Below, piece by piece: positions 1 to 64,000 of a stretch of 64,000 nt of DNA; position 1 is the stretch's first letter; every line of letters begins with the position of its first letter. The DNA lies in contig NZ_FOZM01000001.1 of assembly GCF_900114675.1 (NCBI RefSeq), positions 1,488,001-1,552,000 on the forward strand. The letters are read 5' to 3'. The notes under the pieces were generated by a model. That model was not told the origin of the DNA and did no database searches. It saw nothing but the letters and a program-made list of their open reading frames with translations. Source of the stretch: Yoonia litorea. GTDB taxonomy: Bacteria; Pseudomonadota; Alphaproteobacteria; Rhodobacterales; Rhodobacteraceae. The position numbers and the translations under genes are program-made.

Positions 1-28
1 AGATAAGCGCGCCATCAGGAGACGGACC

Positions 29-607
29 ATGGAAGGTTTTACGCTGGTCGATGCAGGTGTCGCGATCACAATCCTTGTTTCGGGGGTGCTCGCCTACAGT
101 CGCGGGCTTGTGCGCGAAACCATGGCGATCCTCGGATGGATCGGTGCCGCGATCATCGCGTTCATCTTCGCAGATCAGGTAGAACCGCTGATCAAACAAG
201 TGCCTGTTTTGGGTGACTTTATCGGCGACAGTTGCGAATTGGCGATCATTGCGGCGTTTGCTGCGGTTTTTGCCGTTGCGCTCATCGTGGTGTCGATCTT
301 TACGCCGCTCTTCTCCTCGGCCGTCCAGCGCTCAGCCCTTGGTGGAATTGATCAGGCACTTGGGTTCTTCTTCGGTGTTCTGCGCGGTATCATCCTTATT
401 GCGGTTGCGTTTTTCGTTTACGAGACTGTTTTCGCAGCACAAGAGTTTGCCATCATTGATGACAGCCGCTCGGCAGAGGTCTTTGCCCAGTTGACACAAC
501 GTGTTGAGGAGCAAAACCCTGAACAAGCACTTGGCTGGATTACCGAACAGTACGGGCAGCTGGTCGGCAGCTGTGGCGCACCCGCAGACGCAGGCAGCGA
601 CGCTTAA
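29..607 (+). CDS. cvpA: CvpA family inner-membrane protein
   Basis: A 192-residue protein with about four hydrophobic segments in the first 135 residues and an acidic, non-membrane C-terminus, which is the usual build of the CvpA (colicin V production) family. The family signature around GGIDQALGFFFGVLRG (residues near 104-119) is clear. CvpA proteins are inner-membrane proteins whose biochemical role is still unsettled; they are genetically linked to purF and to envelope stress. The ATG has a good ribosome binding site (CAGGAGA, 8 bases upstream). purF follows about 1.3 kb downstream with two small genes between, so the classic cvpA-purF neighbourhood is kept but interrupted. An upstream gene appears to end at bases 4-6 (TAA). 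Confidence 0.93.
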   Translation: MEGFTLVDAGVAITILVSGVLAYSRGLVRETMAILGWIGAAIIAFIFADQVEPLIKQVPVLGDFIGDSCELAIIAAFAAVFAVALIVVSIFTPLFSSAVQRSALGGIDQALGFFFGVLRGIILIAVAFFVYETVFAAQEFAIIDDSRSAEVFAQLTQRVEEQNPEQALGWITEQYGQLVGSCGAPADAGSDA

Positions 608-693
608 CGCAGGCTGGCACCCGCTCGATCTTCGCTCTTGCCTTACCTAAGGTGAACCTTCAGGCTGCTTCGAGAAAACCTCGGAGATAAGCC

Positions 694-1185
694 ATGCGGG
701 TTGTTGTGACGACATTGGCGCTCTTGGCGGCAGTCATCCTCGTCGGCGGCGCAAGCATTGCAGTCCTCAACAGGGACATACCTGACTATGCGGTGCCTGA
801 CGGCCCTTGGAAGGCGGGCACCGCTCTTGATGGGCTGACGTTCTTTACTTTCGACCGTGTCATTGAGACCGAAGACGAAATCCTTGACGCTTTGGTCTTT
901 CGGGACGGGAAATTTCAGTCGGCCATGTGTCAGGTCTATTGCGATTTCGGCTGGCATGACTACCGCACCTTCATAGATGGCGAGACCTTGCACTTTACCA
1001 CCACAACCCGCTGCCCCGACGCGCCCCACACGGTCGTTTTCTACGGGACAGTCGTTGACGGCGCGGTGACTTTTGAGGGGACCTGGACCACGCGCCGCTG
1101 GTACTGGACACATCAGGTCAACGTCGTCGGTCGTGGTACATTGGTACCGTCAGAGGAACATATCGCAGCGGGGATCGCGGGGTGA
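694..1185 (+). CDS. Uncharacterised exported or membrane-anchored protein
   Basis: A 163-residue protein with an N-terminal hydrophobic segment (about residues 4-25) that reads as a signal anchor or signal peptide, followed by a soluble, aromatic-rich domain with many beta-prone stretches and three cysteines (near residues 95, 99 and 119). I do not recognise the family. GGAG eight bases before the ATG supports the start. Its stop overlaps the GTG start of the next gene by four bases (GTGA), so the two are probably translated together, suggesting a joint envelope function with that membrane protein. No enzymatic motif is visible. Confidence 0.7.
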   Translation: MRVVVTTLALLAAVILVGGASIAVLNRDIPDYAVPDGPWKAGTALDGLTFFTFDRVIETEDEILDALVFRDGKFQSAMCQVYCDFGWHDYRTFIDGETLHFTTTTRCPDAPHTVVFYGTVVDGAVTFEGTWTTRRWYWTHQVNVVGRGTLVPSEEHIAAGIAG

Positions 1186-1841
1186 CGGCAAACTCAAGTG
1201 TTCGCCTGAGCGGGTTCTTGCTCCGCTTTGTCCTGCTCATTGCGCTGATCGTCGGCGCGACATGGGCCTCACATACGATCCGCGACGCGCTCAATCTTGA
1301 GATTATGCCCCGCAATGAACAAAGCGTGCATACCGCCGTGATGTTCGGGACTGTGGCCTATGTCGTGCTTTTGGCCATCCCCTTTGTTCCCGGTGCCGAA
1401 ATCGGGATTGCTCTGCTCGGCTCGTTTGGCGCCTCCATCGCGCCACTTGTCTATGCTGCAACGGTGGTTGCAATGATGCTGGCCTACTGTGTCGGACTAC
1501 TTCTGCCTGCATCCATTCTGGCGCGGATGCTGGCCTTCCTGCGCATGGACCGTGCAGCAGAACTGCTTGACCGCGTATGCGCCCTTCCGCGCGAAGAACG
1601 TCTTTCTGTCTTGCTGGAAAGCGCCCCGCCGTCTCTGGTGAGGCTTGCTTTGCGGCGGCGCTATCTGGCCCTAGCGTTGGCCGTGAATGTCCCTGGCAAC
1701 GCTGTGATCGGCGGCGGCGGTGGAATTATGATGGTTGCGGGCCTCAGCGGCATATTCGCACCGCTGCCAACCTTGATCGCTGTGATGATCGGCGTATCCC
1801 CTGTGCCACTGGCGATAATGCTTTTTGGCGCACGCTTCTGA
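1182..1841 (+). CDS. VTT/SNARE-associated-like multi-pass membrane protein
   Basis: A 219-residue, very hydrophobic protein with about five membrane segments and a short basic cytosolic stretch (about residues 125-165). The run VVLLAIPFVPGAEIG (near 62-76) and the glycine patch GNAVIGGGGGIMMV (near 171-184) are its most distinctive parts and recall VTT/DedA-like membrane proteins, although I cannot place it firmly. A clear paralogue sharing both patches lies at 48909-49610. GTG start, overlapping the previous gene by four bases. It ends 74 bases before purF. Function unknown; a lipid or small-molecule transport role is only a guess. Confidence 0.7.
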   Translation: MTANSSVRLSGFLLRFVLLIALIVGATWASHTIRDALNLEIMPRNEQSVHTAVMFGTVAYVVLLAIPFVPGAEIGIALLGSFGASIAPLVYAATVVAMMLAYCVGLLLPASILARMLAFLRMDRAAELLDRVCALPREERLSVLLESAPPSLVRLALRRRYLALALAVNVPGNAVIGGGGGIMMVAGLSGIFAPLPTLIAVMIGVSPVPLAIMLFGARF

Positions 1842-1915
1842 TCGTTTCGTGACATGGCGTCGCTGACCCTCTATGGAGAAGCCCAAGCGAGACCCAACGG
1901 ATTCGGAGCTGCCCC

Positions 1916-3388
1916 TTGTCCAACAAGATGCCCCCCGCCCATCCCTTTGATGATGATAAATTGCGGGAGGAGTGTGGCGTTTTCGGCGTGATCGGTGTGA
2001 CCGATGCCGCAAATTTTGTCGCACTTGGATTGCACGCGCTACAACACCGCGGACAAGAAGCTGGCGGGATTGTCACGCATAGCCCTGAGACGGGCTTCAA
2101 TCAGGCCCGCCGGATGGGACTGGTCCGCGACAACTTCACCTCTGAAAAGATGATGGCGATGTTGCCGGGCTCTATCGGGATTGGTCATGTGCGCTATTCC
2201 ACCGCCGGCAACAAGAACCAGCAGACCGCCATCCGCGATGTCCAGCCCTTCTTTGGCGAGTTTTCGATGGGCGGCGCGGCTGTTGCGCACAATGGCAACA
2301 TCACCAATGCAAATTCCCTGCGGCGTGAATTGATCGAGCGCGGCTCAATCTTCCAAAGCTCGTCTGACACCGAATGCATCATTCATCTAATGGCGCGCTC
2401 GATGGGGCGGAATATTCCCGACCGCATGGAAGAGGCGTTGCGCAAAGTGGAGGGCGCGTTTTCCATCGTTGCCATGACCCGGACCAAGCTGATCGGCTGC
2501 CGCGATGCGCTCGGCGTGCGTCCGCTGGTGCTGGGAAAGATTGGTAATGGTTGGGCGCTGGCATCCGAAAGCTGTGCGCTTGATATCATTGGCGCAGAGT
2601 TCGTGCGCGAAATCGCGCCCGGCGAAATGGTTGTGATCACCGAAAAGGGTGTCGAAAGCCACTATCCGTTCCGCCCGAACCGCGCACGTTTCTGTATTTT
2701 CGAGCACGTCTACTTCAGCCGCCCCGACAGCATCGTAGGGGGGCGTTCCGTCTACGAAACGCGCGAAAATATCGGACGCGAGTTAGCAAAAGAGGCACCC
2801 GTTGAAGCCGACATCGTCTGCCCTGTGCCCGATAGCGGGACACCTGCGGCCATTGGATATTCACTGCAATCCGGCATTCCTTACGCCATGGGTATTATCC
2901 GCAACCAATACATGGGGCGGACCTTCATCGAACCGACGGAACAAATCCGCAATATGGGCGTGCGCCTCAAGCTGAACGTCAATCGTGCATTGATCAAAGA
3001 CAAGCGGGTCATTCTGGTGGATGACAGCGTTGTGCGCGGAACCACCAGCAGAAAGATCAAGGAAATGATCCTCGACGCTGGTGCCAAGGAAGTCCATTTC
3101 CGCATTGCCTCGCCTCCGACGGCTTGGCCATGTTTTTACGGTGTGGACACACCACAACGCGAAAAATTGCTCGCTGCGACGATGACCGAAGACGAAATGC
3201 GCAGCCATCTGGGTGTCGACAGTCTGAAGTTCATCTCGCTCGATGGCCTCTACCGCGCTGTAGGAGAGGCAAACGGCCGTGACCCCAATGCGCCGAGCTA
3301 CTGCGATGCTTGCTTCTCAGGGGAATATCCGGTGGCACCCTCTGACATGATCGAACAGGGTTTTCAGGCCAAAACAGCAGCGGAGTGA
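1916..3388 (+). CDS. purF: Amidophosphoribosyltransferase
   Basis: First committed step of de novo purine synthesis: PRPP plus glutamine give 5-phosphoribosylamine in the cytosol. The N-terminal Ntn-hydrolase glutaminase domain has its catalytic cysteine at residue 20 (EECGVFGVIG), which would be exposed by propeptide removal. The C-terminal phosphoribosyltransferase domain carries the PRPP loop ILVDDSVVRGTT near residues 366-377. Length (490) is normal. The start is TTG: GGAG lies seven bases upstream of TTG 1916, whereas the next ATG (1928) would be too far from it. Probably served by a promoter shared with the cvpA side; no purine riboswitch was seen. Confidence 0.97.
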   Translation: MSNKMPPAHPFDDDKLREECGVFGVIGVTDAANFVALGLHALQHRGQEAGGIVTHSPETGFNQARRMGLVRDNFTSEKMMAMLPGSIGIGHVRYSTAGNKNQQTAIRDVQPFFGEFSMGGAAVAHNGNITNANSLRRELIERGSIFQSSSDTECIIHLMARSMGRNIPDRMEEALRKVEGAFSIVAMTRTKLIGCRDALGVRPLVLGKIGNGWALASESCALDIIGAEFVREIAPGEMVVITEKGVESHYPFRPNRARFCIFEHVYFSRPDSIVGGRSVYETRENIGRELAKEAPVEADIVCPVPDSGTPAAIGYSLQSGIPYAMGIIRNQYMGRTFIEPTEQIRNMGVRLKLNVNRALIKDKRVILVDDSVVRGTTSRKIKEMILDAGAKEVHFRIASPPTAWPCFYGVDTPQREKLLAATMTEDEMRSHLGVDSLKFISLDGLYRAVGEANGRDPNAPSYCDACFSGEYPVAPSDMIEQGFQAKTAAE

Positions 3389-3508
3389 GGGTCTGGCAGC
3401 CTCACGCTGATGTGATAAAACACCGTAGCGTAACGACCCCTGCCCCCCTTCACTCTGCGTTCATGACGTGTGAGAAGGCCGCCAGAAACTACTGACGCAG
3501 AATCTCCC

Positions 3509-3769
3509 ATGGCAGAACCAGACAACGCCCTTGCAGCTCAGGCTGCAACCATTACCGATGCAATCGACATGAGCGCACTCCAGCTTTTGGGTGTCATGCA
3601 GGCCCATGACGGACCTGCGGCACTGCTGCGGTCCTCACGCGGTCAGATCGCACGGGTGCTCGTCGGTGACGAAGCCTTCGGCATCCGCATCACCGCAATT
3701 GGTGATGATCGTGTGACACTGACCAACCGCTGGGGACAGTCTCAGGCGCTTGGATTGCCACAAGGCTGA
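3509..3769 (+). CDS. Small protein, GspC/PilP-like periplasmic domain
   Basis: An 86-residue protein (a GTG start at 3470 would add 13 residues). The second half, around LLGVMQAHDGPAALLRSSRGQ and VLVGDEAFGIRITAIGDDRVTL, has the rhythm of the small beta domain found in type II secretion GspC and type IV pilus PilP proteins, where a short strand set is followed by a conserved glycine turn. No signal peptide or other pilus gene is present nearby, so a cytosolic stand-alone copy of the fold is the careful reading. It sits between purF and an SDR gene, 59 bases before the latter. Function not assignable. Confidence 0.6.
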   Translation: MAEPDNALAAQAATITDAIDMSALQLLGVMQAHDGPAALLRSSRGQIARVLVGDEAFGIRITAIGDDRVTLTNRWGQSQALGLPQG

Positions 3770-3828
3770 ACACCGTTCGGGCTTGATCAAGACTTGACCT
3801 CTGCGCGAGTTCGGCACATGAGGCAGGC

Positions 3829-4473
3829 ATGACAAAAACAGCTCTCATCACTGGTGCTTCCCGCGGCCTTGGCGCAGCACTTGCGCTTGCTCTGGCACCT
3901 ACCCATCACGTGATCGCCGTTGGCAAGACGGTCGGCAGCCTTGAAGAACTCGACGATGCGATTCAGGCGGCTGGCGGTCAGGCCACGCTCGCCCCGATGG
4001 ACATCACGGTTGACGAAGCGATGCAGCAGTTATGTCGCGGCATCTACGACCGCTGGGGCAAGCTTGATCTTTGGGTGCATACTGCCATCCACGCGGCACC
4101 TCTGGCACCTGCCGGGCACCTCGCCCCGAAAGATCTGGCGAAATCGATGAGTGTCAACGTCGAAGCCACCGCCAGGTTGATCTCTTACGTAAGCCCCCTT
4201 TTGGGTGACAGCGGCCATGCTGTGTTCTTTGACGATCCACGTGGCGGTGCGCAATTCTTCGGTGCTTACGGTGCCACGAAAGCCGCGCAAATCGCGCTTG
4301 CCCGCAGTTGGCAGGCTGAAAGCGTCAATACAGGTCCGAAGATCAGCATTTTGCACCCCGCACCGATGCCGACAGGCACACGCGCGCGGTTCTTCCCTGG
4401 TGAAGACCGTGACCAGCTCACCAGCACCAGCGATGAAGCGGCGCGTCTGTTGGATGAAATCCTTAGCGCCTGA
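3829..4473 (+). CDS. Short-chain dehydrogenase/reductase
   Basis: A 214-residue classical SDR. The nucleotide-binding TGASRGLG motif begins at about residue 8, and the catalytic pair is Tyr147 and Lys151 in YGATK. The usual NNAG motif is replaced by HTAI, and the sequence is short of the family's 240-250 residues, mainly at the substrate loop. It therefore probably reduces or oxidises a small carbonyl or hydroxyl substrate with NAD(P), but the substrate cannot be read from sequence. It is followed by 180 bases and then surE; no clear operon partner. Confidence 0.88.
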   Translation: MTKTALITGASRGLGAALALALAPTHHVIAVGKTVGSLEELDDAIQAAGGQATLAPMDITVDEAMQQLCRGIYDRWGKLDLWVHTAIHAAPLAPAGHLAPKDLAKSMSVNVEATARLISYVSPLLGDSGHAVFFDDPRGGAQFFGAYGATKAAQIALARSWQAESVNTGPKISILHPAPMPTGTRARFFPGEDRDQLTSTSDEAARLLDEILSA

Positions 4474-4653
4474 GCGACCTCGCCGTTTCAGTGCTTCACG
4501 TATCCGGCTTTCCGTCGGGCCGATGACAGATGCGCGCCTGATCTCCCAAGACCGTTGCACAAGCACCGCGATCGACGCCTTGCGCGACCTGCCGCGCTTG
4601 CCGCTTTTGATGCTCTGCCTTAGGAACGCAAAACAAGGGCGGAGGGGAATTTT

Positions 4654-5439
4654 ATGCGCATCCTGATCACAAACGATGACGGCATCAATGCACCCGGCCT
4701 GAAGGTGCTGTCAGACATTGCCAATGACGTCGCCGGCCCAGATGGCGAGGTTTGGACTGTCGCCCCAGCATTTGAACAATCTGGCGTCGGCCACTGTATC
4801 AGCTACACCCATCCGACGATGATCGCGCAGCTTGATGCGCGCCGCTTTGCCGCCGAAGGATCGCCTGCGGATTGTGTGATTGCGGGTCTCTACGATGTCC
4901 TCAAAGAGACACCACCGGACCTCATCCTGTCTGGCGTCAATCGCGGCAATAACGCTGCTGAAAATACGCTCTACTCTGGAACGATCGGCGCTTGCATCGA
5001 AGGTGCGCTTCAGGGGGTCCGGTCGATTGCCTTGTCCCAGTTTTACGGGCCCGACAACGCAGAGCTCGACAATCCATTTGAAGCGGCCGCCGTGCACGGT
5101 GCGGCAACCGTAAAGGCACTGCTGCAAGAAGCGCTCTGGGATGAGCAGGACTACATGCCCTTCTACAACGTGAACTTTCCGCCCATACCTGCTGGACAGG
5201 TCAGAGGGATGGCCGCTACCACACAAGGGTTTCGCCTGAACACGCGCTTTCGGGCAGAGGCACAGACCTCCCCTACGGGCCGCAAGTTTCTCTGGGTCCG
5301 TGGTGGGCCACAACACGAGCCGACAGCCCCGGGGACCGATGCGGCAGCAAACCTTGAAGGCTTCATCTCGATCACGCCAATGCGGGCCGATCTGACGGAT
5401 TACGACATGGTCAAAAATCTTAGGGATGCGCTTCAGTGA
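4654..5439 (+). CDS. surE: 5'-nucleotidase SurE
   Basis: Metal-dependent phosphatase acting on nucleoside 5'- and 3'-monophosphates, linked to stationary-phase survival. The N-terminal metal site [11 protein letters not shown] (Asp8, Asp9) and the SGVNRGNN loop near residues 92-99 are intact. Length 261 is normal. AGGGGAATTTT before the ATG is a good ribosome binding site. Its last codons overlap the GTG start of pcm by four bases, and nlpD follows: the surE-pcm-nlpD order is conserved widely in proteobacteria and indicates one transcript. Confidence 0.97.
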
Positions 5440-6077
5440 GCTTCGACGCCGCGACCAAGATGCAGTTCCTCTACGCTTTGCGCAGTAAAGGTGTGACGGA
5501 TGCGCGCGTGCTGACCGCGATGGAACAGGTTGACCGCGCCGACTATGTGAAAGGCACATTCGCCGAACGCGCCTACGAAGATATGCCCTTGCCCATTGCC
5601 TGCGGGCAAACGATCAGCCAGCCGTCCGTTGTTGGATTGATGACACAGGCACTTCAGGTCTCACCGCGTGACAAGGTTCTCGAAGTTGGCACCGGATCCG
5701 GATACCAGGCCGCGATCCTCTCAAAGCTCGCACGGCGGGTTTATACCGTCGATCGGTATCGCAGACTTGTGCAGACGGCCCGTGCTGTGTTTGAGGCAAA
5801 CGACATCACAAACATCACAGCCTTCACAGCCGACGGCAGCCATGGCCTCGATGAACAGGCCCCGTTTGATCGGATCCTCCTCACAGCCGCGGCAGAAGAC
5901 CCCCCCGGCCCCCTGCTGGCGCAGCTGAAGCCGGGCGGGATCATGGTTCTGCCGGTTGGCCAGTCGGATGCGGTCCAAAGCCTGATCCGCGTCAGGCGTA
6001 CCGATGAAGGCCTTGAATACGACGAATTAAGGAGCGTCCGGTTTGTGCCCTTGCTTGAAGGGCTCGGACAGGAGTAA
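5436..6077 (+). CDS. pcm: Protein-L-isoaspartate O-methyltransferase
   Basis: SAM-dependent repair enzyme that methylates isoaspartyl residues in damaged proteins. The SAM motif [15 protein letters not shown] (about residues 78-91) and the upstream substrate-side stretch [11 protein letters not shown] are both clear. 213 residues, a normal length. GTG start, coupled to surE by a GTGA overlap. nlpD follows after about 70 bases. Cytosolic. Confidence 0.96.
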
Positions 6078-6146
6078 ACTCCCTGCAAAATAAGGATGGC
6101 ACCGCATCAGAGGGCCATCACGGCAAAAATATAGAGGAGCGGTCGA

Positions 6147-7331
6147 ATGGCAATCGGGCAGAGGCCAATCAAACGCGTGTTGATTTCATCCGTAGCGGTC
6201 TTGGCGCTGGCGGCATGTGAAGACTTTGATTTTGATCTGAGGGATATCGGGAACGGCTTTGACACATCGTCGGCTGTCCAATCGCTTCCTGGCAGGCCAA
6301 GGCCTGACGATCGCGGCGTGATTTCATACCCGAACTATCAAGTCGTCGTGGCACGCCAGAATGATACCATTCGCGGCATTGCTATCAGGCTTGGTCTCGA
6401 TGCCCAGACCCTGGCTGATTACAACGGCATCGACCCTGACGTCGTCTTGCGCCAAGGCGAGATCGTGGCCCTTCCAGCGCGCGTGGCAGAACCCTCGCCT
6501 GCAACCGGTGCAATCAGCACCGGGCCGATCCAGCCGCTCGATGTGACCGCAATCGCCACCAGCGCCCTGGATCGTGCCGATGCCGATGCCGCTTCTGGCA
6601 CGGTCACGGCAACACCCGCACCAGCACCGCAACCACAAGCCAGCGTGCAACGCGGGACAGAGCCGATCCGCCATCAGGTTGTACGCGGCGAGACGGTCTT
6701 CTCATTGGCGCGTCTTTACAATGTGCCGGTGACTGCGATTGCCGAATGGAACGGGCTCGATTCCGAATTTACCATTCGCGAAGGACAGTTCCTCTTGATC
6801 CCTCAAGGCGGCGCCCCTGCCCCGGCGACGGTATCTGCACCGGGGGCCGGGTCTGAAACGCCTGTACCACCAAGCGCCGCCACACCGCTGCCTGACCCTG
6901 CAGCGGCGGCGCCGGCAGTTATAGCGACTGCGACACCTGACGCGCCCGACCTTGGCCAGGCATCGACACCTGCCGCGAGCGACGCACGGTTTTCAATGCC
7001 GCTGCAAGGGGCCATCATCCGTGACTACGCCCCCGGCAGCAACGAAGGTATTGATATCGGCGCCGCGGCTGGTTCCGACGTCCGTGCGGCAGGCAGCGGG
7101 ACCGTCGCAGCCGTGACAACAGATACCAGCGGCGGTGGCATTGTGGTGATCAAGCACAGTGACGGGCTTTTGACGGTCTACACGCAGCTTGCCGATCTGA
7201 CTGTTGCCAAAGACGACAGCGTCAGTCAGGGGCAAGTGATCGCGAAGGTCCGTTCAGGCAACCCCAGCTTCCTGCACTTCGAGGTCAGACGCGGCCTGCA
7301 GAGCCTCGACCCCTCAGACTACCTGCCCTAG
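6147..7331 (+). CDS. nlpD: NlpD-like LysM/M23 lipoprotein (amidase activator type)
   Basis: A 394-residue envelope lipoprotein. The lipobox LAAC puts the lipidated cysteine at residue 24. Two LysM domains (about 58-112 and 172-220) should bind peptidoglycan; they are joined by Pro/Ala-rich linkers. The C-terminal M23 (LytM) domain, about 285-394, is degenerate: the first metal-ligand His is Asn (NEGIDIG) and the HxH motif is FLHFE. E. coli NlpD shows the same loss and acts as a non-catalytic activator of the amidase AmiC, so this protein is inferred to control cell-wall splitting at division. Good ribosome binding site (AGAGGAG). It ends one base short of the convergent DUF815 gene's stop. 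Confidence 0.92.
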   Translation: MAIGQRPIKRVLISSVAVLALAACEDFDFDLRDIGNGFDTSSAVQSLPGRPRPDDRGVISYPNYQVVVARQNDTIRGIAIRLGLDAQTLADYNGIDPDVVLRQGEIVALPARVAEPSPATGAISTGPIQPLDVTAIATSALDRADADAASGTVTATPAPAPQPQASVQRGTEPIRHQVVRGETVFSLARLYNVPVTAIAEWNGLDSEFTIREGQFLLIPQGGAPAPATVSAPGAGSETPVPPSAATPLPDPAAAAPAVIATATPDAPDLGQASTPAASDARFSMPLQGAIIRDYAPGSNEGIDIGAAAGSDVRAAGSGTVAAVTTDTSGGGIVVIKHSDGLLTVYTQLADLTVAKDDSVSQGQVIAKVRSGNPSFLHFEVRRGLQSLDPSDYLP

Positions 7332-7332
7332 G

Positions 7333-8175
7333 TCAGGTCAGGCTGACGCCGCGACGCCCTGCAAGATCGGTAAAGTACTGCCAAGCCACGCGGCCCGACC
7401 GGCTGCCGCGTGTCGCCTGCCATTCAATCGCTTCTGCGCGCAGGGTCGCGTCATCAATCTCAACACCGTAAGCATCGCAATAGCCACGGATCATCGCCAG
7501 ATATTCGTCCTGCGTGCACGGATGAAATCCAAGCCACAGGCCGAAACGATCCGAAAGCGAAACCTTCTCCTCAACGGCCTCTGACGGGGAAATCGCGGAG
7601 GACCGTTCGTTCTCGATCATGTCGCGCGGCATCAGATGGCGTCTGTTGGACGTGGCATAAAGAACGACGTTATCGGGACGCCCTTCGATCCCGCCGTCCA
7701 GAACGGCCTTCAGTGATTTGTAATGCGCGTCATCATGGCTGAACGAAAGATCATCGCAGAACATGATGAAACGCTCAGACCTGCCACGCAGCATGTTCAG
7801 GCAACGGCCAATGCTTGGCAGGTCCTCGCGCTGGATTTCGACGATCTTCAGCGCAGGCTGTTCCGCATTCAAAGCGCCATGTATCGCCTTCACAAGGCTC
7901 GATTTTCCCATGCCGCGCGCGCCCCAAAGCAGTGCATTGTTGGCAGGCAGGCCTTCTGCAAACTGTCTGGTATTTGCAAGCAAGGTATCGCGCGATCTGT
8001 CAACGCCAACCAGCAGGCCCACATCAACCCGATTGACCTGCGCGACAGGTTCCAGCCGGTCCGGTTCTGTGTGCCAGACGAATGCTGTCGCAGAGCTGAA
8101 ATCCGGCGCCTCTTGAGGCGCCGGGCTGAGCCGCTCAAGGGCAGCGGCGATCCTTGAAAGGCTCTTCTTGCTCAC
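7333..8175 (-). CDS. DUF815 family AAA+ ATPase
   Basis: A 280-residue P-loop ATPase of the DUF815 family. Walker A is GARGMGKSSLV (about residues 85-95) and Walker B is FIMFCDDLSF (about 133-142). Family members have no well-established function. It is the last gene of the tat operon: its start overlaps the tatC stop by four bases, and I recall this pairing in other rhodobacteria, which hints at a link with Tat-dependent export or with membrane-protein quality control. The latter is inference. Confidence 0.92.
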   Translation of the reverse strand: MSKKSLSRIAAALERLSPAPQEAPDFSSATAFVWHTEPDRLEPVAQVNRVDVGLLVGVDRSRDTLLANTRQFAEGLPANNALLWGARGMGKSSLVKAIHGALNAEQPALKIVEIQREDLPSIGRCLNMLRGRSERFIMFCDDLSFSHDDAHYKSLKAVLDGGIEGRPDNVVLYATSNRRHLMPRDMIENERSSAISPSEAVEEKVSLSDRFGLWLGFHPCTQDEYLAMIRGYCDAYGVEIDDATLRAEAIEWQATRGSRSGRVAWQYFTDLAGRRGVSLT

Positions 8176-9146
8176 GTCTTCTGGTCTGGTTCAGCTTCGC
8201 CGAGGTCGTCTTCATCGAGATCAAAGAGGCTCTCATCCTCGCCAATGATCCCTTCTGCACGGGCCTGACGGTCCTTCTTGCGCTCAACGCCAGCGACAAG
8301 ATGGATGGAAATTTCATAGAGGCCGAAAACCACGACAAACAGAATGATCTGCGTCACAACATCAGGCGGTGTCACCAGTGCGGCGACAACAAGAATGCCA
8401 ACGACAGCATATTTCCGCGTGCCACGCAGTCCACGAGAGCTTGCCAATCCTGCTGACCCCATCAAGGTCAGAAGCACAGGAAGCTGGAAGCAGATACCGA
8501 ACGCCACAATCATCTTGAGGGTGATATCAAGCGTTTCGTTGACCTTGCCGTTAAAGACAATATCGACGCCTTGATCGGTTTCAGGCACGACCGCCGGTGG
8601 CAAAGCCAGCCCTCCCCCAGCTGAAGGCAGCAGTTCAGTGCCCGGCGGCGGCGTGACCGCATTTGACATGATCGCGGTCACGAAGGACGGCAAATCCGCA
8701 AACCCGAGGAAGAACGCCATTGCCAGCGGCACAACGATGTAATGCGCAAACGACGCCCCCAGCATGAAAAGCAGCGGCGAGGAAATGATGAAGGGCAGAA
8801 ACGCATCCTTTTCCTTGCGGTAAAGGCCAGGAGCCACAAACCGCCAGAGCTGGTAGGCGATGACCGGAAAAGACAATGCCAATCCGCCAACGACAGAGAT
8901 CCGGATCAGCGTAAAGAAGTATTCCTGCGGCGCGGTGTACTGCATGACCGGGTTCGGGTTACCCAGATCGCGCATCGTCTTCTCGATCGGACCAAGAAGG
9001 AAATCGAGCAGGATGCTGCCGAAAGAAAAGCAGATCACCATCGCGACCAAAAACGCGATAACCGAATAGATCAAACGCGTGCGCAGCTCGGCCAGATGCT
9101 CAATCAATGGCGCGGAGCTGTCTTCGATCTCGTCCTGTGTGCTCAT
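8172..9146 (-). CDS. tatC: Sec-independent protein translocase TatC
   Basis: Core of the twin-arginine translocase, the inner-membrane receptor that binds RR signal peptides. Six transmembrane segments are visible, and the N-terminal APLIEHLAELRTRL motif carries the conserved glutamate that contacts the signal peptide. At 324 residues it is longer than E. coli TatC: there is an insert of roughly 40 residues, rich in Pro and Gly, in the second periplasmic loop (about 165-205), and an acidic C-terminal tail. Overlaps tatB by four bases. At least two neighbours in this window, FccB and the Ser-repeat protein, have Tat signals. Confidence 0.97.
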   Translation of the reverse strand: MSTQDEIEDSSAPLIEHLAELRTRLIYSVIAFLVAMVICFSFGSILLDFLLGPIEKTMRDLGNPNPVMQYTAPQEYFFTLIRISVVGGLALSFPVIAYQLWRFVAPGLYRKEKDAFLPFIISSPLLFMLGASFAHYIVVPLAMAFFLGFADLPSFVTAIMSNAVTPPPGTELLPSAGGGLALPPAVVPETDQGVDIVFNGKVNETLDITLKMIVAFGICFQLPVLLTLMGSAGLASSRGLRGTRKYAVVGILVVAALVTPPDVVTQIILFVVVFGLYEISIHLVAGVERKKDRQARAEGIIGEDESLFDLDEDDLGEAEPDQKT

Positions 9147-9622
9147 GGCTTCTTCTCGGGGTCTGGTGCGACGGGCGATGGCGCAGCGACAGGCTCAGGC
9201 GCGATTTCAGGTTCGGCCGAGGCCTCAGCCGCATCGGCAGCCGCTTCCGCTTCGGCTCTTTCGCGTGCTTGGCGCTCGAGCGCCGCATCGGCCATGGCCT
9301 TGCTCATCTTCTCTTTCGCGGCTTGGCGCTCTTCAGAGAGTTTCTGCGTCTCGGGTCCCTTTGTGATCCCGGTCGCCTCTTTCAACTTCTCGGTGCCGAA
9401 TTTTGCAGGGTTTGCAGCCGCGTTGATCGAATTGGAGATGTCTTTGACACCGGCCTCATTCGCCGCCTGATCCATTGCACGGCTGAATTCGCGCGCCATC
9501 ATGCGTGCCTTGCCAGTAAACTGACCAATTGTGCGAAACAGGCCCGGCAAATCCTTTGGCCCGATCACAATCAGGGCCACAACGCCGATCACCACCATTT
9601 CGCTTGCGCCGAGACCAAACAT
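9143..9622 (-). CDS. tatB: Sec-independent protein translocase TatB
   Basis: Tat receptor partner of TatC. A single N-terminal membrane helix (FGLGASEMVVIGVVALIVIGP) is followed by the amphipathic helix KDLPGLFRTIGQ and a long Ala/Glu/Pro-rich charged tail ending in a Pro/Ala/Val low-complexity stretch, as is common in alphaproteobacterial TatB. The start is placed at ATG 9622; a TTG two codons upstream is also possible, with GTAGGA lying upstream of both. About 159 residues. Overlaps tatC by four bases. Confidence 0.95.
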   Translation of the reverse strand: MFGLGASEMVVIGVVALIVIGPKDLPGLFRTIGQFTGKARMMAREFSRAMDQAANEAGVKDISNSINAAANPAKFGTEKLKEATGITKGPETQKLSEERQAAKEKMSKAMADAALERQARERAEAEAAADAAEASAEPEIAPEPVAAPSPVAPDPEKKP

Positions 9623-9657
9623 CGCCAAGCAATCCTACATTCAGGTCGAAAGAAAGA

Positions 9658-9870
9658 TCAGACTTTGTCTTTTTCTTCGGCGGGTGTGACGTCTTTGGCT
9701 TCAGCAGAGCCTTCTTCGATCTCACGCTTGCCGTCGTCGACGCCCTTCTTGAATGCGGTGATGCCTTTGCCGACTTCACCCATCAGGCTTGAGATTTTGC
9801 CACGGCCAAACAGGACCAACACGACAACAGCGATCAAAAGCAGACCGGGCAGACCAATATTGTTGAGCAT
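9658..9870 (-). CDS. tatA: Sec-independent protein translocase TatA
   Basis: A 70-residue pore-forming Tat subunit: short periplasmic N-terminus, one membrane helix (about residues 6-22), the conserved FGRGK hinge, an amphipathic helix ([14 protein letters not shown]) and an acidic/basic tail. The open frame runs on upstream without homology, but AAGGAG seven bases before ATG 9870 fixes the start. It opens the tatABC-DUF815 operon; promoter elements should lie between 9871 and about 10060, where an AT-rich patch (around 9985-10000) is visible, but I cannot assign boxes. Confidence 0.96.
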
Positions 9871-10076
9871 CTTTTTCTCCTTGTGCGGGTCGCGCCCCGC
9901 GAGCAGTTCTACAATCTGGAACTGACAAATAGGCCCCCATGTGCCTGTTGGGAAGCGCGAATACATGTTTTCACAGCTTTCACACCCCTTTTTTATAAAG
10001 GTTTTCGCCGATATGTGCCAAAAACTTGTCAGTTGCCAGAAAAATGGCAAAACTCGGCCGAAAGAGGGGGAATCAG

Positions 10077-10739
10077 ATGCGCCGCGCCGACCGCCTGATG
10101 CAGCTTGTACAAATCCTGCGCGACGGCACATTGCACCGCGCCGCTGACCTTGCGGCGGCGACGAACGTTTCATTGCGCAGCATCTACCGTGACATGGAAA
10201 CCCTCGCCGCATCAGGTGTGCCGATCGAGGGCGAACGCGGAATCGGCTACAGGGTGACAGCCGCCATCACCCTGCCCCCGCTCAACCTGACCATGACCGA
10301 GATGGAAGCACTCCATATCGGGCTGAGTGCGGTGGGCAACAGCGACGATGCCGAGCTTTCGAACGCGGCCAAGGCGCTCTTGTCCAAACTCGATGCCGTC
10401 ACCCCAGAAGATCGCAGTCGCGCGCCCGTCGGCTCCGGTTTTGCCATCTACCCCTTCGCTGACGCAGCGCGCGGGTTCCAACATCTCCCACTGATGCGAC
10501 AGGCCATGCGGACCCGGCAAAAGCTCGAAATCACGACAGGCGGTCAAAAGCGGACAGTGCGGCCGCTGCAACTTGACTACTGGGGACGGCTTTGGACCTG
10601 TGTCGTCTGGTGCGAAACCACCAAAGATTTCGACGACATTCGTGTCGATCAAATCGAAGCGCTGCGGGTTTTACCAAGTCTCTTTGTCGACGAGGCAGGA
10701 AAATCATTGCGCGATTACAATCAACGCCGAAAGGCCTAG
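10077..10739 (+). CDS. HTH-WYL transcriptional regulator
   Basis: A 220-residue YafY-type regulator. The N-terminal HTH ([16 protein letters not shown] then [20 protein letters not shown], residues 2-43) is typical, and the C-terminal WYL-like domain (about 135-205) contains [18 protein letters not shown] domains sense small ligands or nucleic acid. The start is set at ATG 10077 by AGAGGGGG seven bases upstream; a TTG at 10026 would only add unlike residues. It is divergent from tatA and ends one base before the PhyH gene's stop codon on the other strand. Target genes unknown. Confidence 0.9.
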
Positions 10740-11477
10740 TCAAAGCCAGCGCGCAAAACCGGTCAACGGTCTGAAATAGGCAATCATGCGCATGTCGCCT
10801 GCGGCATCGCCCCAAGGGGCCACGCCATGAAGACTATGGCGATGCAGTAATACCGCCTGCCCTGGCTCTGCGTGAATTTCGATCCTGTCGCAGGTCTCGA
10901 ACACCGATTTCCGCGCAGCCTGATAAACATCGGTCACATCGGTATCGGCCCACTCCGACGGGGGTTTCCCGTCAAATGCCGCGGTGAAGGCATCACGCAT
11001 GATGATGTGACTACCTGCCCAGACGACCAGCGGACTGGCCGTTGAGACATTCAGTGGCAGGCCAAGAATAAACCCATGCGGTTCTCTGAGGTGCCTCCGT
11101 TTTTGCGGACCCTCGGGCAGCAACCCATCAACATGGGCGGCATCTCGGTCGCGCCTGAAGCGATGGGCCGCATCTGACTCAGCACTGTCTTTGCGCGGAT
11201 AACCCGGAAAGACCACCGAAAGCTGCGCCCGATGCCAATGATCTGGCGCTTCAATCGCTTCCATGAATGGCCCGTTCAGCGGAATGCCTTTGATGCTGCC
11301 ATCTGGCGCATTAGGCAAAGCATCGACACCTACAAACCATGTCCCGCCGTGTCGCCGCTCACCGCCCTCAGAGAGAATTCTTAACCCTTCCTCACAGGCA
11401 GCCTGCGCCCATCGCAAGGTGGCGTCTGCCCGCTCAAAGACAACGAAACCGTCTTCTTGCCGGGTCCGCTCTACCAT
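10740..11477 (-). CDS. Phytanoyl-CoA dioxygenase (PhyH) family protein
   Basis: A 245-residue Fe(II)/2-oxoglutarate-dependent dioxygenase candidate. The facial triad is visible as HVD (about residues 114-116) and the distal His in LLHRHSLHGVAPW (about 210-222), followed by the 2-oxoglutarate-binding Arg in MRMIAYFRP. The substrate is not readable from sequence. It overlaps the end of the upstream TauE/SafE gene by seven bases on the same strand, so the two are probably co-transcribed. Confidence 0.85.
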   Translation of the reverse strand: MVERTRQEDGFVVFERADATLRWAQAACEEGLRILSEGGERRHGGTWFVGVDALPNAPDGSIKGIPLNGPFMEAIEAPDHWHRAQLSVVFPGYPRKDSAESDAAHRFRRDRDAAHVDGLLPEGPQKRRHLREPHGFILGLPLNVSTASPLVVWAGSHIIMRDAFTAAFDGKPPSEWADTDVTDVYQAARKSVFETCDRIEIHAEPGQAVLLHRHSLHGVAPWGDAAGDMRMIAYFRPLTGFARWL

Positions 11478-12289
11478 CCAAGTGCTTTGCGCAGCATGTT
11501 GAGCGCCACAAGGATCAGAAAGATCCCGAAAATCCGCTTCAAAGGCCCGGCATCAAGCCGATGGGCCAAGGCAGCCCCCCAAGGTGCCGTTATCAGCGTC
11601 ATAGCCACGATCAGACCAAAGGCGAGAAAGTTGACAGCGCCCACGGTAAACGGGGGTGCCACCTCAAGATCAACCAGCATAAAGCCAATGACCGATGGGA
11701 CAGCGATAATCACACCAAACCCGGCAGCCGTCGCGACCGCACGATGGATTGGCACATTGAAAAGCGTCATCGTCGGCACACCAAATGACCCTCCTCCGAT
11801 GCCCATGAGCACAGAGAGGAATCCCAAGATCGGCGAAAGAACAGCGCGCAGCGGGCCCTTTGGCATCTCCTCTGCAAGCCGCCAGGCGGTTTTGCCAAAC
11901 GTCATGTAGAGGCCCACGATGACGGCAAGAATGCCGAAGATCGCCTGCAACGCCTCGGAACGCAGCGCCGCTGCAACGGTCACACCGATACTCGCCCCGA
12001 TGACGATGCCGATGCCCCACGATTTCAGGATATCCCAGTCAACGGCGCCCTTCTTGTGATGCGCCATGACCGATCTGAGCGATGTCACGATGATTGTGGC
12101 CAGAGATGTGCCGAGACAAAGCTGCATCAGTTGAGGACTGTCAAAGCCCAAAGCGCTGAAGACATAAAAGAATGCAGGGACAAGAACGATACCGCCGCCC
12201 ACACCAAGCAGCCCCGCCAACACACCCGCGAAAGCGCCCAGCGCCAACAGCAAGGCCGCCATTGTCGCCAGCAGCATCATGTCATCCAT
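11471..12289 (-). CDS. TauE/SafE family anion exporter
   Basis: A 272-residue membrane protein with about eight segments and the two glycine-rich repeats characteristic of TauE/SafE permeases: GLLGVGGGIVLVP near residues 27-39 and MGIGGGSFGVP near 162-172. Family members export sulfite, sulfoacetate or similar organosulfur anions. With an SsuD-like monooxygenase 4 kb away and fccAB 12 kb away, a sulfur-related substrate is tempting but unproven. It is followed on the same strand by the PhyH dioxygenase with a seven-base overlap. Confidence 0.9.
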   Translation of the reverse strand: MDDMMLLATMAALLLALGAFAGVLAGLLGVGGGIVLVPAFFYVFSALGFDSPQLMQLCLGTSLATIIVTSLRSVMAHHKKGAVDWDILKSWGIGIVIGASIGVTVAAALRSEALQAIFGILAVIVGLYMTFGKTAWRLAEEMPKGPLRAVLSPILGFLSVLMGIGGGSFGVPTMTLFNVPIHRAVATAAGFGVIIAVPSVIGFMLVDLEVAPPFTVGAVNFLAFGLIVAMTLITAPWGAALAHRLDAGPLKRIFGIFLILVALNMLRKALGW

Positions 12290-12301
12290 TGTTTTACCCT
12301 T

Positions 12302-13297
12302 TTATGCGGCCGCACGTGTCACAAAACCAAGCGCGGCCAAAACGACATCAGGTCCCGCCCCGTCGCGGTGGGCGTTTTCTGACAGGTGTCGCCGCCAACC
12401 GCGCGCGCCAGGGCGACCCTGAAAAAGCCCAAGCATATGGCGGGTGATCTGGCCCAATTTGCCCCCATTTGCAATGTGCCGGGAAATATAGGGCAACATC
12501 AGGTGGACGACCTCCTCCGCCGAAGGCGCATCGTCACAGCCAAAGATCCTGCGGTCGGCATCAAGCAGAATATCCGCAGGCACATGATAGGCCGCACGGC
12601 CAATCATGACGCCGTCCAGACCGCGCCCAAGGAAGTCTTCTGCGGCATCCAATGTCGCGATACCACCATTCACAGATAGATGAAGATGGGGAAACAAGCC
12701 CTTCATATCCATAACCAAATCGTAATTCAGTGGTGGAATATCGCGGTTCTCTTTCGGGCTCAGCCCTTGCAACCAGGCTTTGCGGGCATGGATCGCGAAA
12801 CGGTCAACCCCAGCCGCAGACACCTGTGCAAGGAAATCAGGCAGAACTTCTTCAGGCATTTGATCATCAACGCCAATCCTGCATTTTACGGTCACGGGGA
12901 TGGACACCGCTGCACGCATCGCGTTCACGCATTCTGCCACGAGAGCAGGCGTCTCCATCAGGACCGCGCCAAAACTGCCCGACTGCACACGATCAGACGG
13001 ACACCCGCAGTTGAGATTGACCTCATCATAGCCAAACCCTTCTGCGATGCGCGCCGCTTCGGCCAGTTGCGCGGGATCAGACCCGCCAAGCTGGATCGCA
13101 ACCGGATGCTCAGCCGCATCAAAGCCAAGCAGCCTGTCACGATCGCCATGGATAATCGCAGGCGCTGTCACCATCTCGGTATAAAGCAGCGTCTTCTGCG
13201 TCATGAGACGATGAAAATACCGACAATGACGGTCCGTCCAGTCCATCATCGGTGCAACGCTCAGGCGTGCCGCTTTGGTAACTTCACTTGCTGACAT
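12302..13297 (-). CDS. dusA: tRNA dihydrouridine(20/20a) synthase DusA
   Basis: FMN enzyme that reduces uridine 20/20a in tRNA using NADPH. The TIM-barrel starts with LSVAPMMDWTDRHCRYFHRL, the catalytic cysteine lies in LNCGCPSDRVQSG, and the HARKAWLQGLSPKENR stretch is a DusA hallmark. About 331 residues from ATG 13297; the frame stays open for 34 codons further upstream, but those residues are unlike the family. It sits 12 bases before the TauE/SafE gene on the same strand. Confidence 0.95.
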   Translation of the reverse strand: MSASEVTKAARLSVAPMMDWTDRHCRYFHRLMTQKTLLYTEMVTAPAIIHGDRDRLLGFDAAEHPVAIQLGGSDPAQLAEAARIAEGFGYDEVNLNCGCPSDRVQSGSFGAVLMETPALVAECVNAMRAAVSIPVTVKCRIGVDDQMPEEVLPDFLAQVSAAGVDRFAIHARKAWLQGLSPKENRDIPPLNYDLVMDMKGLFPHLHLSVNGGIATLDAAEDFLGRGLDGVMIGRAAYHVPADILLDADRRIFGCDDAPSAEEVVHLMLPYISRHIANGGKLGQITRHMLGLFQGRPGARGWRRHLSENAHRDGAGPDVVLAALGFVTRAAA

Positions 13298-13663
13298 GTC
13301 TCGTAAGGTGCTGGCGGTTTCGGACGTCTTGGCGTTGCAAATAGAGCCTGATGCCGCAAACCGCCAGTCTTGCCGCTCTTTGCACGCCAAGCGCACCAAG
13401 AATATCGCAATTTTTCACGCTTTACGTAACGTCAGGTTGGTTTCGAATCGGAAACACAACCTATACGTGTTTCAGGGTACTTCTTTCGCGCCCTAGCAGA
13501 TATTTCATAAAGGAAATGTGAATGAGTTTCAGTGATGCTGTCCTTTTACGCATGTTACGAAGCATTCTGCTGAAATTTTGTTGACTGCGAAAACGGCTGT
13601 GCGGCAAGAAAGACGGGCTGCAAAGCAGTGTGAGTGTGCGAGTAATTTTTGAAGAGTAATGTG
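13298..13663. other. Intergenic region with palindrome and possible mini-ORF
   Basis: About 365 bases between dusA (left-facing) and a small secreted-protein gene (right-facing). It holds an imperfect palindrome at 13435-13461 (GGTTGGTTTC, then GAAACACAACC) just after TTTACGTAACGT, and an AT-richer stretch up to 13600. A 20-codon reading frame (ATG 13522 to TGA 13584) has AAAGGA eight bases upstream and could be a leader peptide, but nothing confirms its expression. The palindrome's TTCGAATC core resembles a tRNA T-loop, yet no complete tRNA can be folded around it. Confidence 0.4.
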
Positions 13664-13921
13664 ATGCGAGTACCTGGTTATGTAACGGCTTTCACGGCCA
13701 TCATGGCGGCTTCCGCCATGCCAACGAGTGTCAGTGCGGGGGAAATCGCGCTGACACTCAAGGCGCAGGAATTGACACTGGTTGGCGAGTTCGCCGGCTA
13801 TGTGGACAATGTCTACGTTTTGATCACCTCAACAGGCACGATCTACGTTCCTGCCGACCTGGCCATCTGCGCTGGTGAGGGATGCATTGATCCGGCAAAT
13901 CCTGGGCAGGCAAGCGGCTAA
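13664..13921 (+). CDS. Small secreted protein, possible truncated PstS/OmpA-type N-domain
   Basis: An 85-residue protein with a signal peptide (cleavage after SVSA, about residue 25) and a short mature beta-rich domain ending in two cysteines, CAGEGC. The mature part (IALTLKAQELTLVGEFAGYV, then VYVLITSTGTIYVPADL) recalls the N-terminal module I know from large rhodobacterial periplasmic phosphate-binding/OmpA-like proteins. Here nothing follows it: the stop overlaps the stop of the convergent dehydrogenase gene by four bases. It may be a truncated relic or a stand-alone domain. A TTG start at 13649 is an alternative. The family link is from memory and weak. Confidence 0.55.
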   Translation: MRVPGYVTAFTAIMAASAMPTSVSAGEIALTLKAQELTLVGEFAGYVDNVYVLITSTGTIYVPADLAICAGEGCIDPANPGQASG

Positions 13922-15006
13922 AGGCTGATCGCCTGCCCTGTCCGCGCGCTTTCTTGTGCGGCAAGGCCGATCTGCACGGCCCTGGCCCCATCCAGCAAAG
14001 TCACCTCAACGTCGCCTTCACCTCTGATGACGGCGTTGAACCTTTGATGCTGGTAGAACGTCGATCCGTTGTGGTCGCCGGCCTCCAGCAATGTGGGATC
14101 GACGGGGATCTCGGACACATAGGGTCCCTTTGGCGCGCGCGGGGATATGATCAGCTTCGGGACCGGAGGCTCACCAAGCAGCTTTGGCCAGAACCGGCCC
14201 GGCCCCGGCACAAGCGCCTCGATCTTGCCTTTGGGACCGACGGCGCTGATTTCTTCCTGATATTTGGAGCCTTCGGCGAACATGCAAAGCTCAAGCATCG
14301 CGCGTGCGCCGTTGGCAAAATCTAGGATCACATAGCCGTTGTCCCAGATATCCGGCGTCTGGCCATCGTAACGTTCGTCAATGTGGTTCAGCGATTGCCC
14401 CGCGCTTGCCATCACCCTGATCGGCTCATCTTTCAGGATATGCCGCATCAGGTCAAAGAAGTGGCAGCATTTCTCAACCAGAGTCCCGCCGGTTTTTGCG
14501 TTAAACCGGTTCCAGTCACCCACCTTGGGTAGAAACGGAAACCGATGCTCACGGATGGTCAGCATCTTGATGCCGCCGGTCGCCTGTTCTGCCTGTGCGA
14601 TAAGCGCGGCAACAGGGGGCATATAGCGGTACTCCATCGCAACCCAGACAGGATGTGGATAGTCTTTGAACACCGCATCCAGCACCGCCGCATCTTCCGG
14701 GCGGGTGTAAAGCGGCTTTTCGCAAAGGATCGGCACGGGTCGGGTTGCCGCGATCTTTTGCAACTGTTCCACATGTAGATAATTGGGGCTGACGATCACT
14801 ACCGCGTCGAGGTCAGGATGGGCGAGCAATTCGTCCAGCGTGTCGGCAACATGCGCCTCCTGTGCCAGTGTCGCCGCAGATTCTGCGAGTTCGGCAACGG
14901 GGTCATAGACCACTGAAACCTTGCCTGACGGGAGCAGATTGATGTTCTGAATATGCTCGCGACCCATCATGCCGCAACCGATCAGACCGTAATGAACCAT
15001 GTCCAC
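13918..15006 (-). CDS. Gfo/Idh/MocA family oxidoreductase
   Basis: A 362-residue NAD(P)-dependent dehydrogenase of the glucose-fructose oxidoreductase/inositol dehydrogenase family. The Rossmann motif GLIGCGMMGREH is at residues 7-18, and the CEKPLYT motif near 95-101 carries the conserved catalytic Lys. Probable substrates are sugars, inositols or related polyols. GTG 15006 is chosen because AAGGG lies eight bases upstream; ATG 15000 is an alternative. It lies five bases behind the GntR gene on the same strand and is surely its operon partner. Confidence 0.92.
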   Translation of the reverse strand: MDMVHYGLIGCGMMGREHIQNINLLPSGKVSVVYDPVAELAESAATLAQEAHVADTLDELLAHPDLDAVVIVSPNYLHVEQLQKIAATRPVPILCEKPLYTRPEDAAVLDAVFKDYPHPVWVAMEYRYMPPVAALIAQAEQATGGIKMLTIREHRFPFLPKVGDWNRFNAKTGGTLVEKCCHFFDLMRHILKDEPIRVMASAGQSLNHIDERYDGQTPDIWDNGYVILDFANGARAMLELCMFAEGSKYQEEISAVGPKGKIEALVPGPGRFWPKLLGEPPVPKLIISPRAPKGPYVSEIPVDPTLLEAGDHNGSTFYQHQRFNAVIRGEGDVEVTLLDGARAVQIGLAAQESARTGQAISL

Positions 15007-15011
15007 GATGA

Positions 15012-15719
15012 TTACCCTTTTCCCATACGTGAGATGTAGTTTGCGCGGCTGGCGTCATACCAGGTGCGCGAATATTCGGCCGCTTCCTTGGCGGCAGTGC
15101 GGCTGATCCGTGTGATGTAGCCTGTTGTGGTTCCGGCAGGCAGGTGAAACGCAGGCGGCGTCCACTCAGGCAGCACAGCGACACCGATCCGGTCCTCGAC
15201 GGCAGCGACCGAAAGACCCAGCTCTTGCCTGTAGAACCGATAGAGTGAATCCGAAAGATCACCGGTCGAGACATTGGCCCGCCACCCTGCATCAAGCCAG
15301 ATTTCCTCAAGCGCGATCAGAACATCGCCCAGATAACGCAAACGCCGGATGCGGTGCGCCTCAGCATGACCGCCCAAGGCCGCAAACTCCGGCGGTTTCG
15401 GCAGTCGCTTTACCGACAGGACTTTCGCGCGGGGCAATCCGCCGCCCTGCAAAAGCTCAAGCCGGAAAAATGCATAGACGCTTTCGACGGCTGGTCGGTG
15501 CCGGACGTAGTTGCCGGACCCCTGCACACGGTCGAGCATGCCTTTGGCTTCTACATCCGCCAGCGCCTTGCGCAACGTGCCCACAGCAACACCATGCTCG
15601 TCAGCCATATCGCGCTCTGGCGGCAGGCGCGCACCATCGGCCAAGCGCCCCGCTGCAATCTCGCGGATCAGCATTTCGCTTAGCTCCATGAACTTCGGCA
15701 AGTGAGAGGTTTGCGCCAA
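15012..15719 (-). CDS. GntR family regulator with UTRA ligand domain
   Basis: About 235 residues. An N-terminal winged HTH (ERDMADEHGVAVGTLRKAL) is followed by a C-terminal UTRA-type effector domain (about 90-230), the HutC/FarR architecture that responds to small metabolites. The start is uncertain: a GTG at 15749 opens the frame, but GGGAGGAG lies five bases before TTG 15719, which I prefer. It faces the monooxygenase operon across a 106-base gap containing two copies of ATTGATACAG, which are likely its operator. It is inferred to control both its own operon with the Gfo/Idh gene and the divergent catabolic and TRAP genes. Confidence 0.9.
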   Translation of the reverse strand: MAQTSHLPKFMELSEMLIREIAAGRLADGARLPPERDMADEHGVAVGTLRKALADVEAKGMLDRVQGSGNYVRHRPAVESVYAFFRLELLQGGGLPRAKVLSVKRLPKPPEFAALGGHAEAHRIRRLRYLGDVLIALEEIWLDAGWRANVSTGDLSDSLYRFYRQELGLSVAAVEDRIGVAVLPEWTPPAFHLPAGTTTGYITRISRTAAKEAAEYSRTWYDASRANYISRMGKG

Positions 15720-15751
15720 TGCGTCTCCTCCCAAATCCGCACGACTCACAA

Positions 15752-15772
15752 ATTGATACAGTATTGATACAG
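15752..15772. promoter_or_regulatory. Direct-repeat operator candidate for the GntR regulator
   Basis: ATTGATACAG occurs at 15752-15761 and again at 15763-15772, an 11-base period that places both on one face of the helix. The pair sits between the divergent GntR and monooxygenase genes, about 54 bases upstream of the monooxygenase start. Position and symmetry argue for regulator binding; the identity of the binder is inferred. Confidence 0.5.
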
Positions 15773-15825
15773 ATCATGGCGCGTGCTACGCAAGTGCAAA
15801 GACAGACTTCTGGGGAGGAGAATCA

Positions 15826-16983
15826 ATGACTGTCGTGCCGGTCACCAGCGCCGATCTGGATGCTGCGGAAGTCTCCTGGTTTTCAGCACTTTGTTCTGAC
15901 GACTATCAGTTTCTGGGGGTCCCCGATGGCGATCTGCGCTCATCATGGGAGCATTGCCGCGACATTGCGCTGACCGCCGAAAAACAGGGTTTCCGCAACA
16001 TTCTTGCCCCGTCGTCCTATCAGGTAGGACAAGATACGCTGTCGTTCGTTGCTGGCATGGCGCCATTGACTGAAAAGATCAACTTCCTCGCCGCGATCCG
16101 CTGTGGTGAAGTGCAGCCGATCATGCTGGCGCGCACCATCGCGACACTCGATCACATGCTGAAGGGCCGGCTGACGTTGAACGTCATCAGTTCGGATTTC
16201 CCGGGTGAGGTTGCCGAAAGCGCCTACCGCTACAAGCGCAGCCACGAGGTTGTCGAGATCCTGCGCAAGTGCTGGACACAAGACGAAGTCAGCTATGACG
16301 GCGATATCTACCAGATTTCCAAACTCACCACAGACCCTGCCAAGCCATACCAGCAGAATGGCGGTCCGCTGCTCTATTTTGGCGGCTATTCCCCTGCTGC
16401 ACTCGAACTCTGCGGTGCACAATGTGACGTCTATCTGATGTGGCCAGAGACCAAGGACATGCTTGAACAGCGCATGAAGGACGTCAATGAACGCGCCGCC
16501 GCCCACGACCGGACGCTCGACTACGGTCTGCGGGTGCATATGATCGTCCGTGATACCGAAGCAGAGGCCAAGGAATACGCCGACTATATCGCCTCCAAGC
16601 TTGATGACGAATACGGCAAACTGATCCGCGACCGCGCCCATGACAGCATCAGCCTCGGTGTCTCGCATCAGGCGCGCGCCCGCGAACTGGCCGACAAATA
16701 CGGCTACACCGAACCGGGCCTCTGGACCGGTGTGGGCCGCGCACGCTCTGGCTGTGGTGCGGCGCTGGTGGGATCGACCGACCAGATCCTTTCCAAGATC
16801 GAGGACTACCAGAAGATGGGCATCCGCGCCTTCATCTTCTCGGGCTACCCGCACATCGACGAGGCCGAACACTTCGGCAAGCGGGTCATGCCCGAACTGA
16901 AGACCTGCTCGCTGCCGCATGAATATGGCCGCGTGCCGTCAGAGACACCCGCAACACCCTTAGGAAACGGAGTCCGCCGCTAA
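15826..16983 (+). CDS. LLM-class flavin-dependent monooxygenase (SsuD-like)
   Basis: A 385-residue luciferase-like monooxygenase related to alkanesulfonate monooxygenase SsuD. Conserved parts include the FLAAIRCGEVQPIMLARTIAT stretch and LNVISSDFPGE near residues 115-130 in the barrel, and the FSGYPHIDEAEHFG motif close to the C-terminus. Such enzymes need FMNH2 from a partner reductase, which is encoded two genes downstream. The substrate may be a sulfonate, but GntR/UTRA, TRAP and dehydrogenase neighbours fit other oxygenated organics as well. Strong ribosome binding site (GGGGAGGAG). It overlaps the next gene by one base (TAATG). Confidence 0.93.
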   Translation: MTVVPVTSADLDAAEVSWFSALCSDDYQFLGVPDGDLRSSWEHCRDIALTAEKQGFRNILAPSSYQVGQDTLSFVAGMAPLTEKINFLAAIRCGEVQPIMLARTIATLDHMLKGRLTLNVISSDFPGEVAESAYRYKRSHEVVEILRKCWTQDEVSYDGDIYQISKLTTDPAKPYQQNGGPLLYFGGYSPAALELCGAQCDVYLMWPETKDMLEQRMKDVNERAAAHDRTLDYGLRVHMIVRDTEAEAKEYADYIASKLDDEYGKLIRDRAHDSISLGVSHQARARELADKYGYTEPGLWTGVGRARSGCGAALVGSTDQILSKIEDYQKMGIRAFIFSGYPHIDEAEHFGKRVMPELKTCSLPHEYGRVPSETPATPLGNGVRR

Positions 16984-17873
16984 TGGATCGCATCAAGATC
17001 ACCGACGACCTTTCATTTAGCCGCATCGTCTACGGGATGTGGCGGCTAGGCGACGACAGCGACACCTCGCCCGCCCATGTGCAGGCCAAGATTGAAGCCT
17101 GTCTCGAACAGGGCATCACCACAATGGATCAGGCCGACATCTACGGCGGCTATGAGGCCGAAGAGGTGCTTGGGGATGCATTGCGCGCGGCCCCTGCCCT
17201 GAAAGACAAGATCGAGATCGTCACGAAATGCGATATCGTCGCCCCCGCTGGGCGCTATGCCGACGCGCGGGTGAAATACTACGATACCAGCCGCGCGCAT
17301 ATCCTTGCTTCTGTTGATCACTCGCTGCGCCTGATGGGCGTGGACAAGATCGACACGCTGCTGGTCCACCGCCCCGATCCGATGATGGACCACCATGAGA
17401 CCGGCGCTGCACTTGATGAAGTGGTCGCGTCAGGCAAGGTCCGCACTGTGGGCGTATCCAATTTCAAACTGCACGACTGGACGCTGCTGCAATCGGCAAT
17501 GAAGACCCAACTGGTGACCAACCAGATCGAACTCTCGCTTTCAGCGCATCAGGGTTTCACCAATGGCGACGTCGCCTACCTGCAAGAGCGCAACGCGCCG
17601 ATCATGGCATGGTCGCCCCTCGGCGGCGGCAGCCTGATGACGGGCTCCGGTGCTGTGCAGGATGCCATGGCCGCAGTGGCCGGGGCCAATGGTGTCGACA
17701 ACGCCGCCGTCGCTGTCGCCTGGCTGCTCGCGCATCCGGCGAAGATCATTCCGGTGATGGGCACGAATAACCTTGACCGGATCAAGACTCTCTCCGACGC
17801 TGCAAAGGTACAGATGGACCGGCAGACCTGGTTCGAACTCTATACCGCCGCTCTCGGCCAAGAGGTTCCATAA
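16983..17873 (+). CDS. Aldo/keto reductase
   Basis: A 296-residue NADPH-dependent oxidoreductase of the YdhF-type aldo/keto reductase group. The catalytic tetrad can be read: Asp in MDQADIYGG with the Tyr three residues on, Lys in IVTKCD, and His in LLVHRPDP. It would interconvert a carbonyl and an alcohol produced in the same pathway as the monooxygenase. Coupled to its neighbours by TAATG overlaps on both sides, so translated as a unit. Confidence 0.93.
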   Translation: MDRIKITDDLSFSRIVYGMWRLGDDSDTSPAHVQAKIEACLEQGITTMDQADIYGGYEAEEVLGDALRAAPALKDKIEIVTKCDIVAPAGRYADARVKYYDTSRAHILASVDHSLRLMGVDKIDTLLVHRPDPMMDHHETGAALDEVVASGKVRTVGVSNFKLHDWTLLQSAMKTQLVTNQIELSLSAHQGFTNGDVAYLQERNAPIMAWSPLGGGSLMTGSGAVQDAMAAVAGANGVDNAAVAVAWLLAHPAKIIPVMGTNNLDRIKTLSDAAKVQMDRQTWFELYTAALGQEVP

Positions 17874-18376
17874 TGGACGCAGGCACACTCGCCACATTCG
17901 ATCCCAGCACCGACAGCGACAGCTTTCGCGGGGCGCTCGGCACATTTGTCACCGGTGTCACTGTGGTGACAACCGACAGCGCCGAAGGGCCAATGGCCAT
18001 CGTCGCCAACAGCTTTGCCAGCGTTTCGCTTGATCCGCCGCTGGTGCTGTGGTCACCAGCCAAATCGTCGCGCCGGTTCGAACATTTTGTCGGGTCACGC
18101 CGCTTTGCCATCAATGTCCTCAGTACAGATCAGCGCGACATCTGCGCGGCTGTGGCCAGATCGAAAACCGCGATCAAGGACGTGCCCACGCATCCGTCAC
18201 ACTGCGGCATGCCGCTGATTGACGGCGCGCTGGCCACATTCGAATGCAATCTGCACGCCACCCACGACGCAGGCGACCACGTGATCATCGTGGGCCTTGT
18301 GACCAAGGCACACCACCGGATGGGAGACCCGCTGGTGTTTCATGGCGGAAAATACGGAGAGTTTCACCCAAGCTGA
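17873..18376 (+). CDS. Flavin reductase family protein
   Basis: A 167-residue reductase of the HpaC/DIM6-NTAB family. The motif FRGALGTFVTGVTVVTT (about residues 22-38) and SFASVSLDPPLVL (about 47-59) mark the flavin-binding split barrel. It probably supplies FMNH2 to the SsuD-like monooxygenase two genes upstream. It starts in a TAATG overlap with the aldo/keto reductase and is followed by an unusual row of small hairpins before the TRAP genes. Confidence 0.93.
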   Translation: MDAGTLATFDPSTDSDSFRGALGTFVTGVTVVTTDSAEGPMAIVANSFASVSLDPPLVLWSPAKSSRRFEHFVGSRRFAINVLSTDQRDICAAVARSKTAIKDVPTHPSHCGMPLIDGALATFECNLHATHDAGDHVIIVGLVTKAHHRMGDPLVFHGGKYGEFHPS

Positions 18377-18405
18377 TTTCATCTTGGCCGGAAAACTCTG
18401 GGGGA

Positions 18406-18517
18406 GGCGCGACAGCGCCGGGGGCAAAGCCCCCACGACCAAAGACCTGAGGGCACAGCCCTCCAACAACAAGGGGGAAAACCCCCGCTAAAACAACAAG
18501 CGGGCGAAAACCCCGCT
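18406..18517 (+). repeat. Row of five small hairpins in the operon
   Basis: Five perfect inverted repeats follow one another in 112 bases, each with a short A-rich loop. They are GGCGC/GCGCC (18406-18419), GGGGGC/GCCCCC (18420-18434), GAGGGC/GCCCTC (18449-18463), GGGGG/CCCCC (18473-18486) and AGCGGG/CCCGCT (18499-18517). They lie between the flavin reductase stop and the TRAP small permease start. No T-run follows any of them, so plain termination is unlikely; an mRNA-stabilising or attenuating spacer is an inference. Confidence 0.75.
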
Positions 18518-18539
18518 CATAAACAGGGGAGGAGCCGCA

Positions 18540-19136
18540 ATGTCGGTCCTGTTTGGCCTGCTTTGGCCCCTAGAACGGTTTAACACCGTTGTTCTTGCCA
18601 TCGGCAAGGCAATTGCGGTGGTGGCCCTTGCGATCATGGTTTCCTTGATCCTCGGGCAGGTTTTCTTTCGATATGTCCTCAACGATGCGCCGAACTGGAC
18701 AGAAGAAGGCGCGCGCTTCGGCATGCTGTGGATGACGGGCCTGATGGCACCGCTGGCCTACCGTATGGGCGGCTTCGTCTCGATTGACATGCTGGAACGC
18801 GCCCTGCCCCGGATGGCTGCGGCGGTGCTTTCACTCATCCTTCTGGGGATCGCGCTTTGGGTCCTGATCATTGCGTGGGACCGTGGGCTGAACAACCACG
18901 TTGACACGATCTCGGGCCGCGGGTGTTCTTCGTCTCTGCGCTGGCCCTTCGGCTTCGAGATCGGCAAATGCGGCAACCGGTTTCAGAACAATTACCAGTT
19001 CGCCTCGCTTTGGGTCGGTGTGAACCTGCTTATCCTCGTCAATCTTGAACTGATCATCCGGCAGGTAATCAAGCTTCTGGGACATGGCGACCGGTTGACC
19101 AACCTGCAAACCGAAGACGTCGGGGGGGCTGACTGA
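18540..19136 (+). CDS. TRAP transporter small permease (DctQ type)
   Basis: A 198-residue DctQ subunit with four membrane helices (about 25-45, 58-78, 92-113 and 152-173). The loop between helices 3 and 4 is enlarged and, by standard DctQ topology, periplasmic; it carries two cysteines (129 and 144) that could form a disulfide. The ATG follows GGGGAGGAG. Its stop overlaps the large permease start by one base (TGATG). It works with the next two genes in Na+-driven uptake of an organic acid or similar solute. Confidence 0.93.
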   Translation: MSVLFGLLWPLERFNTVVLAIGKAIAVVALAIMVSLILGQVFFRYVLNDAPNWTEEGARFGMLWMTGLMAPLAYRMGGFVSIDMLERALPRMAAAVLSLILLGIALWVLIIAWDRGLNNHVDTISGRGCSSSLRWPFGFEIGKCGNRFQNNYQFASLWVGVNLLILVNLELIIRQVIKLLGHGDRLTNLQTEDVGGAD

Positions 19137-20707
19137 TGCTTTTGTGGTTCCTTCCGCTCTTTCTGATCCTGATCATGATCGGGCTACCGGTGGTTTTTGC
19201 ACTGCTGGCCTCACCCATTGCGCTGATCATGTACGAAGGCGATACCCGCAACGTGGTCGCGGGGCTTTATCGCAACCTTTACAACGGGATGGACAGCTTT
19301 CCTCTGATGGCGCTGCCCTTCTTCATGCTGGCTGGCGAGATCATGAACCGCGGCGGTATCACGCTGCGCCTTGTCGAGTTCAGCCAGGCCTTCATGGGGC
19401 ATCTGCGCGGCGGGCTGGCGCATGTGAACATCCTGTCCTCTATCCTGTTCGCAGGGCTTTCAGGGTCAGCGGTCGCGGATACCTCTGCACTCGGCTCCAC
19501 CCTGATCCCAGCGATGGAAAAGAACGGATATTCGCGCAAGTTTGCGGCGGCGATTACAGCGGCCTCATCGGTGATCGGGCCGATCATTCCGCCCTCGGGC
19601 ATTATGATTATCTATGCCTATGTGATGGGCGAAAGCGTCGCGGCGCTCTTTCTCGCTGGCATTGTCCCCGGTGTTCTGGTGGGCATCGGCCTGATGGTGA
19701 TGGTCCGCCTGATGGCTGATCGCTACGACCTGCCAAAGGCCGAACGCATCGTCACCCAAGGACAGGATATCTCGACCGTCGAGTACTGGGTAAGCTTTGC
19801 GCTGATCCGCATCAATGTGGCAGGGCTTCTGCTGGCGGTGTATTCGGGGTTGGCCGGACTGCTGGGCCTTTCGTTCGAAAACGAAGCCGGTGACACGGTC
19901 CACCGTCTGAACCTCTGGATTGTCTTCGGGCTGCTTCTGGTCATCTCGCATTTCCTGCTGATGGGCTATCGCAAGCGTGTCAGCCATGATTTCCGGATGG
20001 TCTGCAAAAAGGCGGTTGCACCGCTGCAAACGCCGCTGATCATTCTGGGCGGTATCCTTGTGGGTGTCTTCACCCCGACCGAAGCCTCTGCAGTGGCGGT
20101 GTTCTATGCGTTGATCGTCAGCTTCTTCGTGCTGCGCTCGATGAAAATGAAAGACCTCGGCGCGGTCCTGACCCGCTCGGCGCTGGCCACATCGGCGGTG
20201 CTCTTGCTGGTTGGTGCGGCGGTGGCCTTCAAGACGGTCGTTTCGCTGTCCTATGCCCCTCAGATTCTCAGTGACTACATCCTGTCGCTATCCGAGAACC
20301 CGCTGATGCTGCTGTTCCTGATCAACATCCTCCTCTTCATTGTGGGGATGTTCCTTGATGCGGGTCCGGCCATCATCATTCTGGGACCGATCCTCGGGCC
20401 GATCTTCCTCGACCTTGGCGTACACCCTGTGCACTTCGCGATCATCATGTCGGTCAACCTGACCGTGGGGCTGGCAACGCCACCGATGGGACTTGTCTTA
20501 TTCGTGGCCTCATCCGTGTCAGGAGAGCGGGTCGAGACCATCTCGCGGGCAATCCTGCCGTTCCTAGCCGTGCAGGTTCTGGTGATCTTCCTGATTACCT
20601 ACGTGCCCGCCATTTCCATGACAGTGCCTTATCTGACGGGTTTCCTGGGCTGTGGCCCGGACGTCGGCTTTAGCGCTTGCATTAGCCCGGGACCGGGCGT
20701 CAACTAA
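19136..20707 (+). CDS. TRAP transporter large permease (DctM type)
   Basis: A 523-residue transport subunit with a dozen or more hydrophobic segments. Family signatures include the SSILFAGLSGSAVADTSALG stretch and IGPIIPPSGIMI in the first half, and DAGPAIIILGPILGPI and NLTVGLATPPMGLVLF in the second. It is longer than many DctM proteins because of a central insertion (about 190-270) with two extra hydrophobic segments and a C-terminal tail containing a cysteine pair (LGCGPDVGFSAC). Forms the membrane complex with DctQ and receives solute from the binding protein encoded next. Confidence 0.95.
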   Translation: MLLWFLPLFLILIMIGLPVVFALLASPIALIMYEGDTRNVVAGLYRNLYNGMDSFPLMALPFFMLAGEIMNRGGITLRLVEFSQAFMGHLRGGLAHVNILSSILFAGLSGSAVADTSALGSTLIPAMEKNGYSRKFAAAITAASSVIGPIIPPSGIMIIYAYVMGESVAALFLAGIVPGVLVGIGLMVMVRLMADRYDLPKAERIVTQGQDISTVEYWVSFALIRINVAGLLLAVYSGLAGLLGLSFENEAGDTVHRLNLWIVFGLLLVISHFLLMGYRKRVSHDFRMVCKKAVAPLQTPLIILGGILVGVFTPTEASAVAVFYALIVSFFVLRSMKMKDLGAVLTRSALATSAVLLLVGAAVAFKTVVSLSYAPQILSDYILSLSENPLMLLFLINILLFIVGMFLDAGPAIIILGPILGPIFLDLGVHPVHFAIIMSVNLTVGLATPPMGLVLFVASSVSGERVETISRAILPFLAVQVLVIFLITYVPAISMTVPYLTGFLGCGPDVGFSACISPGPGVN

Positions 20708-20730
20708 CAGCATCAAACAGGGAGAGAAAA

Positions 20731-21795
20731 ATGCTGAAACACCTCACCAAAGTCGCGGTCACCGCCGCTCTGCTGGCGACCCCGCTGGCAGCCTGGGCTG
20801 GTGGGCACACGGAGTTTACAATCCGTGCGACTGCTAACTCAAACGAAAACGACGAAGACTATGACGGTCTGGTTGTCTTCAAGAACTACGTCGAAGCAGC
20901 CTCCAACGGCCGGATCGCGGTTGAGCTTTTCATCGGTACACAGCTTTGCGCAACCGGCGCAGAATGCCTTGAAGGTGTCTCCGAAGGCTCCATCGACGTC
21001 TACATCTCCACCTCAGGTGGTGCTGCTGGCATCTTCCCATATGTACAGGTGCTCGACCTGCCGTATCTGATGTCGGACGACCGCGTCGCCGAAGCTGTGC
21101 TGTCTGGTGATTTCGTCCGCCAGATGCGTGACCGCGCGCTGGCTGACAGCGACAACACCATCCGCCTGATGACCGTCGGTAACACAGGTGGCTGGCGCAA
21201 CTTCGCCAACACAGAGCGCCGCGTGCAAGGCCCTGACGATCTGGCAGGCTTGAAACTGCGCACCGTTGTGGCCGACCTGCCTGTCCAACTGGTCGAGGCA
21301 ATGGGTGCCTCTGCGACACCTATTCCATGGCCAGAGCTCTTCACATCGCTGCAGACTGGCGTTGTCGAAGGCACCGCCAACGGCATCACCGACATCATGG
21401 GCATGAAGTTCCCTGATGCGGGCCTTCAGTACCTGACACTGGACGGGCATTCCTACATGGGTGCGCTCTGGTGGATGAGCAACGAGAACTTCATGGCAAT
21501 GCCAGAAGACCTGCGCCGCGTTGTTGTCGACGGCTTCTATCAGCTGCAGCAGGCAACTTTTGCCTCGCCAAAGCGCAAGTCGATCGAAGCCTATGAAGCC
21601 TTCGTTGAAGGCGGCGGCGACATCTACGTTCCGACACCAGAAGAAAAAGCCGCATTCGCCGAAGCCGCGGCCCCTGTTTATGACTGGTTCCGTGAAAACG
21701 TGGACGGCGGTTCTGAAATGCTCGAAGCATTGCAAGCCGCAGTTGCCGAAGTGGAAGGTGAACTGGCCGAGGCTTACGGATCTGACCTGAACTAA
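20731..21795 (+). CDS. TRAP transporter solute-binding protein (DctP type)
   Basis: A 354-residue periplasmic binding protein with a signal peptide (cleavage near AAWAGG, residue 24). The DctP fold is supported by LKLRTVVADLPVQLVEAMGA and TPIPWPELFTSLQTGVVEG, where the conserved Arg (in LRT) normally salt-bridges a ligand carboxylate. A short CATGAEC cysteine pair (73 and 79) lies in the first lobe. The gene is last in the catabolic/TRAP operon and is followed by a strong terminator. The ligand is unknown but presumably the substrate of the upstream enzymes. Confidence 0.95.
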   Translation: MLKHLTKVAVTAALLATPLAAWAGGHTEFTIRATANSNENDEDYDGLVVFKNYVEAASNGRIAVELFIGTQLCATGAECLEGVSEGSIDVYISTSGGAAGIFPYVQVLDLPYLMSDDRVAEAVLSGDFVRQMRDRALADSDNTIRLMTVGNTGGWRNFANTERRVQGPDDLAGLKLRTVVADLPVQLVEAMGASATPIPWPELFTSLQTGVVEGTANGITDIMGMKFPDAGLQYLTLDGHSYMGALWWMSNENFMAMPEDLRRVVVDGFYQLQQATFASPKRKSIEAYEAFVEGGGDIYVPTPEEKAAFAEAAAPVYDWFRENVDGGSEMLEALQAAVAEVEGELAEAYGSDLN

Positions 21796-21816
21796 GTCCA
21801 AGGTCCCGGAAACAGC

Positions 21817-21850
21817 AAGGGCCGCCCCGAAACGGGCGGCCCTTCGTTTT
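21817..21850 (+). terminator. Rho-independent terminator after the TRAP operon
   Basis: An 11-base perfect stem, AAGGGCCGCCC (21817-21827) with GGGCGGCCCTT (21834-21844), six-base loop CGAAAC, then CGTTTTG. It lies 22 bases after the binding-protein stop. The stem's flanks (AAGG and CCTT) make it partly bidirectional, so it may also serve the left-facing PfpI gene that ends at 21865. Confidence 0.85.
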
Positions 21851-21864
21851 GTAAAGCGGTATGA

Positions 21865-22428
21865 TCAGGCCGCAGCAGGGCGCTGATGTTCGCCTTCTTC
21901 CACTTCTTCAACGATCTTGGCGATAAAGGCCGGCAGATCGTCAGGGTTGCGCGAGGTGATAATCCCGTTCGAGATGGCAACCTCTTTGTCGACAAAAGCC
22001 GCGCCTGCGTTCTTCAGATCAGTGCGGATCGAGTGATAGCAAGTCATCTCGCGCCCTTCAGCGACACCTGCCTCGATCAGCAGCCAAGGCGCATGGCAGA
22101 TGGCCGCAACAATCTTGTCGTGGGTCACAAAGTCACGCACCGTCTGGACCGCAGTCTTATCGGTGCGCAGAATATCAGGGTTGATCTGACCACCCGGCAG
22201 CACCAGGCAGATATAGTCTTCGACGTTGACGTCGGAAATCTTGAGGTCGGCCTCAACCGTCTCGCCCCAATCGTCAGTGTCCCAACCTTTGATCGGTTCA
22301 CCGTCAAGCGTCGCGACATGCACTGTGGCACCTTTTGCGCGCAGTTGCTCAAGCGGTTCCATCAGTTCGGACTGCTCGAACCCGTGCGTGGCCATGATCA
22401 GAATCTTTGCGTCAGCGATATTAGGCAT
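21865..22428 (-). CDS. DJ-1/PfpI family protein (YhbO-like)
   Basis: A 187-residue type 1 glutamine amidotransferase-like protein. The nucleophile elbow is IVAAICHAPWLLIEAG, with the catalytic cysteine followed by His, as in the PfpI/YhbO group. These proteins are described as proteases, chaperones or glyoxalase/deglycase-type stress proteins; the activity remains debated. The start is ATG 22428 because AGAGGAG lies seven bases upstream; a ten-residue extension is open but unlikely. It lies downstream of the kinase/PqqD gene on the same strand (48-base gap) and may be cotranscribed with it. Confidence 0.93.
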   Translation of the reverse strand: MPNIADAKILIMATHGFEQSELMEPLEQLRAKGATVHVATLDGEPIKGWDTDDWGETVEADLKISDVNVEDYICLVLPGGQINPDILRTDKTAVQTVRDFVTHDKIVAAICHAPWLLIEAGVAEGREMTCYHSIRTDLKNAGAAFVDKEVAISNGIITSRNPDDLPAFIAKIVEEVEEGEHQRPAAA

Positions 22429-22476
22429 CGTCGTCTCCTCTTTGGTTGCGTTCGACACACCAACGCGATGCGGCCT

Positions 22477-23733
22477 TCAGCGTTCCTGAGACTGTCCAGC
22501 AAGCGGCGCAATCAGCTCTTCTCGCAAAAGAAACGTGAGGGACGCCTGCACGTCGCCCTGCAACTGCGAAGCATCGACATCAGGATAGATCACCGCAAGC
22601 GCGGCAAGGATATCTGCGCCGCTCGCTGGCTCTGCCGTCAGCTTCCACACAATCGCAAGCAGCGGGTTGAGTTGGTGGATGGCCAACCCCCTCTCGCTTG
22701 CCACATAGATGGCCCGGTCGGTCTCGACCTCGGTCGTGCCTGCCGTCTGACGATAGCGGGTTGCCATATCGGCGGTCTGCGTGCCCCTTTGCCAACCTTC
22801 TTCAAGCGGCGCGGGACGGGTCGGCAAATGCGCATCAGATGCAGAAAGGCGCGCCTCAGGCAGACCGTCCAACAGTGGCGAGGTCCGCAAAAGCGCCGTC
22901 GCCTCTTCCACATCACGATACACAAGCTTCAGAACAGGGATTGTCTGCACCAACGCCCTTGCCACATTCAGAATGGCTCCGGCATGGATCTGACGGCCAA
23001 AGTTCTGCTTGGTGATGACAGACAGGGCATCGTCGATCGGCACCGGTGAAAGGGCGGCCGGACCTCTATGATCGTCAGGCCGCTCAAGCAGAATGATTGC
23101 CCCGACAGGCATCGCTGTTCCTGCTTCAGGCAAGGACAAACCGCTCAGATAGCCATACTGGCGGTTGCGCAGTGTAATGGAATCATCCACCCATACAGCG
23201 AACCCCTCGGAAACCGTCTCAGGCAGCGGCAAACGCAATCGCGGTGCAATCCCGTTGGCCAGCCCCGAAATCACACGCGTCTGTGGATCAACGGCAAGTG
23301 GCACAAAGTCATCGGTAAAAACCGGATGACCCTCTCTGCCCAAGGCCGCTGTAAGAAGGCTCTTTCCGGCGCGTCTTTGGCTGGGGAATACGATCAGCCG
23401 GTCCCTGATCTGGATTGCTGCCGCATGCAGACACAAAAGATCGGGACGGCTGCGCAGCCGCTCCCAAGATATTTCGGCAATCAAGTCGCAGACAGCATTC
23501 ACCGGGTCATGCAGCACGGACGTCTTTTCGGCCAGCGGCGCATCAAGCTGCCACTGCGTCTCAGAATGACGGCTCAAACGCGCAAATGACGATCTGTCCA
23601 TGCCATCGCCATCCACTGCATTGAACGGCCAGGCGGGGATCGCGGCCTTGATCACCGGAAGCATCTCATCGCCCTGCGCCAACGCAAGCGGAGCGGCAAG
23701 ATTCTTGAATTTCACAAGCGTATCTTCGGTCAT
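22477..23733 (-). CDS. HPr kinase-like / PqqD-like fusion protein
   Basis: About 418 residues from ATG 23733 (GTG 23754 would add seven). The central part resembles HPr-kinase-type P-loop proteins: LLCLHAAAIQIRDRLIVFP leads into the Walker A PSQRRAGKS (about residues 117-125), followed by FTDDFVPL with the paired acidic residues that bind Mg2+ in HprK. The C-terminal 90 residues (RAIYVASERGLAIHQLNP, then a wHTH-like tail ending LLREELIAPL) look like PqqD, the small peptide chaperone or RRE fold used in RiPP maturation. HprK-like enzymes phosphorylate serine; a homologue phosphorylates the lasso peptide paeninodin. The gene directly follows, on the same strand, one for a Ser-triplet secreted protein, its obvious candidate substrate. 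Substrate and activity are inference. Confidence 0.82.
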   Translation of the reverse strand: MTEDTLVKFKNLAAPLALAQGDEMLPVIKAAIPAWPFNAVDGDGMDRSSFARLSRHSETQWQLDAPLAEKTSVLHDPVNAVCDLIAEISWERLRSRPDLLCLHAAAIQIRDRLIVFPSQRRAGKSLLTAALGREGHPVFTDDFVPLAVDPQTRVISGLANGIAPRLRLPLPETVSEGFAVWVDDSITLRNRQYGYLSGLSLPEAGTAMPVGAIILLERPDDHRGPAALSPVPIDDALSVITKQNFGRQIHAGAILNVARALVQTIPVLKLVYRDVEEATALLRTSPLLDGLPEARLSASDAHLPTRPAPLEEGWQRGTQTADMATRYRQTAGTTEVETDRAIYVASERGLAIHQLNPLLAIVWKLTAEPASGADILAALAVIYPDVDASQLQGDVQASLTFLLREELIAPLAGQSQER

Positions 23734-23816
23734 CGCAAAAAAGAATGCGGCCACCCGTGGGGTGACCGCAAGTCCTGAGTGAGTGTGTGAGTGTGTTAGT
23801 GTGGGCGAGAACTGGA

Positions 23817-24197
23817 CTAGAGGTCGCGCACGCAGGTGCTGCCATCCCAGTCACCACCCAAGGCTGCACAGTCCTCGGCCTTGCTCGCGCCTGACGCCAT
23901 CGTTGGCGAGCTTGCCTTGCTCGCTTCACTTGGTGCGCTGGCCGCGCTGACCTTGCTGGCCTCGGAAGGCGCGCTCGGTGTGGAAGCTTCACTTGGCTCA
24001 GATGGCGCGCTTGGCTCTGAAGGTTCACTTGGCGCGCTTGGCTCGCTTGGCTCGCTTGGCTCTGACGGTGCACTGCCTTCGGATGCATGTGCCATCGACA
24101 GCGTTGTAAACGCCGGAGCGGCATAAGCGGCGGCGGCAAGACCCCCAATACGGGCGAGCATCTTGCGGCGGGAAAGATCGTTGGTTTCGTCGGTCAT
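23817..24197 (-). CDS. Tat-exported serine-triplet repeat protein
   Basis: A 126-residue protein in three parts. The N-terminus is a Tat signal (LSRRKMLARIG, then an Ala-rich segment, cleavage near AHA, residue 38). Residues 39-98 are built of Ser-x-Pro/Ala triplets, with serine at every third position from 39 to 96 (20 serines) and Glu, Ala, Lys or Thr between. The C-terminus (CAALGGDWDGSTC, cysteines 110 and 122) could form a small disulfide-closed loop. I know no named family. AAGGA six bases upstream supports the start. The next gene encodes an HprK/PqqD-like fusion, suggesting that the serines are modified before Tat export. That is inference; a plain low-complexity surface linker is the alternative. 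Confidence 0.8.
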   Translation of the reverse strand: MTDETNDLSRRKMLARIGGLAAAAYAAPAFTTLSMAHASEGSAPSEPSEPSEPSAPSEPSEPSAPSEPSEASTPSAPSEASKVSAASAPSEASKASSPTMASGASKAEDCAALGGDWDGSTCVRDL

Positions 24198-24237
24198 TCC
24201 TAGTCCTTCTTTGTTCGTGAGTGACTGTTTTCACTGC

Positions 24238-24265
24238 CTTGGTTGATCAGACTTGGTTGATCAGA
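24238..24265. repeat. Tandem 14-base repeat upstream of the Ser-repeat gene
   Basis: CTTGGTTGATCAGA is present twice without a gap, at 24238-24251 and 24252-24265. Each copy contains the palindrome TGATCA. The pair lies 41 bases upstream of the Ser-repeat protein's start codon and within the divergent gap before fccA, a place fitting for a regulator site. A second small inverted repeat (AGTGA, then TCACT) lies between it and the gene, at 24220-24235. Confidence 0.6.
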
Positions 24266-24489
24266 CAGCGCTCTCGGTATGTAGGATCATAATGCGACGA
24301 AAATCTGGCAGCCATCTATGCGGAAAATGTTTAATTTGAGCGGCTAAACCAAAGTTATACGCAGCATTTCGCCATTCTCAACGGTCTGATCTGCAAGACC
24401 CGGTGACCGAAGCATCCGATATTCTGCCTTTGCTTCTATACAAGACCGTTCAAGTTGTGTTTACCTTGGGTAAGCATTTGAGGGAGACC

Positions 24490-25260
24490 ATGACGGCGAA
24501 GATGAAGCGCGTTTCTATAGTCACGTTGATCGCTGCGGCAGGCACTGCCGCGTTCATTCTGTCGGCCCAGGCTCAGGAAAGCCCCCTGCCCGACCTCGGT
24601 CTGCCAATCACCGATCCTGATGATATCGTCGCTGTTTGCGGCGGTGACCCCAGCGCAGGCGAGCCGCATTTCGAGGTATCCTGCGCGGCCTGTCACACGC
24701 TCAATAGCGACGAGTTGCACGGGGTCGGCCCAAACCTTTACGCGCTCTACGGGCGCACCGCAGGCAGCGCGCCGGGCTATGCCTATTCAGACGCGATGCA
24801 GACCGCCGGTGCAGAAGGTTTGGTCTGGGGCCGCGATACCCTGCGGGCTTTCTTGCTTGATCCGCAGTCGGTCGTGCCTGGCACCAGCAAATCACCAATG
24901 GCCGGTATGGACGATGAGGCCTACCGCACTGATCTGATGACCTACGTGCGGCTGACGACCACACCGCCGCCCCCTGCCCCCGAGGATGTGACCATCCCTG
25001 ACACGCTCTTGGCGATGGCAGGTGACGCGCCTTACGGCGAATACCTCTCGGCCGAATGCGCAAGCTGCCATGTGTCTGGTCAGGCCAGCGCAACCGGCGT
25101 CCCGCAGATCGACAACCTGACACGCGAAGCGATGATCCTTGCCCTGCTGCAATACCGGATCGGCGCGCGTGACAACCAGACAATGGCCACTGTCGCCCGC
25201 CAGCTCGGTGACGAAGAGATCGCGGCCCTCGCCGCCTATTTTTCACAACAACAGAATTGA
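24490..25260 (+). CDS. fccA: Dihaem cytochrome c, FccA-like subunit
   Basis: A 256-residue periplasmic protein with a signal peptide (to about residue 28) and two class I cytochrome c modules. Haem motif 1 is CAACH, with GPNLYALYGRTAG and the Met region SPMAGM; haem motif 2 is CASCH in the C-terminal module, where late methionines are candidate ligands. It would accept electrons from the FAD subunit FccB encoded 22 bases downstream in flavocytochrome c sulfide dehydrogenase. The ATG at 24490 follows AGGGAG; earlier in-frame codons have no support. The first module resembles c2/c550 cytochromes, so a wider electron-transfer role is possible. Confidence 0.88.
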   Translation: MTAKMKRVSIVTLIAAAGTAAFILSAQAQESPLPDLGLPITDPDDIVAVCGGDPSAGEPHFEVSCAACHTLNSDELHGVGPNLYALYGRTAGSAPGYAYSDAMQTAGAEGLVWGRDTLRAFLLDPQSVVPGTSKSPMAGMDDEAYRTDLMTYVRLTTTPPPPAPEDVTIPDTLLAMAGDAPYGEYLSAECASCHVSGQASATGVPQIDNLTREAMILALLQYRIGARDNQTMATVARQLGDEEIAALAAYFSQQQN

Positions 25261-25282
25261 ACCATCAGGGGAGAGAACAATC

Positions 25283-26551
25283 ATGGCATTGAATAGAAGA
25301 ACTTTCATCGGCACAGGCGTCGCAGGTGCGGCAACCCTCGCCGCGCCGACCGTTTGGGCTGGCGGGCACGGCAGACCGAAGGTTGTGGTGATTGGTGGTG
25401 GTGCCGGTGGTGCAACCGCCGCACGCTATATCGCCAAAGACAGCGCCGGTGCGATTGACGTCACGCTCATTGAACCGCAGCGCCGCTACTACACCTGTTT
25501 CTTCTCAAACCTCTACATCGGCGGCTTCCGCGAGATGGAAAGCCTCGGCCATTCCTACGCGACACTGGCCGCCAACCACGGGATCAACGTGGTGCATGAT
25601 CTGGCCGTCGGCGTTGATCGCGACGCCAAGACCGTGACAACAGCCGCCGGGCACGTCCTGCCCTACGACCGTCTGATCCTGTCACCCGGCATCGACTTCG
25701 TGGATGGCGCAGTCCCCGGTTGGGATGTCAGCGCACAAGGTGCGATGCCCCACGCCTATAAGGGCGGCACGCAGGCGCAACTGCTCAAGGCCCAGATCGA
25801 AGCCATGCCGGAAGGCGGCACCTTCGCCATGGTCGCCCCGCCCAACCCGTACCGCTGCCCGCCCGGCCCATACGAGCGGGTCTCGATGGTGGGACACCTC
25901 CTCAGCCAGATCAATCCGACCGCCAAGATCCTGATCGCCGACCCCAAAGAGGCTTTCTCCAAGAAGGGCCTCTTCGAGGAAGGCTGGGCCACCCATTACG
26001 AAGGCATGATCACATGGATCGGCGCGCCCGACGGTGGCGGCGATGTCAGCGTGAACCCCGACGCCATGACCATCACCATCAACGGCGAAGTGACGGAAGT
26101 GGACGCCTGCAACGTCATCCCTGCGATGAAAGCCGGTCGGATCGCCGATATTGCCGGTGTCACCGAAGGCAACTGGGCCCCTGTGAACGCCGCTGATCTG
26201 TCCTCCAAGATGGATGAGAACGTGCACGTGCTGGGCGATGCCTGCGCACAAGGGGATATGCCCAAATCAGGCTTCTCGGCCAACAGCCAGGCCAAGGTCT
26301 GCGCCAATGCCGTCAGAGGGGCGTTGACCGACAGCCGCGTCTTCCCTGCGCGGTTCTCCAACACCTGCTGGTCGCTGATCGCCACCAATGACGGCGTCAA
26401 GGTCGGCGCGACCTACGAGGCCACAGAGGAAAAGATCGCCCGCGTCGATGGATTCATCTCGCAAACAGGCGAATCCGTCGCCGTGCGCGAGGCGACCTAC
26501 CAGGAAAGCCTCGGCTGGTACGACGGGATCAGCAGCGACATGTTCAGCTAA
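25283..26551 (+). CDS. fccB: Flavocytochrome c sulfide dehydrogenase, FAD subunit
   Basis: A 422-residue flavoprotein that oxidises sulfide to sulfur or polysulfide in the periplasm. It begins with a Tat signal (NRRTFIGTG, cleavage near VWAGG). The FAD site is KVVVIGGGAGGATAARYI (residues 33-50). Two cysteines of the redox disulfide are recognisable in YRCPPGPYERV and SNTCWSLI. Length and motifs match FccB/SoxF. Good ribosome binding site (AGGGGAGAG). A terminator follows. No other sox genes are present in the window. Confidence 0.93.
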   Translation: MALNRRTFIGTGVAGAATLAAPTVWAGGHGRPKVVVIGGGAGGATAARYIAKDSAGAIDVTLIEPQRRYYTCFFSNLYIGGFREMESLGHSYATLAANHGINVVHDLAVGVDRDAKTVTTAAGHVLPYDRLILSPGIDFVDGAVPGWDVSAQGAMPHAYKGGTQAQLLKAQIEAMPEGGTFAMVAPPNPYRCPPGPYERVSMVGHLLSQINPTAKILIADPKEAFSKKGLFEEGWATHYEGMITWIGAPDGGGDVSVNPDAMTITINGEVTEVDACNVIPAMKAGRIADIAGVTEGNWAPVNAADLSSKMDENVHVLGDACAQGDMPKSGFSANSQAKVCANAVRGALTDSRVFPARFSNTCWSLIATNDGVKVGATYEATEEKIARVDGFISQTGESVAVREATYQESLGWYDGISSDMFS

Positions 26552-26573
26552 ACACAGTCACTGAAAACACTGC

Positions 26574-26606
26574 AAAGGCCGCCGGATCAAAGGCGGCCTT
26601 TTTTTA
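26574..26606 (+). terminator. Rho-independent terminator after fccAB
   Basis: AAGGCCGCC (26575-26583) pairs with GGCGGCCTT (26592-26600) around an eight-base loop and is followed directly by a run of T. It lies 23 bases after the fccB stop. The next 200 bases up to 26805 hold no recognisable feature. Confidence 0.92.
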
Positions 26607-26805
26607 TGGAGAACGAGAGGGCGAGAGCGGCGAGGTTCGAGGAACGCGGCATGCGGGGGTGACGGGTACGAGCCCGAACTGAATGTCGTCATAGGGCATA
26701 GGAATGATCAAACGCGCTGAATTTCAGCGTAACTTGGCAGAAGCAAACTCAGCTTCCAGACACAAACACACAAGCATCCAATAATTGCTCAACTCAGGCA
26801 TCTGA

Positions 26806-28452
26806 CTATTGAGGCGTGAACGATTGCAAGAGCATGCCAAACACTCTTGCAGGGCTGCTTTCCCAGTCTCCGTATAGTTGGTAGCCGTACAACTCGGCCC
26901 GACCGTTGCCATCCATATCTGCCGGTGTCAGGCCAAATCCGACATAGCCTGATGTCGGGTCTAGCCATGTTGGAGGGGCTGGCACAAACCTGCCCGCACC
27001 ATCGTTGAAACCGATGACCAAGGGTGTGTCTCCGGGTCGGTTCCGCCAGAGCGGATTGCCGCCATCGGTGACCAGATCAAGATCACCGTCACCGTCAAGA
27101 TCCACAAGATGACTGTTGTGTGCAAAAATAATCTCACGCTCGTCTTCATAGCCTTGCGGCCACATCCGTCTATGCGTGTGATCGACGTATCCGTCTTCGG
27201 TCCACATAAGGATGCGGATAAACTGACCTCGCCAGTTCGCGTTGTTTGATCCGGGAACAAAACACTCCGTCAGGACAAGATCCAGCATGCCATCATTGTT
27301 CAGGTCAATCGGCTCCAGATCAGCCGTAAATGTCCCAAGGCCCCATTTGCCAGCAGGCAGTTCGGTAATTCTTTCGCGACCAAACTGACCCGTTTCGTCA
27401 CCATGAAGGATGATGCTCCCGTCGATCTCGGTGAAGGTGAAAGGGTCACTTACGCCCTGTGAAAGCAAGGCCAGATCTTCAAAACCATCCCCGTCAGCGT
27501 CAAAAAACCGACCTGTGGAATAATAGGGGCGGAACTGGCGTTGCCTGCCGCTCAAATCGACCAGCCTGCCATTCATGTGATTTGCTGCCACCGACCGATC
27601 GAATTTCCCCGAACCATCGTTGATCAGAAAGTAGGGCTCGATCGGTGTGTTGTCTCCATTGGTTGCAACAAAGAGATCCAGATCACCGTCGCCATCGATA
27701 TCGCTTGATGCCGCTCCGTGGGCGAAATCATCGAATACCGGAAGATGGGTGAACGAGACGTCTTCGTGCCCGTTTTCCGAAGACAGGAGCAAGACGTTCT
27801 GTTCACCTGGATAGGGCGGCTTATCGACGCCGGAGGCTGCAATGAAGAGGTCATTGAGACCATCACCATTAAAGTCTGCGACCACCCCCTCTCGTTCAAG
27901 GATGCGCGATACGCTGTCTGGAAAGCCGGCCCACCTATCAGTGCCCTGAGAGAGAATTTGCAGAGGTGTAGGCACCGCAACCACGTTGAAGCTGCTATCG
28001 ACTGCGTCCTGAACCAGAACCACCTCGTCACCACCATCACCATCCAGATCACCGGCGATCAGAATCCGTGGCACAACATTGTAGCTTTCTAGTCCCGGGC
28101 GCTCTCTGATGTCAGTTTCGGTCACCCATTCCATTTCTATCCGAGGCAAGTCCGTTTTGAATGTGGACGCGGTGCTGGTTCGAGAGGCTGCAATGGCATC
28201 AAGCTCAGTTTTGAATGCGCTATCGATGGATGCAGCGTTTAGCCCGAACATTTCCGCCGCCTCGGCGACTGCCGCCAAGGTACGGCGACCTGCTATCCCG
28301 TCAGCTCCGCCCACTGAAAACCCCAACGCGTTCAGATTCGTTTGCAGGCTCCGGACATCGCTACGGTCAAGTGCTACCTCTTGCGCATGAACCAATTGCG
28401 TGGACGCTGAAAACACAAATGCAATCGTCGAAAGATGAAGAAGTTTGCTCAT
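26806..28452 (-). CDS. Secreted FG-GAP/VCBS propeller protein with PG-binding-like domain
   Basis: About 548 residues. A signal peptide (cleavage near VHAQE) is followed by a peptidoglycan-binding-like helical domain (RSLQTNLNALGFSVGGADGIAGRRT, of which the LGF and DGIAGRRT parts are diagnostic). Then come seven FG-GAP-type repeats, each with a calcium-loop signature such as DLDGDGGDE, DFNGDGLND, DIDGDGDLD, DADGDGFED, DLNNDGMLD, DLDGDGDLD and DMDGNGRAE. Seven blades imply an integrin-alpha-like beta-propeller. The start at ATG 28452 is favoured by GGAGG ten bases upstream. A wall-attached adhesion or binding role is inferred; no enzymatic motif is seen. Confidence 0.85.
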   Translation of the reverse strand: MSKLLHLSTIAFVFSASTQLVHAQEVALDRSDVRSLQTNLNALGFSVGGADGIAGRRTLAAVAEAAEMFGLNAASIDSAFKTELDAIAASRTSTASTFKTDLPRIEMEWVTETDIRERPGLESYNVVPRILIAGDLDGDGGDEVVLVQDAVDSSFNVVAVPTPLQILSQGTDRWAGFPDSVSRILEREGVVADFNGDGLNDLFIAASGVDKPPYPGEQNVLLLSSENGHEDVSFTHLPVFDDFAHGAASSDIDGDGDLDLFVATNGDNTPIEPYFLINDGSGKFDRSVAANHMNGRLVDLSGRQRQFRPYYSTGRFFDADGDGFEDLALLSQGVSDPFTFTEIDGSIILHGDETGQFGRERITELPAGKWGLGTFTADLEPIDLNNDGMLDLVLTECFVPGSNNANWRGQFIRILMWTEDGYVDHTHRRMWPQGYEDEREIIFAHNSHLVDLDGDGDLDLVTDGGNPLWRNRPGDTPLVIGFNDGAGRFVPAPPTWLDPTSGYVGFGLTPADMDGNGRAELYGYQLYGDWESSPARVFGMLLQSFTPQ

Positions 28453-28767
28453 TGCCCTGAGCCTCCTGCCGGAAATGCAATGTGTTTCGCACAAATTAGC
28501 AGTTTGCCTCTAACGTGTGGCAAGAAAAAACGCAGCAAATTCGCGATACCGCTGACAATCCGCATTTCATCCAGCGCCCGAATTGCTCCCGATGACCCCA
28601 CCCAGTGCGATCTCTGTCCGGCAAAGACAGCGCCCCCGCTCATTCCGTCACTGTCTCACACCAAGTCGGCAGCCTACGATGTCCACGCCAAGCGCCGCGC
28701 AGAATGCACCTCCGCATTGCTGAGTGGATTATTCATCCCCCGCCATCCGGCAGTTGCTCCAGCAACC
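28453..28767. other. Intergenic region, nothing recognised
   Basis: About 315 bases between the FG-GAP gene start and the Sel1 gene stop, both on the minus strand. It should hold the FG-GAP promoter, but I cannot pick convincing -35/-10 boxes. Short frames here lack ribosome binding sites and family features. Confidence 0.4.
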
Positions 28768-29292
28768 TCAACGGAACGGGTACATCCAGACCTTGTAGTC
28801 ATCGATCAGCACCTCGGCGCGCGCACGTTGGTCGGCTGTCAGCCGTGGCGTGATTTCCTCCAGAGAGATCAGCGCATCAGGGTCGCCCCCTATTGCTGAG
28901 AGCGCATACCAAAGATAGGCTCTGACAAGGTCCGGCGCGGGGATGCCGCGGCCCACTTCATAGTACCAACCAAGACCGGATTGCGCGCCAGGATGCCCTT
29001 TCAACGACGCCCGAAGATACCAGTCAAACGCGCGTTCGTCGTCCTGTTCGACACCAAGGCCAAGCGCATACATCACGCCGATCCATTCTTCGGCTTCGGC
29101 ATTGCCAGAGCGGGCGTAGATCTCAAAAAGCGCGCGGGCTTGCTCGAATTCACCCGCTTCCATCAGATCACGAGCCGTTTCCATATCCGCGCGCGCCGGG
29201 GTGCTGCACAGCACAAGCGCCATCAGAAGAGCTGCACAGCTGGTGTACAGCCTGTGTACAGTCTGTGTACGCGCAGTGTACGGGCGGTGCAT
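28768..29292 (-). CDS. Sel1-like repeat protein, exported
   Basis: A 174-residue protein with a hydrophobic signal segment (CAALLMALVLCSTPARA) and then two to three Sel1-like TPR repeats (around AEEWIGVMYALGLGVEQDD and AQSGLGWYYEVGRGIP). Sel1 repeats mediate protein contacts in the periplasm. ATG 29292 follows GAGGAG. The N-terminal region, rich in Thr, Arg, His and Tyr, is encoded by four tandem 11-base units that probably double as a regulatory site. The gene is divergent from, and overlaps at its 5' end with, the MauG-like gene. Confidence 0.85.
   Translation of the reverse strand: MHRPYTARTQTVHRLYTSCAALLMALVLCSTPARADMETARDLMEAGEFEQARALFEIYARSGNAEAEEWIGVMYALGLGVEQDDERAFDWYLRASLKGHPGAQSGLGWYYEVGRGIPAPDLVRAYLWYALSAIGGDPDALISLEEITPRLTADQRARAEVLIDDYKVWMYPFR
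29243..29281. promoter_or_regulatory. Four GTGTAC units at exact 11-base spacing
   Basis: GTGTAC starts at 29243, 29254, 29265 and 29276, an exact 11-base period. The intervening bases are partly conserved (AGCCT, AGTCT, GCGCA). The array overlaps the first codons of the Sel1 gene and the likely start region of the divergent MauG-like gene. One-turn spacing of a half-palindromic core suggests cooperative binding of a regulator along one face of the DNA. Confidence 0.5.
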
Positions 29293-30579
29293 GGGGCTCT
29301 CCTCGGTCTTTTTCTTGGCGCTGGCATCGCGCAGGCGCAGGTGATCAGCCCGGATGATTACATCCCCACCGACCCTGATCAAGCCCGCATCGGACAGTTG
29401 CTCTTTTACGATAAGATACTGTCAGGAAACAGAAATATCTCATGCGGGACCTGCCACCACCATGATCATGCAGGCGCTGACGGTCTGTCGCTCGGCATTG
29501 GCGAAGGCGGTGTCGGTGTCGGCCCTGACAGGACCGCAGGGACAGGCCCCGACCAGATCCGCAAACGCATCCCCCGCAACGCCCCAAGCCTTTGGAATCT
29601 TGGACATAATGAGATCGACGTGCTGTTCAACGACGGGCGTCTGACCCGCTCTGATCTCTACGGCAACGGCTTCGACAGCCCCGCCGAAGAATGGCTCCCC
29701 CAAGGCCTCGACAACCTCGTCGCAGCACAAGCCCTGTTCCCGATGGCCGCCCAGTTCGAGATGATGGGAAATCTCGGCGAAAACGATGTCGTCGGCGCGG
29801 TCCACAACCGCATCGACCGCGGCTGGCCGATCATCGCAAAGCGCGTCCGCACCATCCCTGAATACGGGGCGATGTTCGTGCAAGCCTTTGATCACATTGA
29901 AGAACCCGGTGACGTGAGCATTGTCGAAATCGGCAACGCCCTTGGTGCGTTTATCATCAGCGAGTGGCAGTCTTTTGACAGCCCCTACGACCGCTGGCTG
30001 GCGGGCAAACCGCTGGCGGAGGATGCCGAAAGAGGCCGGCAGCTTTTCTTCAACAACCGCTGTGCCACCTGCCACGCAGGGCCGCTCTTTACCGATCAGC
30101 AATTCCACGCCCTCGGCCTGCCGGCCTTCGGCCCCGGGCGGACAAGACGATGGGATCAGATCCCGCGCGACGTCGGGCGCATGGCCGAAACGGACCGGCT
30201 GGAAGATGCCTATCGCTTCCGCACGCCTTCGCTCAGAAATGTCGCCTTAACAGCACCTTACGGGCACAACGGGGCTTATCCGACCTTGGAGGCCATGATC
30301 CGTCACCATGCCGATCCTGCCGCGGGGCGCGCCGATTGGACAACTGATATGGCGCATCTGCCAGATGTCCCATGGCTGGCCGCGGGTGATTTTGCAATCC
30401 AGCAAGATGATCTGGAAATGGCGCGGCAGGCGCAGGCGCTCGATATCAGGCCCATGCGACTTTCAGAGAATGATATCAGCGATCTGGTCGCCTTCCTCAA
30501 CGCGCTCACCGGCGAGACCGTTGACCAAAGGCCACTGGGCCGTCCTGACACTGTGCCAAGCGGCCTGCCTGTCGATTGA
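29254..30579 (+). CDS. MauG/cytochrome c peroxidase-like dihaem protein
   Basis: About 441 residues, a periplasmic dihaem protein. Haem motif 1 is CGTCH in a His-rich stretch, and haem motif 2 is CATCH near the middle. TPSLRNVALTAPYGHNGAYPTL is typical of the MauG/bacterial cytochrome c peroxidase family, which reduces H2O2 or modifies partner proteins. The start is uncertain: GTG 29254 gives a good signal peptide (cleavage near GIAQA), while GTG 29287 gives a short one without a basic N-region; neither has a clear ribosome binding site. The frame stays open to 28981, but that part is antisense to the Sel1 gene. The physiological partner is unknown. Confidence 0.85.
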   Translation: MYSLCTRSVRAVHGALLGLFLGAGIAQAQVISPDDYIPTDPDQARIGQLLFYDKILSGNRNISCGTCHHHDHAGADGLSLGIGEGGVGVGPDRTAGTGPDQIRKRIPRNAPSLWNLGHNEIDVLFNDGRLTRSDLYGNGFDSPAEEWLPQGLDNLVAAQALFPMAAQFEMMGNLGENDVVGAVHNRIDRGWPIIAKRVRTIPEYGAMFVQAFDHIEEPGDVSIVEIGNALGAFIISEWQSFDSPYDRWLAGKPLAEDAERGRQLFFNNRCATCHAGPLFTDQQFHALGLPAFGPGRTRRWDQIPRDVGRMAETDRLEDAYRFRTPSLRNVALTAPYGHNGAYPTLEAMIRHHADPAAGRADWTTDMAHLPDVPWLAAGDFAIQQDDLEMARQAQALDIRPMRLSENDISDLVAFLNALTGETVDQRPLGRPDTVPSGLPVD

Positions 30580-30654
30580 CCGGCGTCATTACTGGCCCTC
30601 AAATATCCCCGCCGGAGGCATCTGTGCTCACACACAGGCACCACGCCTGACATG

Positions 30655-31842
30655 TCAGCCCTGACGGATCAACACACCAAGGTCAGCGACATTGGTACCT
30701 GTTGCACCGGTCATCAACAGATCACCCGCCTCAGAAAGCGCCGCATAGCTGTCGTTATTGGCCAATAGGCCCGCGACGTCGCCAATCCGGTCCAGCGTGC
30801 CCTGATCAACAATCCCGCCTGCCGCGTCTGTTGGCCCGTCCCTGCCGTCTGTACCACCTTGCAGACAAACGAAGTCCGCCCAACCGCGCTTGCAGGCCTC
30901 TAACGCGATCCGCAAGGCGAGTTCCTGATTGCGGCCACCGCGTCCGCTGCCGCGCAGGACCACCGTCGTTTCGCCACCCCAGAGCGTTATCCCTGGGCCG
31001 GCACTCTCGCAAATCACGCGCGCGGCGTCTGCGACATCTCCCTCGACGGGTGTGGTGAGAACCTTGGCCCCAGGCGCAGTTTGGCGCATCGCTTCGACAC
31101 TGATCGCATTTGACCCCACCAGAACGTTGCGCGCCTCCGGCAAAGCTACGGCTGGCGCTTTGGCCTTGAGATGTCGCTTCACCGCGTCCGGCAAACCTGC
31201 CCAAATGCCTGCATCTTGCAAAAGCGTGACCGCGTCATTGGCCGTTCCGATCGGGGCCACTGTCGGACCGCTTGCAATCACGGCAAGATCATCGCCAACC
31301 ACATCCGACAGGATCAGCGCTGTGACCTGATGCGGTGCCGCTTGCCGCAAGAAACCGCCCCCTTTGATCTCAGAGAGTTGCTGGCGCACAAGATTCATCG
31401 CGCGGATATCAAGCCCCGCTGCAAGAAGTGCTTCGTTGACGGCCGCCTTGTCGGCCAAAGTCAGATCACCACTCGGCGCTGGTAAAAGCGCAGAACCACC
31501 CCCCGAAATGAGGGCCAAGGCGGGGCCATCTGCCTTGCGCAGTGCGGTGATCACTGCCTTTGCTGCCTTGGCGCCGTTTTCATCAGGTACAGGATGCCCG
31601 GCAGCATAGACCTCTGCGCCGTCAAGCGGGCCTGCGTTTTCGTAGTTCGTCACCACGATTGTCGGGCGACCGGGAAAACGCGCCATGGCGGCTTCGGCCA
31701 TCCGCATCGCGGCCTTGCCGATCGCGACAATGAGCGCAGGCGATGGAATGTCATCCAAGTGTCGGGAAACGGCTGCATAGGGATCAGCGGCGGCGACACC
31801 AGCCTGAAAGATGCGCAGCGCTGCAGCACGTGGGTTGTCCAT
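30655..31842 (-). CDS. Glycerate 2-kinase (GckA/TtuD, MOFRL family)
   Basis: A 395-residue glycerate kinase of the MOFRL family, which makes 2-phosphoglycerate from D-glycerate with ATP. Recognisable parts are IVAIGKAAMRMAEAA, LALISGGGSALLPAPSG, the LSDVVGDDLAVIASGPT segment and the late GGETTVVLRGSGRGGRNQE motif. In rhodobacteria it serves the serine cycle, glyoxylate or hydroxypyruvate metabolism. The ATG at 31842 follows GAGGAA; a 24-residue extension is open but unlike the family. It lies 97 bases behind the DUF3422 gene on the same strand. Confidence 0.93.
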   Translation of the reverse strand: MDNPRAAALRIFQAGVAAADPYAAVSRHLDDIPSPALIVAIGKAAMRMAEAAMARFPGRPTIVVTNYENAGPLDGAEVYAAGHPVPDENGAKAAKAVITALRKADGPALALISGGGSALLPAPSGDLTLADKAAVNEALLAAGLDIRAMNLVRQQLSEIKGGGFLRQAAPHQVTALILSDVVGDDLAVIASGPTVAPIGTANDAVTLLQDAGIWAGLPDAVKRHLKAKAPAVALPEARNVLVGSNAISVEAMRQTAPGAKVLTTPVEGDVADAARVICESAGPGITLWGGETTVVLRGSGRGGRNQELALRIALEACKRGWADFVCLQGGTDGRDGPTDAAGGIVDQGTLDRIGDVAGLLANNDSYAALSEAGDLLMTGATGTNVADLGVLIRQG

Positions 31843-31939
31843 AGGTTCCTCGCTTTGCAGGAGTGAGATGGGGCGGGGATAGCGCGATTTCGAGCCTAGC
31901 CCCCTCTTCATCAACCCGCAATCACGGCAACCTGCGATG

Positions 31940-33220
31940 CTATTCCATATGTTTGCGAATGCGGTTGACCATCAGCCAAACCAGCAACAGCACGACCGGC
32001 GTTGCCGCTGCTGCCATAAAGGCTTTGCTCAAGCCAAAGCTTTCTTCCAACGGTGCCAAAAGATACATGACCAGATTGACGGCGTAGTAACTGATGGCGA
32101 CGACTGACAGCCCCTCAACGGTGCGCTGCAGGCGCAATTGCAGGTCGGCACGCTTGTCCATGCTTTGCAGCAATTCCTGATTTTGCGCTGAACGGTCGAC
32201 GTCCACCCGTGTCCGCAACAGATCGCCTGCCCGCAAAGCGCGTTCCGACATCGCTTGCAGGCGCGCCTCGGTGGATTTGACCGTCCGCATGGCAGGATCG
32301 AAGCGGCGCATCATGAATTCGGAAAACGTCTGACGCCCTTCGAACCGTTCTTCGCGCAGGACCTGAATGCGCTGATTCACAATTTGCTCATACGCACCTG
32401 TCGCGCCAAACCGAAAGGATGACTGCGCAATTGTGTTTTCAATCTCTGCCGAAACCTCCAGCAAGGATTGCAACACGTCAGCCGCATGTGATGTTTCGTT
32501 TCGCATGTCTTCCAGCAACGATGTCAGGCGCTTGTCGAACTCACCCATCTTTGGCCCAAGCTCCCGCACGCGCGTCAGACCAAGCATCGACATCGCTTTA
32601 TAGGTCTCTATCTCGCAAAGCCGCTGCACAACACGTCCGACACGCCGGTTTCCGACCCGCGGGCGTGCGAAGATTGCGAAACGCATGTGACCGGCGGTGT
32701 CGATGCGGAAATCCCCAGCCACGACGAGATCGTTTTCAATCACCCGACTGATAGCGAGGCTTTCAGGGACAAACCAGTCACGCGCTTTTTCGATGATCCC
32801 GTCATCGCCCTCCGCAACCTCGATGCGGATCAACGCAGACGTCACCCGCGTTCCGGGGGCCTTTTCCAGCCAGTCGGAGGGAAAGACGCCAAAGGTTGCT
32901 GCATCAAACGGACGCTCGGCCAGCCCTTCGCCGAAGATCGTGTAGGTCACAAACTCGGTATGGCTTTCCCATTTCAGCTGATGCTTGCCAATCGTGCCGA
33001 AATAATGCGTGGCATCAGGCTGCGGGTGCTGGGCCCCAAAACGGTCGAGCAAATCTATCAGATGCGCGCGATCAGCAGCACGATCACGTCCTGCTGCGTT
33101 GTCTGCCGGTTTGATTGCAAGATAAGCCGCGCGGCTTGGCGCATCGACAGACGGAAACGGACGCGCGTGAAGCTCATTTGCCATCGCATAGCGAAGCGGA
33201 TGATCAGCGATGGTCGACAT
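31940..33220 (-). CDS. DUF3422 family membrane protein
   Basis: A 426-residue protein of the DUF3422 family. The N-terminal signature ANELHARPFPSVDAPSRAAY is unmistakable. A long helical middle region (about 220-360) could form coiled coils, and two membrane helices lie at the C-terminus (ISYYAVNLVMYLLAP and TPVVLLLVWLMVN), so most of the protein should be cytosolic and tail-anchored. No function is known to me. A 13-base perfect inverted repeat lies upstream. Confidence 0.92.
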   Translation of the reverse strand: MSTIADHPLRYAMANELHARPFPSVDAPSRAAYLAIKPADNAAGRDRAADRAHLIDLLDRFGAQHPQPDATHYFGTIGKHQLKWESHTEFVTYTIFGEGLAERPFDAATFGVFPSDWLEKAPGTRVTSALIRIEVAEGDDGIIEKARDWFVPESLAISRVIENDLVVAGDFRIDTAGHMRFAIFARPRVGNRRVGRVVQRLCEIETYKAMSMLGLTRVRELGPKMGEFDKRLTSLLEDMRNETSHAADVLQSLLEVSAEIENTIAQSSFRFGATGAYEQIVNQRIQVLREERFEGRQTFSEFMMRRFDPAMRTVKSTEARLQAMSERALRAGDLLRTRVDVDRSAQNQELLQSMDKRADLQLRLQRTVEGLSVVAISYYAVNLVMYLLAPLEESFGLSKAFMAAAATPVVLLLVWLMVNRIRKHME

Positions 33221-33302
33221 GGCAATGGCCCTTTGCGGGTTACTCTGTCCGCTAACCTAGCGGCGATCCATGCCATGTAAAGAAAAACATGTTGTTTTTG
33301 AA

Positions 33303-33345
33303 GGCGTTACCGGCACACCACAGTATACTGGGTGCCGGTAACGCC
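33303..33345. terminator. Perfect 13-base inverted repeat between decarboxylase and DUF3422 genes
   Basis: GGCGTTACCGGCA (33303-33315) pairs exactly with TGCCGGTAACGCC (33333-33345) around a 17-base loop. It lies 11 bases beyond the decarboxylase stop on the minus strand, the right place for a terminator. The T-run downstream on that strand is poor (TTC then A-rich), so a processing or anti-decay hairpin is the alternative. Confidence 0.6.
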
Positions 33346-33356
33346 GGGTGCCGATA

Positions 33357-34529
33357 TCAGATGACGACGACGTCGAGTGGTGGGAAGCCGTTGAAACCAA
33401 CCGAGGAATAGGTCGATGTGTAAGCGCCTGTATTGCGGATCAGGACACGGTCACCAGATTTCAGGGTCAGCGGCAGTGAGACCGGGCGCTTCTCATACAG
33501 AACGTCAGCGCTGTCACAGCTTGGGCCAGCCATAATGCAAGGACCGTGCTGGTCAGCGTCACGGGGTGTTTCGAACTGGTAGCGGATCGCTTCGCCTTCG
33601 GTTTCGGCCAGACCGGAGAAACGGCCAATGTCGAGATAGACCCAGCGGTGCAGGTCACGCTCTGACTTGCGCGACACCAGCATGACTTCCGAAACGATGA
33701 CACCTGCCTCTGCGACCATACCGCGGCCGGGCTCTGCCATGATTTTCCGGGCCTCCGGGAAGCGGGCCTCGACCATCGCGATGACCTGCGACGCGTAGGC
33801 TGTCGGTGCTTCGATTTCTTCACCGTAGAACGCAGGAAAACCGCCACCGATGTTCAGAAGGCTCAGGTCGTGACCGGCTGTGCGGGCGTCTGCCCAGATT
33901 TTCGCAAAAACATCGAGGGTCGGTGCCCACATGGAGGCCTGACGTGTTTGCGACCCAACATGGAAAGAGAACCCGACCGGTGTCAGCCCCAGCGATTTCG
34001 CAACATCCAGAAGGTGCAGCGCCATATCACGGTCGCAGCCGAACTTACGGGACAATGGCCAGTCAGCTTCGCTCACTTCGACGATCAGGCGAATATAGAC
34101 CGAGGCACCAGGCGCGTGCTCTGCGATTTTGACAAGCTCTTCCTCGGCGTCTGCAGCAAACAGGCGGATGCCTTGCGCATGAGCCCAGGCAATGTCGCTT
34201 GCGCGTTTGATGGTGTTGCCGAAGGAAATCTCTGACGGATCAGCGCCTTCTGCCAAGCAGAGTGCGATTTCACCGCGAGAGGCTGCATCAAAGTGCGACC
34301 CGAGATCGACCAGACGTGCAATGACCTGACGTGCCGGGTTTGCCTTGACCGCATAATGGACATCCGCACGGCCCAGACCGGCCTTCAACGCGCGGTATTG
34401 AGCACTGACGCGATCCAGATCCATGACTAGGGTTGGACGATCAAACTCTCTGGATGCGACATAAGCATCGAGGCGGGATACGGAATCGACAGAAATTTTG
34501 CCCAGATCGGGCACGTAATGCATAGTCAT
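33357..34529 (-). CDS. PLP-dependent ornithine/lysine-type decarboxylase (fold III)
   Basis: A 390-residue alanine-racemase-fold decarboxylase for polyamine synthesis. The PLP lysine is Lys62 in VHYAVKANPA, the glycine-rich phosphate loop is LLNIGGGFPAFY, and the second-subunit catalytic cysteine is Cys338 in GPSCDSADVLYE. These features fit ornithine decarboxylase or its lysine-using relatives in alphaproteobacteria. A GGAG lies about eight bases before the ATG. It makes putrescine or cadaverine depending on specificity, which cannot be read with certainty. Divergent from rluE. Confidence 0.93.
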   Translation of the reverse strand: MTMHYVPDLGKISVDSVSRLDAYVASREFDRPTLVMDLDRVSAQYRALKAGLGRADVHYAVKANPARQVIARLVDLGSHFDAASRGEIALCLAEGADPSEISFGNTIKRASDIAWAHAQGIRLFAADAEEELVKIAEHAPGASVYIRLIVEVSEADWPLSRKFGCDRDMALHLLDVAKSLGLTPVGFSFHVGSQTRQASMWAPTLDVFAKIWADARTAGHDLSLLNIGGGFPAFYGEEIEAPTAYASQVIAMVEARFPEARKIMAEPGRGMVAEAGVIVSEVMLVSRKSERDLHRWVYLDIGRFSGLAETEGEAIRYQFETPRDADQHGPCIMAGPSCDSADVLYEKRPVSLPLTLKSGDRVLIRNTGAYTSTYSSVGFNGFPPLDVVVI

Positions 34530-34773
34530 TGGTCATCTCCAAAAGACCCGGCCATGATGGGGTTTCCCACCGCAGACCGCTCAGTTCCAAGGGAGACGTT
34601 ACCGTCGCTACGTAAACACGTGTGCGTTGACTATCACCGGCCAGAGGCGCGTGCGTTGGCGTCTTGAGCGCGCATTTGCGCTTCTTTTGGATTCGGCGCA
34701 AGAAGTTTTTTGCGTGATTGCGATTTTTCATAACTGCGTGGACGCAGATGCATATCTCGCGTTAGAGAACGCC

Positions 34774-35322
34774 ATGTCTCGCGTGATCCTTTTCAATAAA
34801 CCGTTTGGCGTTCTGTCCCAATTTACAGATGCCAAAAGCCCGACACCACGGCCAACCCTGTCGGGCTACATTGATATTCCCGATATCTATCCGGCCGGAC
34901 GGCTTGATCGCGACAGCGAAGGATTGCTGGTGCTAACCGATGACGGACGCCTGCAAGCCCGCATCGCTGATCCGAAAAACAAAATGACCAAGACATATCT
35001 GGTGCAGGTCGAGGGCGCACCGACAGACGGTGATCTGGACCCTCTGCGTGAAGGTGTGACGTTGAAGGATGGACCGACGCGTCCCGCCAAAGTCCGCCTG
35101 ATTGATCCGCCCCAGCTTTGGGAGCGTGAACCCCCTGTCCGCTTCCGCAAATCCGTGCCTGATCGGTGGATCGAAATCACACTCAGCGAGGGGCGCAACA
35201 GACAGGTCCGGCGCATGACGGCCAATATCGGCTTTCCGACGCTGCGCTTGGTGCGTTGGCGTGTCGGCAATTGGACGCTCGACGGCATCGCATCGGGCAA
35301 ATTCGTGGTCGCAGATATCTAA
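34774..35322 (+). CDS. rluE: 23S rRNA pseudouridine synthase, RluE-like
   Basis: A 182-residue RsuA/RluE-type pseudouridine synthase without an S4 domain. The catalytic aspartate lies in PAGRLDRDSEGLLVLTDDG, and the C-terminal GRNRQVRRMTANIGFPTLRLVR motif contacts RNA (quoted parts: GRNRQVRRM and TLRLVR). RluE modifies U2457 of 23S rRNA in E. coli. The start is taken at ATG 34774 (MSRVILFNKPFG); the frame is open 49 codons upstream, with unlike residues. It is the last conserved housekeeping gene before the integrated element. Confidence 0.92.
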   Translation: MSRVILFNKPFGVLSQFTDAKSPTPRPTLSGYIDIPDIYPAGRLDRDSEGLLVLTDDGRLQARIADPKNKMTKTYLVQVEGAPTDGDLDPLREGVTLKDGPTRPAKVRLIDPPQLWEREPPVRFRKSVPDRWIEITLSEGRNRQVRRMTANIGFPTLRLVRWRVGNWTLDGIASGKFVVADI

Positions 35323-35483
35323 GGGGATGGTGCGGTCGGGGTGCATTGAAGCTATGTGTCACCAAGTCTCGTGTTGCTCTATAATTTTTATTTGTCAGCT
35401 ACTTATGAAGAGCCCCCTGTCCCGCCACGTTGCATAATGCCCCACGGTATACCGTATGTAGGAGTGGATAGGGAGGGGGATAG

Positions 35484-36657
35484 ATGAGTCGTGCTTTGAA
35501 CAAGCTCTCGGCAGCATTTGTAAGGAATGCTCCTGAAGGCAAACACTCCGATGGCGGTGGCCTCTGGCTTTTCCAGCGTGCGGACGGAGGTGCCCAGTGG
35601 ATCTTGCCTGTGACGATCCATGGTCGCAGGCGCGAGATGGGACTGGGCTACCTTTCGTTCGTGAGCCTGAAGGAAGCGCGCGAGGAAGCGGAGAAGTGGC
35701 GCGCTGTTGCGCGCGTCGGTCGAGACCCCATAAAGGAGCGCGAGCGCGAACGGCGCGAGACAGAACGCAACCTGCACATTCTGGCCGATGTCGCGCATGA
35801 CTGTTTCGAAACGCGTAAAGCCGAACTCAAGGGTAATGGAAAAGCCGGCCGGTGGTTCTCTCCGCTGTAACTGCATGTGTTGCCCAAGCTCGGCAAAGTG
35901 CCAATCACCGAACTCGACCAGCTTGATATCCGCAACACGCTCGCTCCGATCTGGCACACCAAGGCAGCAACCGCGAAGAAGGCTATTGATCGCCTGTCCG
36001 TCTGTATGAAGCATGCAGCGGCCCTTGGTCTGGACGTGGATCTGCAAGCTGTCGCTAAGGCCAAGGCGCTATTTGGGTGCGCAGCGCCACAGGGTCGAAC
36101 ATACCGCCTTTGTGCCGTGGACGGAAGTTCCGGCCTTCTACGCGTCTCTCGAGCCCGACATCGTAACACATCTGGCCCTGCGCTTGCTGATCCTGACCAT
36201 CGGGACGCGGTCCCGCCCCCTGCGCTTTCTGCGGCTGAACCAGATTGACGGAGAAGTTTGGACAGTCCCTGCCGATCAGATGAAGGGCCGCAGCGGGATC
36301 GGCAGTGACTTCCGTGTGCCTCTCTCGATGCAGGCCCTCGACATCATTGAACGCGCCAAACCCTATGCACGGGACGGATATCTCTTCCCGAGCTCACGCA
36401 AGGGCGTCATCTCGGATGCGACGATGGCGCGGCTGATGGAGCGGCGCGGGATGGACGCGAGGCCGCACGGCTTCCGCTCCAGTTTCCGGACGTGGTGTGC
36501 CGAAGAAGCACAGGCTCCTTGGGAGGTCGCGGAAGTCCGTCTCGCGCACAGTGTCGGCGGCAAGGTCGAGCGGAGCTACAAGCGGACGGACTATCTGGAG
36601 CAGAGGCGCGAACTGATGCAACTGTGGGCGGACTTTGTTGCTGAGAGGGCGTCATGA
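35484..36657 (+). pseudogene. Broken tyrosine recombinase (P4-type integrase)
   Basis: The N-terminal arm-binding (DUF4102-like) part is clear: NAPEGKHSDGGGLWLFQR. The catalytic part contains a TIGTRSRPLRFLRL segment, HGFRSSFRTWCAEE and the final LAHSVGGKVERSYKRTDY with the nucleophile Tyr. Two lesions split it. An in-frame TAA at 35868-35870 falls where relatives read a Glu (SPL-x-LHVLPKLG). A one-base insertion in the T-run near 36071-36076 shifts the frame, since the sequence GAQRHRVEH continues only in the next frame. Strong ribosome binding site (GGGAGGGGG) before the ATG. The product is almost surely inactive unless both lesions are sequencing errors. Confidence 0.85.
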
Positions 36658-37286
36658 AAGGGAAGCGCTTTGATCTACCTCGTCGTCCAAGGGCCGCCCC
36701 GCACCTTACTCTGAGTGAAGACGAATGGAACGCATGGGAAGCACTGTTTCGAGTGCAAGGTAGACCTCAGTCCGAGCGTGTGTTCAGCGACCAGTTTCGA
36801 GATCGTGTACAAGTATGTCTTGAAGATTTTGTATCCTATAAGGAAGACTATTTCGACCCGAACCGCATTTCACCTTCTGACTTGCGCAAGAAGATAAAGC
36901 GGCTAACGGAACGCGATCAGAAGGGGCAGGAACTGGACGATCCTGAAACCTTAAGACAGCTGTTCATGTTGGTGCCGGAACGGATGGCTACTTTCGCGGA
37001 AAAGGCTGAACTTGCCCTCCTGCGGCACGACACTGAGATGGAGGACTCCGCTCAGGAGGCTCGAAAGCCGGAGGTGGTCTTTACAAAGATAATCTACGAA
37101 CGTTTCAAGGAACACGGTGCAAGGGTAGTGATCACAGGTGGTTGGGGCCTGTCTCAAAACGGTTATTCCACGGTCCACCCAACGTCCATTGAGCAGTTCA
37201 TACTGAAGTACATTTGGGAAATAGATCATCCCCTGGTCAAAGATGTTGATCGCATCCGAAAAATTATTCGTAACTATTTCAAATAG
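36654..37286 (+). CDS. Uncharacterised protein in the integrated element
   Basis: A 210-residue mostly charged, helical protein with no signal peptide or membrane segment. I do not recognise a domain. The C-terminal third (VVITGGWGLSQNGYSTVHPTS, then a hydrophobic helix and a basic end IRKIIRNYF) differs from the strongly acidic/basic middle. It overlaps the integrase end by four bases (ATGA), so it is part of the same transcript. Cargo such as a defence or regulatory gene is possible at this position, but nothing in the sequence shows it. Confidence 0.65.
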   Translation: MKGKRFDLPRRPRAAPHLTLSEDEWNAWEALFRVQGRPQSERVFSDQFRDRVQVCLEDFVSYKEDYFDPNRISPSDLRKKIKRLTERDQKGQELDDPETLRQLFMLVPERMATFAEKAELALLRHDTEMEDSAQEARKPEVVFTKIIYERFKEHGARVVITGGWGLSQNGYSTVHPTSIEQFILKYIWEIDHPLVKDVDRIRKIIRNYFK

Positions 37287-37384
37287 TTAAATAAGCAAAT
37301 CTCGATTTCCAAACTTTTTCCCCCGAGTAGAAACCGCAACATGCTGATAGGTATCTGGTGGTTCAAACCTAGAGGAGTAGCATA

Positions 37385-37564
37385 ATGACACCCTATCTGA
37401 ACACACGAGACGTTCAACAGCACTACAGGATCGGTCGGAGTACGCTGTATCGCTGGCAGACCGTGCCAGACATTCGGTTCCCGAAGCCGCTAAAAATCGG
37501 ACATCGCCTGCTGTGGCGTGAATCCGACCTCGTCAAGTTCGACGAAAGGATCTCGGCCCGGTAA
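37385..37564 (+). CDS. AlpA-like HTH regulator/excisionase
   Basis: A 59-residue protein: YLNTRDVQQHYRIGRSTLYRW and later FPKPLKIGHRLLWRESDL are the standard AlpA/MerR-type helix-turn-helix and wing. Such proteins act as excisionases or activators of the integrase in satellites and prophages. A clear ribosome binding site (GAGGAG, about seven bases) precedes the ATG. An AT-rich gap of about 100 bases upstream (37287-37384) probably holds its promoter. Confidence 0.88.
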   Translation: MTPYLNTRDVQQHYRIGRSTLYRWQTVPDIRFPKPLKIGHRLLWRESDLVKFDERISAR

Positions 37565-37664
37565 GGGCCGCTCCAACTCTCCACAAACCGACAGCCTAGA
37601 CATGAAGTGACCGCTTTGGCGGAGCCAGTCGTGCTGTCTCTGAACATTGCCGAAAGGAATACTG

Positions 37665-37967
37665 ATGACCGAGCAATCAAACCGTCTGGACCGTATCTAC
37701 GCCAAAATGAACCCGTACCAGCCAGAAACAGAAACTGTCCGAAAGATGTTCCCGCGATCCGAGTGGTGTGAGGGCCCTACCGACTTTGCAGCCGTCGTTG
37801 ACAGCGACGCTGTCTTATTCTGCCTAAAGATGCGTGAAACTGGCCCCTCAATTTCAGTTCTACTGGATGCCACCGAGGCAAGAGCCATAGCCCTCAGACT
37901 CCAAGACGCGGCCACATGCGCCGTCGGGATGAAGCTCATGGATATGGCGACAGAGGGAGGAGAGTAA
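37665..37967 (+). CDS. Small uncharacterised element protein
   Basis: A 100-residue soluble protein with no recognised domain. It starts at ATG 37665 (AAAGGA nine bases upstream) and ends in a TAATG overlap with the primase gene, so it is translated with it. Its place between AlpA and primase is common for small satellite proteins of unknown role. Confidence 0.65.
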   Translation: MTEQSNRLDRIYAKMNPYQPETETVRKMFPRSEWCEGPTDFAAVVDSDAVLFCLKMRETGPSISVLLDATEARAIALRLQDAATCAVGMKLMDMATEGGE

Positions 37968-40243
37968 TGACACACCCTTCGTACGTCCCCGAAGGACTCC
38001 CAAACCAATTCCTGAACTGGCGTCTCAAGGACGGTAAGAAGCTACCCTGTCGCCCTGACGGAACGATCTGTGACGCCCATGATACGGCGAACCACGTCGA
38101 TTACGCGACTGCTTCTGCTGCGCCATATGACGTCGCGTTCGCGCTACGTGCCGAAGATCCGTGGTTCTTCCTCGATCTGGACAAGTGCCATGAGGGAACG
38201 GATTGGTCACAGGAAGCCAAGAACATAGTCGGTTATTTCCCCGGCGCATGGATCGAAGTGTCCCAATCGGGAACCGGACTTCACATCATGGGACGCTGTG
38301 ATCCTTCGCAGTTACAGGACCGGCGCAATAAGTGGGATGGATGGCTTGAGTTCTATACGCAGGACCGATTCATCGCATTCGGTCCGCATGGGTGGTCGCC
38401 CATCGGCGGCACCGCGACCAACAAAGACTGGACACGCGAATTGCTGTCATTCGTTCCGCAACGGGAGTTCTTGGGTGAATTACTGGACGGGCGAGATCCG
38501 GCTTACACCGGACCCGAAAACGACGACGAACTGATTGCGATGATGCTCCGGTCATCGAGCAAGGCGTCAGCGTTCGGTGACGCTGCGACAGTCAAAAACC
38601 TGTGGGAAGCCAATGTGGCCGTCCTTGCCAAACAGTATCCGGCATATGAAGAGTCGCAGGACTTCGATCACAGTAGCGCGGACGCGGCACTGATGTCGCA
38701 TCTGGCGTTCTAGACCGGCAAAGATATGCCGCGCATGGATCGCCTGTTCCGCAAGTCGGCCCTGATGCGCGACAAGTTCGAGAAGCGGGCCGATTATCGG
38801 CGTAATACGATCCGGAATGCGGCGCGGCTATGCAAGCGGGTCTATACTGGGGAAGCAGATCGGGTCGCACAAACGCTGGATGACCGCTCTCCTGTTGATG
38901 CGATTGCCAAGGCATTTGTTTCATGTCAGGCCCATGCTGGTCGATGGATGCATGTCCAGGCAACGGGAAAGGACTACCTCTACAATGGCCGGCATTGGAG
39001 CATCTGCAGCAATGAAGAACTGCTGTCCGCAATCCGGGACTTCGTAGCTTTCAGAGTCAGAGGCCAAAGGGCCTCCCAACACAAACCAGCCTTCTGGGAG
39101 GAGGTGCGTAAAGCGGTTCGGATTGACCCATCCGTCGCTCGCGCCCCGGACGCCGACCTATCCCTTCTCAACACACCGGCGGGCACACTCAATCTAGCGA
39201 CAGGCCTAATGCAGGCTCACAATCCTGCGGACATGCTTACTCACATGACGGCGGTGGCGCCGGAACCATATCAGGGCACCCGATGGGATCGCTTCGTGCA
39301 AGAGATTGTCGGGCGCGACACAGAACTGGCCGCCTTTTTACAAGTCGCTATTGGCGCCGCGCTATCGGGCGCAGTTGACGATCACTGGTTCGCGCTTCTC
39401 TTCGGGCAGGGCAGAAATGGCAAATCCCTCTTCATCGAAACTGCCATCGATGGGTTGGGCTCCTACGCCATCCAGATACCCTCGCAGGCCCTGATGCCGG
39501 CAAAGAACCCGGTTGGTCGCGATGTACTGGCGCAACTACAGGGAAAGCGCCTCGTTATTACGTCGGAGGTCGACTCGGCTGCGCACATCGATGAAGTGTT
39601 GATAAGGTCCCTTACGGGAGACAAGCGCATTTCCGCGCGCCCTCTGTACAGGGACACCTTCTCGTTTCGACGAAGCTTCAAGCTGGTGATGGTTGGTAAT
39701 CACCGGCCACAACTCAGAACTGACGATACGGCCATGCGATCCCGCCTAAAACTGGTTAGTCTCGATCAGGATTTCTCTGACGACCGCGGCGATCCATCAC
39801 TCGGAAAGACGTTTCAGAGCGAACTTGGCAGCGTTCTTCAATGGATGATTGATGGCAGTCAGAAATACAGAGAACTTGGAAGGCTGCCGCACAGCCGACA
39901 TGTTGAGGAACAGGTAGAGGACTACTTTTCTTCTCAGGCGACGGTCGAGCAGTGGATAGAAGAGCGCATTATTCGGGTCTGCGATGAAGGTCAGCCGGTT
40001 TCCTCATGGCCGAAAGCAGGAAATCTATACTCGGATTACAGTGACTGGTGTCGCTGCACCGGTACAAATCCCGCCAATCAGACACGGTGGTCGGATGCTA
40101 TGCAGCGCAATGGCTTTCGGAAGTTAAGATCAAACGGCTGGCGCTATGTCGGCGCCAAGGTTCACAGTGGGGGCCATCAGTTCTCGGCACTTCCCGCTCC
40201 AAGCAAGTTTTGGAACCTTTGCCCCCCCCTTCTTTTGTTTTGA
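37967..40243 (+). pseudogene. Primase-helicase interrupted by an amber codon
   Basis: One reading frame of 759 codons broken only by TAG at 38711-38713. The N-terminal part (to 38713) resembles the primase-polymerase module of P4/NrS-1-type replication proteins (FFLDLDKCH, VSQSGTGLHIMGR, FIAFGPHGW). The interruption falls in LMSHLAF-x-TGKDMPRMDRLFR, where relatives, as I recall them, read Trp or Tyr: TGG to TAG is a single change. The C-terminal part is a D5-type superfamily 3 helicase with Walker A LLFGQGRNGKSLF and sensor GNHRPQLRTDD. Reinitiation at ATG 38726 could yield the helicase alone, though no good ribosome binding site precedes it. An eight-base C-run at 40222-40229 may also have shifted the C-terminus. 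Confidence 0.82.
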
Positions 40244-40293
40244 GAGGAAGAAGATTCCTAGAAAAGGAAAGGGAGCACTTCCAAAGGTTCCAA
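40210..40293. repeat. 12-base inverted repeat flanking the primase-helicase stop
   Basis: TTGGAACCTTTG (40210-40221) pairs exactly with CAAAGGTTCCAA (40282-40293) around 60 bases that include the stop codon and purine/pyrimidine-biased tracts. It could form a long 3' hairpin ending the element's transcript. An element-end site is an alternative. Confidence 0.5.
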
Positions 40294-40429
40294 GGTGAAA
40301 ATTACCAAAAAGTTTCTGTCACTAGTATTTTGTCGCGGTCGCGCGTTACCCGCGATGCAATTTGCCATACGAGGATCCATTGTGATTGTAGATACGGCGA
40401 CTCCGTTTCGCCAAAGCTGCTACTAAGGG

Positions 40430-40520
40430 CGGAAAGCGGACTTTCGCTGCGCGAGCCGCCAAGGTCTGCAACGCGGGACGAAGTGTGAATTCGCCGCGGT
40501 TGCGCCATTGGCTGCTTTGG
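40430..40520. repeat. Partial copy of the dispersed intergenic repeat
   Basis: Contains GCGGACTTTCGCTGC (from 40437), nearly the same as a piece at 57811-57825, and a trailing CCATTGGCTGC. It lies in the 250-base gap between the element and the dehydrogenase gene's end. The rest of that gap shows nothing else. Confidence 0.5.
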
Positions 40521-40539
40521 AAGTTCTGAGAGGCACTAT

Positions 40540-42975
40540 TCAAGCCCGCATGCGTTCGAACCTGGGGTCATAGGGTGATGGTTCGATAATTTGCGCAGCG
40601 ATGTGTTTGCCGCACAGGTCCAGCTGCAGCGTTGATCCGACATCGGCAAAATCGGGTTTCACAAAGGCATAAGCAAGGTTCATTCCTACGCGGTGGCCGT
40701 AGTCGCCGGACGTGATGGTGCCAACCACTGTGTTGCCTTGCATGAGTGATGCGCCCGGGTGTGCCGGGGCGTGGTTGGTACCGATCTTTAGCGTGACCAG
40801 CTTGCTTTGCGGTCCGGCAGCCTGCCGTTTCAAGAGTGCCGCTTTGCCGATGAAATCTGGCTTGTCCAGTTCCACAAAACGGGAAAGGCCCGTCTCGAGA
40901 GGGTCGAATTCGGTAATCAGGTCGGTTTTCCAGTGCAAGAATCCCTTCTCCATGCGCATGGAGTCGATGGCCCGCGCGCCGAAGAGTTTCAAGCCATGCG
41001 CCTGCCCGGCCTCCCGCAAGGCAAGATAGGATGCATAGAGCGATGCGTTTGGCACGTGGATTTCATATGCCAATTCCCCCGAAAAGCTGACGCCCATCAC
41101 CACGGCGGGCGCGAACCCGATGCAACATTCGCGGGCCGACAACCACGGGAATGCCTCTGCAGACCAGTCGCCGCGCGCGCAATCGGACAGGACGGCACGC
41201 GCCTTCGGCCCCGCCAGCACCAGAATAGTGTGATCATTGGTCAGGCTGCGAAGCTGCACATCCTCACTCGGGTCCAGATGCGCCCTAAGCCAGTCCATGT
41301 CGTGGTACTCCGACGCCGCTGCCGATCCGTACCAAACCCGGTCCGGCCCGCGATCCGATGCGGGCAGATTGGCCACCGTCGCCTCTGCCTTGACGCATCC
41401 ATGATGGTTCAGCAGATACCCCAGTCCTAAACGGCCGTCGCGTTTGTTAACGGTCCCGCACATCATGCGATCGAGGAAAGCGTGACGATCTTTCCCGGTG
41501 ATTTCGATGCGGTTGAAGCCGTTCACCTCCGCCAACCCCACGTTACTCGCAACATTGGCGACCTCCGCGGCGACCACGTCGAAGACTTCGTCGAAATCGA
41601 AGCTAAGCGACGGGTGAAAGTCGGGCGAAGGCTTGATGTAGTCAACACGCTCCCAGCCGTTCACGACGGTGAATTCCGCGCCCTCGGCAGCGAGAATAGG
41701 CGTCAGGGGCGTTGTCTTGGCGTTCCGTCCTGCGGGGCGGTGTTCGTGCGGAAAATGAAATCGGAACTCGTTCTGGTAATCCTCAATCGCCTTGCGCGAG
41801 GTCAGCTCCACCGTTGCATGGCCGGTAAACCGCCGCGGGTCGATCACCCAGGTGTCAAAGCACGCCTCGCCATGCACGATCTGCTGCGCCAGAAGCCATC
41901 CATGTCCGCCGCCTTCGCCCAGGCCCGCCCGCAAGCCGATGATGCAGTAGGCGTTGCGTTTTCCCGGAATTGGGCCGACCAGAGGCGCACCGTCTATGGT
42001 GTAGGTGATCGGGCCGTTCACGACCCGTTTGATCCCGACCTCCGCCAGAACCGGCATCCGTTCGAACGCGCCCTCGAGAACGTCCATCACGCGGTCGAGA
42101 TCGTCAGGGCACAGGTCGTTCGAAAAGCCCGGGTTGATCCCGTCCATACCCCATGTCTTGCAATCCTGTTCGTAGAAGCCGACCAGAAGACCGTCCTTTT
42201 CCTGGCGGCAGTAGTAGTCGGATATAGGACAGCGCAGGAGAGGCATGCGGTGCCCGGCCTCAGTGATGGCGGGAATGTCTTCGGTCACGAAATACTGGTG
42301 TTCCATCGACGCGACGGGATGCTGCACGCCCATCATCGCCCCGATCTCGTTCACGCGGTAGCCGCCCGCATTGACCACGATGTCACAATCGATATCACCA
42401 TGCTGTGTATACACGGTCCAGGTATCGTCCTTGTGCTGGGTCAGCTCGGTGACAGCTGTGCTGCGATAGACCTCTGCCCCGGCCTTGCGGGCATGAAAGG
42501 CAAGCGCTTGGCAGAGCTGGGCCGGATCGACATCACCGTCCTCGCCATCCCAAAGTCCACCAAGGAGGTTGTCGGTGGAAATGAGCGGGTGGCGGCGCGC
42601 ACATTCTTCGGCGTCGATCACCTCGAATTCCACACCCATGCCCCGCGCCATCGACGCGAAATGCCGATATCCCTGCATCTGCTCTTCGGTGTTGGCCAGA
42701 CGAATGCCGCCATCGCCGTGATGATAGCCGACAGGATACTCAGGATCGTCCCGAAGCTTCTTGTAAAGGGCGATGGAGTGTGACTTGAGGCCCACCATCG
42801 TCTGCGTCATCCCGAAATTCGTGACCTGCGCCGCCGAATGCCATGTGGTGCCGGACGTCAGTTCATCCCGTTCGACCAAGACCACGTCAGACCATCCCTC
42901 CTGCGTGAGGTGATACAGGGTCGAACAGCCCGCGATTCCGCCACCGATGACGACGACTTTGGTTCTGGACTTCAT
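40540..42975 (-). CDS. Dimethylglycine/sarcosine dehydrogenase-like FAD and folate-domain enzyme
   Basis: An 811-residue two-part enzyme. The N-terminal FAD domain begins VVVIGGGIAGCSTLYHL and has His46 in SGTTWHSAAQV, the residue that binds FAD covalently in dimethylglycine and sarcosine dehydrogenases. The C-terminal half (from about 430) is a GcvT-like tetrahydrofolate domain with RMEKGFLHWKTDL and a GcvT C-terminal barrel (GTITSGDYGHRVGMNLAYAF region). It would oxidatively demethylate an N-methyl amine derived from glycine betaine or related osmolytes and pass the C1 unit to folate. The exact substrate cannot be told. Divergent from a LysR gene, which probably controls it. Confidence 0.9.
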   Translation of the reverse strand: MKSRTKVVVIGGGIAGCSTLYHLTQEGWSDVVLVERDELTSGTTWHSAAQVTNFGMTQTMVGLKSHSIALYKKLRDDPEYPVGYHHGDGGIRLANTEEQMQGYRHFASMARGMGVEFEVIDAEECARRHPLISTDNLLGGLWDGEDGDVDPAQLCQALAFHARKAGAEVYRSTAVTELTQHKDDTWTVYTQHGDIDCDIVVNAGGYRVNEIGAMMGVQHPVASMEHQYFVTEDIPAITEAGHRMPLLRCPISDYYCRQEKDGLLVGFYEQDCKTWGMDGINPGFSNDLCPDDLDRVMDVLEGAFERMPVLAEVGIKRVVNGPITYTIDGAPLVGPIPGKRNAYCIIGLRAGLGEGGGHGWLLAQQIVHGEACFDTWVIDPRRFTGHATVELTSRKAIEDYQNEFRFHFPHEHRPAGRNAKTTPLTPILAAEGAEFTVVNGWERVDYIKPSPDFHPSLSFDFDEVFDVVAAEVANVASNVGLAEVNGFNRIEITGKDRHAFLDRMMCGTVNKRDGRLGLGYLLNHHGCVKAEATVANLPASDRGPDRVWYGSAAASEYHDMDWLRAHLDPSEDVQLRSLTNDHTILVLAGPKARAVLSDCARGDWSAEAFPWLSARECCIGFAPAVVMGVSFSGELAYEIHVPNASLYASYLALREAGQAHGLKLFGARAIDSMRMEKGFLHWKTDLITEFDPLETGLSRFVELDKPDFIGKAALLKRQAAGPQSKLVTLKIGTNHAPAHPGASLMQGNTVVGTITSGDYGHRVGMNLAYAFVKPDFADVGSTLQLDLCGKHIAAQIIEPSPYDPRFERMRA

Positions 42976-43041
42976 GCTGCGCTCCTTGATCTGTTGCCGC
43001 GATCACCCTGGCAGACCCAATATCCTTTGAAAATTCTTTAT

Positions 43042-43055
43042 ATAATTGGTATTAT
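43042..43055. promoter_or_regulatory. LysR-type operator candidate
   Basis: ATAAT-TGGT-ATTAT is a perfect palindrome with a four-base centre, in an AT-rich patch between the divergent dehydrogenase and LysR genes, 24 bases upstream of the LysR start. This is where LysR autoregulatory sites normally lie. Confidence 0.5.
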
Positions 43056-43078
43056 CTCAGAAAAATTGAGGTTTAAGC

Positions 43079-44005
43079 GTGACACTTTCCCTGCGCGCCT
43101 TGCGCTACGTACAGGCCGCCTTGAAGAGAGGCAGCATCACGGGCGCGGCTGAGGCCACACACGTGACACCGTCCGCTATCGCGGCTGCATTGGATCAGGC
43201 GGAAGCCGCGTTTGGAATGGCGCTTGTCACGCGCGCCCGGGCCAAGGGCATCTTTCCGACCGCCGCAGGCCGCGATGTCGGACGGCGTATCGATGATCTG
43301 CTGGAACGCTACGATGGATTGCTCACGAGCATTTCCGATCTTCAATCGAACCTCTCAGGCAATCTGAGCATTGGGTACAACGCGCCGATCGCTCCGGCAT
43401 TTCTACCAATGCTTGCGGCGCAGATGTTGCAGGCCAATCCCGGCGTGACGTTTACGCTGACCGAAGGCGACAACAATTCTGCCCAAACCGGGCTAATGGA
43501 CGGGCAATTCGACGTGATCCTGTTTGTCGAAGAACTGCCTAATCCGCAAATCGAGACGCAACCGCTGATCTATGCTCCCACCTATTGCCTGTGCCCCACG
43601 GACCATGCGCTTGCCCAGCATGAGACGGTCAGTGTTACCCAAATTGTCGCCGAACCGCTGATACTGTTGGATCGACCGGCTGCACGTAGGTATTACTTGG
43701 ATCTGCTCGAACAGAACGGCGGAGACCTGCGCATAGTGGCAACCGCCAATTCAACCGAAATGGTCCGGTCGCTCGTCGCCTCGAAAGTCGGGATTTCCCT
43801 GTTGAATATGAAACCACGGGATCTGCCGACCTACGCGGGACAAGACATACGCTGCCTACCGATCCGGGACTGCAACAGTAGCGTCACACTATCACTGGGT
43901 TTCGCACCAGGGCCGAAACGAAAACTGGTTCAGACCTTCGTCGAAAGTTGCGTCACATTTTTTGAGGGACCGTCGAGCGCGAATTTGACTGTTTCCATGG
44001 CTTGA
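43079..44005 (+). CDS. LysR family transcriptional regulator
   Basis: A 308-residue LysR regulator. The winged HTH (LRALRYVQAALKRGSITGAA, then HVTPSAIAAALDQAEAAFG) occupies residues 3-45 and the effector domain about 88-295. GTG start; GAGG lies nine bases upstream. It is divergent from the dimethylglycine-dehydrogenase-like gene with 103 bases between them, the classic LysR arrangement, so that gene is its likely target and a methylated-amine metabolite its likely ligand. Confidence 0.93.
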   Translation: MTLSLRALRYVQAALKRGSITGAAEATHVTPSAIAAALDQAEAAFGMALVTRARAKGIFPTAAGRDVGRRIDDLLERYDGLLTSISDLQSNLSGNLSIGYNAPIAPAFLPMLAAQMLQANPGVTFTLTEGDNNSAQTGLMDGQFDVILFVEELPNPQIETQPLIYAPTYCLCPTDHALAQHETVSVTQIVAEPLILLDRPAARRYYLDLLEQNGGDLRIVATANSTEMVRSLVASKVGISLLNMKPRDLPTYAGQDIRCLPIRDCNSSVTLSLGFAPGPKRKLVQTFVESCVTFFEGPSSANLTVSMA

Positions 44006-44421
44006 TGCGCGGCAAAGACGCTGCACCGTGAGTCTCAGGAAGACGGTATCGCGGACATTTGTTCATCGCGCAGCATTCGGTACTTCGGGCTCTGTCCTGC
44101 CATTCGCTGCAAAACGCTCTAAAGTCCGGTACCGGCCCATTGCTGCCGTTCGTCGAAACTTAGCATCGCTGCAGTTGCACTTCGCGTTGCGGTCAATCGC
44201 TGCATTTGCAAATTCCAGCGATCGGCGAACTGGTGGAGTGCAGGACAGCGCAAGCTTTCGCTGCGGGTGCGCCCCGGTCTGCTTTCCTTACAGCACATCC
44301 GGTGTAAAACAGTCGCCAGCGCGGAAACTGGGGTCCGCGTGCCGCAGGCAGTGATGCCATGCGCATGAAGAACCTGGGCACAGTGAGCCTGAAACATCGA
44401 TCAAAGTTCTCAAGGTGCAAG
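44006..44421. repeat. Intergenic repeat copy, about 44050-44290
   Basis: This 416-base gap has no gene. It holds pieces of the dispersed repeat family: GCGGACATTTG at 44051, CATTCGCTGC at 44101, GGCCCATTGCTGCCGTTCG at 44134-44152, and TTTCGCTGCGGGTGCGCC toward 44273. The pieces follow the same order of short CG/GC-rich words as the copies at 47.9, 57.8 and 58.2 kb, but with insertions. Confidence 0.6.
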
Positions 44422-46986
44422 CTAGAGATCAAGCGTTCTCGCAACGATCTGCTTAAGGCTGTCTGAGCTGTATGGTTTGTTGAGCACTTGAACTTCAGGG
44501 AACCGCTCAACGATAGCCGAGTTCGCGCCATACCCTGTTGCGAGGGCCGTGGGAATGCGCAACTCCAAACACTTCTCGATCACGGGGAGCGATGTCTCAT
44601 CGCCCAAATTGACATCCAAGAGTGCAAACGAGATGTCACGTTCACCGATGAGCTTAAGCGCATCGGCAACGGAGCTCGCGGTAAAGACATGCTCGGCACC
44701 CAAGTTTGACAGCATGTCTGACGCATCTAACGCGATGACCATATTGTCCTCCAGTACGAGGCACTGTCCCTCGAGTCGCACTTTCGAAGCTTTTTCGTTC
44801 TCTTCCACTTGCGGCCTTACAGTCTTCAACTCGGCCTTCCGAACATGGGCAGATGGCAAGACGAAGTCGGCTTCTAACCCTGTCACGCGGTATCGCGTAT
44901 CGGCCCGGCCTTTCAGTTCGAATGGAATGGAGCGCTCGATGATCGTCGTTCCGAAGCCACGCCGTTTAGGTGCCTGCACAGGGGGGCCGTTTTTCTCGCG
45001 CCAAGACAGCTTCGCGACCCCATCAGGCTGCAGACGGACATCAAGCGCAACGGAGCCCGATGAGTCGTTGAGCGCGCCGTACTTGGCCGAGTTTGTCACA
45101 AGTTCGTGTATCACGAGCGCAAGGGTCGAGAAAGCCGTGGGCGACAGATCAATCTCATCGCCGGTGATCATCACTCGCGAGGCTTTCGCCGTCAAAAACG
45201 CTTTCACCTCGGTTTCGACCAAGGAGCGGAAAGAGACCCAATTCCACTCTGTCTGTGTCAGCTGGTCGTGCGCTCGAGCGAGGGCAAAAATGCGATCTTC
45301 CAGAACGGATCGGTAGTCGTCTAGCGACTTCGCATCTTCCTGTCCCTGGGATACCAATCCACGAATAAGATTCAGAATGTTCCGGACGCGGTGGTTCAAC
45401 TCCGCCACGAGTAGCTCTTGCTGATCCTGCGCCTTCTTGCGTACCGCGTTCCGCTCATCGGCCATCTTCAGTACGACTTCCAGCAGCGTCACGCGAAGGG
45501 CGTCAGCTGCACGCAGTTCTGAACTTCGCCAGGGCGCGGATTGTCCGCGCACGACCTCTTGCCAGGCGTCAAAGCTTTTGCGTGGGGTTAGCCGGACACC
45601 GTTTGGACCAAGCTCGACGGGTTTTTCTGGGTTTCCCGCCCACTTTACGGAAGACGCGATCTCGCGACGGAACAGTACGAGATAGTCTCTTGGAGTACGA
45701 GATACAGGGAGGGCCAGAATACCGGCCACCCGATCTGCGAAGTTCTCAGCGGCCGGATAGCGCGTTGAGAGCGCATGAGTTTGGTAGACCTGTCCCGACG
45801 GCGTTGTGTTCAAAAACCTCGCCAGACCCATGAATTCTTCTTTGGTCGGTGTGGCTCCGGCCGACTTGTAGTCGCCATCCGTGAACACAGCAGCCCCGTC
45901 GAAGGGGATGACTTCTTTGATATTCTCAGACAGGACGTCGAAGGCCTCTGACATGGATTTGCCGCCAGAGAGCTGAGTCATCAACCGATCGTGCAACGAC
46001 CGCGCAAGATCCACTTCGGCCAGTTCATTTGTCAACTCCACCTGGGCGAGTTGATAGTTGAAAAGCTCTGAGAACAGCTCGATCTCGCTGCGGGTCTCGT
46101 AGCTGATGTGTTTTGCCATTTGGTGATGACACGCAAACAGTCCCCATAGCTTGCCATTTCGAATGATCGACACCGACATCGAGGCAGAGACGCCCATATT
46201 GCGCAGGTACTCGAGGTGGATCGGAGAGACCGCGCGCGTCACCGCCAGCGAAAGATCGAGCGGCTGACCATTTGGATCAAGGGAAGGGTGTATGGCATAG
46301 GTCTTTGCATTGACGTCCGAGATGATCCTTAAGGGGCTGCGGAGATAGAGCGCCCGTGCCTGCTTTGGAATATCGCTCGCGGGATAGCGTAGGCCCAGAA
46401 ACGGTTCCTGATCGGGTTCGGCAACTTCCGCGATGACTGTGCCGCTATCGTCTTCGTTGAACCTATAGACCATGACACGGTCGAATCCGGACAACAGCTT
46501 CACCGCACGGGCAGCTTCGCGCGACATGTCCTCGATCGTTTCGTGCCGCCTTACCCGACCAATCAAAGCGCGCACCGACGAACGATCCTGTTCGCTCTGT
46601 GTCCCGATCTGGCGCGGCTCGAATTCGAAGATCATATTCCGGTCGCTTTGACTGACTGAGATGTCAAAAAGCCTCTCATCTTCGAGAGCGGCATATGCGA
46701 ACACACGCGCCGTGCCGGTTTGATAGCTGAGCACCTGCATCTTCGTTCGCAGGTTGTGGACCGTCTCCTGGGGGAAGATATCCGTGAACCGTGAACCAAC
46801 AATGCTTTGGGCGTCGAGCCCAAGAATGGTGCCACAGTTCTCCGAGGCACACGTCACCATCCAGTCTGACGACAGCGCGATCAAACACCCGTAGCTTTGG
46901 ACACGCCCGAGAATATGGATCGGTTCGCGGTCGCAATTGGTCAGATCGTAGTCTTGCTGTTGCTGGATTGGGTCTGTCTCAGGCAT
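44422..46986 (-). CDS. bphP: Bacteriophytochrome histidine kinase with fused receiver
   Basis: An 854-residue red/far-red photoreceptor. Domain order is PAS (with biliverdin-binding Cys18 in TNCDREPIHILGRVQSYG), GAF (LRYPASDIPKQARALYLRSP), PHY, an HWE/HisKA_2-type kinase (AELNHRVRNILNLIRGLV), ATPase, and a C-terminal receiver (about 742-854) with phospho-acceptor Asp791 in FALLDVNLG and Lys837 in LNKPY. Light probably sets autophosphorylation and transfer to its own receiver; the downstream partner is unknown. GGGAGAG six bases upstream supports the ATG. It overlaps the haem oxygenase gene by eight bases. Confidence 0.95.
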   Translation of the reverse strand: MPETDPIQQQQDYDLTNCDREPIHILGRVQSYGCLIALSSDWMVTCASENCGTILGLDAQSIVGSRFTDIFPQETVHNLRTKMQVLSYQTGTARVFAYAALEDERLFDISVSQSDRNMIFEFEPRQIGTQSEQDRSSVRALIGRVRRHETIEDMSREAARAVKLLSGFDRVMVYRFNEDDSGTVIAEVAEPDQEPFLGLRYPASDIPKQARALYLRSPLRIISDVNAKTYAIHPSLDPNGQPLDLSLAVTRAVSPIHLEYLRNMGVSASMSVSIIRNGKLWGLFACHHQMAKHISYETRSEIELFSELFNYQLAQVELTNELAEVDLARSLHDRLMTQLSGGKSMSEAFDVLSENIKEVIPFDGAAVFTDGDYKSAGATPTKEEFMGLARFLNTTPSGQVYQTHALSTRYPAAENFADRVAGILALPVSRTPRDYLVLFRREIASSVKWAGNPEKPVELGPNGVRLTPRKSFDAWQEVVRGQSAPWRSSELRAADALRVTLLEVVLKMADERNAVRKKAQDQQELLVAELNHRVRNILNLIRGLVSQGQEDAKSLDDYRSVLEDRIFALARAHDQLTQTEWNWVSFRSLVETEVKAFLTAKASRVMITGDEIDLSPTAFSTLALVIHELVTNSAKYGALNDSSGSVALDVRLQPDGVAKLSWREKNGPPVQAPKRRGFGTTIIERSIPFELKGRADTRYRVTGLEADFVLPSAHVRKAELKTVRPQVEENEKASKVRLEGQCLVLEDNMVIALDASDMLSNLGAEHVFTASSVADALKLIGERDISFALLDVNLGDETSLPVIEKCLELRIPTALATGYGANSAIVERFPEVQVLNKPYSSDSLKQIVARTLDL

Positions 46987-47545
46987 GGGTCTCTCCCTTC
47001 ATGAGCGTAACAGCGCGGGCACACTCACGGTACATATGAAAAATTCGGTCGGCGTCTCTGACGATTTGATCAGCAAGTGGACCGGTAGAAGACAACTCTT
47101 CGGCAGTGTCGCAGAAAGATGCCCAAATCTCGATATAGCTCGGTGCCGAAAAGTATGCGTCTGCCTGTCGAACCTGAGCGTTAGTCGTTGCTTGCCATCT
47201 CTTTTTGAGGATTCGTGAGCCAAGCCTTGACCCTGAAATGGCGTAGTCGATGGCAAGCGGGTGAACCGGTTCGATTTCAGCTGGTGATGTTTGAGTGGAC
47301 GAGCTCAGTTTTCGAAGGTCACGCGTTGCGCGCTCAAGCAGATCTTGTATCACGGCTTCCGCTTTCGCCGAGACGTCAAGTGCCGAGAGCGTTTGAAGCG
47401 CGGCGGACTGCATATTGAGAAAGCCCATAAGACCATCCGGCATCGTCAGGTTGAACCTAGACACCTCATGATCGAGGCTTTCATGAGCCGAGTACGTGTC
47501 TATTCGCAAACGCGCGCGCAGGCTGGTCTGTGTGTGTTTTATCAT
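46979..47545 (-). CDS. bphO: Haem oxygenase (BphO type)
   Basis: A 188-residue haem oxygenase that cleaves haem to biliverdin, the chromophore of the phytochrome encoded next. The proximal haem ligand is His20 in TYSAHESLDHEVSRFNL, and the distal-helix region GSRLGSRILKKRW matches the family. Start ATG 47545 is immediately preceded by GGAGG with no spacer, and no other in-frame start is possible upstream (a TGA lies close by). Either initiation is weak or a later TTG is used. The bphO-bphP order and the eight-base overlap make a tight operon. Confidence 0.92.
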   Translation of the reverse strand: MIKHTQTSLRARLRIDTYSAHESLDHEVSRFNLTMPDGLMGFLNMQSAALQTLSALDVSAKAEAVIQDLLERATRDLRKLSSSTQTSPAEIEPVHPLAIDYAISGSRLGSRILKKRWQATTNAQVRQADAYFSAPSYIEIWASFCDTAEELSSTGPLADQIVRDADRIFHMYRECARAVTLMKGETHA

Positions 47546-48318
47546 CCTCCAATCATGTCAAAAATTCTAGCAACTTCAATGTAAACGACACTGGACAGTT
47601 TTGCATTAATCTATGACATCTCTCGTGCGCGAGTGGTGAAGCATAGTGATGTGGTTAGGCGCACAACCAAAGCCGGGTTTTCACCGACGGCAATGAAACG
47701 AAAACGCTCGAGAACCGTTCGCATCATATCTTCAGCAAAACGCGCTCTAATTCTGTCATGCTTTCAAACACTCGCCGGGCCGCGGATGTTGATGTACAGT
47801 ATAGGATCTGGAGATTTGTGTTCAGAGCCAACCTCCTAGGCGTAGAATCAAGGCATTTCAGCTCGGATGGCCTTCGGGGACGGCCCATAGCTGCCGTTCA
47901 CCGACTGATCAACATGCTGCGCTCGCAGCCCGCTTTACGGACATTCGCTGCAGGCGCGAAATCTGGGCGTCGTTGGCCTCATAGTCTGCAGGGCCTTGCT
48001 GCCGTTCGGTCCTTTGATTCGAAGATCAGCCATATGCGCATTACGAAATCAGAGAAAGCCGCAACAGACGAAGAGTGTGAAATCGCGGCAGTGCAACGCG
48101 TTCGGCCACAAAAAACAAGGCCGACGACCTGCGCCTCATCACAAGCCGCCCCCAACCAAGGCATATGCTGCCGTCTGCAGATCGGACATTTGGCGTGAGA
48201 CATGTGCCAGAGCCAAGCGAAACAGCCGAACGAACTTAAGGTTTGGCTTCGTGGCAATGGCTTGAGCAGAAAGAGCTGCAACTGATGCGCCGTTGCCCTA
48301 CTTTGCGCGACGCGTAAT
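47546..48318. repeat. Long intergenic region with dispersed-repeat copies
   Basis: 773 bases without a credible gene. The left 90 bases are the bphO promoter region (AT-rich, on the minus strand). The repeat family appears at 47882-47963, with the words CCCATAGCTGCCGTTCACC, ATGCTGCGCTCGCAGCCCGC (47914) and CGGACATTCGCTGCAGG (from 47938). It recurs at 47991-48012 (GGGCCTTGCTGCCGTTCGG) and near 48166-48198 (GCTGCCGTCTGCAGATCGG). The rest shows nothing recognisable. Confidence 0.6.
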
Positions 48319-48858
48319 CTAGAGGTTGTTCGTGAATGTATTCAGCTGCCTGAGCGACGTAATGTGGTGCAAGGTTTTGCCCTTGGCCCGTACTTTGATT
48401 TTTTCAAGCAAATCTGGCGTCCAGAATGCCCGGGACAACTTTAGGTACTTGAAGCCTGCGAGGGTCCCTTTGAGAACAGAGCTTCCTTCGGGCCACCCCA
48501 GCGGCTTCACGAATGGAGCCTTAAGGAACCTCTTGATCACCCACCAGTAGTGAATGCGGTAGGGCAGATCGACGTAGACGAGCGTATCTGCCGCATCAAT
48601 GCGATCCCAAAAGGACCGCATGGTTCCCAGGCCTTCGATCACCCATTTGTCGGACGCTATCAGCTCTGCATGTTTCTGGTAAAAGACGTCCCTATCAACA
48701 AGCTCGCCGTTTTGATGGTATTCCATCAGATCCAACGGAAACAGGGCGATACCGGTCGCCTCTGATATCTTGCAGCTCAGCGTTGACTTGCCGCCCGCAG
48801 GCTTTCCGAAAACCGTTACTCTTTTGATGGCTGCTGTGGTTGAGGCGTCTTGTGTCAT
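48319..48858 (-). CDS. P-loop NTPase, adenylate-kinase/FlaR-like
   Basis: A 179-residue small P-loop protein with Walker A VFGKPAGGKSTLS (residues 16-28) and a helical lid region rich in Arg and Trp (YRIHYWWVIKRFLKAP). It belongs to the loose group annotated as topology-modulation or AAA_17/18 kinases, where nucleotide or small-molecule phosphorylation is presumed. It stands alone. A solitary role in nucleotide or metabolite phosphorylation is inferred. Confidence 0.82.
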   Translation of the reverse strand: MTQDASTTAAIKRVTVFGKPAGGKSTLSCKISEATGIALFPLDLMEYHQNGELVDRDVFYQKHAELIASDKWVIEGLGTMRSFWDRIDAADTLVYVDLPYRIHYWWVIKRFLKAPFVKPLGWPEGSSVLKGTLAGFKYLKLSRAFWTPDLLEKIKVRAKGKTLHHITSLRQLNTFTNNL

Positions 48859-48908
48859 CTTTTTTGTCTACTGTCGGACCCGTCGTGATGGAAGCCCGTT
48901 GGGGGGCT

Positions 48909-49610
48909 TCAGGTTTGTGTGTCGAATACGTGGTCGAGCCAAGAGCGGACCGAAGTTTCAAACCCGATGAAGTCTGCTGCAAGGAAGAGCGTGGGGACGG
49001 GAGCGACTGCAACTGCGGCACAAAAGAGGAATTGCCTGAACGTCAGCAACCGGCTGTATCCCATGGCCATCGCGATGCCGCCACCGCCGCCCACGACGGT
49101 GTTGGCGGGCATGTTAATCATGGCGATGAACGCCAGACCGCGAAATCGTAGAAGGCGCCGCAGGGCTGGCCGATGGCACAGCCTGTCTTGCAGCAGCGCG
49201 ATCCCATCGGACGTCCATAAATCGTCGCCCGCACCATTGCCGCGCCGGTAAAGATGCGCGTGGCGCCCGGCTATGAAGGCGATGGTCAGGCCGAGAACGG
49301 TTGCGGCGTAGACCGGCACGGCCATTGACGATCCCAAGGCAAGCATAACGGCGAGCCCGATTTCTGCGCTTGGCACAAACGGGATGGCAAGGAGGACCAC
49401 GTAGAGGAGTAGAATGATCCAGGCCAAAGAGAACGATGGCATTCCGATCTGCAGTTCCGCCAGGAGTGTCGCGGGGAACGCTGACATACGGACCGCCAGC
49501 CAACCCGCCACCCCAACGATGAGGGCCAAGCCGATCAGGCGGGTGCCGCTCAGGACCAGTCCCGGTGTGCCGGTCAAGTCGGAACGCATCGGAGGAAGCA
49601 GCCGCGTCAT
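48909..49610 (-). CDS. VTT-like membrane protein, paralogue of the 1182-1841 gene
   Basis: A 233-residue multi-pass membrane protein. It shares VVLLAIPFVPSAEIG and the glycine patch NTVVGGGGGIAMAMG with the protein encoded at 1182-1841, in the same relative places, so the two are paralogues. It has a longer N-terminus and C-terminal tail. Its start overlaps the stop of the DUF2306 gene by four bases (ATGA), which ties the two in translation. Function unknown. Confidence 0.75.
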   Translation of the reverse strand: MTRLLPPMRSDLTGTPGLVLSGTRLIGLALIVGVAGWLAVRMSAFPATLLAELQIGMPSFSLAWIILLLYVVLLAIPFVPSAEIGLAVMLALGSSMAVPVYAATVLGLTIAFIAGRHAHLYRRGNGAGDDLWTSDGIALLQDRLCHRPALRRLLRFRGLAFIAMINMPANTVVGGGGGIAMAMGYSRLLTFRQFLFCAAVAVAPVPTLFLAADFIGFETSVRSWLDHVFDTQT

Positions 49611-50287
49611 GGCGCGGGCCGCGCGGCTGGCTTATCGACGGCTCTGGTAGGTCTTGCAAGGTCGGCGTGGCGGATGATCGCCTCTGCGATGACAAGGTTG
49701 ATCACCCAGGCAGCCACCATCAGGACATCGCGTGAAAAGCCCGATGGCTCGGCGCCGAAGAGGGCCATCCCAGCGATGAACAATGCAGTCTGCGTCGCAG
49801 CGCCCTGGCCGATGGCGTAGGTCCGCAGCATGGCGGCCCGGTGGGCTGCTATGTTTCTTGCCCGTATCGCAACGACCGCCCAGACAATGGCGGCAACCAT
49901 TGCAATACTAAGAACGACGCGCGCCCAATAGAGCAACGGGCCCTGAAGTGCCGACGGAAAGACGTAGAACACCGTCATCCAAAGCCCGGTCAATGCACTG
50001 ACACAGCCGGCCGCTGCAACCAGTCGACCAAGACCCCGGTGCAGGGCGGGGCGAGTGCGCCGCAAGCTCGGCAGAAACTGAACCGCACCGGCAAGACAGA
50101 AAATTGCGCTCGCCAGGATATGCAGAACAATCGGCACCGGCTCGTTGATCGCGCGTGGGTTGGGCGGCATGATGATCGGCCCGCCCAGAAGCTCGGAAAC
50201 CCGGACAAAGGGCAAGACAGCGGGAATGAAGGAATAGACCAAGGCGAACGCCAGAAAGGCCCATTCGAATTTGGTGACGTTGCGCAT
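49607..50287 (-). CDS. DUF2306 family membrane protein
   Basis: A 226-residue protein with six or so membrane segments. The paired motifs VLHILASAIFCLAGAVQF and LHRGLGRLVAAAG, then HRAAMLRTYAIGQGAAT, contain the spaced histidines and arginines typical of DUF2306 (predicted haem- or quinone-related membrane proteins, not characterised). The C-terminus is Pro/Ala-rich. First gene of a two-gene operon with the VTT-like gene. Confidence 0.82.
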   Translation of the reverse strand: MRNVTKFEWAFLAFALVYSFIPAVLPFVRVSELLGGPIIMPPNPRAINEPVPIVLHILASAIFCLAGAVQFLPSLRRTRPALHRGLGRLVAAAGCVSALTGLWMTVFYVFPSALQGPLLYWARVVLSIAMVAAIVWAVVAIRARNIAAHRAAMLRTYAIGQGAATQTALFIAGMALFGAEPSGFSRDVLMVAAWVINLVIAEAIIRHADLARPTRAVDKPAARPAP

Positions 50288-50828
50288 TTCCGGCTCCGTT
50301 TGACTGAATGCCCCCTGTCAGGGCATTGGCTGACTAAGTGCTGCGCGACGTCAGCGAAGGCGTCGCGCGGTTTGGCACTGTGGCGGTGTTCGTGCCGTCG
50401 GCACTCCTCACTTGGAGATCTATTAGCTGTGCGCCTATAAATGGTGGATTGCCCAAATCCTGACAGCTGCCATACACAGATGTATAAGCGCGGGGTCCGC
50501 CCTTTGGATTAGAAGCAGGTCCGGGTGTCAGGCTGCCTCAAGCTTCGCTGACAGGCAGGCAAGGCCGAACACCTGACAGGACAGGGCTTATAGTGACGCG
50601 AGATTATGTGCCAGCGCATGGCCGCTGTTCGGATTTCGGAGATGGACCATGCAGGCACAAATGGGCATTCCTGAGGTCGAAAGCCCGTCCTGCCGCGACT
50701 ACGGGACCATGGCACCAGGGACGGAGCCATTCAAGAATGAACGATTTTGGTCGCGCCGCTCCGAGTGACAGGGTTGCGGACGGTCTTGAACAAGACAAAG
50801 CCATTATCGTTTGGCAAAAGTGAACGTC
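50288..50828. other. Intergenic region before the beta-lactamase gene
   Basis: About 540 bases. An imperfect inverted repeat (ATGCCC, then GGGCAT, around 50308-50326) lies just upstream of the DUF2306 gene. A 76-codon frame at 50593-50823 ends six bases before the beta-lactamase start; its last residues (DGLEQDKAIIVWQK) look protein-like, but there is no start context, and it may be a gene remnant. No promoter boxes could be fixed. Confidence 0.35.
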
Positions 50829-51764
50829 ATGAAGAACCCTCGACGCCCACTTCGCGTGCACTTTGCGCGCCCATCCCCCTCTGGGATATGCGCCGCTCGG
50901 CTGCGGCGCGGGGCATGGACACTCACGTTTGCCTTTCTTGCCGTGCATCCGGCGCTGGCCCAGACGCCTCAGACCAAATTGCGCGAAACCGTCGCCAGCA
51001 TAGAAGACACGCTCGATGCGCGGGTCGGGCTGGTCATCCGCCAGAGCGGCACCGACTGGTCATGGAGCCATCGCGGAGATGAGCGGGTTTTGATGACGAG
51101 TACGTTCAAGGCACTGCTCTGCGGCGCGGTCCTGGCCCGCGCCGACGCGGGTACCCTCGATTTGGATGAAGCCCTTGCGATCACGCCATCGGACCTTCAG
51201 GACTATGCCCAGGTGACCGAGGCCCGCGTCGGGACCTTCATGTCCATCGGCGATCTCTGCCTTGCGACCATTGATCTGAGCGACAACACAGCCGCGAACC
51301 TCTTGATTGACCGCTTGGGCGAGCCGGGCGCCGTTACCGACTTTCTGCGGAGCATCGGGGATGAGGTGGGGCGGCTGGACCGTCACGAACCTGCGCTGAA
51401 CACACGCAGCGCTGATGGCCTTTCGGACACCTCGACACCCGACGCGATGGCTACGTCACTGGAAGCATTGCTGGTGGGCGATGCGCTGTCACCGTCCTCC
51501 CGCGCGCAGTTGCGCGAGTGGATGGGCCTCGGCGGGGTGACGGGCAGCCTGTTGCGTGCGTATGTGCGGGACACCTGGGATGTTGCAGACAAGTCCGGGG
51601 CTAGCGCCAACAGCCGAAGCCTGATTGCAATGGTGACCCCGGATGCGGAGGCGCCGTATTTTGTCGCGATCTACATCTCGGAAGCCGAAGTGGGCTTTGA
51701 GAGGCGCAACGCCGCGCTGATTGCGCTGTCAGCTGCTGTTGCCGACCTGATGGCAGACCAGTGA
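50829..51764 (+). CDS. Class A beta-lactamase
   Basis: A 311-residue serine beta-lactamase hydrolysing penicillin-type rings in the periplasm. All motifs are present: Ser91-Thr-Phe-Lys94, Ser151-Asp-Asn153, the omega-loop Glu187-x-x-Leu-Asn191 (RHEPALN) and Lys255-Ser-Gly257 in place of the usual KTG. A long basic N-terminus precedes the hydrophobic signal core (LTFAFLAVHPALAQ). The ATG at 50829 has only a weak ribosome binding site; a TTG at 50811 is an alternative. No ampR-like divergent LysR is next to it, so expression may be constitutive. A MATE pump follows. Confidence 0.93.
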   Translation: MKNPRRPLRVHFARPSPSGICAARLRRGAWTLTFAFLAVHPALAQTPQTKLRETVASIEDTLDARVGLVIRQSGTDWSWSHRGDERVLMTSTFKALLCGAVLARADAGTLDLDEALAITPSDLQDYAQVTEARVGTFMSIGDLCLATIDLSDNTAANLLIDRLGEPGAVTDFLRSIGDEVGRLDRHEPALNTRSADGLSDTSTPDAMATSLEALLVGDALSPSSRAQLREWMGLGGVTGSLLRAYVRDTWDVADKSGASANSRSLIAMVTPDAEAPYFVAIYISEAEVGFERRNAALIALSAAVADLMADQ

Positions 51765-51984
51765 AGTGATGGACGCCACACCAGCCGATCCCGACCCGCT
51801 TGACAGATATCGCGCGTCTCCGTAGTGACAACGCAGGCCACAGACGCCCGCCGCCCGCCGACATTCGTCACGGTGAAGTTCTGCATCAGATACGATCTTT
51901 GTCATCCTCGGCCTGTGTCGTGCAGATGGTAATGCGGGCCCCATCCACCTATTGCGCGACCAAAGCCAGAAGGAAAACAGGGTC

Positions 51985-53373
51985 ATGTCGTCCCAAACCA
52001 ATACGTTTCTGAATGGGCCATTGCGCCCGATCTATATCCGCACCGCACTGCCGATCATCTTCGTGATGAGCATGAACGGGCTGCTTGCGGTCGCGGATGC
52101 CTTGTTTCTCGGCCATTTTGCCGGGGCTCAGGCCTTGGCGGCCGTCACACTGATGTTCCCGCTCTATATGCTGGTCGTTTCGCTGGCGACGCTGGTGTCT
52201 TCGGGCATGTCAAGCTGCCTCGCCCGCGAGTTCGGTGCAGGCAGGATGGCCGGGGCCCGCGCGACCTATGCCGGCGCGCACGGCATGGCACTGGCGATGG
52301 GTGTCGGTCTTGTGGCCCTGTTTCTTGCCTTCGGAGAGCCGGTGGCGCTTCTCGCCGCCGGTGGGTCGGAAGAGTTGGCCGAGATGGGGCTGATCTATCT
52401 CCGCATCACGGCCTTCGCGTCACCCATCGTCTTCATCTTGTCGGTCAATTCCGATGCGTTACGGAACGAAGGGCTGGTCGCGTTAATGGCAGGGATGAGC
52501 CTGTTCGTGTCGCTTGCCAACATGCTGTTCAATTACATCCTGATCGGGCAACTCGATCTGGGGGTGGCCGGTTCTGCCTATGGAACTGCGTTGGCGCAAG
52601 TGTTGGCGCTGGTTCTCATTCTCGGATACCGCGTCCTTGGTGCGACGGCGCTGAAACCTTCTGCCTTGTGGCAGCATTCGCTTTGGTCAGGGTGGGCGCG
52701 CATGCTTGCGCTTGGCGCGCCGCAAAGCCTCAATTTCATTGGCCTCGCACTTGGGTCCGGGGCGATCATCGCTGCCTTGCAATGGGTTGAAACCCCGAAT
52801 TACGATGCGACGGTTTCGGCCTATGGCATCATTACCCGGCTGATCACCTTCGCTTTCCTGCCGCTTCTTGGGCTGGCCCACGCAATGCAGACAATCACCG
52901 GCAACAACTTTGGCGCGGGCCTGTATGGGCGCAGCGATGCTAGCTTGCAGACGGCGGTGATTGCGGCCTTTGTCTATTGTTTGACGCTGCAGATCGCGAT
53001 GTCCGTCTTTGCCGGACCCATTGGTGGGACATTTGTGTCGGACCCGACTGTCATTGCCGAAGTTGCACGGATCTTGCCGGTGCTTTCTGCCGGGTTCTTT
53101 GTCGCGGGTCCGCTGATGATGATCGCGATGCATTTCCAAGCGATTGGCGATGCCGCGCGTGCGGCGGTCCTTGGCCTGTCCAAGCCCTATCTCTTTGCGA
53201 TCCCTTTGACCTTTGTCCTTTCGGGTCTGATCGGTGAGCCCGGAATATGGATTGCCGGTCCGTTGGCCGAGGCGCTTCTGGCGGGACTGACCGGCCTCGT
53301 CCTGTCGCGGCTGGCACGCAAGCAATCATTGAGATGGGGCCTGTTTTCACAAACTGAGAGGGTTGCCCTATGA
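51985..53373 (+). CDS. MATE family multidrug efflux transporter
   Basis: A 462-residue, twelve-segment exporter of the MATE family, which uses Na+ or H+ gradients to expel cationic drugs. The two homologous halves are visible (MSMNGLLAVADALFLGHFAG in the first; ITRLITFAFLPLLGLAHAMQ and NNFGAG in the second). The ATG at 51985 follows AAGGAAAACAGG. It overlaps the next gene by four bases (ATGA). With the beta-lactamase upstream it forms a small intrinsic-resistance-like group. Confidence 0.93.
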   Translation: MSSQTNTFLNGPLRPIYIRTALPIIFVMSMNGLLAVADALFLGHFAGAQALAAVTLMFPLYMLVVSLATLVSSGMSSCLAREFGAGRMAGARATYAGAHGMALAMGVGLVALFLAFGEPVALLAAGGSEELAEMGLIYLRITAFASPIVFILSVNSDALRNEGLVALMAGMSLFVSLANMLFNYILIGQLDLGVAGSAYGTALAQVLALVLILGYRVLGATALKPSALWQHSLWSGWARMLALGAPQSLNFIGLALGSGAIIAALQWVETPNYDATVSAYGIITRLITFAFLPLLGLAHAMQTITGNNFGAGLYGRSDASLQTAVIAAFVYCLTLQIAMSVFAGPIGGTFVSDPTVIAEVARILPVLSAGFFVAGPLMMIAMHFQAIGDAARAAVLGLSKPYLFAIPLTFVLSGLIGEPGIWIAGPLAEALLAGLTGLVLSRLARKQSLRWGLFSQTERVAL

Positions 53374-53798
53374 ACCGTGATCTTCCTTCCGTGGCGGAGG
53401 CCAAAAGCGAGGCGAAGGCGTTGCGCACCTCGCTTGCCGAGCAGGGCCAAAAGATCAGCCACGCCCAGGCGCTTGAGCGGATTGCGATGCATTATGGTTT
53501 TCGCGATTGGAACGCACTTCACGCGAGACTAAGCGATGTGCGGCCACGTAATTTGCAGATCGGAGCGCGCGTCACAGGGCGGTACATGTCTCAACCGTTC
53601 CGCGCGACGGTCCGGCAGTCCGATCAGATCCGACCCGGGTGGTTTCGGCTGGTGCTTGATCTTGAGGAGGCCGTGGATGTCGTCCGCTTTGACAGTTTCT
53701 CGAACCTGCGCAAACAGATTCGGGTCGAGATCGGCCCGGCAGGTCATTCGAAAGAACGCACGTCGGATGGGGTACCGCATGCAGAGATCGACCTGTGA
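53370..53798 (+). CDS. Glyoxalase_8-type domain protein
   Basis: A 142-residue protein whose N-terminal half (LPSVAEAKSEAKALRTSLAEQ, then ISHAQALERIAMHYGFRDWNALHARL, residues 5-52) matches the short helical motif known as Glyoxalase_8, often annotated as glyoxalase superfamily although it lacks the metal-binding glyoxalase fold. The C-terminal half is beta-rich. It overlaps the MATE gene by four bases and is probably co-translated. Function unknown. Confidence 0.78.
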   Translation: MNRDLPSVAEAKSEAKALRTSLAEQGQKISHAQALERIAMHYGFRDWNALHARLSDVRPRNLQIGARVTGRYMSQPFRATVRQSDQIRPGWFRLVLDLEEAVDVVRFDSFSNLRKQIRVEIGPAGHSKERTSDGVPHAEIDL

Positions 53799-53927
53799 AG
53801 TTCAGACCATCCATGTAATCGGTGCACGCGGCGACAGGTCCGGACAAATAGACGCCTGAAACCCTTAGCCGCCGTGACAGGTTCTTGGTCCGAAGACCCG
53901 CCATCCGTGGATTTGGCCCATCAATGC

Positions 53928-54830
53928 CTAGTCGGCCTTTGCATATTGGCTAAGGCCATGCGCGATTTGGTCGAAGACGATGCGGATCCGCTTGCTGGTC
54001 TGAAGCTCGCGATGCGTCACCAGCCAAACCGGCATTTGCGGGGTGGGCAGGTCGGGCAGAATCCGCTCAAAACCTGGATCACCCTCGCAAGTCGCGGCGG
54101 GCAAGAGAGATACCCCGTAGCCTGCCTTGACGCAGCCGGAAATGGCGACGCCAGCGTCGCTTCCTATGATGAAGTTGCGCGCGTTGACCGGTATCCCCAG
54201 CCCGTTCATCAAAGCGTGCACCTCGCCTTGTTCGGTCGGACCAACGAAGGTCAGATCCCCAGCCTCACGCGGTGATTTTGGCCGCCCGACACGATCCAGG
54301 TAACTGGGCGCGGCGTAGAGATTTGTTGCCAAACCGCCAAGCCGCCTTGCGACCAATTCAGGCTGCTCGGGCCGCACGTGCCGCACCGCGATGTCCGCCT
54401 CGCGTCGCAAAAGGTCATCAACCGAATTGGACGAGATCAAAATCGGCCGTAATCCGGGCGCCTTATCACGCAAGGGCAAAAGGATGGTCGGCAACAGTTG
54501 CGCGGCCATCATGTCAAATGCCGTGATCCGCACAGTCCCTGACACCTCGGCTGACTGGCTGACGGCTGCCATTGAGACCATCACCGCTGCATCGCTCATG
54601 GCGCGCACGTGATGCAACAGAACGCCGCCCGCCTCGGTCAGATTTGGCCCTTTCGGGCTTCGTTCGAGCAGCGTGACGCCAAGCCTTTCTTCCAGTTCCG
54701 CGATTTGGCGTCCGATGGTCGGCTGGGTGGTCTTAAGCGCGCGCGCAGCAGCACTAAACGTGCCCTCTTCGACCGTCGCCAAGAAAGCACGCACCTGATT
54801 CCAATCAAACGAAATTGCGTCCCAGTTCAT
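53928..54830 (-). CDS. LysR family transcriptional regulator
   Basis: A 300-residue LysR regulator with the HTH at residues 9-60 (NQVRAFLATVEEGTFSAAARA, then TTQPTIGRQIAELEERLG) and an effector-binding domain to about 290. It is divergent from the methyltransferase gene (about 250 bases apart) and convergent with the Glyoxalase_8 gene. Its targets may be the methyltransferase gene or the MATE group. Ligand unknown. Confidence 0.92.
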   Translation of the reverse strand: MNWDAISFDWNQVRAFLATVEEGTFSAAARALKTTQPTIGRQIAELEERLGVTLLERSPKGPNLTEAGGVLLHHVRAMSDAAVMVSMAAVSQSAEVSGTVRITAFDMMAAQLLPTILLPLRDKAPGLRPILISSNSVDDLLRREADIAVRHVRPEQPELVARRLGGLATNLYAAPSYLDRVGRPKSPREAGDLTFVGPTEQGEVHALMNGLGIPVNARNFIIGSDAGVAISGCVKAGYGVSLLPAATCEGDPGFERILPDLPTPQMPVWLVTHRELQTSKRIRIVFDQIAHGLSQYAKAD

Positions 54831-55087
54831 GCATTGACGTATAGCAGAAAGCCATTTTTAGACAATCGATAGATCGCATGCGCATGGCTAGACTGGTGCA
54901 CAAGGGTTGCGATGCACGTTGCGCCCCGAGCAATAGCACCTTGTTCTCGCACGCAGAAAGCGAAGATTTTGAAGTATTCCGGTCATTGCAGCCTTATGGT
55001 GGAAAGACTTTTGACGGCGGCGGGTTACCACCCTTGCTGCCGCGCTTGCCGGTCGGTGCCCAATTCGCATCTTCCCGAGGCCCATCC

Positions 55088-55747
55088 TTGATCACGACCG
55101 AACACATGGACCGTGCGATCCTGCCGGATCAACGCCTGCTGCGTGCTTACGATCGGTTGGCGCCAACTTACGCTTTCCGACATCAGAGGTGGCTTCGATT
55201 TGCAGGTGGTGAGGCGCAGGCGGCCTTAGAGGCAGCTGTGCGCATGGTCCTGGCCTCGGGGTCGACCATCTTGGATGCGGGGGCCGGGACGGGTCAATTT
55301 GCCCGGTCATTGTTGTCTGAAGGGTTTCCACCAGAGCAAATCACGCTGCTTGATCCGTCGCGTGCCATGTTGGAGTATTGTGATGATATTCCGGTGACTA
55401 AAACGCTTGGCCGGATTGAAGAGATGCCGTTCGCAAACCGATCCTTCGACGTGGTGACCTGCGCATGGGCCCTGGAAGTGGTCACCCAACCGGACCTGGC
55501 GCTCAGTGAATTATGCCGTGTTCTGAAGATTGGGGGCGTCTTGTGTCTCACCTTTTGTGCGCAGGCGCCGCTGCGTGATTTGGTTGATTGGGCCATGCGG
55601 AGCGCTGTGAAGCTACGTGGGACTGGCAACTTCCTGCAAACCTTCGATGTCATTGCGGCCTTGCAAGAGACAATGCCTTGCGAAGTGCAGATCATGCCAT
55701 GCTCCGGCCCGGCCGCCACGATCATCGCGCGACGACTGGCAGCCTAG
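55088..55747 (+). CDS. Class I SAM-dependent methyltransferase
   Basis: A UbiE/MenG-like small-molecule methyltransferase of about 219 residues. Motif I is ILDAGAGTGQFARSLL, and the later SFDVVTCAWALEVV and LKIGGVLCLTFC are motifs II and III. The start is uncertain: TTG 55088 has GAGG about seven bases upstream, ATG 55106 is the nearest ATG, and the frame stays open to 54878 with unlike residues. Substrate not readable. The stretch 54831-55087 shows no certain feature. Confidence 0.82.
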   Translation: MITTEHMDRAILPDQRLLRAYDRLAPTYAFRHQRWLRFAGGEAQAALEAAVRMVLASGSTILDAGAGTGQFARSLLSEGFPPEQITLLDPSRAMLEYCDDIPVTKTLGRIEEMPFANRSFDVVTCAWALEVVTQPDLALSELCRVLKIGGVLCLTFCAQAPLRDLVDWAMRSAVKLRGTGNFLQTFDVIAALQETMPCEVQIMPCSGPAATIIARRLAA

Positions 55748-56068
55748 CCGCAATGCAGTCAGTCATTTGTTCCGTCTTGTTTGATTGGTGCGGCGCGAGG
55801 AACAAGTTCACAATCACAGCTTCCGAAGCGTCAAAAGCCATCGTTCGTCGGTTCGCAATTCTCACAATTACAGTTTTCCGACATTGGTGCGCTTCGCGGC
55901 CTTGGTCAATGTAGGCTCGGATCCACCATTAGATCGGTCGCAACATATTTGGCTGAAGGATCACCACGCCCAAACACCGCCGGCCCGGAGCCGATCTCGG
56001 CGAAGTTTGTCCGATGCAACGACGGCCGCAGCCCGCATTGCTGCCTTTCGCCGCAGTCGCGAGATCGC
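55748..56068. repeat. Intergenic region with degenerate repeat pieces
   Basis: About 320 bases after the methyltransferase gene. Weak pieces of the dispersed repeat are visible: CCGACATTGGTGCGCTTCGCGGCC (from 55878) and GCAGCCCGCATTGCTGCC near 56028. No gene is credible here. Confidence 0.4.
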
Positions 56069-56962
56069 CTAAAGCTGCTCCAGCCGGAATCCACGATTGG
56101 CAGAAATGTGGTCTACGAACAGATGCGCCAGACTGTCCTGCGGGCTATTGGCTGGATAGATCGCATAAATGTCGATCTGTGGGAGTTCGATGTCCGGCAG
56201 AAGCTGCACAAGCCGCCCGGCGCCGATGTCATTCGCCACAAGCTCGTAGGCTTCCACCATGAAACCCAGCCCGTTTTCCACGTATCTACGGGCGAGCGTG
56301 TAATTGTCTGCGGTGACCACGATCCGCGGCTCTTTGGCCATCTCGGTGCCAACAACTCGAGACCATGGGATTGGTCGGGCGCGCACCCAGTCCCAGTTAG
56401 ACAGATCGGCGAAAGACGTCGCACGAGGTCGCGCGGCAGCGTATGACGGCGCCGCAAAGAGGCACAGTTGAAGCTGCCCGATCTTGCGCGCCTTGTAGCT
56501 GCTGTCATCCAGATCCTGCACCCGGCCCCTGATTGCGACGTCAAATCCTGATCCCTCGAGCGGTACCGTGCTGTCGGTGAGGTGAATATCCAGTTGTACA
56601 TCAGGGTAGGCCGCAGAAAACCGCGTGTAGTTGTCGACAAGCGGAGTGTGGGCCGTTGGCGTGGCTGCGGTGATCCTCAGCGTGCCCGAGGGCCGATCGG
56701 CCTGCCTCTGAATAGCGGAAAGCCCATCTGCAGCGGCCATCGACATCCTCTGTGACGCCTCGAGCAGCTTTGCACCGGCCTCTGTCAAAGAAATTCGGCG
56801 GGTCGAGCGATAAAGTAAAGGTGTGCCCAGTTGCTCTTCAAGCTTTGATACATGGTGGCTCACCACAGAGGGTGACAAGTTGAGCCGGTCGGCGGCTTTG
56901 CGGAACGTGCCGAGTTCCGCCACGCATTGAAAGATGGCCATGTTGCGAAGCTGGTCGATCAT
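56069..56962 (-). CDS. LysR family transcriptional regulator
   Basis: A 297-residue LysR regulator: HTH at residues 4-60 (RNMAIFQCVAELGTFRKAADR, then LSPSVVSHHVSKLEEQLG) and an effector domain to about 290. Divergent from a 90-residue gene of unknown function with 121 bases between them. A perfect 12-base palindrome lies seven bases upstream of its start codon and could be its autoregulatory site. Confidence 0.93.
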   Translation of the reverse strand: MIDQLRNMAIFQCVAELGTFRKAADRLNLSPSVVSHHVSKLEEQLGTPLLYRSTRRISLTEAGAKLLEASQRMSMAAADGLSAIQRQADRPSGTLRITAATPTAHTPLVDNYTRFSAAYPDVQLDIHLTDSTVPLEGSGFDVAIRGRVQDLDDSSYKARKIGQLQLCLFAAPSYAAARPRATSFADLSNWDWVRARPIPWSRVVGTEMAKEPRIVVTADNYTLARRYVENGLGFMVEAYELVANDIGAGRLVQLLPDIELPQIDIYAIYPANSPQDSLAHLFVDHISANRGFRLEQL

Positions 56963-56968
56963 TGTTCG

Positions 56969-56980
56969 ATCTCATGAGAT
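56969..56980. promoter_or_regulatory. Palindromic operator candidate beside the LysR gene
   Basis: ATCTCATGAGAT, a perfect 12-base palindrome, lies just upstream of the LysR start (56962) and within the divergent promoter gap before 57084. Position fits LysR autorepression; this is an inference from place and symmetry only. Confidence 0.4.
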
Positions 56981-57083
56981 AGTGATTTCGATCATGCGTA
57001 TATTATGCGACAATCGCAAATGTGCCATCCTTTCTGTGTCGCCGGGCTGACCCGGTTCATGTTCTCACTGGAAAGGATCAACC

Positions 57084-57356
57084 ATGACACTTTTTGCATC
57101 AATCGTCCGTCGCACCGGACCGCGCAGCCAGGAAGAGATGGACGCCTACAAAGCGGCCCATCAAAAGGTTTTCGGCAACTGCGCTGATGTCCCGACGTTC
57201 TTGAGGTCACCCAAGGATGACACACTCGCCGCTGTTGTCGGTGAGGTGCACGATCTAGAGGAAATGCGTCGGATCAGCCGGACACCGGAAGGCGACGCGC
57301 TCATGCGCAAGTACGGCTTTCTTGAGCAGCTCGATTACTTCATTGAGGAGGCATAG
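57084..57356 (+). CDS. Small uncharacterised protein divergent from LysR
   Basis: A 90-residue soluble protein. The pattern of a first strand (TLFASIVRR), an Arg/Glu-rich helix (SQEEMDAYKAAHQKVFG), a second strand pair (TLAAVVGEVHD) and a final aromatic helix is reminiscent of small dimeric alpha+beta-barrel proteins, but I cannot name a family. AAAGGA about nine bases before the ATG supports translation. Placed opposite a LysR gene, it is the best candidate target of that regulator. Confidence 0.7.
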   Translation: MTLFASIVRRTGPRSQEEMDAYKAAHQKVFGNCADVPTFLRSPKDDTLAAVVGEVHDLEEMRRISRTPEGDALMRKYGFLEQLDYFIEEA

Positions 57357-58583
57357 GCCGTGTTGCACGAGCTCCTGATCACTTTGGCCAAATCCGGTCT
57401 AGGCGGGGGACGGCCAAGGAGGTCGGTCCTCGCGCATCTCAATCGCGACCCCATGGATTTTCACCTTCAGTGTTTGCTGAGTGCACGCCAGCATTTCAGC
57501 CATTTCGGGTGCAGCCTGAATTGAACTTGCGCACAACACAGGAAAGGTCCGATCCGCGACCGTCTTCGGATCGGCCTCGGTGCCTGGATCTTCAAGCCGC
57601 CAGAGCGTTGGTCGAAATGCTGACGCCATTCTCCGACAGAAACTGGGCAAAGTGTCATTTGCGCATGATGCAGGATCACATCCTCACGACCGCGGACCAG
57701 CAATGTAGCCTCGCGGCAAGACCCAATTGAACTCGACGAACTCACCGGCGCTTCCGGCCCAAAGCTGCCGCTCATCCTACCATGCCACTGCTGCGCTGCG
57801 GCCCGTAATTCCGGACTTTCGCTGCAGGTGCTAAATCGAGCCTGAAACGAACTGGTGGTGTGCGGGACCTTGCTGACTTCGGATTTAACCTCACACACAT
57901 GTTCAATCACGCTACGCATCACCGAGGTCAAGTCCATGGAATATTGACTGGTTTTGGCATCGATCCTGGTTCAACGGACCTCCCCATGTTGCCTGATGTC
58001 GCCCAAGCTGCAAACAGTACTTGAGGCATCTTGCGCAAGCCGGAAGCCGTCATTCGCACGTCGTGCGGCATCGGTGACTCTGGGCTCCTTGCGGACATCG
58101 GAGGCAGCGCAGCGTCCTGTCCGATTTGGTAGGAGGCCATCGACATGAAAGGCCCAAAGCTGCCGTTGACCACTAACGCTCAATGCTGCGCTCGCAGCCT
58201 GCGATGCCGACATTCGCCGCGCTTGCACCAAGCCGAAGGGTTCGAATTCACACTTCGCGGGACAGTGCGGCCTTTCCGTTCTGCTAGCGGAATGGCGGCT
58301 ATCAGAGCACTACCACGGTGGCATTCTGCGTGTCGAGCGGAGAGCGGTCGTTTGCTGCAGGTGTAAGTGGGTTCTAGCCAGCAACAAAGGCAGTCATTCG
58401 GCTAGACAGGTGTGAGAAACAGGGGCCAGAGAACTGATGTCCTCAGCCAGAACCTGTAGTCGCTGACAACTCAGCTGGCGAGAAAACACGACCAAAAAGC
58501 GAGCCGATCTCTTGACAGTGGAATTTATGGCCGTGTTGCCAATACTGCTGGCGAAATCATCGCCTCTAGCGTCCTACGCCCAG
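57357..58583. repeat. Large gene-free region with two repeat copies
   Basis: About 1.2 kb without a credible gene. Copies of the dispersed repeat lie at 57756-57842 and 58151-58234, with the words GGCCCAAAGCTGCCG, CTGCGCTGCGGCC or ATGCTGCGCTCGCAGCC, and CCGGACTTTCGCTGCAGG or CCGACATTCGCCGCG in the same order. A left-facing frame at 57399-57650 (83 codons, ending in a Pro/Trp-rich tail) may be a gene remnant but lacks start signals. The rest is unassigned. Confidence 0.55.
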
Positions 58584-59657
58584 TCAGGCGACGCTCGTTT
58601 CGTTCAGGTCGAAGGCGGCGGCGAGCGTTTCGGCCATGGCCGCAAGGTCGAAGTCGGGGTTGGCCCTTCTGAACTGCCTGACGATCTCTGCGGGGACCGC
58701 TTCAGGTCCCTTGAGGGCCCCGCCCATCGCGCCGGCCATTGCGGCGATGGAATCGCTGTCATTGCCGATGCTTGCCGCCAGGCGGACGATCAACCAGGGG
58801 TCGCCCTTGGCGTAGGCAAAGATTCCGATGGCGCAGGGGACGGATTCCGCGGCCAGCACTGAGTTGCCCACTTCCGCCTCCAGCCGCTCCAGAACTTGCC
58901 AATCGTTCTCGACCGTCCCGGCAATGGAGAGAGCCATCTCCATGCGGGCGGCAAACCGCGGCCCAGCCTCGAGCCGCGCATGGGTGGCGGCAAGTCTGCG
59001 CCCCCGGCTCGCGCCCTCTCGGCAGGCCTCGATCACGTCGGCAACGGTGGCCCCTGCCGTCATTGCGCCCGACGTGCCACAGGCGATAGCGCAGGCCGCC
59101 TCGATGGCGACACTGGCATCATGCGACGGCAGGCAGGTCAGCAGCGTCATCTCGCAGGTGGCGGCAAGATCGCCGGGGTGGCACATGCCGATCGGCGCGC
59201 AGCGCATCGCCGCGCCATTGGTCGCCCCGATGTTGGTCATCTTGCGGTCGGAGGTTCCGATGATGCCGAAACGCGTCGGGTCACGCCCGTCTTTCAGGGC
59301 GCTGATCAGGGCCTCGGTGCTGGGGCCCATGAAGCCCGCCTTGGGCGAGGTTTCGCGCCATTCGACAAGGCAGTCGATCCAGTCCGCGTTGGAAAAGGCC
59401 GGTCCGCGCTCTATCAACTTGCGCGCCAGATAGTACATCTGGCTGGCGTCATCGGTGATTTCCGCGATCTTGCCTCCATTGGCACCAGCAAAGGTGTCCG
59501 GTTGCGGCGCGACAAAGCGGTCGAGCAGGCCGTCTCCGAACCTGTCGCGGATTTCGGACATCGTGTATTGCTCGGTCGGGGCGCCGAGCGCATCCCCGAT
59601 TCCGGCAACCAGAAGCCCGGAATGGATCTTTTGTACCAGTTCGTCAGGCTTGTGCAT
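58584..59657 (-). CDS. ADP-ribosylglycohydrolase family protein
   Basis: A 357-residue helical enzyme of the ADP-ribosylglycohydrolase/ARH family. The metal-binding signatures are present: GIGDALGAPTE (residues 19-29), ITDDASQMYYL (about 66-76) and NDSDSIAAMAGAMGGAL near residues 300-316. Relatives remove ADP-ribose from proteins or cleave N- and O-glycosides of ribose. It overlaps the end of the ABC permease gene by 14 bases and ends the operon, so it probably processes the compound the ABC system imports rather than modified proteins. That link is inference. Confidence 0.9.
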   Translation of the reverse strand: MHKPDELVQKIHSGLLVAGIGDALGAPTEQYTMSEIRDRFGDGLLDRFVAPQPDTFAGANGGKIAEITDDASQMYYLARKLIERGPAFSNADWIDCLVEWRETSPKAGFMGPSTEALISALKDGRDPTRFGIIGTSDRKMTNIGATNGAAMRCAPIGMCHPGDLAATCEMTLLTCLPSHDASVAIEAACAIACGTSGAMTAGATVADVIEACREGASRGRRLAATHARLEAGPRFAARMEMALSIAGTVENDWQVLERLEAEVGNSVLAAESVPCAIGIFAYAKGDPWLIVRLAASIGNDSDSIAAMAGAMGGALKGPEAVPAEIVRQFRRANPDFDLAAMAETLAAAFDLNETSVA

Positions 59658-60672
59658 CGGGGGTGTCCTTTCGGCGCGCGTTGAGGGTAATCAGCTCCGC
59701 CGCCACCTGGGCCCGTGTGCGGCGCTGGCGCCGCCAGGCAAAGGCCAGCAGGGCCAGGATCGTGACCAGGGGGGCGACGGAGAATACGACGGCGGTCGGC
59801 ACATCCAGCAGGCCCAACTGCGCCGCAAAGACGCTGGCCAGGCCGAAGAAGGCTGCCGCACCGGCCGTTCCGAAGACCGACCGTGCTCCAAGAAAGATAG
59901 CCGCCAAGGCCAGGAACCCGCGCCCGGCGGTCATGTTGGCCTGAAACAGTGTCAGGTAGCCCATCGACAGATAGATGCCCCCCAGCCCCGCCAGAAACCC
60001 GCTGAGAAGGATCGCGACATACTGGATGCGCTTGACCGGTACGCCGACTGTCCGGCAGGCATCGGGGTTTTCGCCCACCGCGCGCAGGCGCAGGCCAAGG
60101 CGGGTCTTATGCAGGAAGACCCAGACCAGCCCGATGGCCAGAAGCGCTGCATAGACGAGCACATGGTGCCCGTTTCCGTTGGCCCCGGCAAAGAGTCCCC
60201 CGATCACCGGGATGTCCTGGAGGAGCCTGAGCGGCAGGGTCGGCAGGGCAAAGCTGGTCAGCCCGGCGGAAGACCCCTTGTCGCCCGAGATCGAGAACAG
60301 AAGGAACACGGTCAGGCCCGCAGCAAGGATATTGATCCCGACACCCGCGATGATCAGGTTCGCGTCGAATTCGAGGTAAAATACGGCCAAAACAAGCGCG
60401 AGAAGCATCGCGGCGCCCAGCCCCGCCGCCGCCCCCACAAGCGCAAAGAAAAGCGGGCTGGCCTCGGGCCAGACGCTCGCCGCCCAGGTCGATCCGACGA
60501 CGCCGAAGAAGGCGGCGATCAGCATCATCCCTTCAAGTGCCACATTGATGACGCCCGCCAGTTCGGAAATCAGGCCGCCAAGGGCGGCAAACACCATGGG
60601 CGTGGCCGCGCGCAGGATCGCCGCAAAGAAGGAGGCCGTCAGCAGGGTCTGGAAGAACTCAACGATCGTCAT
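59644..60672 (-). CDS. Nucleoside-type ABC transporter permease (second subunit)
   Basis: A 342-residue permease of the branched-chain/nucleoside (BmpD-NupQ-like) type with about ten membrane segments. The motif ELAGVINVALEGMMLIAAF near residues 31-49 and MGYLTLFQANMTAGRGFLALA are characteristic. GAAGGAG before ATG 60672 supports this start over the ATG at 60699. It overlaps the first permease gene by four bases (ATGA) and the next gene by 14. It forms the membrane channel together with the upstream permease. Confidence 0.93.
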   Translation of the reverse strand: MTIVEFFQTLLTASFFAAILRAATPMVFAALGGLISELAGVINVALEGMMLIAAFFGVVGSTWAASVWPEASPLFFALVGAAAGLGAAMLLALVLAVFYLEFDANLIIAGVGINILAAGLTVFLLFSISGDKGSSAGLTSFALPTLPLRLLQDIPVIGGLFAGANGNGHHVLVYAALLAIGLVWVFLHKTRLGLRLRAVGENPDACRTVGVPVKRIQYVAILLSGFLAGLGGIYLSMGYLTLFQANMTAGRGFLALAAIFLGARSVFGTAGAAAFFGLASVFAAQLGLLDVPTAVVFSVAPLVTILALLAFAWRRQRRTRAQVAAELITLNARRKDTPDAQA

Positions 60673-61769
60673 CGGGCGCTCCTTCCCAGCCCGATCCATT
60701 GACCGAGCCGCGGTAGCAGGTTCTCCGACACGATCAGCAGGATGATGATCGCCTGAACGACAAGGACCATTTCGCGGCTGACATCGGTTGTACGCTCCAT
60801 CACCTGTGCTCCGGCGCGCAAGTAGCCATAGAATAGGGCCGCTGGTAGGATCAGTCGCGGGTCGTTGCGCGCCAGCAGGGCGACCACGATCCCCTCGAAA
60901 CCAAGCCCCGCCGGGAAGTCGCTGGGCAGGCGCTTGAGGATGGCGTTGGCAATGTGGAACCCGGCCATGCCCGCCGCCGCGCCGCCAAGCGCCATGGACA
61001 GGGCGACGGTGCGGTCCACCGGCATACCCATGCGCCGCCCGAAGGCCGGGTTCTGGCCCACCACGCGCAGTTCGTAGCCCATATTGGTGCGGGACAGGAA
61101 CAGGTAAGCCAGCAGGCAGACCAGGGGGGCTACCGCGATCATCCAGGTGACGTTTGTCCGGTGGATCAGCGGGTTCAGGATCGCGGCATCCTGAAAGAAG
61201 GGCGTGACGATGAACCCGGCCTGCCGGTCCAGCATGAGGAATGTGACGCAGTAGATGAAGAACTGGATCGCGATGACGTTCAGCATCAGCGTCGTCACGA
61301 TCTCGTTCGCGCCGGCCCTGGCCTTCATGACCCCGGGCAGCCAGCCCCAGGCAAAGCCCGCGATGACGGCGGCGAGAAAGGCGAGCGGGATCAGGACGAT
61401 GCCCGGCAGGGGCAGGTAGATGCTGACCACGGCAGAGGCCAGCGCGCCGAGGAACATTTGCCCGTCCGCGCCGAGCGAGAACTGCTGCGCCCGGAACGGG
61501 ATCGCCACAGCCAGGCCGACCAGTGCGAGGGTGATGCTGTCTTCGAGGAATGTGCCGAACCGGGTCATTCCGCGCCAGCGCACCGTCCCGTCATCGAGGG
61601 TCGAGGCCGACGGCAGCGGCCCGGTCAGGATTGCGTCGAACACTTTCGTCGGCTCTTCGCTGATGAAGAGAACGATGACCATGCCGATCAGCAGGCCGAT
61701 CACGATGACCACCAGCGTTTTGATGACTTCCTGAAGGACCGAACCCTGCCCCCCCGCGATGCTAGACAT
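60669..61769 (-). CDS. Nucleoside-type ABC transporter permease (first subunit)
   Basis: A 366-residue permease, partner of the gene before it in the list. The typical motif is PFRAQQFSLGADGQMFLGAL (about 90-109), then a membrane domain with GANEIVTTLMLNVIAIQ. The N-terminal segment lies before a periplasmic loop (VFDAILTGPLPSAS). It overlaps the ATPase gene by eight bases. The pair matches the NupP/NupQ-type arrangement of nucleoside or ribose-linked importers. Confidence 0.93.
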   Translation of the reverse strand: MSSIAGGQGSVLQEVIKTLVVIVIGLLIGMVIVLFISEEPTKVFDAILTGPLPSASTLDDGTVRWRGMTRFGTFLEDSITLALVGLAVAIPFRAQQFSLGADGQMFLGALASAVVSIYLPLPGIVLIPLAFLAAVIAGFAWGWLPGVMKARAGANEIVTTLMLNVIAIQFFIYCVTFLMLDRQAGFIVTPFFQDAAILNPLIHRTNVTWMIAVAPLVCLLAYLFLSRTNMGYELRVVGQNPAFGRRMGMPVDRTVALSMALGGAAAGMAGFHIANAILKRLPSDFPAGLGFEGIVVALLARNDPRLILPAALFYGYLRAGAQVMERTTDVSREMVLVVQAIIILLIVSENLLPRLGQWIGLGRSAR

Positions 61770-63330
61770 GGGCGTGCTCCGGCTGTTGGTCGATGCAGCC
61801 GTTCGCGCCGGCCTTGCGTTCTGCCCCCAGCATGTAGAGTCCCAGCACGTTCTCGTCGGCCTCTTCGGCCCGGAAATGCGCCACGATCTGGCCCTTGAAC
61901 AGGACGATGATCCTGTCTGACAGCGCGATGGTTTCCTCCAGATCGGCCGAGATCAGCAGCACGGCGGTGCCCGCGTCGCGCAGATCGACCAGTTGCTGAC
62001 GCAACCCCTCGGCCGCGCCGATATCGACGCCGCGGGTCGGCTGGGCGGCGATCAGGAACCGGGGCTGGGTGGTGAATTCGCGGCCCAGCACGACCTTCTG
62101 CATGTTGCCACCCGAAAGCGCGCCGATGGGGGTCTGTTCCGACGTGGTCTTGACACCGAAGGCGGCGATCATCTCGCGCGTGGCTGCGTTTACGGCATTG
62201 CGGTCGCGAATGCCGCGGCGCGAAAAGCGGGGGTTTCGGTATTCGGCGGCGACGAAATTCTCTTCGATCGACATGTCGGTCACGATGCCGTCATGGATGC
62301 GGTCTTCGGGAATGGCGGCGATGCCCAGTGCCCGCGCCGCGGCCACGCCGCGTCCAGTAAAGACCGTGCCCCCGATCCGCGCCGCCCCTTCTGCGGGCTC
62401 CAGCAGGCCGGTCAGAACCTGGCCAAGCGCGGCCTGGCCGTTACCCTCGACCCCCGCCACGCCAAGGATTTCGCCGGGGCGGATGTCAAAGCTGACCCGG
62501 TTCAGTCGAACCCGGCCATCAAGGCCGATCAGCGTCAGGTCGCGGGCGGTGACGCTTGCGGGCAGGTCCGGGCTGCGCCGCTCGGCCGGTTTGTGCGACA
62601 AGGGGCGTCCGACCATCATCTCGGCGATTTTGGCGACGGTCACGTCCCGGGGCTCGACACGGCCTGTTACCTGGCCGTCGCGCATGACCGTCACACGATC
62701 GGCCACCTCCTTTACCTCAACCAGCTTGTGGGTGATGAAGACCACGGTCATGCCAAGCTCTGTCAAGCCCCTGATCGCCTTGAACAGATCGCGGGTTTCC
62801 TGCGGGGTCAGAACCGCCGTCGGCTCGTCCAACAACAGAATGCGGGCGCCCTTGTAGAGCACCTTGAGGATCTCGATCCGCTGTTTCTGCCCCACGGCCA
62901 GGCGGGCCACTGTGGCAGCCGGGTCGATGTTCATGCCATAGGTGGCCGCGACCTCGGCCACCTCCCGGTTCATCTTCGCGCGATCGAGGAACGGCCCCCT
63001 CACAGGCTCGGCCCCGAGGGCGATGTTTTCAGCCACGCTGAGGCTTTCGAGCAGCATCATGTGCTGGTGAACAAGGCCGATATGGAGGTCGATGGCGTCC
63101 TGTGGCGTCGTCAGCCGGACTTGCTGTCCCGCGACCGCGATCCTGCCCGTCGTCGGCTGTTCCAGCCCGTAGAGCATCTTCATCACGGTCGACTTGCCGG
63201 CGCCGTTCTCGCCCACGATGGCGTGGATCTCGCCGCGCCGCAGGTCGAACGACACGCCTTTGACCGCTTCGGTGCCGTTCGGATAGGTCTTGCCCAACCC
63301 GTCCACCGCCAGGACGATTTCATTCTGCAT
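61762..63330 (-). CDS. Nucleoside-type ABC transporter ATPase, two ATP-binding domains
   Basis: A 522-residue fused ATPase like those of RbsA/NupO importers. Domain 1 has Walker A GENGAGKST and LLLDEPTAVL; domain 2 has Walker A-like GVEGNGQAALGQ, which is degenerate as usual for the second half, and the LSGGNMQKVVLGRE signature. The start at ATG 63330 follows AAGGA six bases upstream; 40 codons further upstream are open but unlike the family. It energises uptake through the two permeases encoded next. Confidence 0.94.
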   Translation of the reverse strand: MQNEIVLAVDGLGKTYPNGTEAVKGVSFDLRRGEIHAIVGENGAGKSTVMKMLYGLEQPTTGRIAVAGQQVRLTTPQDAIDLHIGLVHQHMMLLESLSVAENIALGAEPVRGPFLDRAKMNREVAEVAATYGMNIDPAATVARLAVGQKQRIEILKVLYKGARILLLDEPTAVLTPQETRDLFKAIRGLTELGMTVVFITHKLVEVKEVADRVTVMRDGQVTGRVEPRDVTVAKIAEMMVGRPLSHKPAERRSPDLPASVTARDLTLIGLDGRVRLNRVSFDIRPGEILGVAGVEGNGQAALGQVLTGLLEPAEGAARIGGTVFTGRGVAAARALGIAAIPEDRIHDGIVTDMSIEENFVAAEYRNPRFSRRGIRDRNAVNAATREMIAAFGVKTTSEQTPIGALSGGNMQKVVLGREFTTQPRFLIAAQPTRGVDIGAAEGLRQQLVDLRDAGTAVLLISADLEETIALSDRIIVLFKGQIVAHFRAEEADENVLGLYMLGAERKAGANGCIDQQPEHAHV

Positions 63331-63351
63331 GCGGGTCCTTCCCCCTCGGTC

Positions 63352-63377
63352 CCCCGGGCGGGGAGGTACGCCCGGGG
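63352..63377 (-). terminator. Hairpin between binding-protein and ATPase genes
   Basis: CCCCGGGCG (63352-63360) pairs exactly with CGCCCGGGG (63369-63377) around eight bases, in the 61-base gap between the binding-protein stop and the ATPase start. There is no T-run; such hairpins usually lower expression of the distal genes relative to the binding protein. Confidence 0.6.
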
Positions 63378-63391
63378 TGAAGTGCCCGCGC

Positions 63392-64000
63392 TCAGAAAGC
63401 GGTCGGCACCTCGATGGACCCGTCGATGATCTGTGCGGCGATCTCGTCAAGCCGGGAGAGCGTTTCCGCAGAGACGTAGGCCCGCGTCACATCGTTGATC
63501 GCAAGGCCGACACCGCCGGTTTCAAGGCCCTGGGCCTCGGCGGTTCCGAACAGGTTCTCGCCTGCCTGAATGCGGGTGACCGCGCTGACCAGTGCATTGT
63601 CGACGTTCTTGAGGACTGACGTAACGATCCGGTTCGCGATTTCGGGGTTTGACTCCGCAAATATCGCGGCCTGGTCCGAATCTACGCCGAACGCCAGCCG
63701 ACCCTGTTCGACCGCTGCCTCGAGCACGCCCTGACCGGTGCCGCCGGCCACGGCAAAGACGATATCGGCGCCCTGTCCGTATTGGGCCAGCGCGATTTCC
63801 TTGCCGATCGCGGGATCGCCGAAATTGTTGGCGTATTGTTCAAGCATGGTTGGACCAGTCAGGACCGATTCCGCGCCGGCCTTGTAGCCTACGAAGAAAT
63901 CCTGAATCACCGGGATCTCCATTCCGCCGACAAAGCCGAGAACCGGATCGGGGTTGAGCGAGTCCGTGGTCTCGGTCGTCAGCGTCGCGGCCAGAACACC
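63392..64000 (-). CDS. BMP-type ABC transporter substrate-binding protein (partial)
   Basis: The C-terminal 202 residues of a Bmp/Med lipoprotein-family binding protein; the gene runs off the right end of the window. GFVGGMEIPVIQDFFVGYKAGAE is the family signature (quoted piece: GGMEIPVIQDFFVGYKAG), followed by ADIVFAVAGGTGQGVLEAA and the GVDSDQA motif. These proteins bind nucleosides or similar ribosides for the ABC system encoded downstream. The signal peptide lies outside the window. Confidence 0.92.
   Translation of the reverse strand, partial: GVLAATLTTETTDSLNPDPVLGFVGGMEIPVIQDFFVGYKAGAESVLTGPTMLEQYANNFGDPAIGKEIALAQYGQGADIVFAVAGGTGQGVLEAAVEQGRLAFGVDSDQAAIFAESNPEIANRIVTSVLKNVDNALVSAVTRIQAGENLFGTAEAQGLETGGVGLAINDVTRAYVSAETLSRLDEIAAQIIDGSIEVPTAF

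Follow-up and report, generated by a model that had tools for sequence, protein, structure and literature searches.

A candidate RiPP-like system in Yoonia litorea in which a Tat signal may double as the leader for an HprK-like kinase fused to a PqqD domain

What is the role of a small candidate export protein that carries a serine at every third residue, and what does it have to do with the next gene, which joins an HprK-like kinase to a PqqD-type domain? Both genes were found in a 64,000-nucleotide stretch of the Yoonia litorea genome, referred to here as the window. The original prediction had placed a serine-triplet Tat protein and an HprK-PqqD fusion on the same strand, and this observation is confirmed by ORFs at 23817-24197 and 22477-23754, both on the minus strand. 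Its interpretation, that the PqqD domain grips the peptide, the kinase phosphorylates the serines and the product leaves by Tat, is partly supported. We regard a RiPP-like maturation system as the probable answer: the Tat signal would serve as the leader bound by the PqqD-type domain (RRE), the fused kinase would phosphorylate rod serines, and Tat export would follow.

The anatomy of the peptide, as read from the window, is as follows:
23817..24197, minus strand: ORF of the putative substrate peptide, 126 aa, with a Tat signal/leader, a Ser-triplet rod and a C-x11-C tail (ORF list, sequence reading, relatives)
24084..24197, minus strand: twin-arginine signal peptide, residues 1-38, with RR at 10-11 and AHA at 36-38, and a proposed double role as RRE leader (sequence reading, alignments of leaders)
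24108..24125, minus strand: YAAPAF, residues 25-30, inside the signal, a motif of the RRE-binding type YxxPx[hydrophobic] (leader alignments; motif definition from PMC13381572)
23910..24083, minus strand: serine rod, residues 39-96, of 20 uninterrupted Ser triplets (sequence reading)
23832..23870, minus strand: C-x11-C tail, residues 110-122 (C110, C122), CAALGGDWDGSTC (sequence reading)

The twin Arg, the hydrophobic stretch and the AxA site are all present, which makes the peptide a candidate Tat substrate. Serines occupy positions 39, 42 and so on to 96 without a gap, and when the mature region was shuffled 20,000 times, no run of 20 triplets arose (maximum 10). The 26 serine codons of the whole gene comprise 16 AGY and 10 TCN codons. 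Since no single synonymous change turns an AGY codon into a TCN codon, this mixture indicates that selection keeps serine itself, and it argues against a copied DNA word or DNA repeat artefact as the origin of the period. Tails of the C..GG..C type, similar to that of the window peptide, occur in several relatives and are absent from others.

The features of the second protein are numbered throughout on its 425-aa ORF:
22477..23754, minus strand: HprK-like kinase fused to a PqqD/RRE domain, 425-aa ORF with probable start at ~23733 (ORF list, Pfam, NCBIfam)
22879..23448, minus strand: HprK-like domain, approximately residues 103-292 (kinase-homologue profile against HPr kinase structures 3tqf and 1jb1/1kkl)
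23359..23385, minus strand: P-loop PSQRRAGKS, residues 124-132, with AGKS at 129-132 (K131 in 71 of 72 homologues)
23308..23313, minus strand: catalytic-type Asp pair D148 D149 (D149 in 71 and D148 in 70 of 72 homologues)
22501..22728, minus strand: RRE (PqqD) domain, approximately residues 343-418, with N363, W370 and D401 (PF05402, RRE structure matches)

The true start is probably an internal ATG, seven codons in (~23733), because relatives begin near the 'MTEDT...' position. The NCBIfam model HprK_rel_A (TIGR04352) matched the protein with an E-value of 1.9e-8, yet at 33.8 bits against a curated cut-off of 200. A profile built from the kinase homologues matched HPr kinase structure 3tqf with an E-value of 0.00074 and gave a weak match to 1jb1/1kkl at 0.057, the similarity being confined to the H/P-loop/DD part; neither of the full HprK models, TIGR00679 and PF07475, is among the matches listed for the window kinase. 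In this clade another residue stands in place of the first P-loop Gly. Loss of P-loop residues had been named in the original prediction as a sign against it, and K131 and D149 proved to be kept in all homologues but one. The sole exception, L137:7824-8738 in genome G174, is an HprK-like frame without the P-loop Lys and the Asp pair, and no leader was found in that genome.

For the C-terminal domain, PF05402 (PqqD) matched residues 358-415 with an E-value of 1.5e-6 and 28.8 bits against a gathering score of 23.4. The kinase-homologue profile also matched the RRE structures of TbiB1 (5v1u, E 1e-6) and LppB (9x8z, E 2.7e-6), as well as TfuB1 (6jx3) and, weakly, 9x90 (PbaB1, E 0.032). These matches assign the predicted domain to the PqqD/RRE superfamily.

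The two genes travel together. Among 119 relatives, a kinase match was found in 17 and a peptide match in 17. Peptide matches with an E-value of 1e-12 or better were obtained in 12 genomes, all 12 of which contain the kinase; the other five (G012, G013, G020, G034, G053), in frames 410-1010 aa long, had E-values from 1.2e-5 to 1.7e-7. The initial search gave no peptide match for five kinase genomes (G019, G029, G085, G086, G097), and a leader was later found in the last three of these. A search of contigs with a profile of closer homologues yielded 18 named loci, mainly from Loktanella, Yoonia, Aliiroseovarius, Tabrizicola and Rhodobacter, and one of them is an unfused system in a Desulfobulbaceae MAG.

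Outside the window, a YxxP-Tat peptide lies upstream of the kinase in 27 of 29 fused-kinase loci, as counted after removal of five duplicates (the script count was 28, from which L052 was discarded as spurious). The two loci without a peptide are L052 in G029, where the regex match contains no serine, and L138, where the kinase frame is truncated. The homology match of the fused kinase at L052:9221-10381 crosses a TGA, and this copy may be decaying. Upstream of unfused kinase frames the peptide pattern was found in 16 of 38 cases, one of which (L107) was judged spurious. The background of this loose regex is 358 matches in 4260 random windows (8 per cent) in some frame, and three matches were discarded by eye: L052, L107 and 'YMKPP' in L121.

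At the level of whole genomes, 385 alphaproteobacterial genomes include 46 with the kinase (E <= 1e-10), 35 with the leader (E <= 1e-8) and 33 with both (Fisher p 9.6e-35). The leader threshold was set after the list had been seen, and in 13 genomes that supplied the profile the leaders had been chosen for nearness to kinases; without these 13, the remaining 372 genomes include 22 with the leader, 33 with the kinase and 20 with both (p ~2e-22). The co-occurrence in related genomes that the original prediction had proposed as a check is thus strongly confirmed. When the leader threshold is relaxed to E <= 1e-3, 44 genomes are retrieved, and none of the nine extra genomes contains the kinase; in eight of the nine the match lies in a frame longer than 400 aa. 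The leader occurs without a kinase in G184 and G445, and 13 of the 46 kinase genomes, G174 among them, have no leader. Several peptides are located at least 30 kb from the kinase or on another contig, so that the link between leader and kinase does not depend on adjacency alone. A search of the window genome found no further leader peptide; the second match (E 2.05) was taken as chance.

What could the kinase protein recognize in its partner? In an alignment of 18 rows gathered by BLAST without use of the motif, residues R10, R11, G18, Y25, P28, A36 and A38 (window numbering) are common to all rows; one rod-bearing BLAST match without YxxP (L056) was excluded. RR and YxxPx[hydrophobic] are also present in all 35 leaders read at profile matches, 24 of which lie outside the profile. 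The profile itself consists of 33 leaders chosen with a pattern containing R-R, Y and P, and the invariance of these letters within it is no evidence alone. Among 30 ordinary Tat signals (PF10518 matches listed for 13 genomes, part of a longer list and including near-duplicates such as L150/L151), none contains YxxPx[hydrophobic], which argues against YxxP as a general Tat feature. The NCBIfam models TIGR01409 (TAT_signal_seq) and TIGR02811 match seven and nine of the 33 profile leaders, respectively, with E-values up to 0.01, and the window leader is absent from the TIGR01409 matches listed.

According to PMC13381572, [Y/W]xxPx[hydrophobic], here with Tyr, is the leader motif bound by the RREs of lasso peptides and LPP, and the substitutions Y-16A and P-13A weaken LppB binding. 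There, D70 of LppB bonds the leader Tyr and N33 helps to fix the kink at Pro. In a profile alignment to 9x8z, with residues of that structure counted from the Met after the tag, these two positions align with D401 and N363 of the window protein. D401 is Asp in 57 of 58 RRE rows; at N363, 39 rows have Asn, 18 have Asp and one has Glu. The idea that PqqD grips the peptide thereby gains a specific basis at the level of sequence, namely YxxP in the Tat signal and matching pocket residues. Recognition is the new element, in that the RRE-kinase seems to grip YxxP inside a Tat signal. A natural exception, although a single case, appears to fit: at L056:4297-5679 in G019, a 293-aa kinase frame without an RRE adjoins a Ser-triplet protein, and YxxP is missing from the signal of the latter.

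In the proposed mechanism, the RRE would bind YxxPxF in the hydrophobic part of the Tat signal through strand addition, the mode in which leaders are bound by LppB and the B1 proteins of lasso pathways, and the HprK-like domain would move phosphate from ATP onto rod serines, the first of them 14-20 residues after the Tyr, possibly advancing along the rod. A signal held by the RRE would be hidden from TatC, and release after modification would permit Tat export, followed by cleavage after AHA by signal peptidase. The product would be a periplasmic or surface rod, and if it adopts polyproline II with three residues per turn, its phosphoserines would form a line along one face. The precedent comes from the paeninodin and LPP clusters, whose HprK-like kinases phosphorylate Ser of RRE-bound peptides; for LPP the site lies 18 residues beyond the Tyr, as counted from the numbering in PMC13381572. 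The apparent grip of the kinase on the export signal suggests that the serines are phosphorylated in the cytoplasm before export. An LPP/paeninodin-like phosphorylation system with the Tat signal as leader is the most likely identity of the pair, in which phosphorylation, its sites and its role are putative, and the best inference is that the kinase would add phosphate to at least some, perhaps all, of the 20 serines. Binding of metals or the cell wall by the rod is a speculation.

Control of a Tat signal by a partner has a known counterpart. The Tat redox enzyme maturation proteins of the TorD/DmsD type are cytosolic and hold the Tat signal until maturation is done; their fold is unrelated to the RRE, whereas the binder proposed here is an RRE joined to an enzyme. 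It is very improbable that the kinase-RRE acts mainly as such a Tat proofreading chaperone, with ATP binding or hydrolysis controlling signal release and phosphorylation secondary or lost. Redox enzyme maturation proteins do bind the cores of Tat signals (PMC3316669), and for bufferins it was proposed that a partner protein masks the Sec signal (PMC12452194), but the retention of H110 and the Asp pair in 70-71 of 72 homologues is more than a pure chaperone needs.

Phosphorylation of rod serines also draws on the rod sequences of relatives. An excess of Ser-x-x-Ser was significant (p < 0.01, 2000 composition shuffles per peptide) in 25 of 28 peptides, i.e. that of the window and 27 others. The other two letters of the triplet vary among peptides and include E-P, A-P, R-P, G-A, P-Q, A-A and G-S, and Thr occupies some triplet positions (L121, L048). 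Three cores show no significant triplet period: L123, L126 and L118, the last of which repeats every five residues. In another class of the phylum, probably Gammaproteobacteria, the fused systems of four genomes (L209, L211, L213, L214) have leader peptides that repeat S-R-P-x-Y with a period of five; the tail WERDGVIE is common to three of the four. With these systems included, the fused kinases seen are as a rule accompanied by densely and regularly spaced serine, and a period of three is usual within Alphaproteobacteria. Many unfused relatives have Ser-poor cores, so that the serine rod is dispensable for the kinase family.

In unfused relatives the kinase and PqqD are separate genes, and the three adjoining genes tested encode NTP_transf_5 (PF14907). 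This family is present in 29 of 35 leader genomes compared with 45 of 350 others (p 6.3e-18), and in 26 of 28 unfused compared with 8 of 17 fused genomes tested. The peptides of unfused systems are short with PSPC...C cores, and in a set of them a single [S/T]xC is kept ~17-21 residues beyond the Tyr. At L177, L179, L183, L184, L190-L193, L195-L198, L200, L201, L203 and L204, short YxxP-Tat peptides were observed whose core has [S/T]-x-C or [S/T]-x-x-C, some in tandem (two or three) and some far from the kinase. A search for NTP_transf_5 in the window genome did not find it. The original prediction of a minimal two-gene system holds for that genome, with no NTP_transf_5 and one leader peptide, but it describes one extreme of a broader family, in which further parts occur.

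These relatives bear on how many serines are modified. It is unlikely, though worth keeping in view, that only one or two leader-proximal serines receive a phosphate chain or phosphate-linked sugar, as in LPP and paeninodin, and that the remaining rod stays unmodified and serves to keep the domain at a distance from the membrane or surface. The enrichment of NTP_transf_5 in leader genomes and the single retained [S/T]xC of unfused relatives favor such a single site, as does LppK, which modifies S3 of the core only, with several phosphates on that one Ser (PMC13381572). Nevertheless, NTP_transf_5 was not found in the window genome, and a serine fixed at every third position while the other letters change freely (A-A, G-S) is needless for a spacer. 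Phosphorylation along the rod, the reading preferred here, has points against it as well. The Thr residues at triplet positions count here, since the LppA variant S3T was not phosphorylated according to the same source, and the list further includes the multiple phosphates that LppK places on one Ser, the changed P-loop Gly, the three non-periodic cores, the S-R-P-x-Y class, the Ser-poor unfused cores, L052 and the 13 of 46 leaderless kinase genomes.

The leader and rod are not restricted to small peptides. In three loci (L051:368-1708, L053:10493-12034 and L055:9651-11249), a subtilase-type protein has a YxxP-Tat leader and a Ser-rich stretch; its gene is located upstream of the peptide gene, and the PF00082 scan covers L053. 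The earlier statement that no protease lies nearby is correct for the window neighbors scanned and fails for these three sister loci, where the subtilase-type protein is itself a leader-bearing substrate candidate. A histidine kinase gene comes after the kinase in 7 of 29 fused loci (L048, L049, L113, L114, L116, L117, L118), five of which also contain a response regulator (Pfam scans cover L118 and L117). In all seven, a leader-bearing, Ser-rich protein is encoded between the kinase and the histidine kinase. Four of the five such proteins tested have PepSY matches (E 3.8e-6 to 0.0033), one of them above the Pfam cut-off, and the fifth has no Pfam match. The presence of leader and rod on both subtilase-type and PepSY-like proteins points to a portable module. 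The kinase, the PepSY-like rod protein and the histidine kinase possibly form a regulatory operon that has the modified rod protein as its input.

Rods rich in Ser, Thr, Pro and Ala are classic O-glycan acceptors. A rod that serves as a glycosylation acceptor or an unmodified linker, with the kinase target elsewhere (the tail of the protein, the neighboring two-component system or a metabolite), is nonetheless improbable. Thr in place of Ser at some triplets would suit an acceptor or linker, as would the locus of one unfused system (G280), which is of the exopolysaccharide type with glycosyltransferase-like, amidotransferase and NDP-sugar dehydrogenase genes, and the histidine kinase genes of the seven fused loci would suit another target. 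On the other hand, the peptide gene is the constant neighbor and a leader-binding domain is joined to the kinase, and a scan of 13 window proteins detected no glycosyltransferase. LPP clusters are often co-localized with capsular polysaccharide loci, as stated in PMC13381572.

Taken more broadly, the data can be read as a widespread RiPP-like class with one signal for two jobs, in which YxxP inside a Tat signal recruits an RRE-kinase that modifies the cargo and keeps it from the translocon until modification is complete. Members of the fused clade would then build a one-sided phosphoserine ladder that could be attached to whole proteins (subtilase, PepSY-like), a new exported phosphate-coated tag. 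We hold this extension tentatively, at somewhat under even odds. In bacterial RiPP pathways the leader and the export signal are as a rule two different elements. If true, a Tat signal doubling as an RRE leader would offer a direct test of how cells block export before modification, with predictions for the single residues Y25, P28, D401 and N363. The HprK-related kinases and PqqD proteins, whose family models name no substrate, would also gain a likely class of substrates, and the system hints at protein rods that carry phosphate outside the cytoplasm of bacteria.

Among known systems, LPP (LppA/LppK/LppB/LppS, PMC13381572) shares an HprK-like kinase, an RRE of the same family, the YxxP leader motif and, by alignment, the Tyr-binding Asp and the Pro-kink Asn. 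In contrast to LPP as described there, the window system joins kinase and RRE in one protein, has a Tat signal for its leader and has a serine rod for its core, and entire subtilase-type or PepSY-like proteins can bear such a rod. The 'uncharacterized NTP transferase' of that source, taken as PF14907, has its gene in many unfused relatives and was not found in the window genome, and neither an SpI-like leader peptidase nor an MsbA-like exporter, both described for LPP, is among the immediate neighbors of the window pair. Lasso peptides of the paeninodin type likewise depend on an RRE and have an HprK-like Ser kinase in their pathway, but no B2 protease or macrolactam synthetase was found beside the window pair, the latter being absent from the immediate neighbors scanned, and the leader residue is Tyr instead of Trp. 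The NCBI 'HPr-rel-A system' (TIGR04352/TIGR04353) shares an HprK-related kinase with a PqqD partner, and its model descriptions as shown name no substrate. The unfused relatives tested matched TIGR04352 in four of four cases and TIGR04353 in two of three; these matches are weak, and no HPr-rel-A score comes near its curated cut-off (22-60 bits for TIGR04352 with a cut-off of 200, and 19-21 for TIGR04353 with a cut-off of 35).

Bufferins, the MNIO RiPPs of PMC12452194, share a signal peptide in the place of the leader and the proposed masking by a partner. They differ in the use of Sec instead of Tat, of MNIO chemistry instead of a kinase and of a DUF2063-type partner instead of PqqD. The same text describes bufferins with Sec signals as a rare exception to the separation of leader and export signal, and PMC12636315 appears to offer a case from the lipoprotein pathway. 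No description of a Tat-signal leader read by an RRE-kinase was found among the literature matches listed, which cover open-license papers, and PMC12710340 and PMC7470986 gave no match to kinase terms.

In the window, the pair is flanked by a DJ-1/PfpI gene on one side and by cytochrome c and FCSD genes on the other. The latter, at 24490-26551 on the opposite strand adjoining the peptide, encode a cytochrome c protein (two matched stretches) and a flavocytochrome c sulfide dehydrogenase flavoprotein. A functional link to them was dropped, given the opposite strand and the fact that no such family was recognized among recurrent neighbors, where one recurrent opposite-strand frame (L043-L047) stayed without a family assignment. 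Further along, a D5_N/NrS-1-like primase gene at 38726-40240 is preceded by an ORF without a Pfam match (37916-38713), perhaps a mobile-element remnant, and positions 44422-46986 encode a bacteriophytochrome with an HWE histidine kinase.
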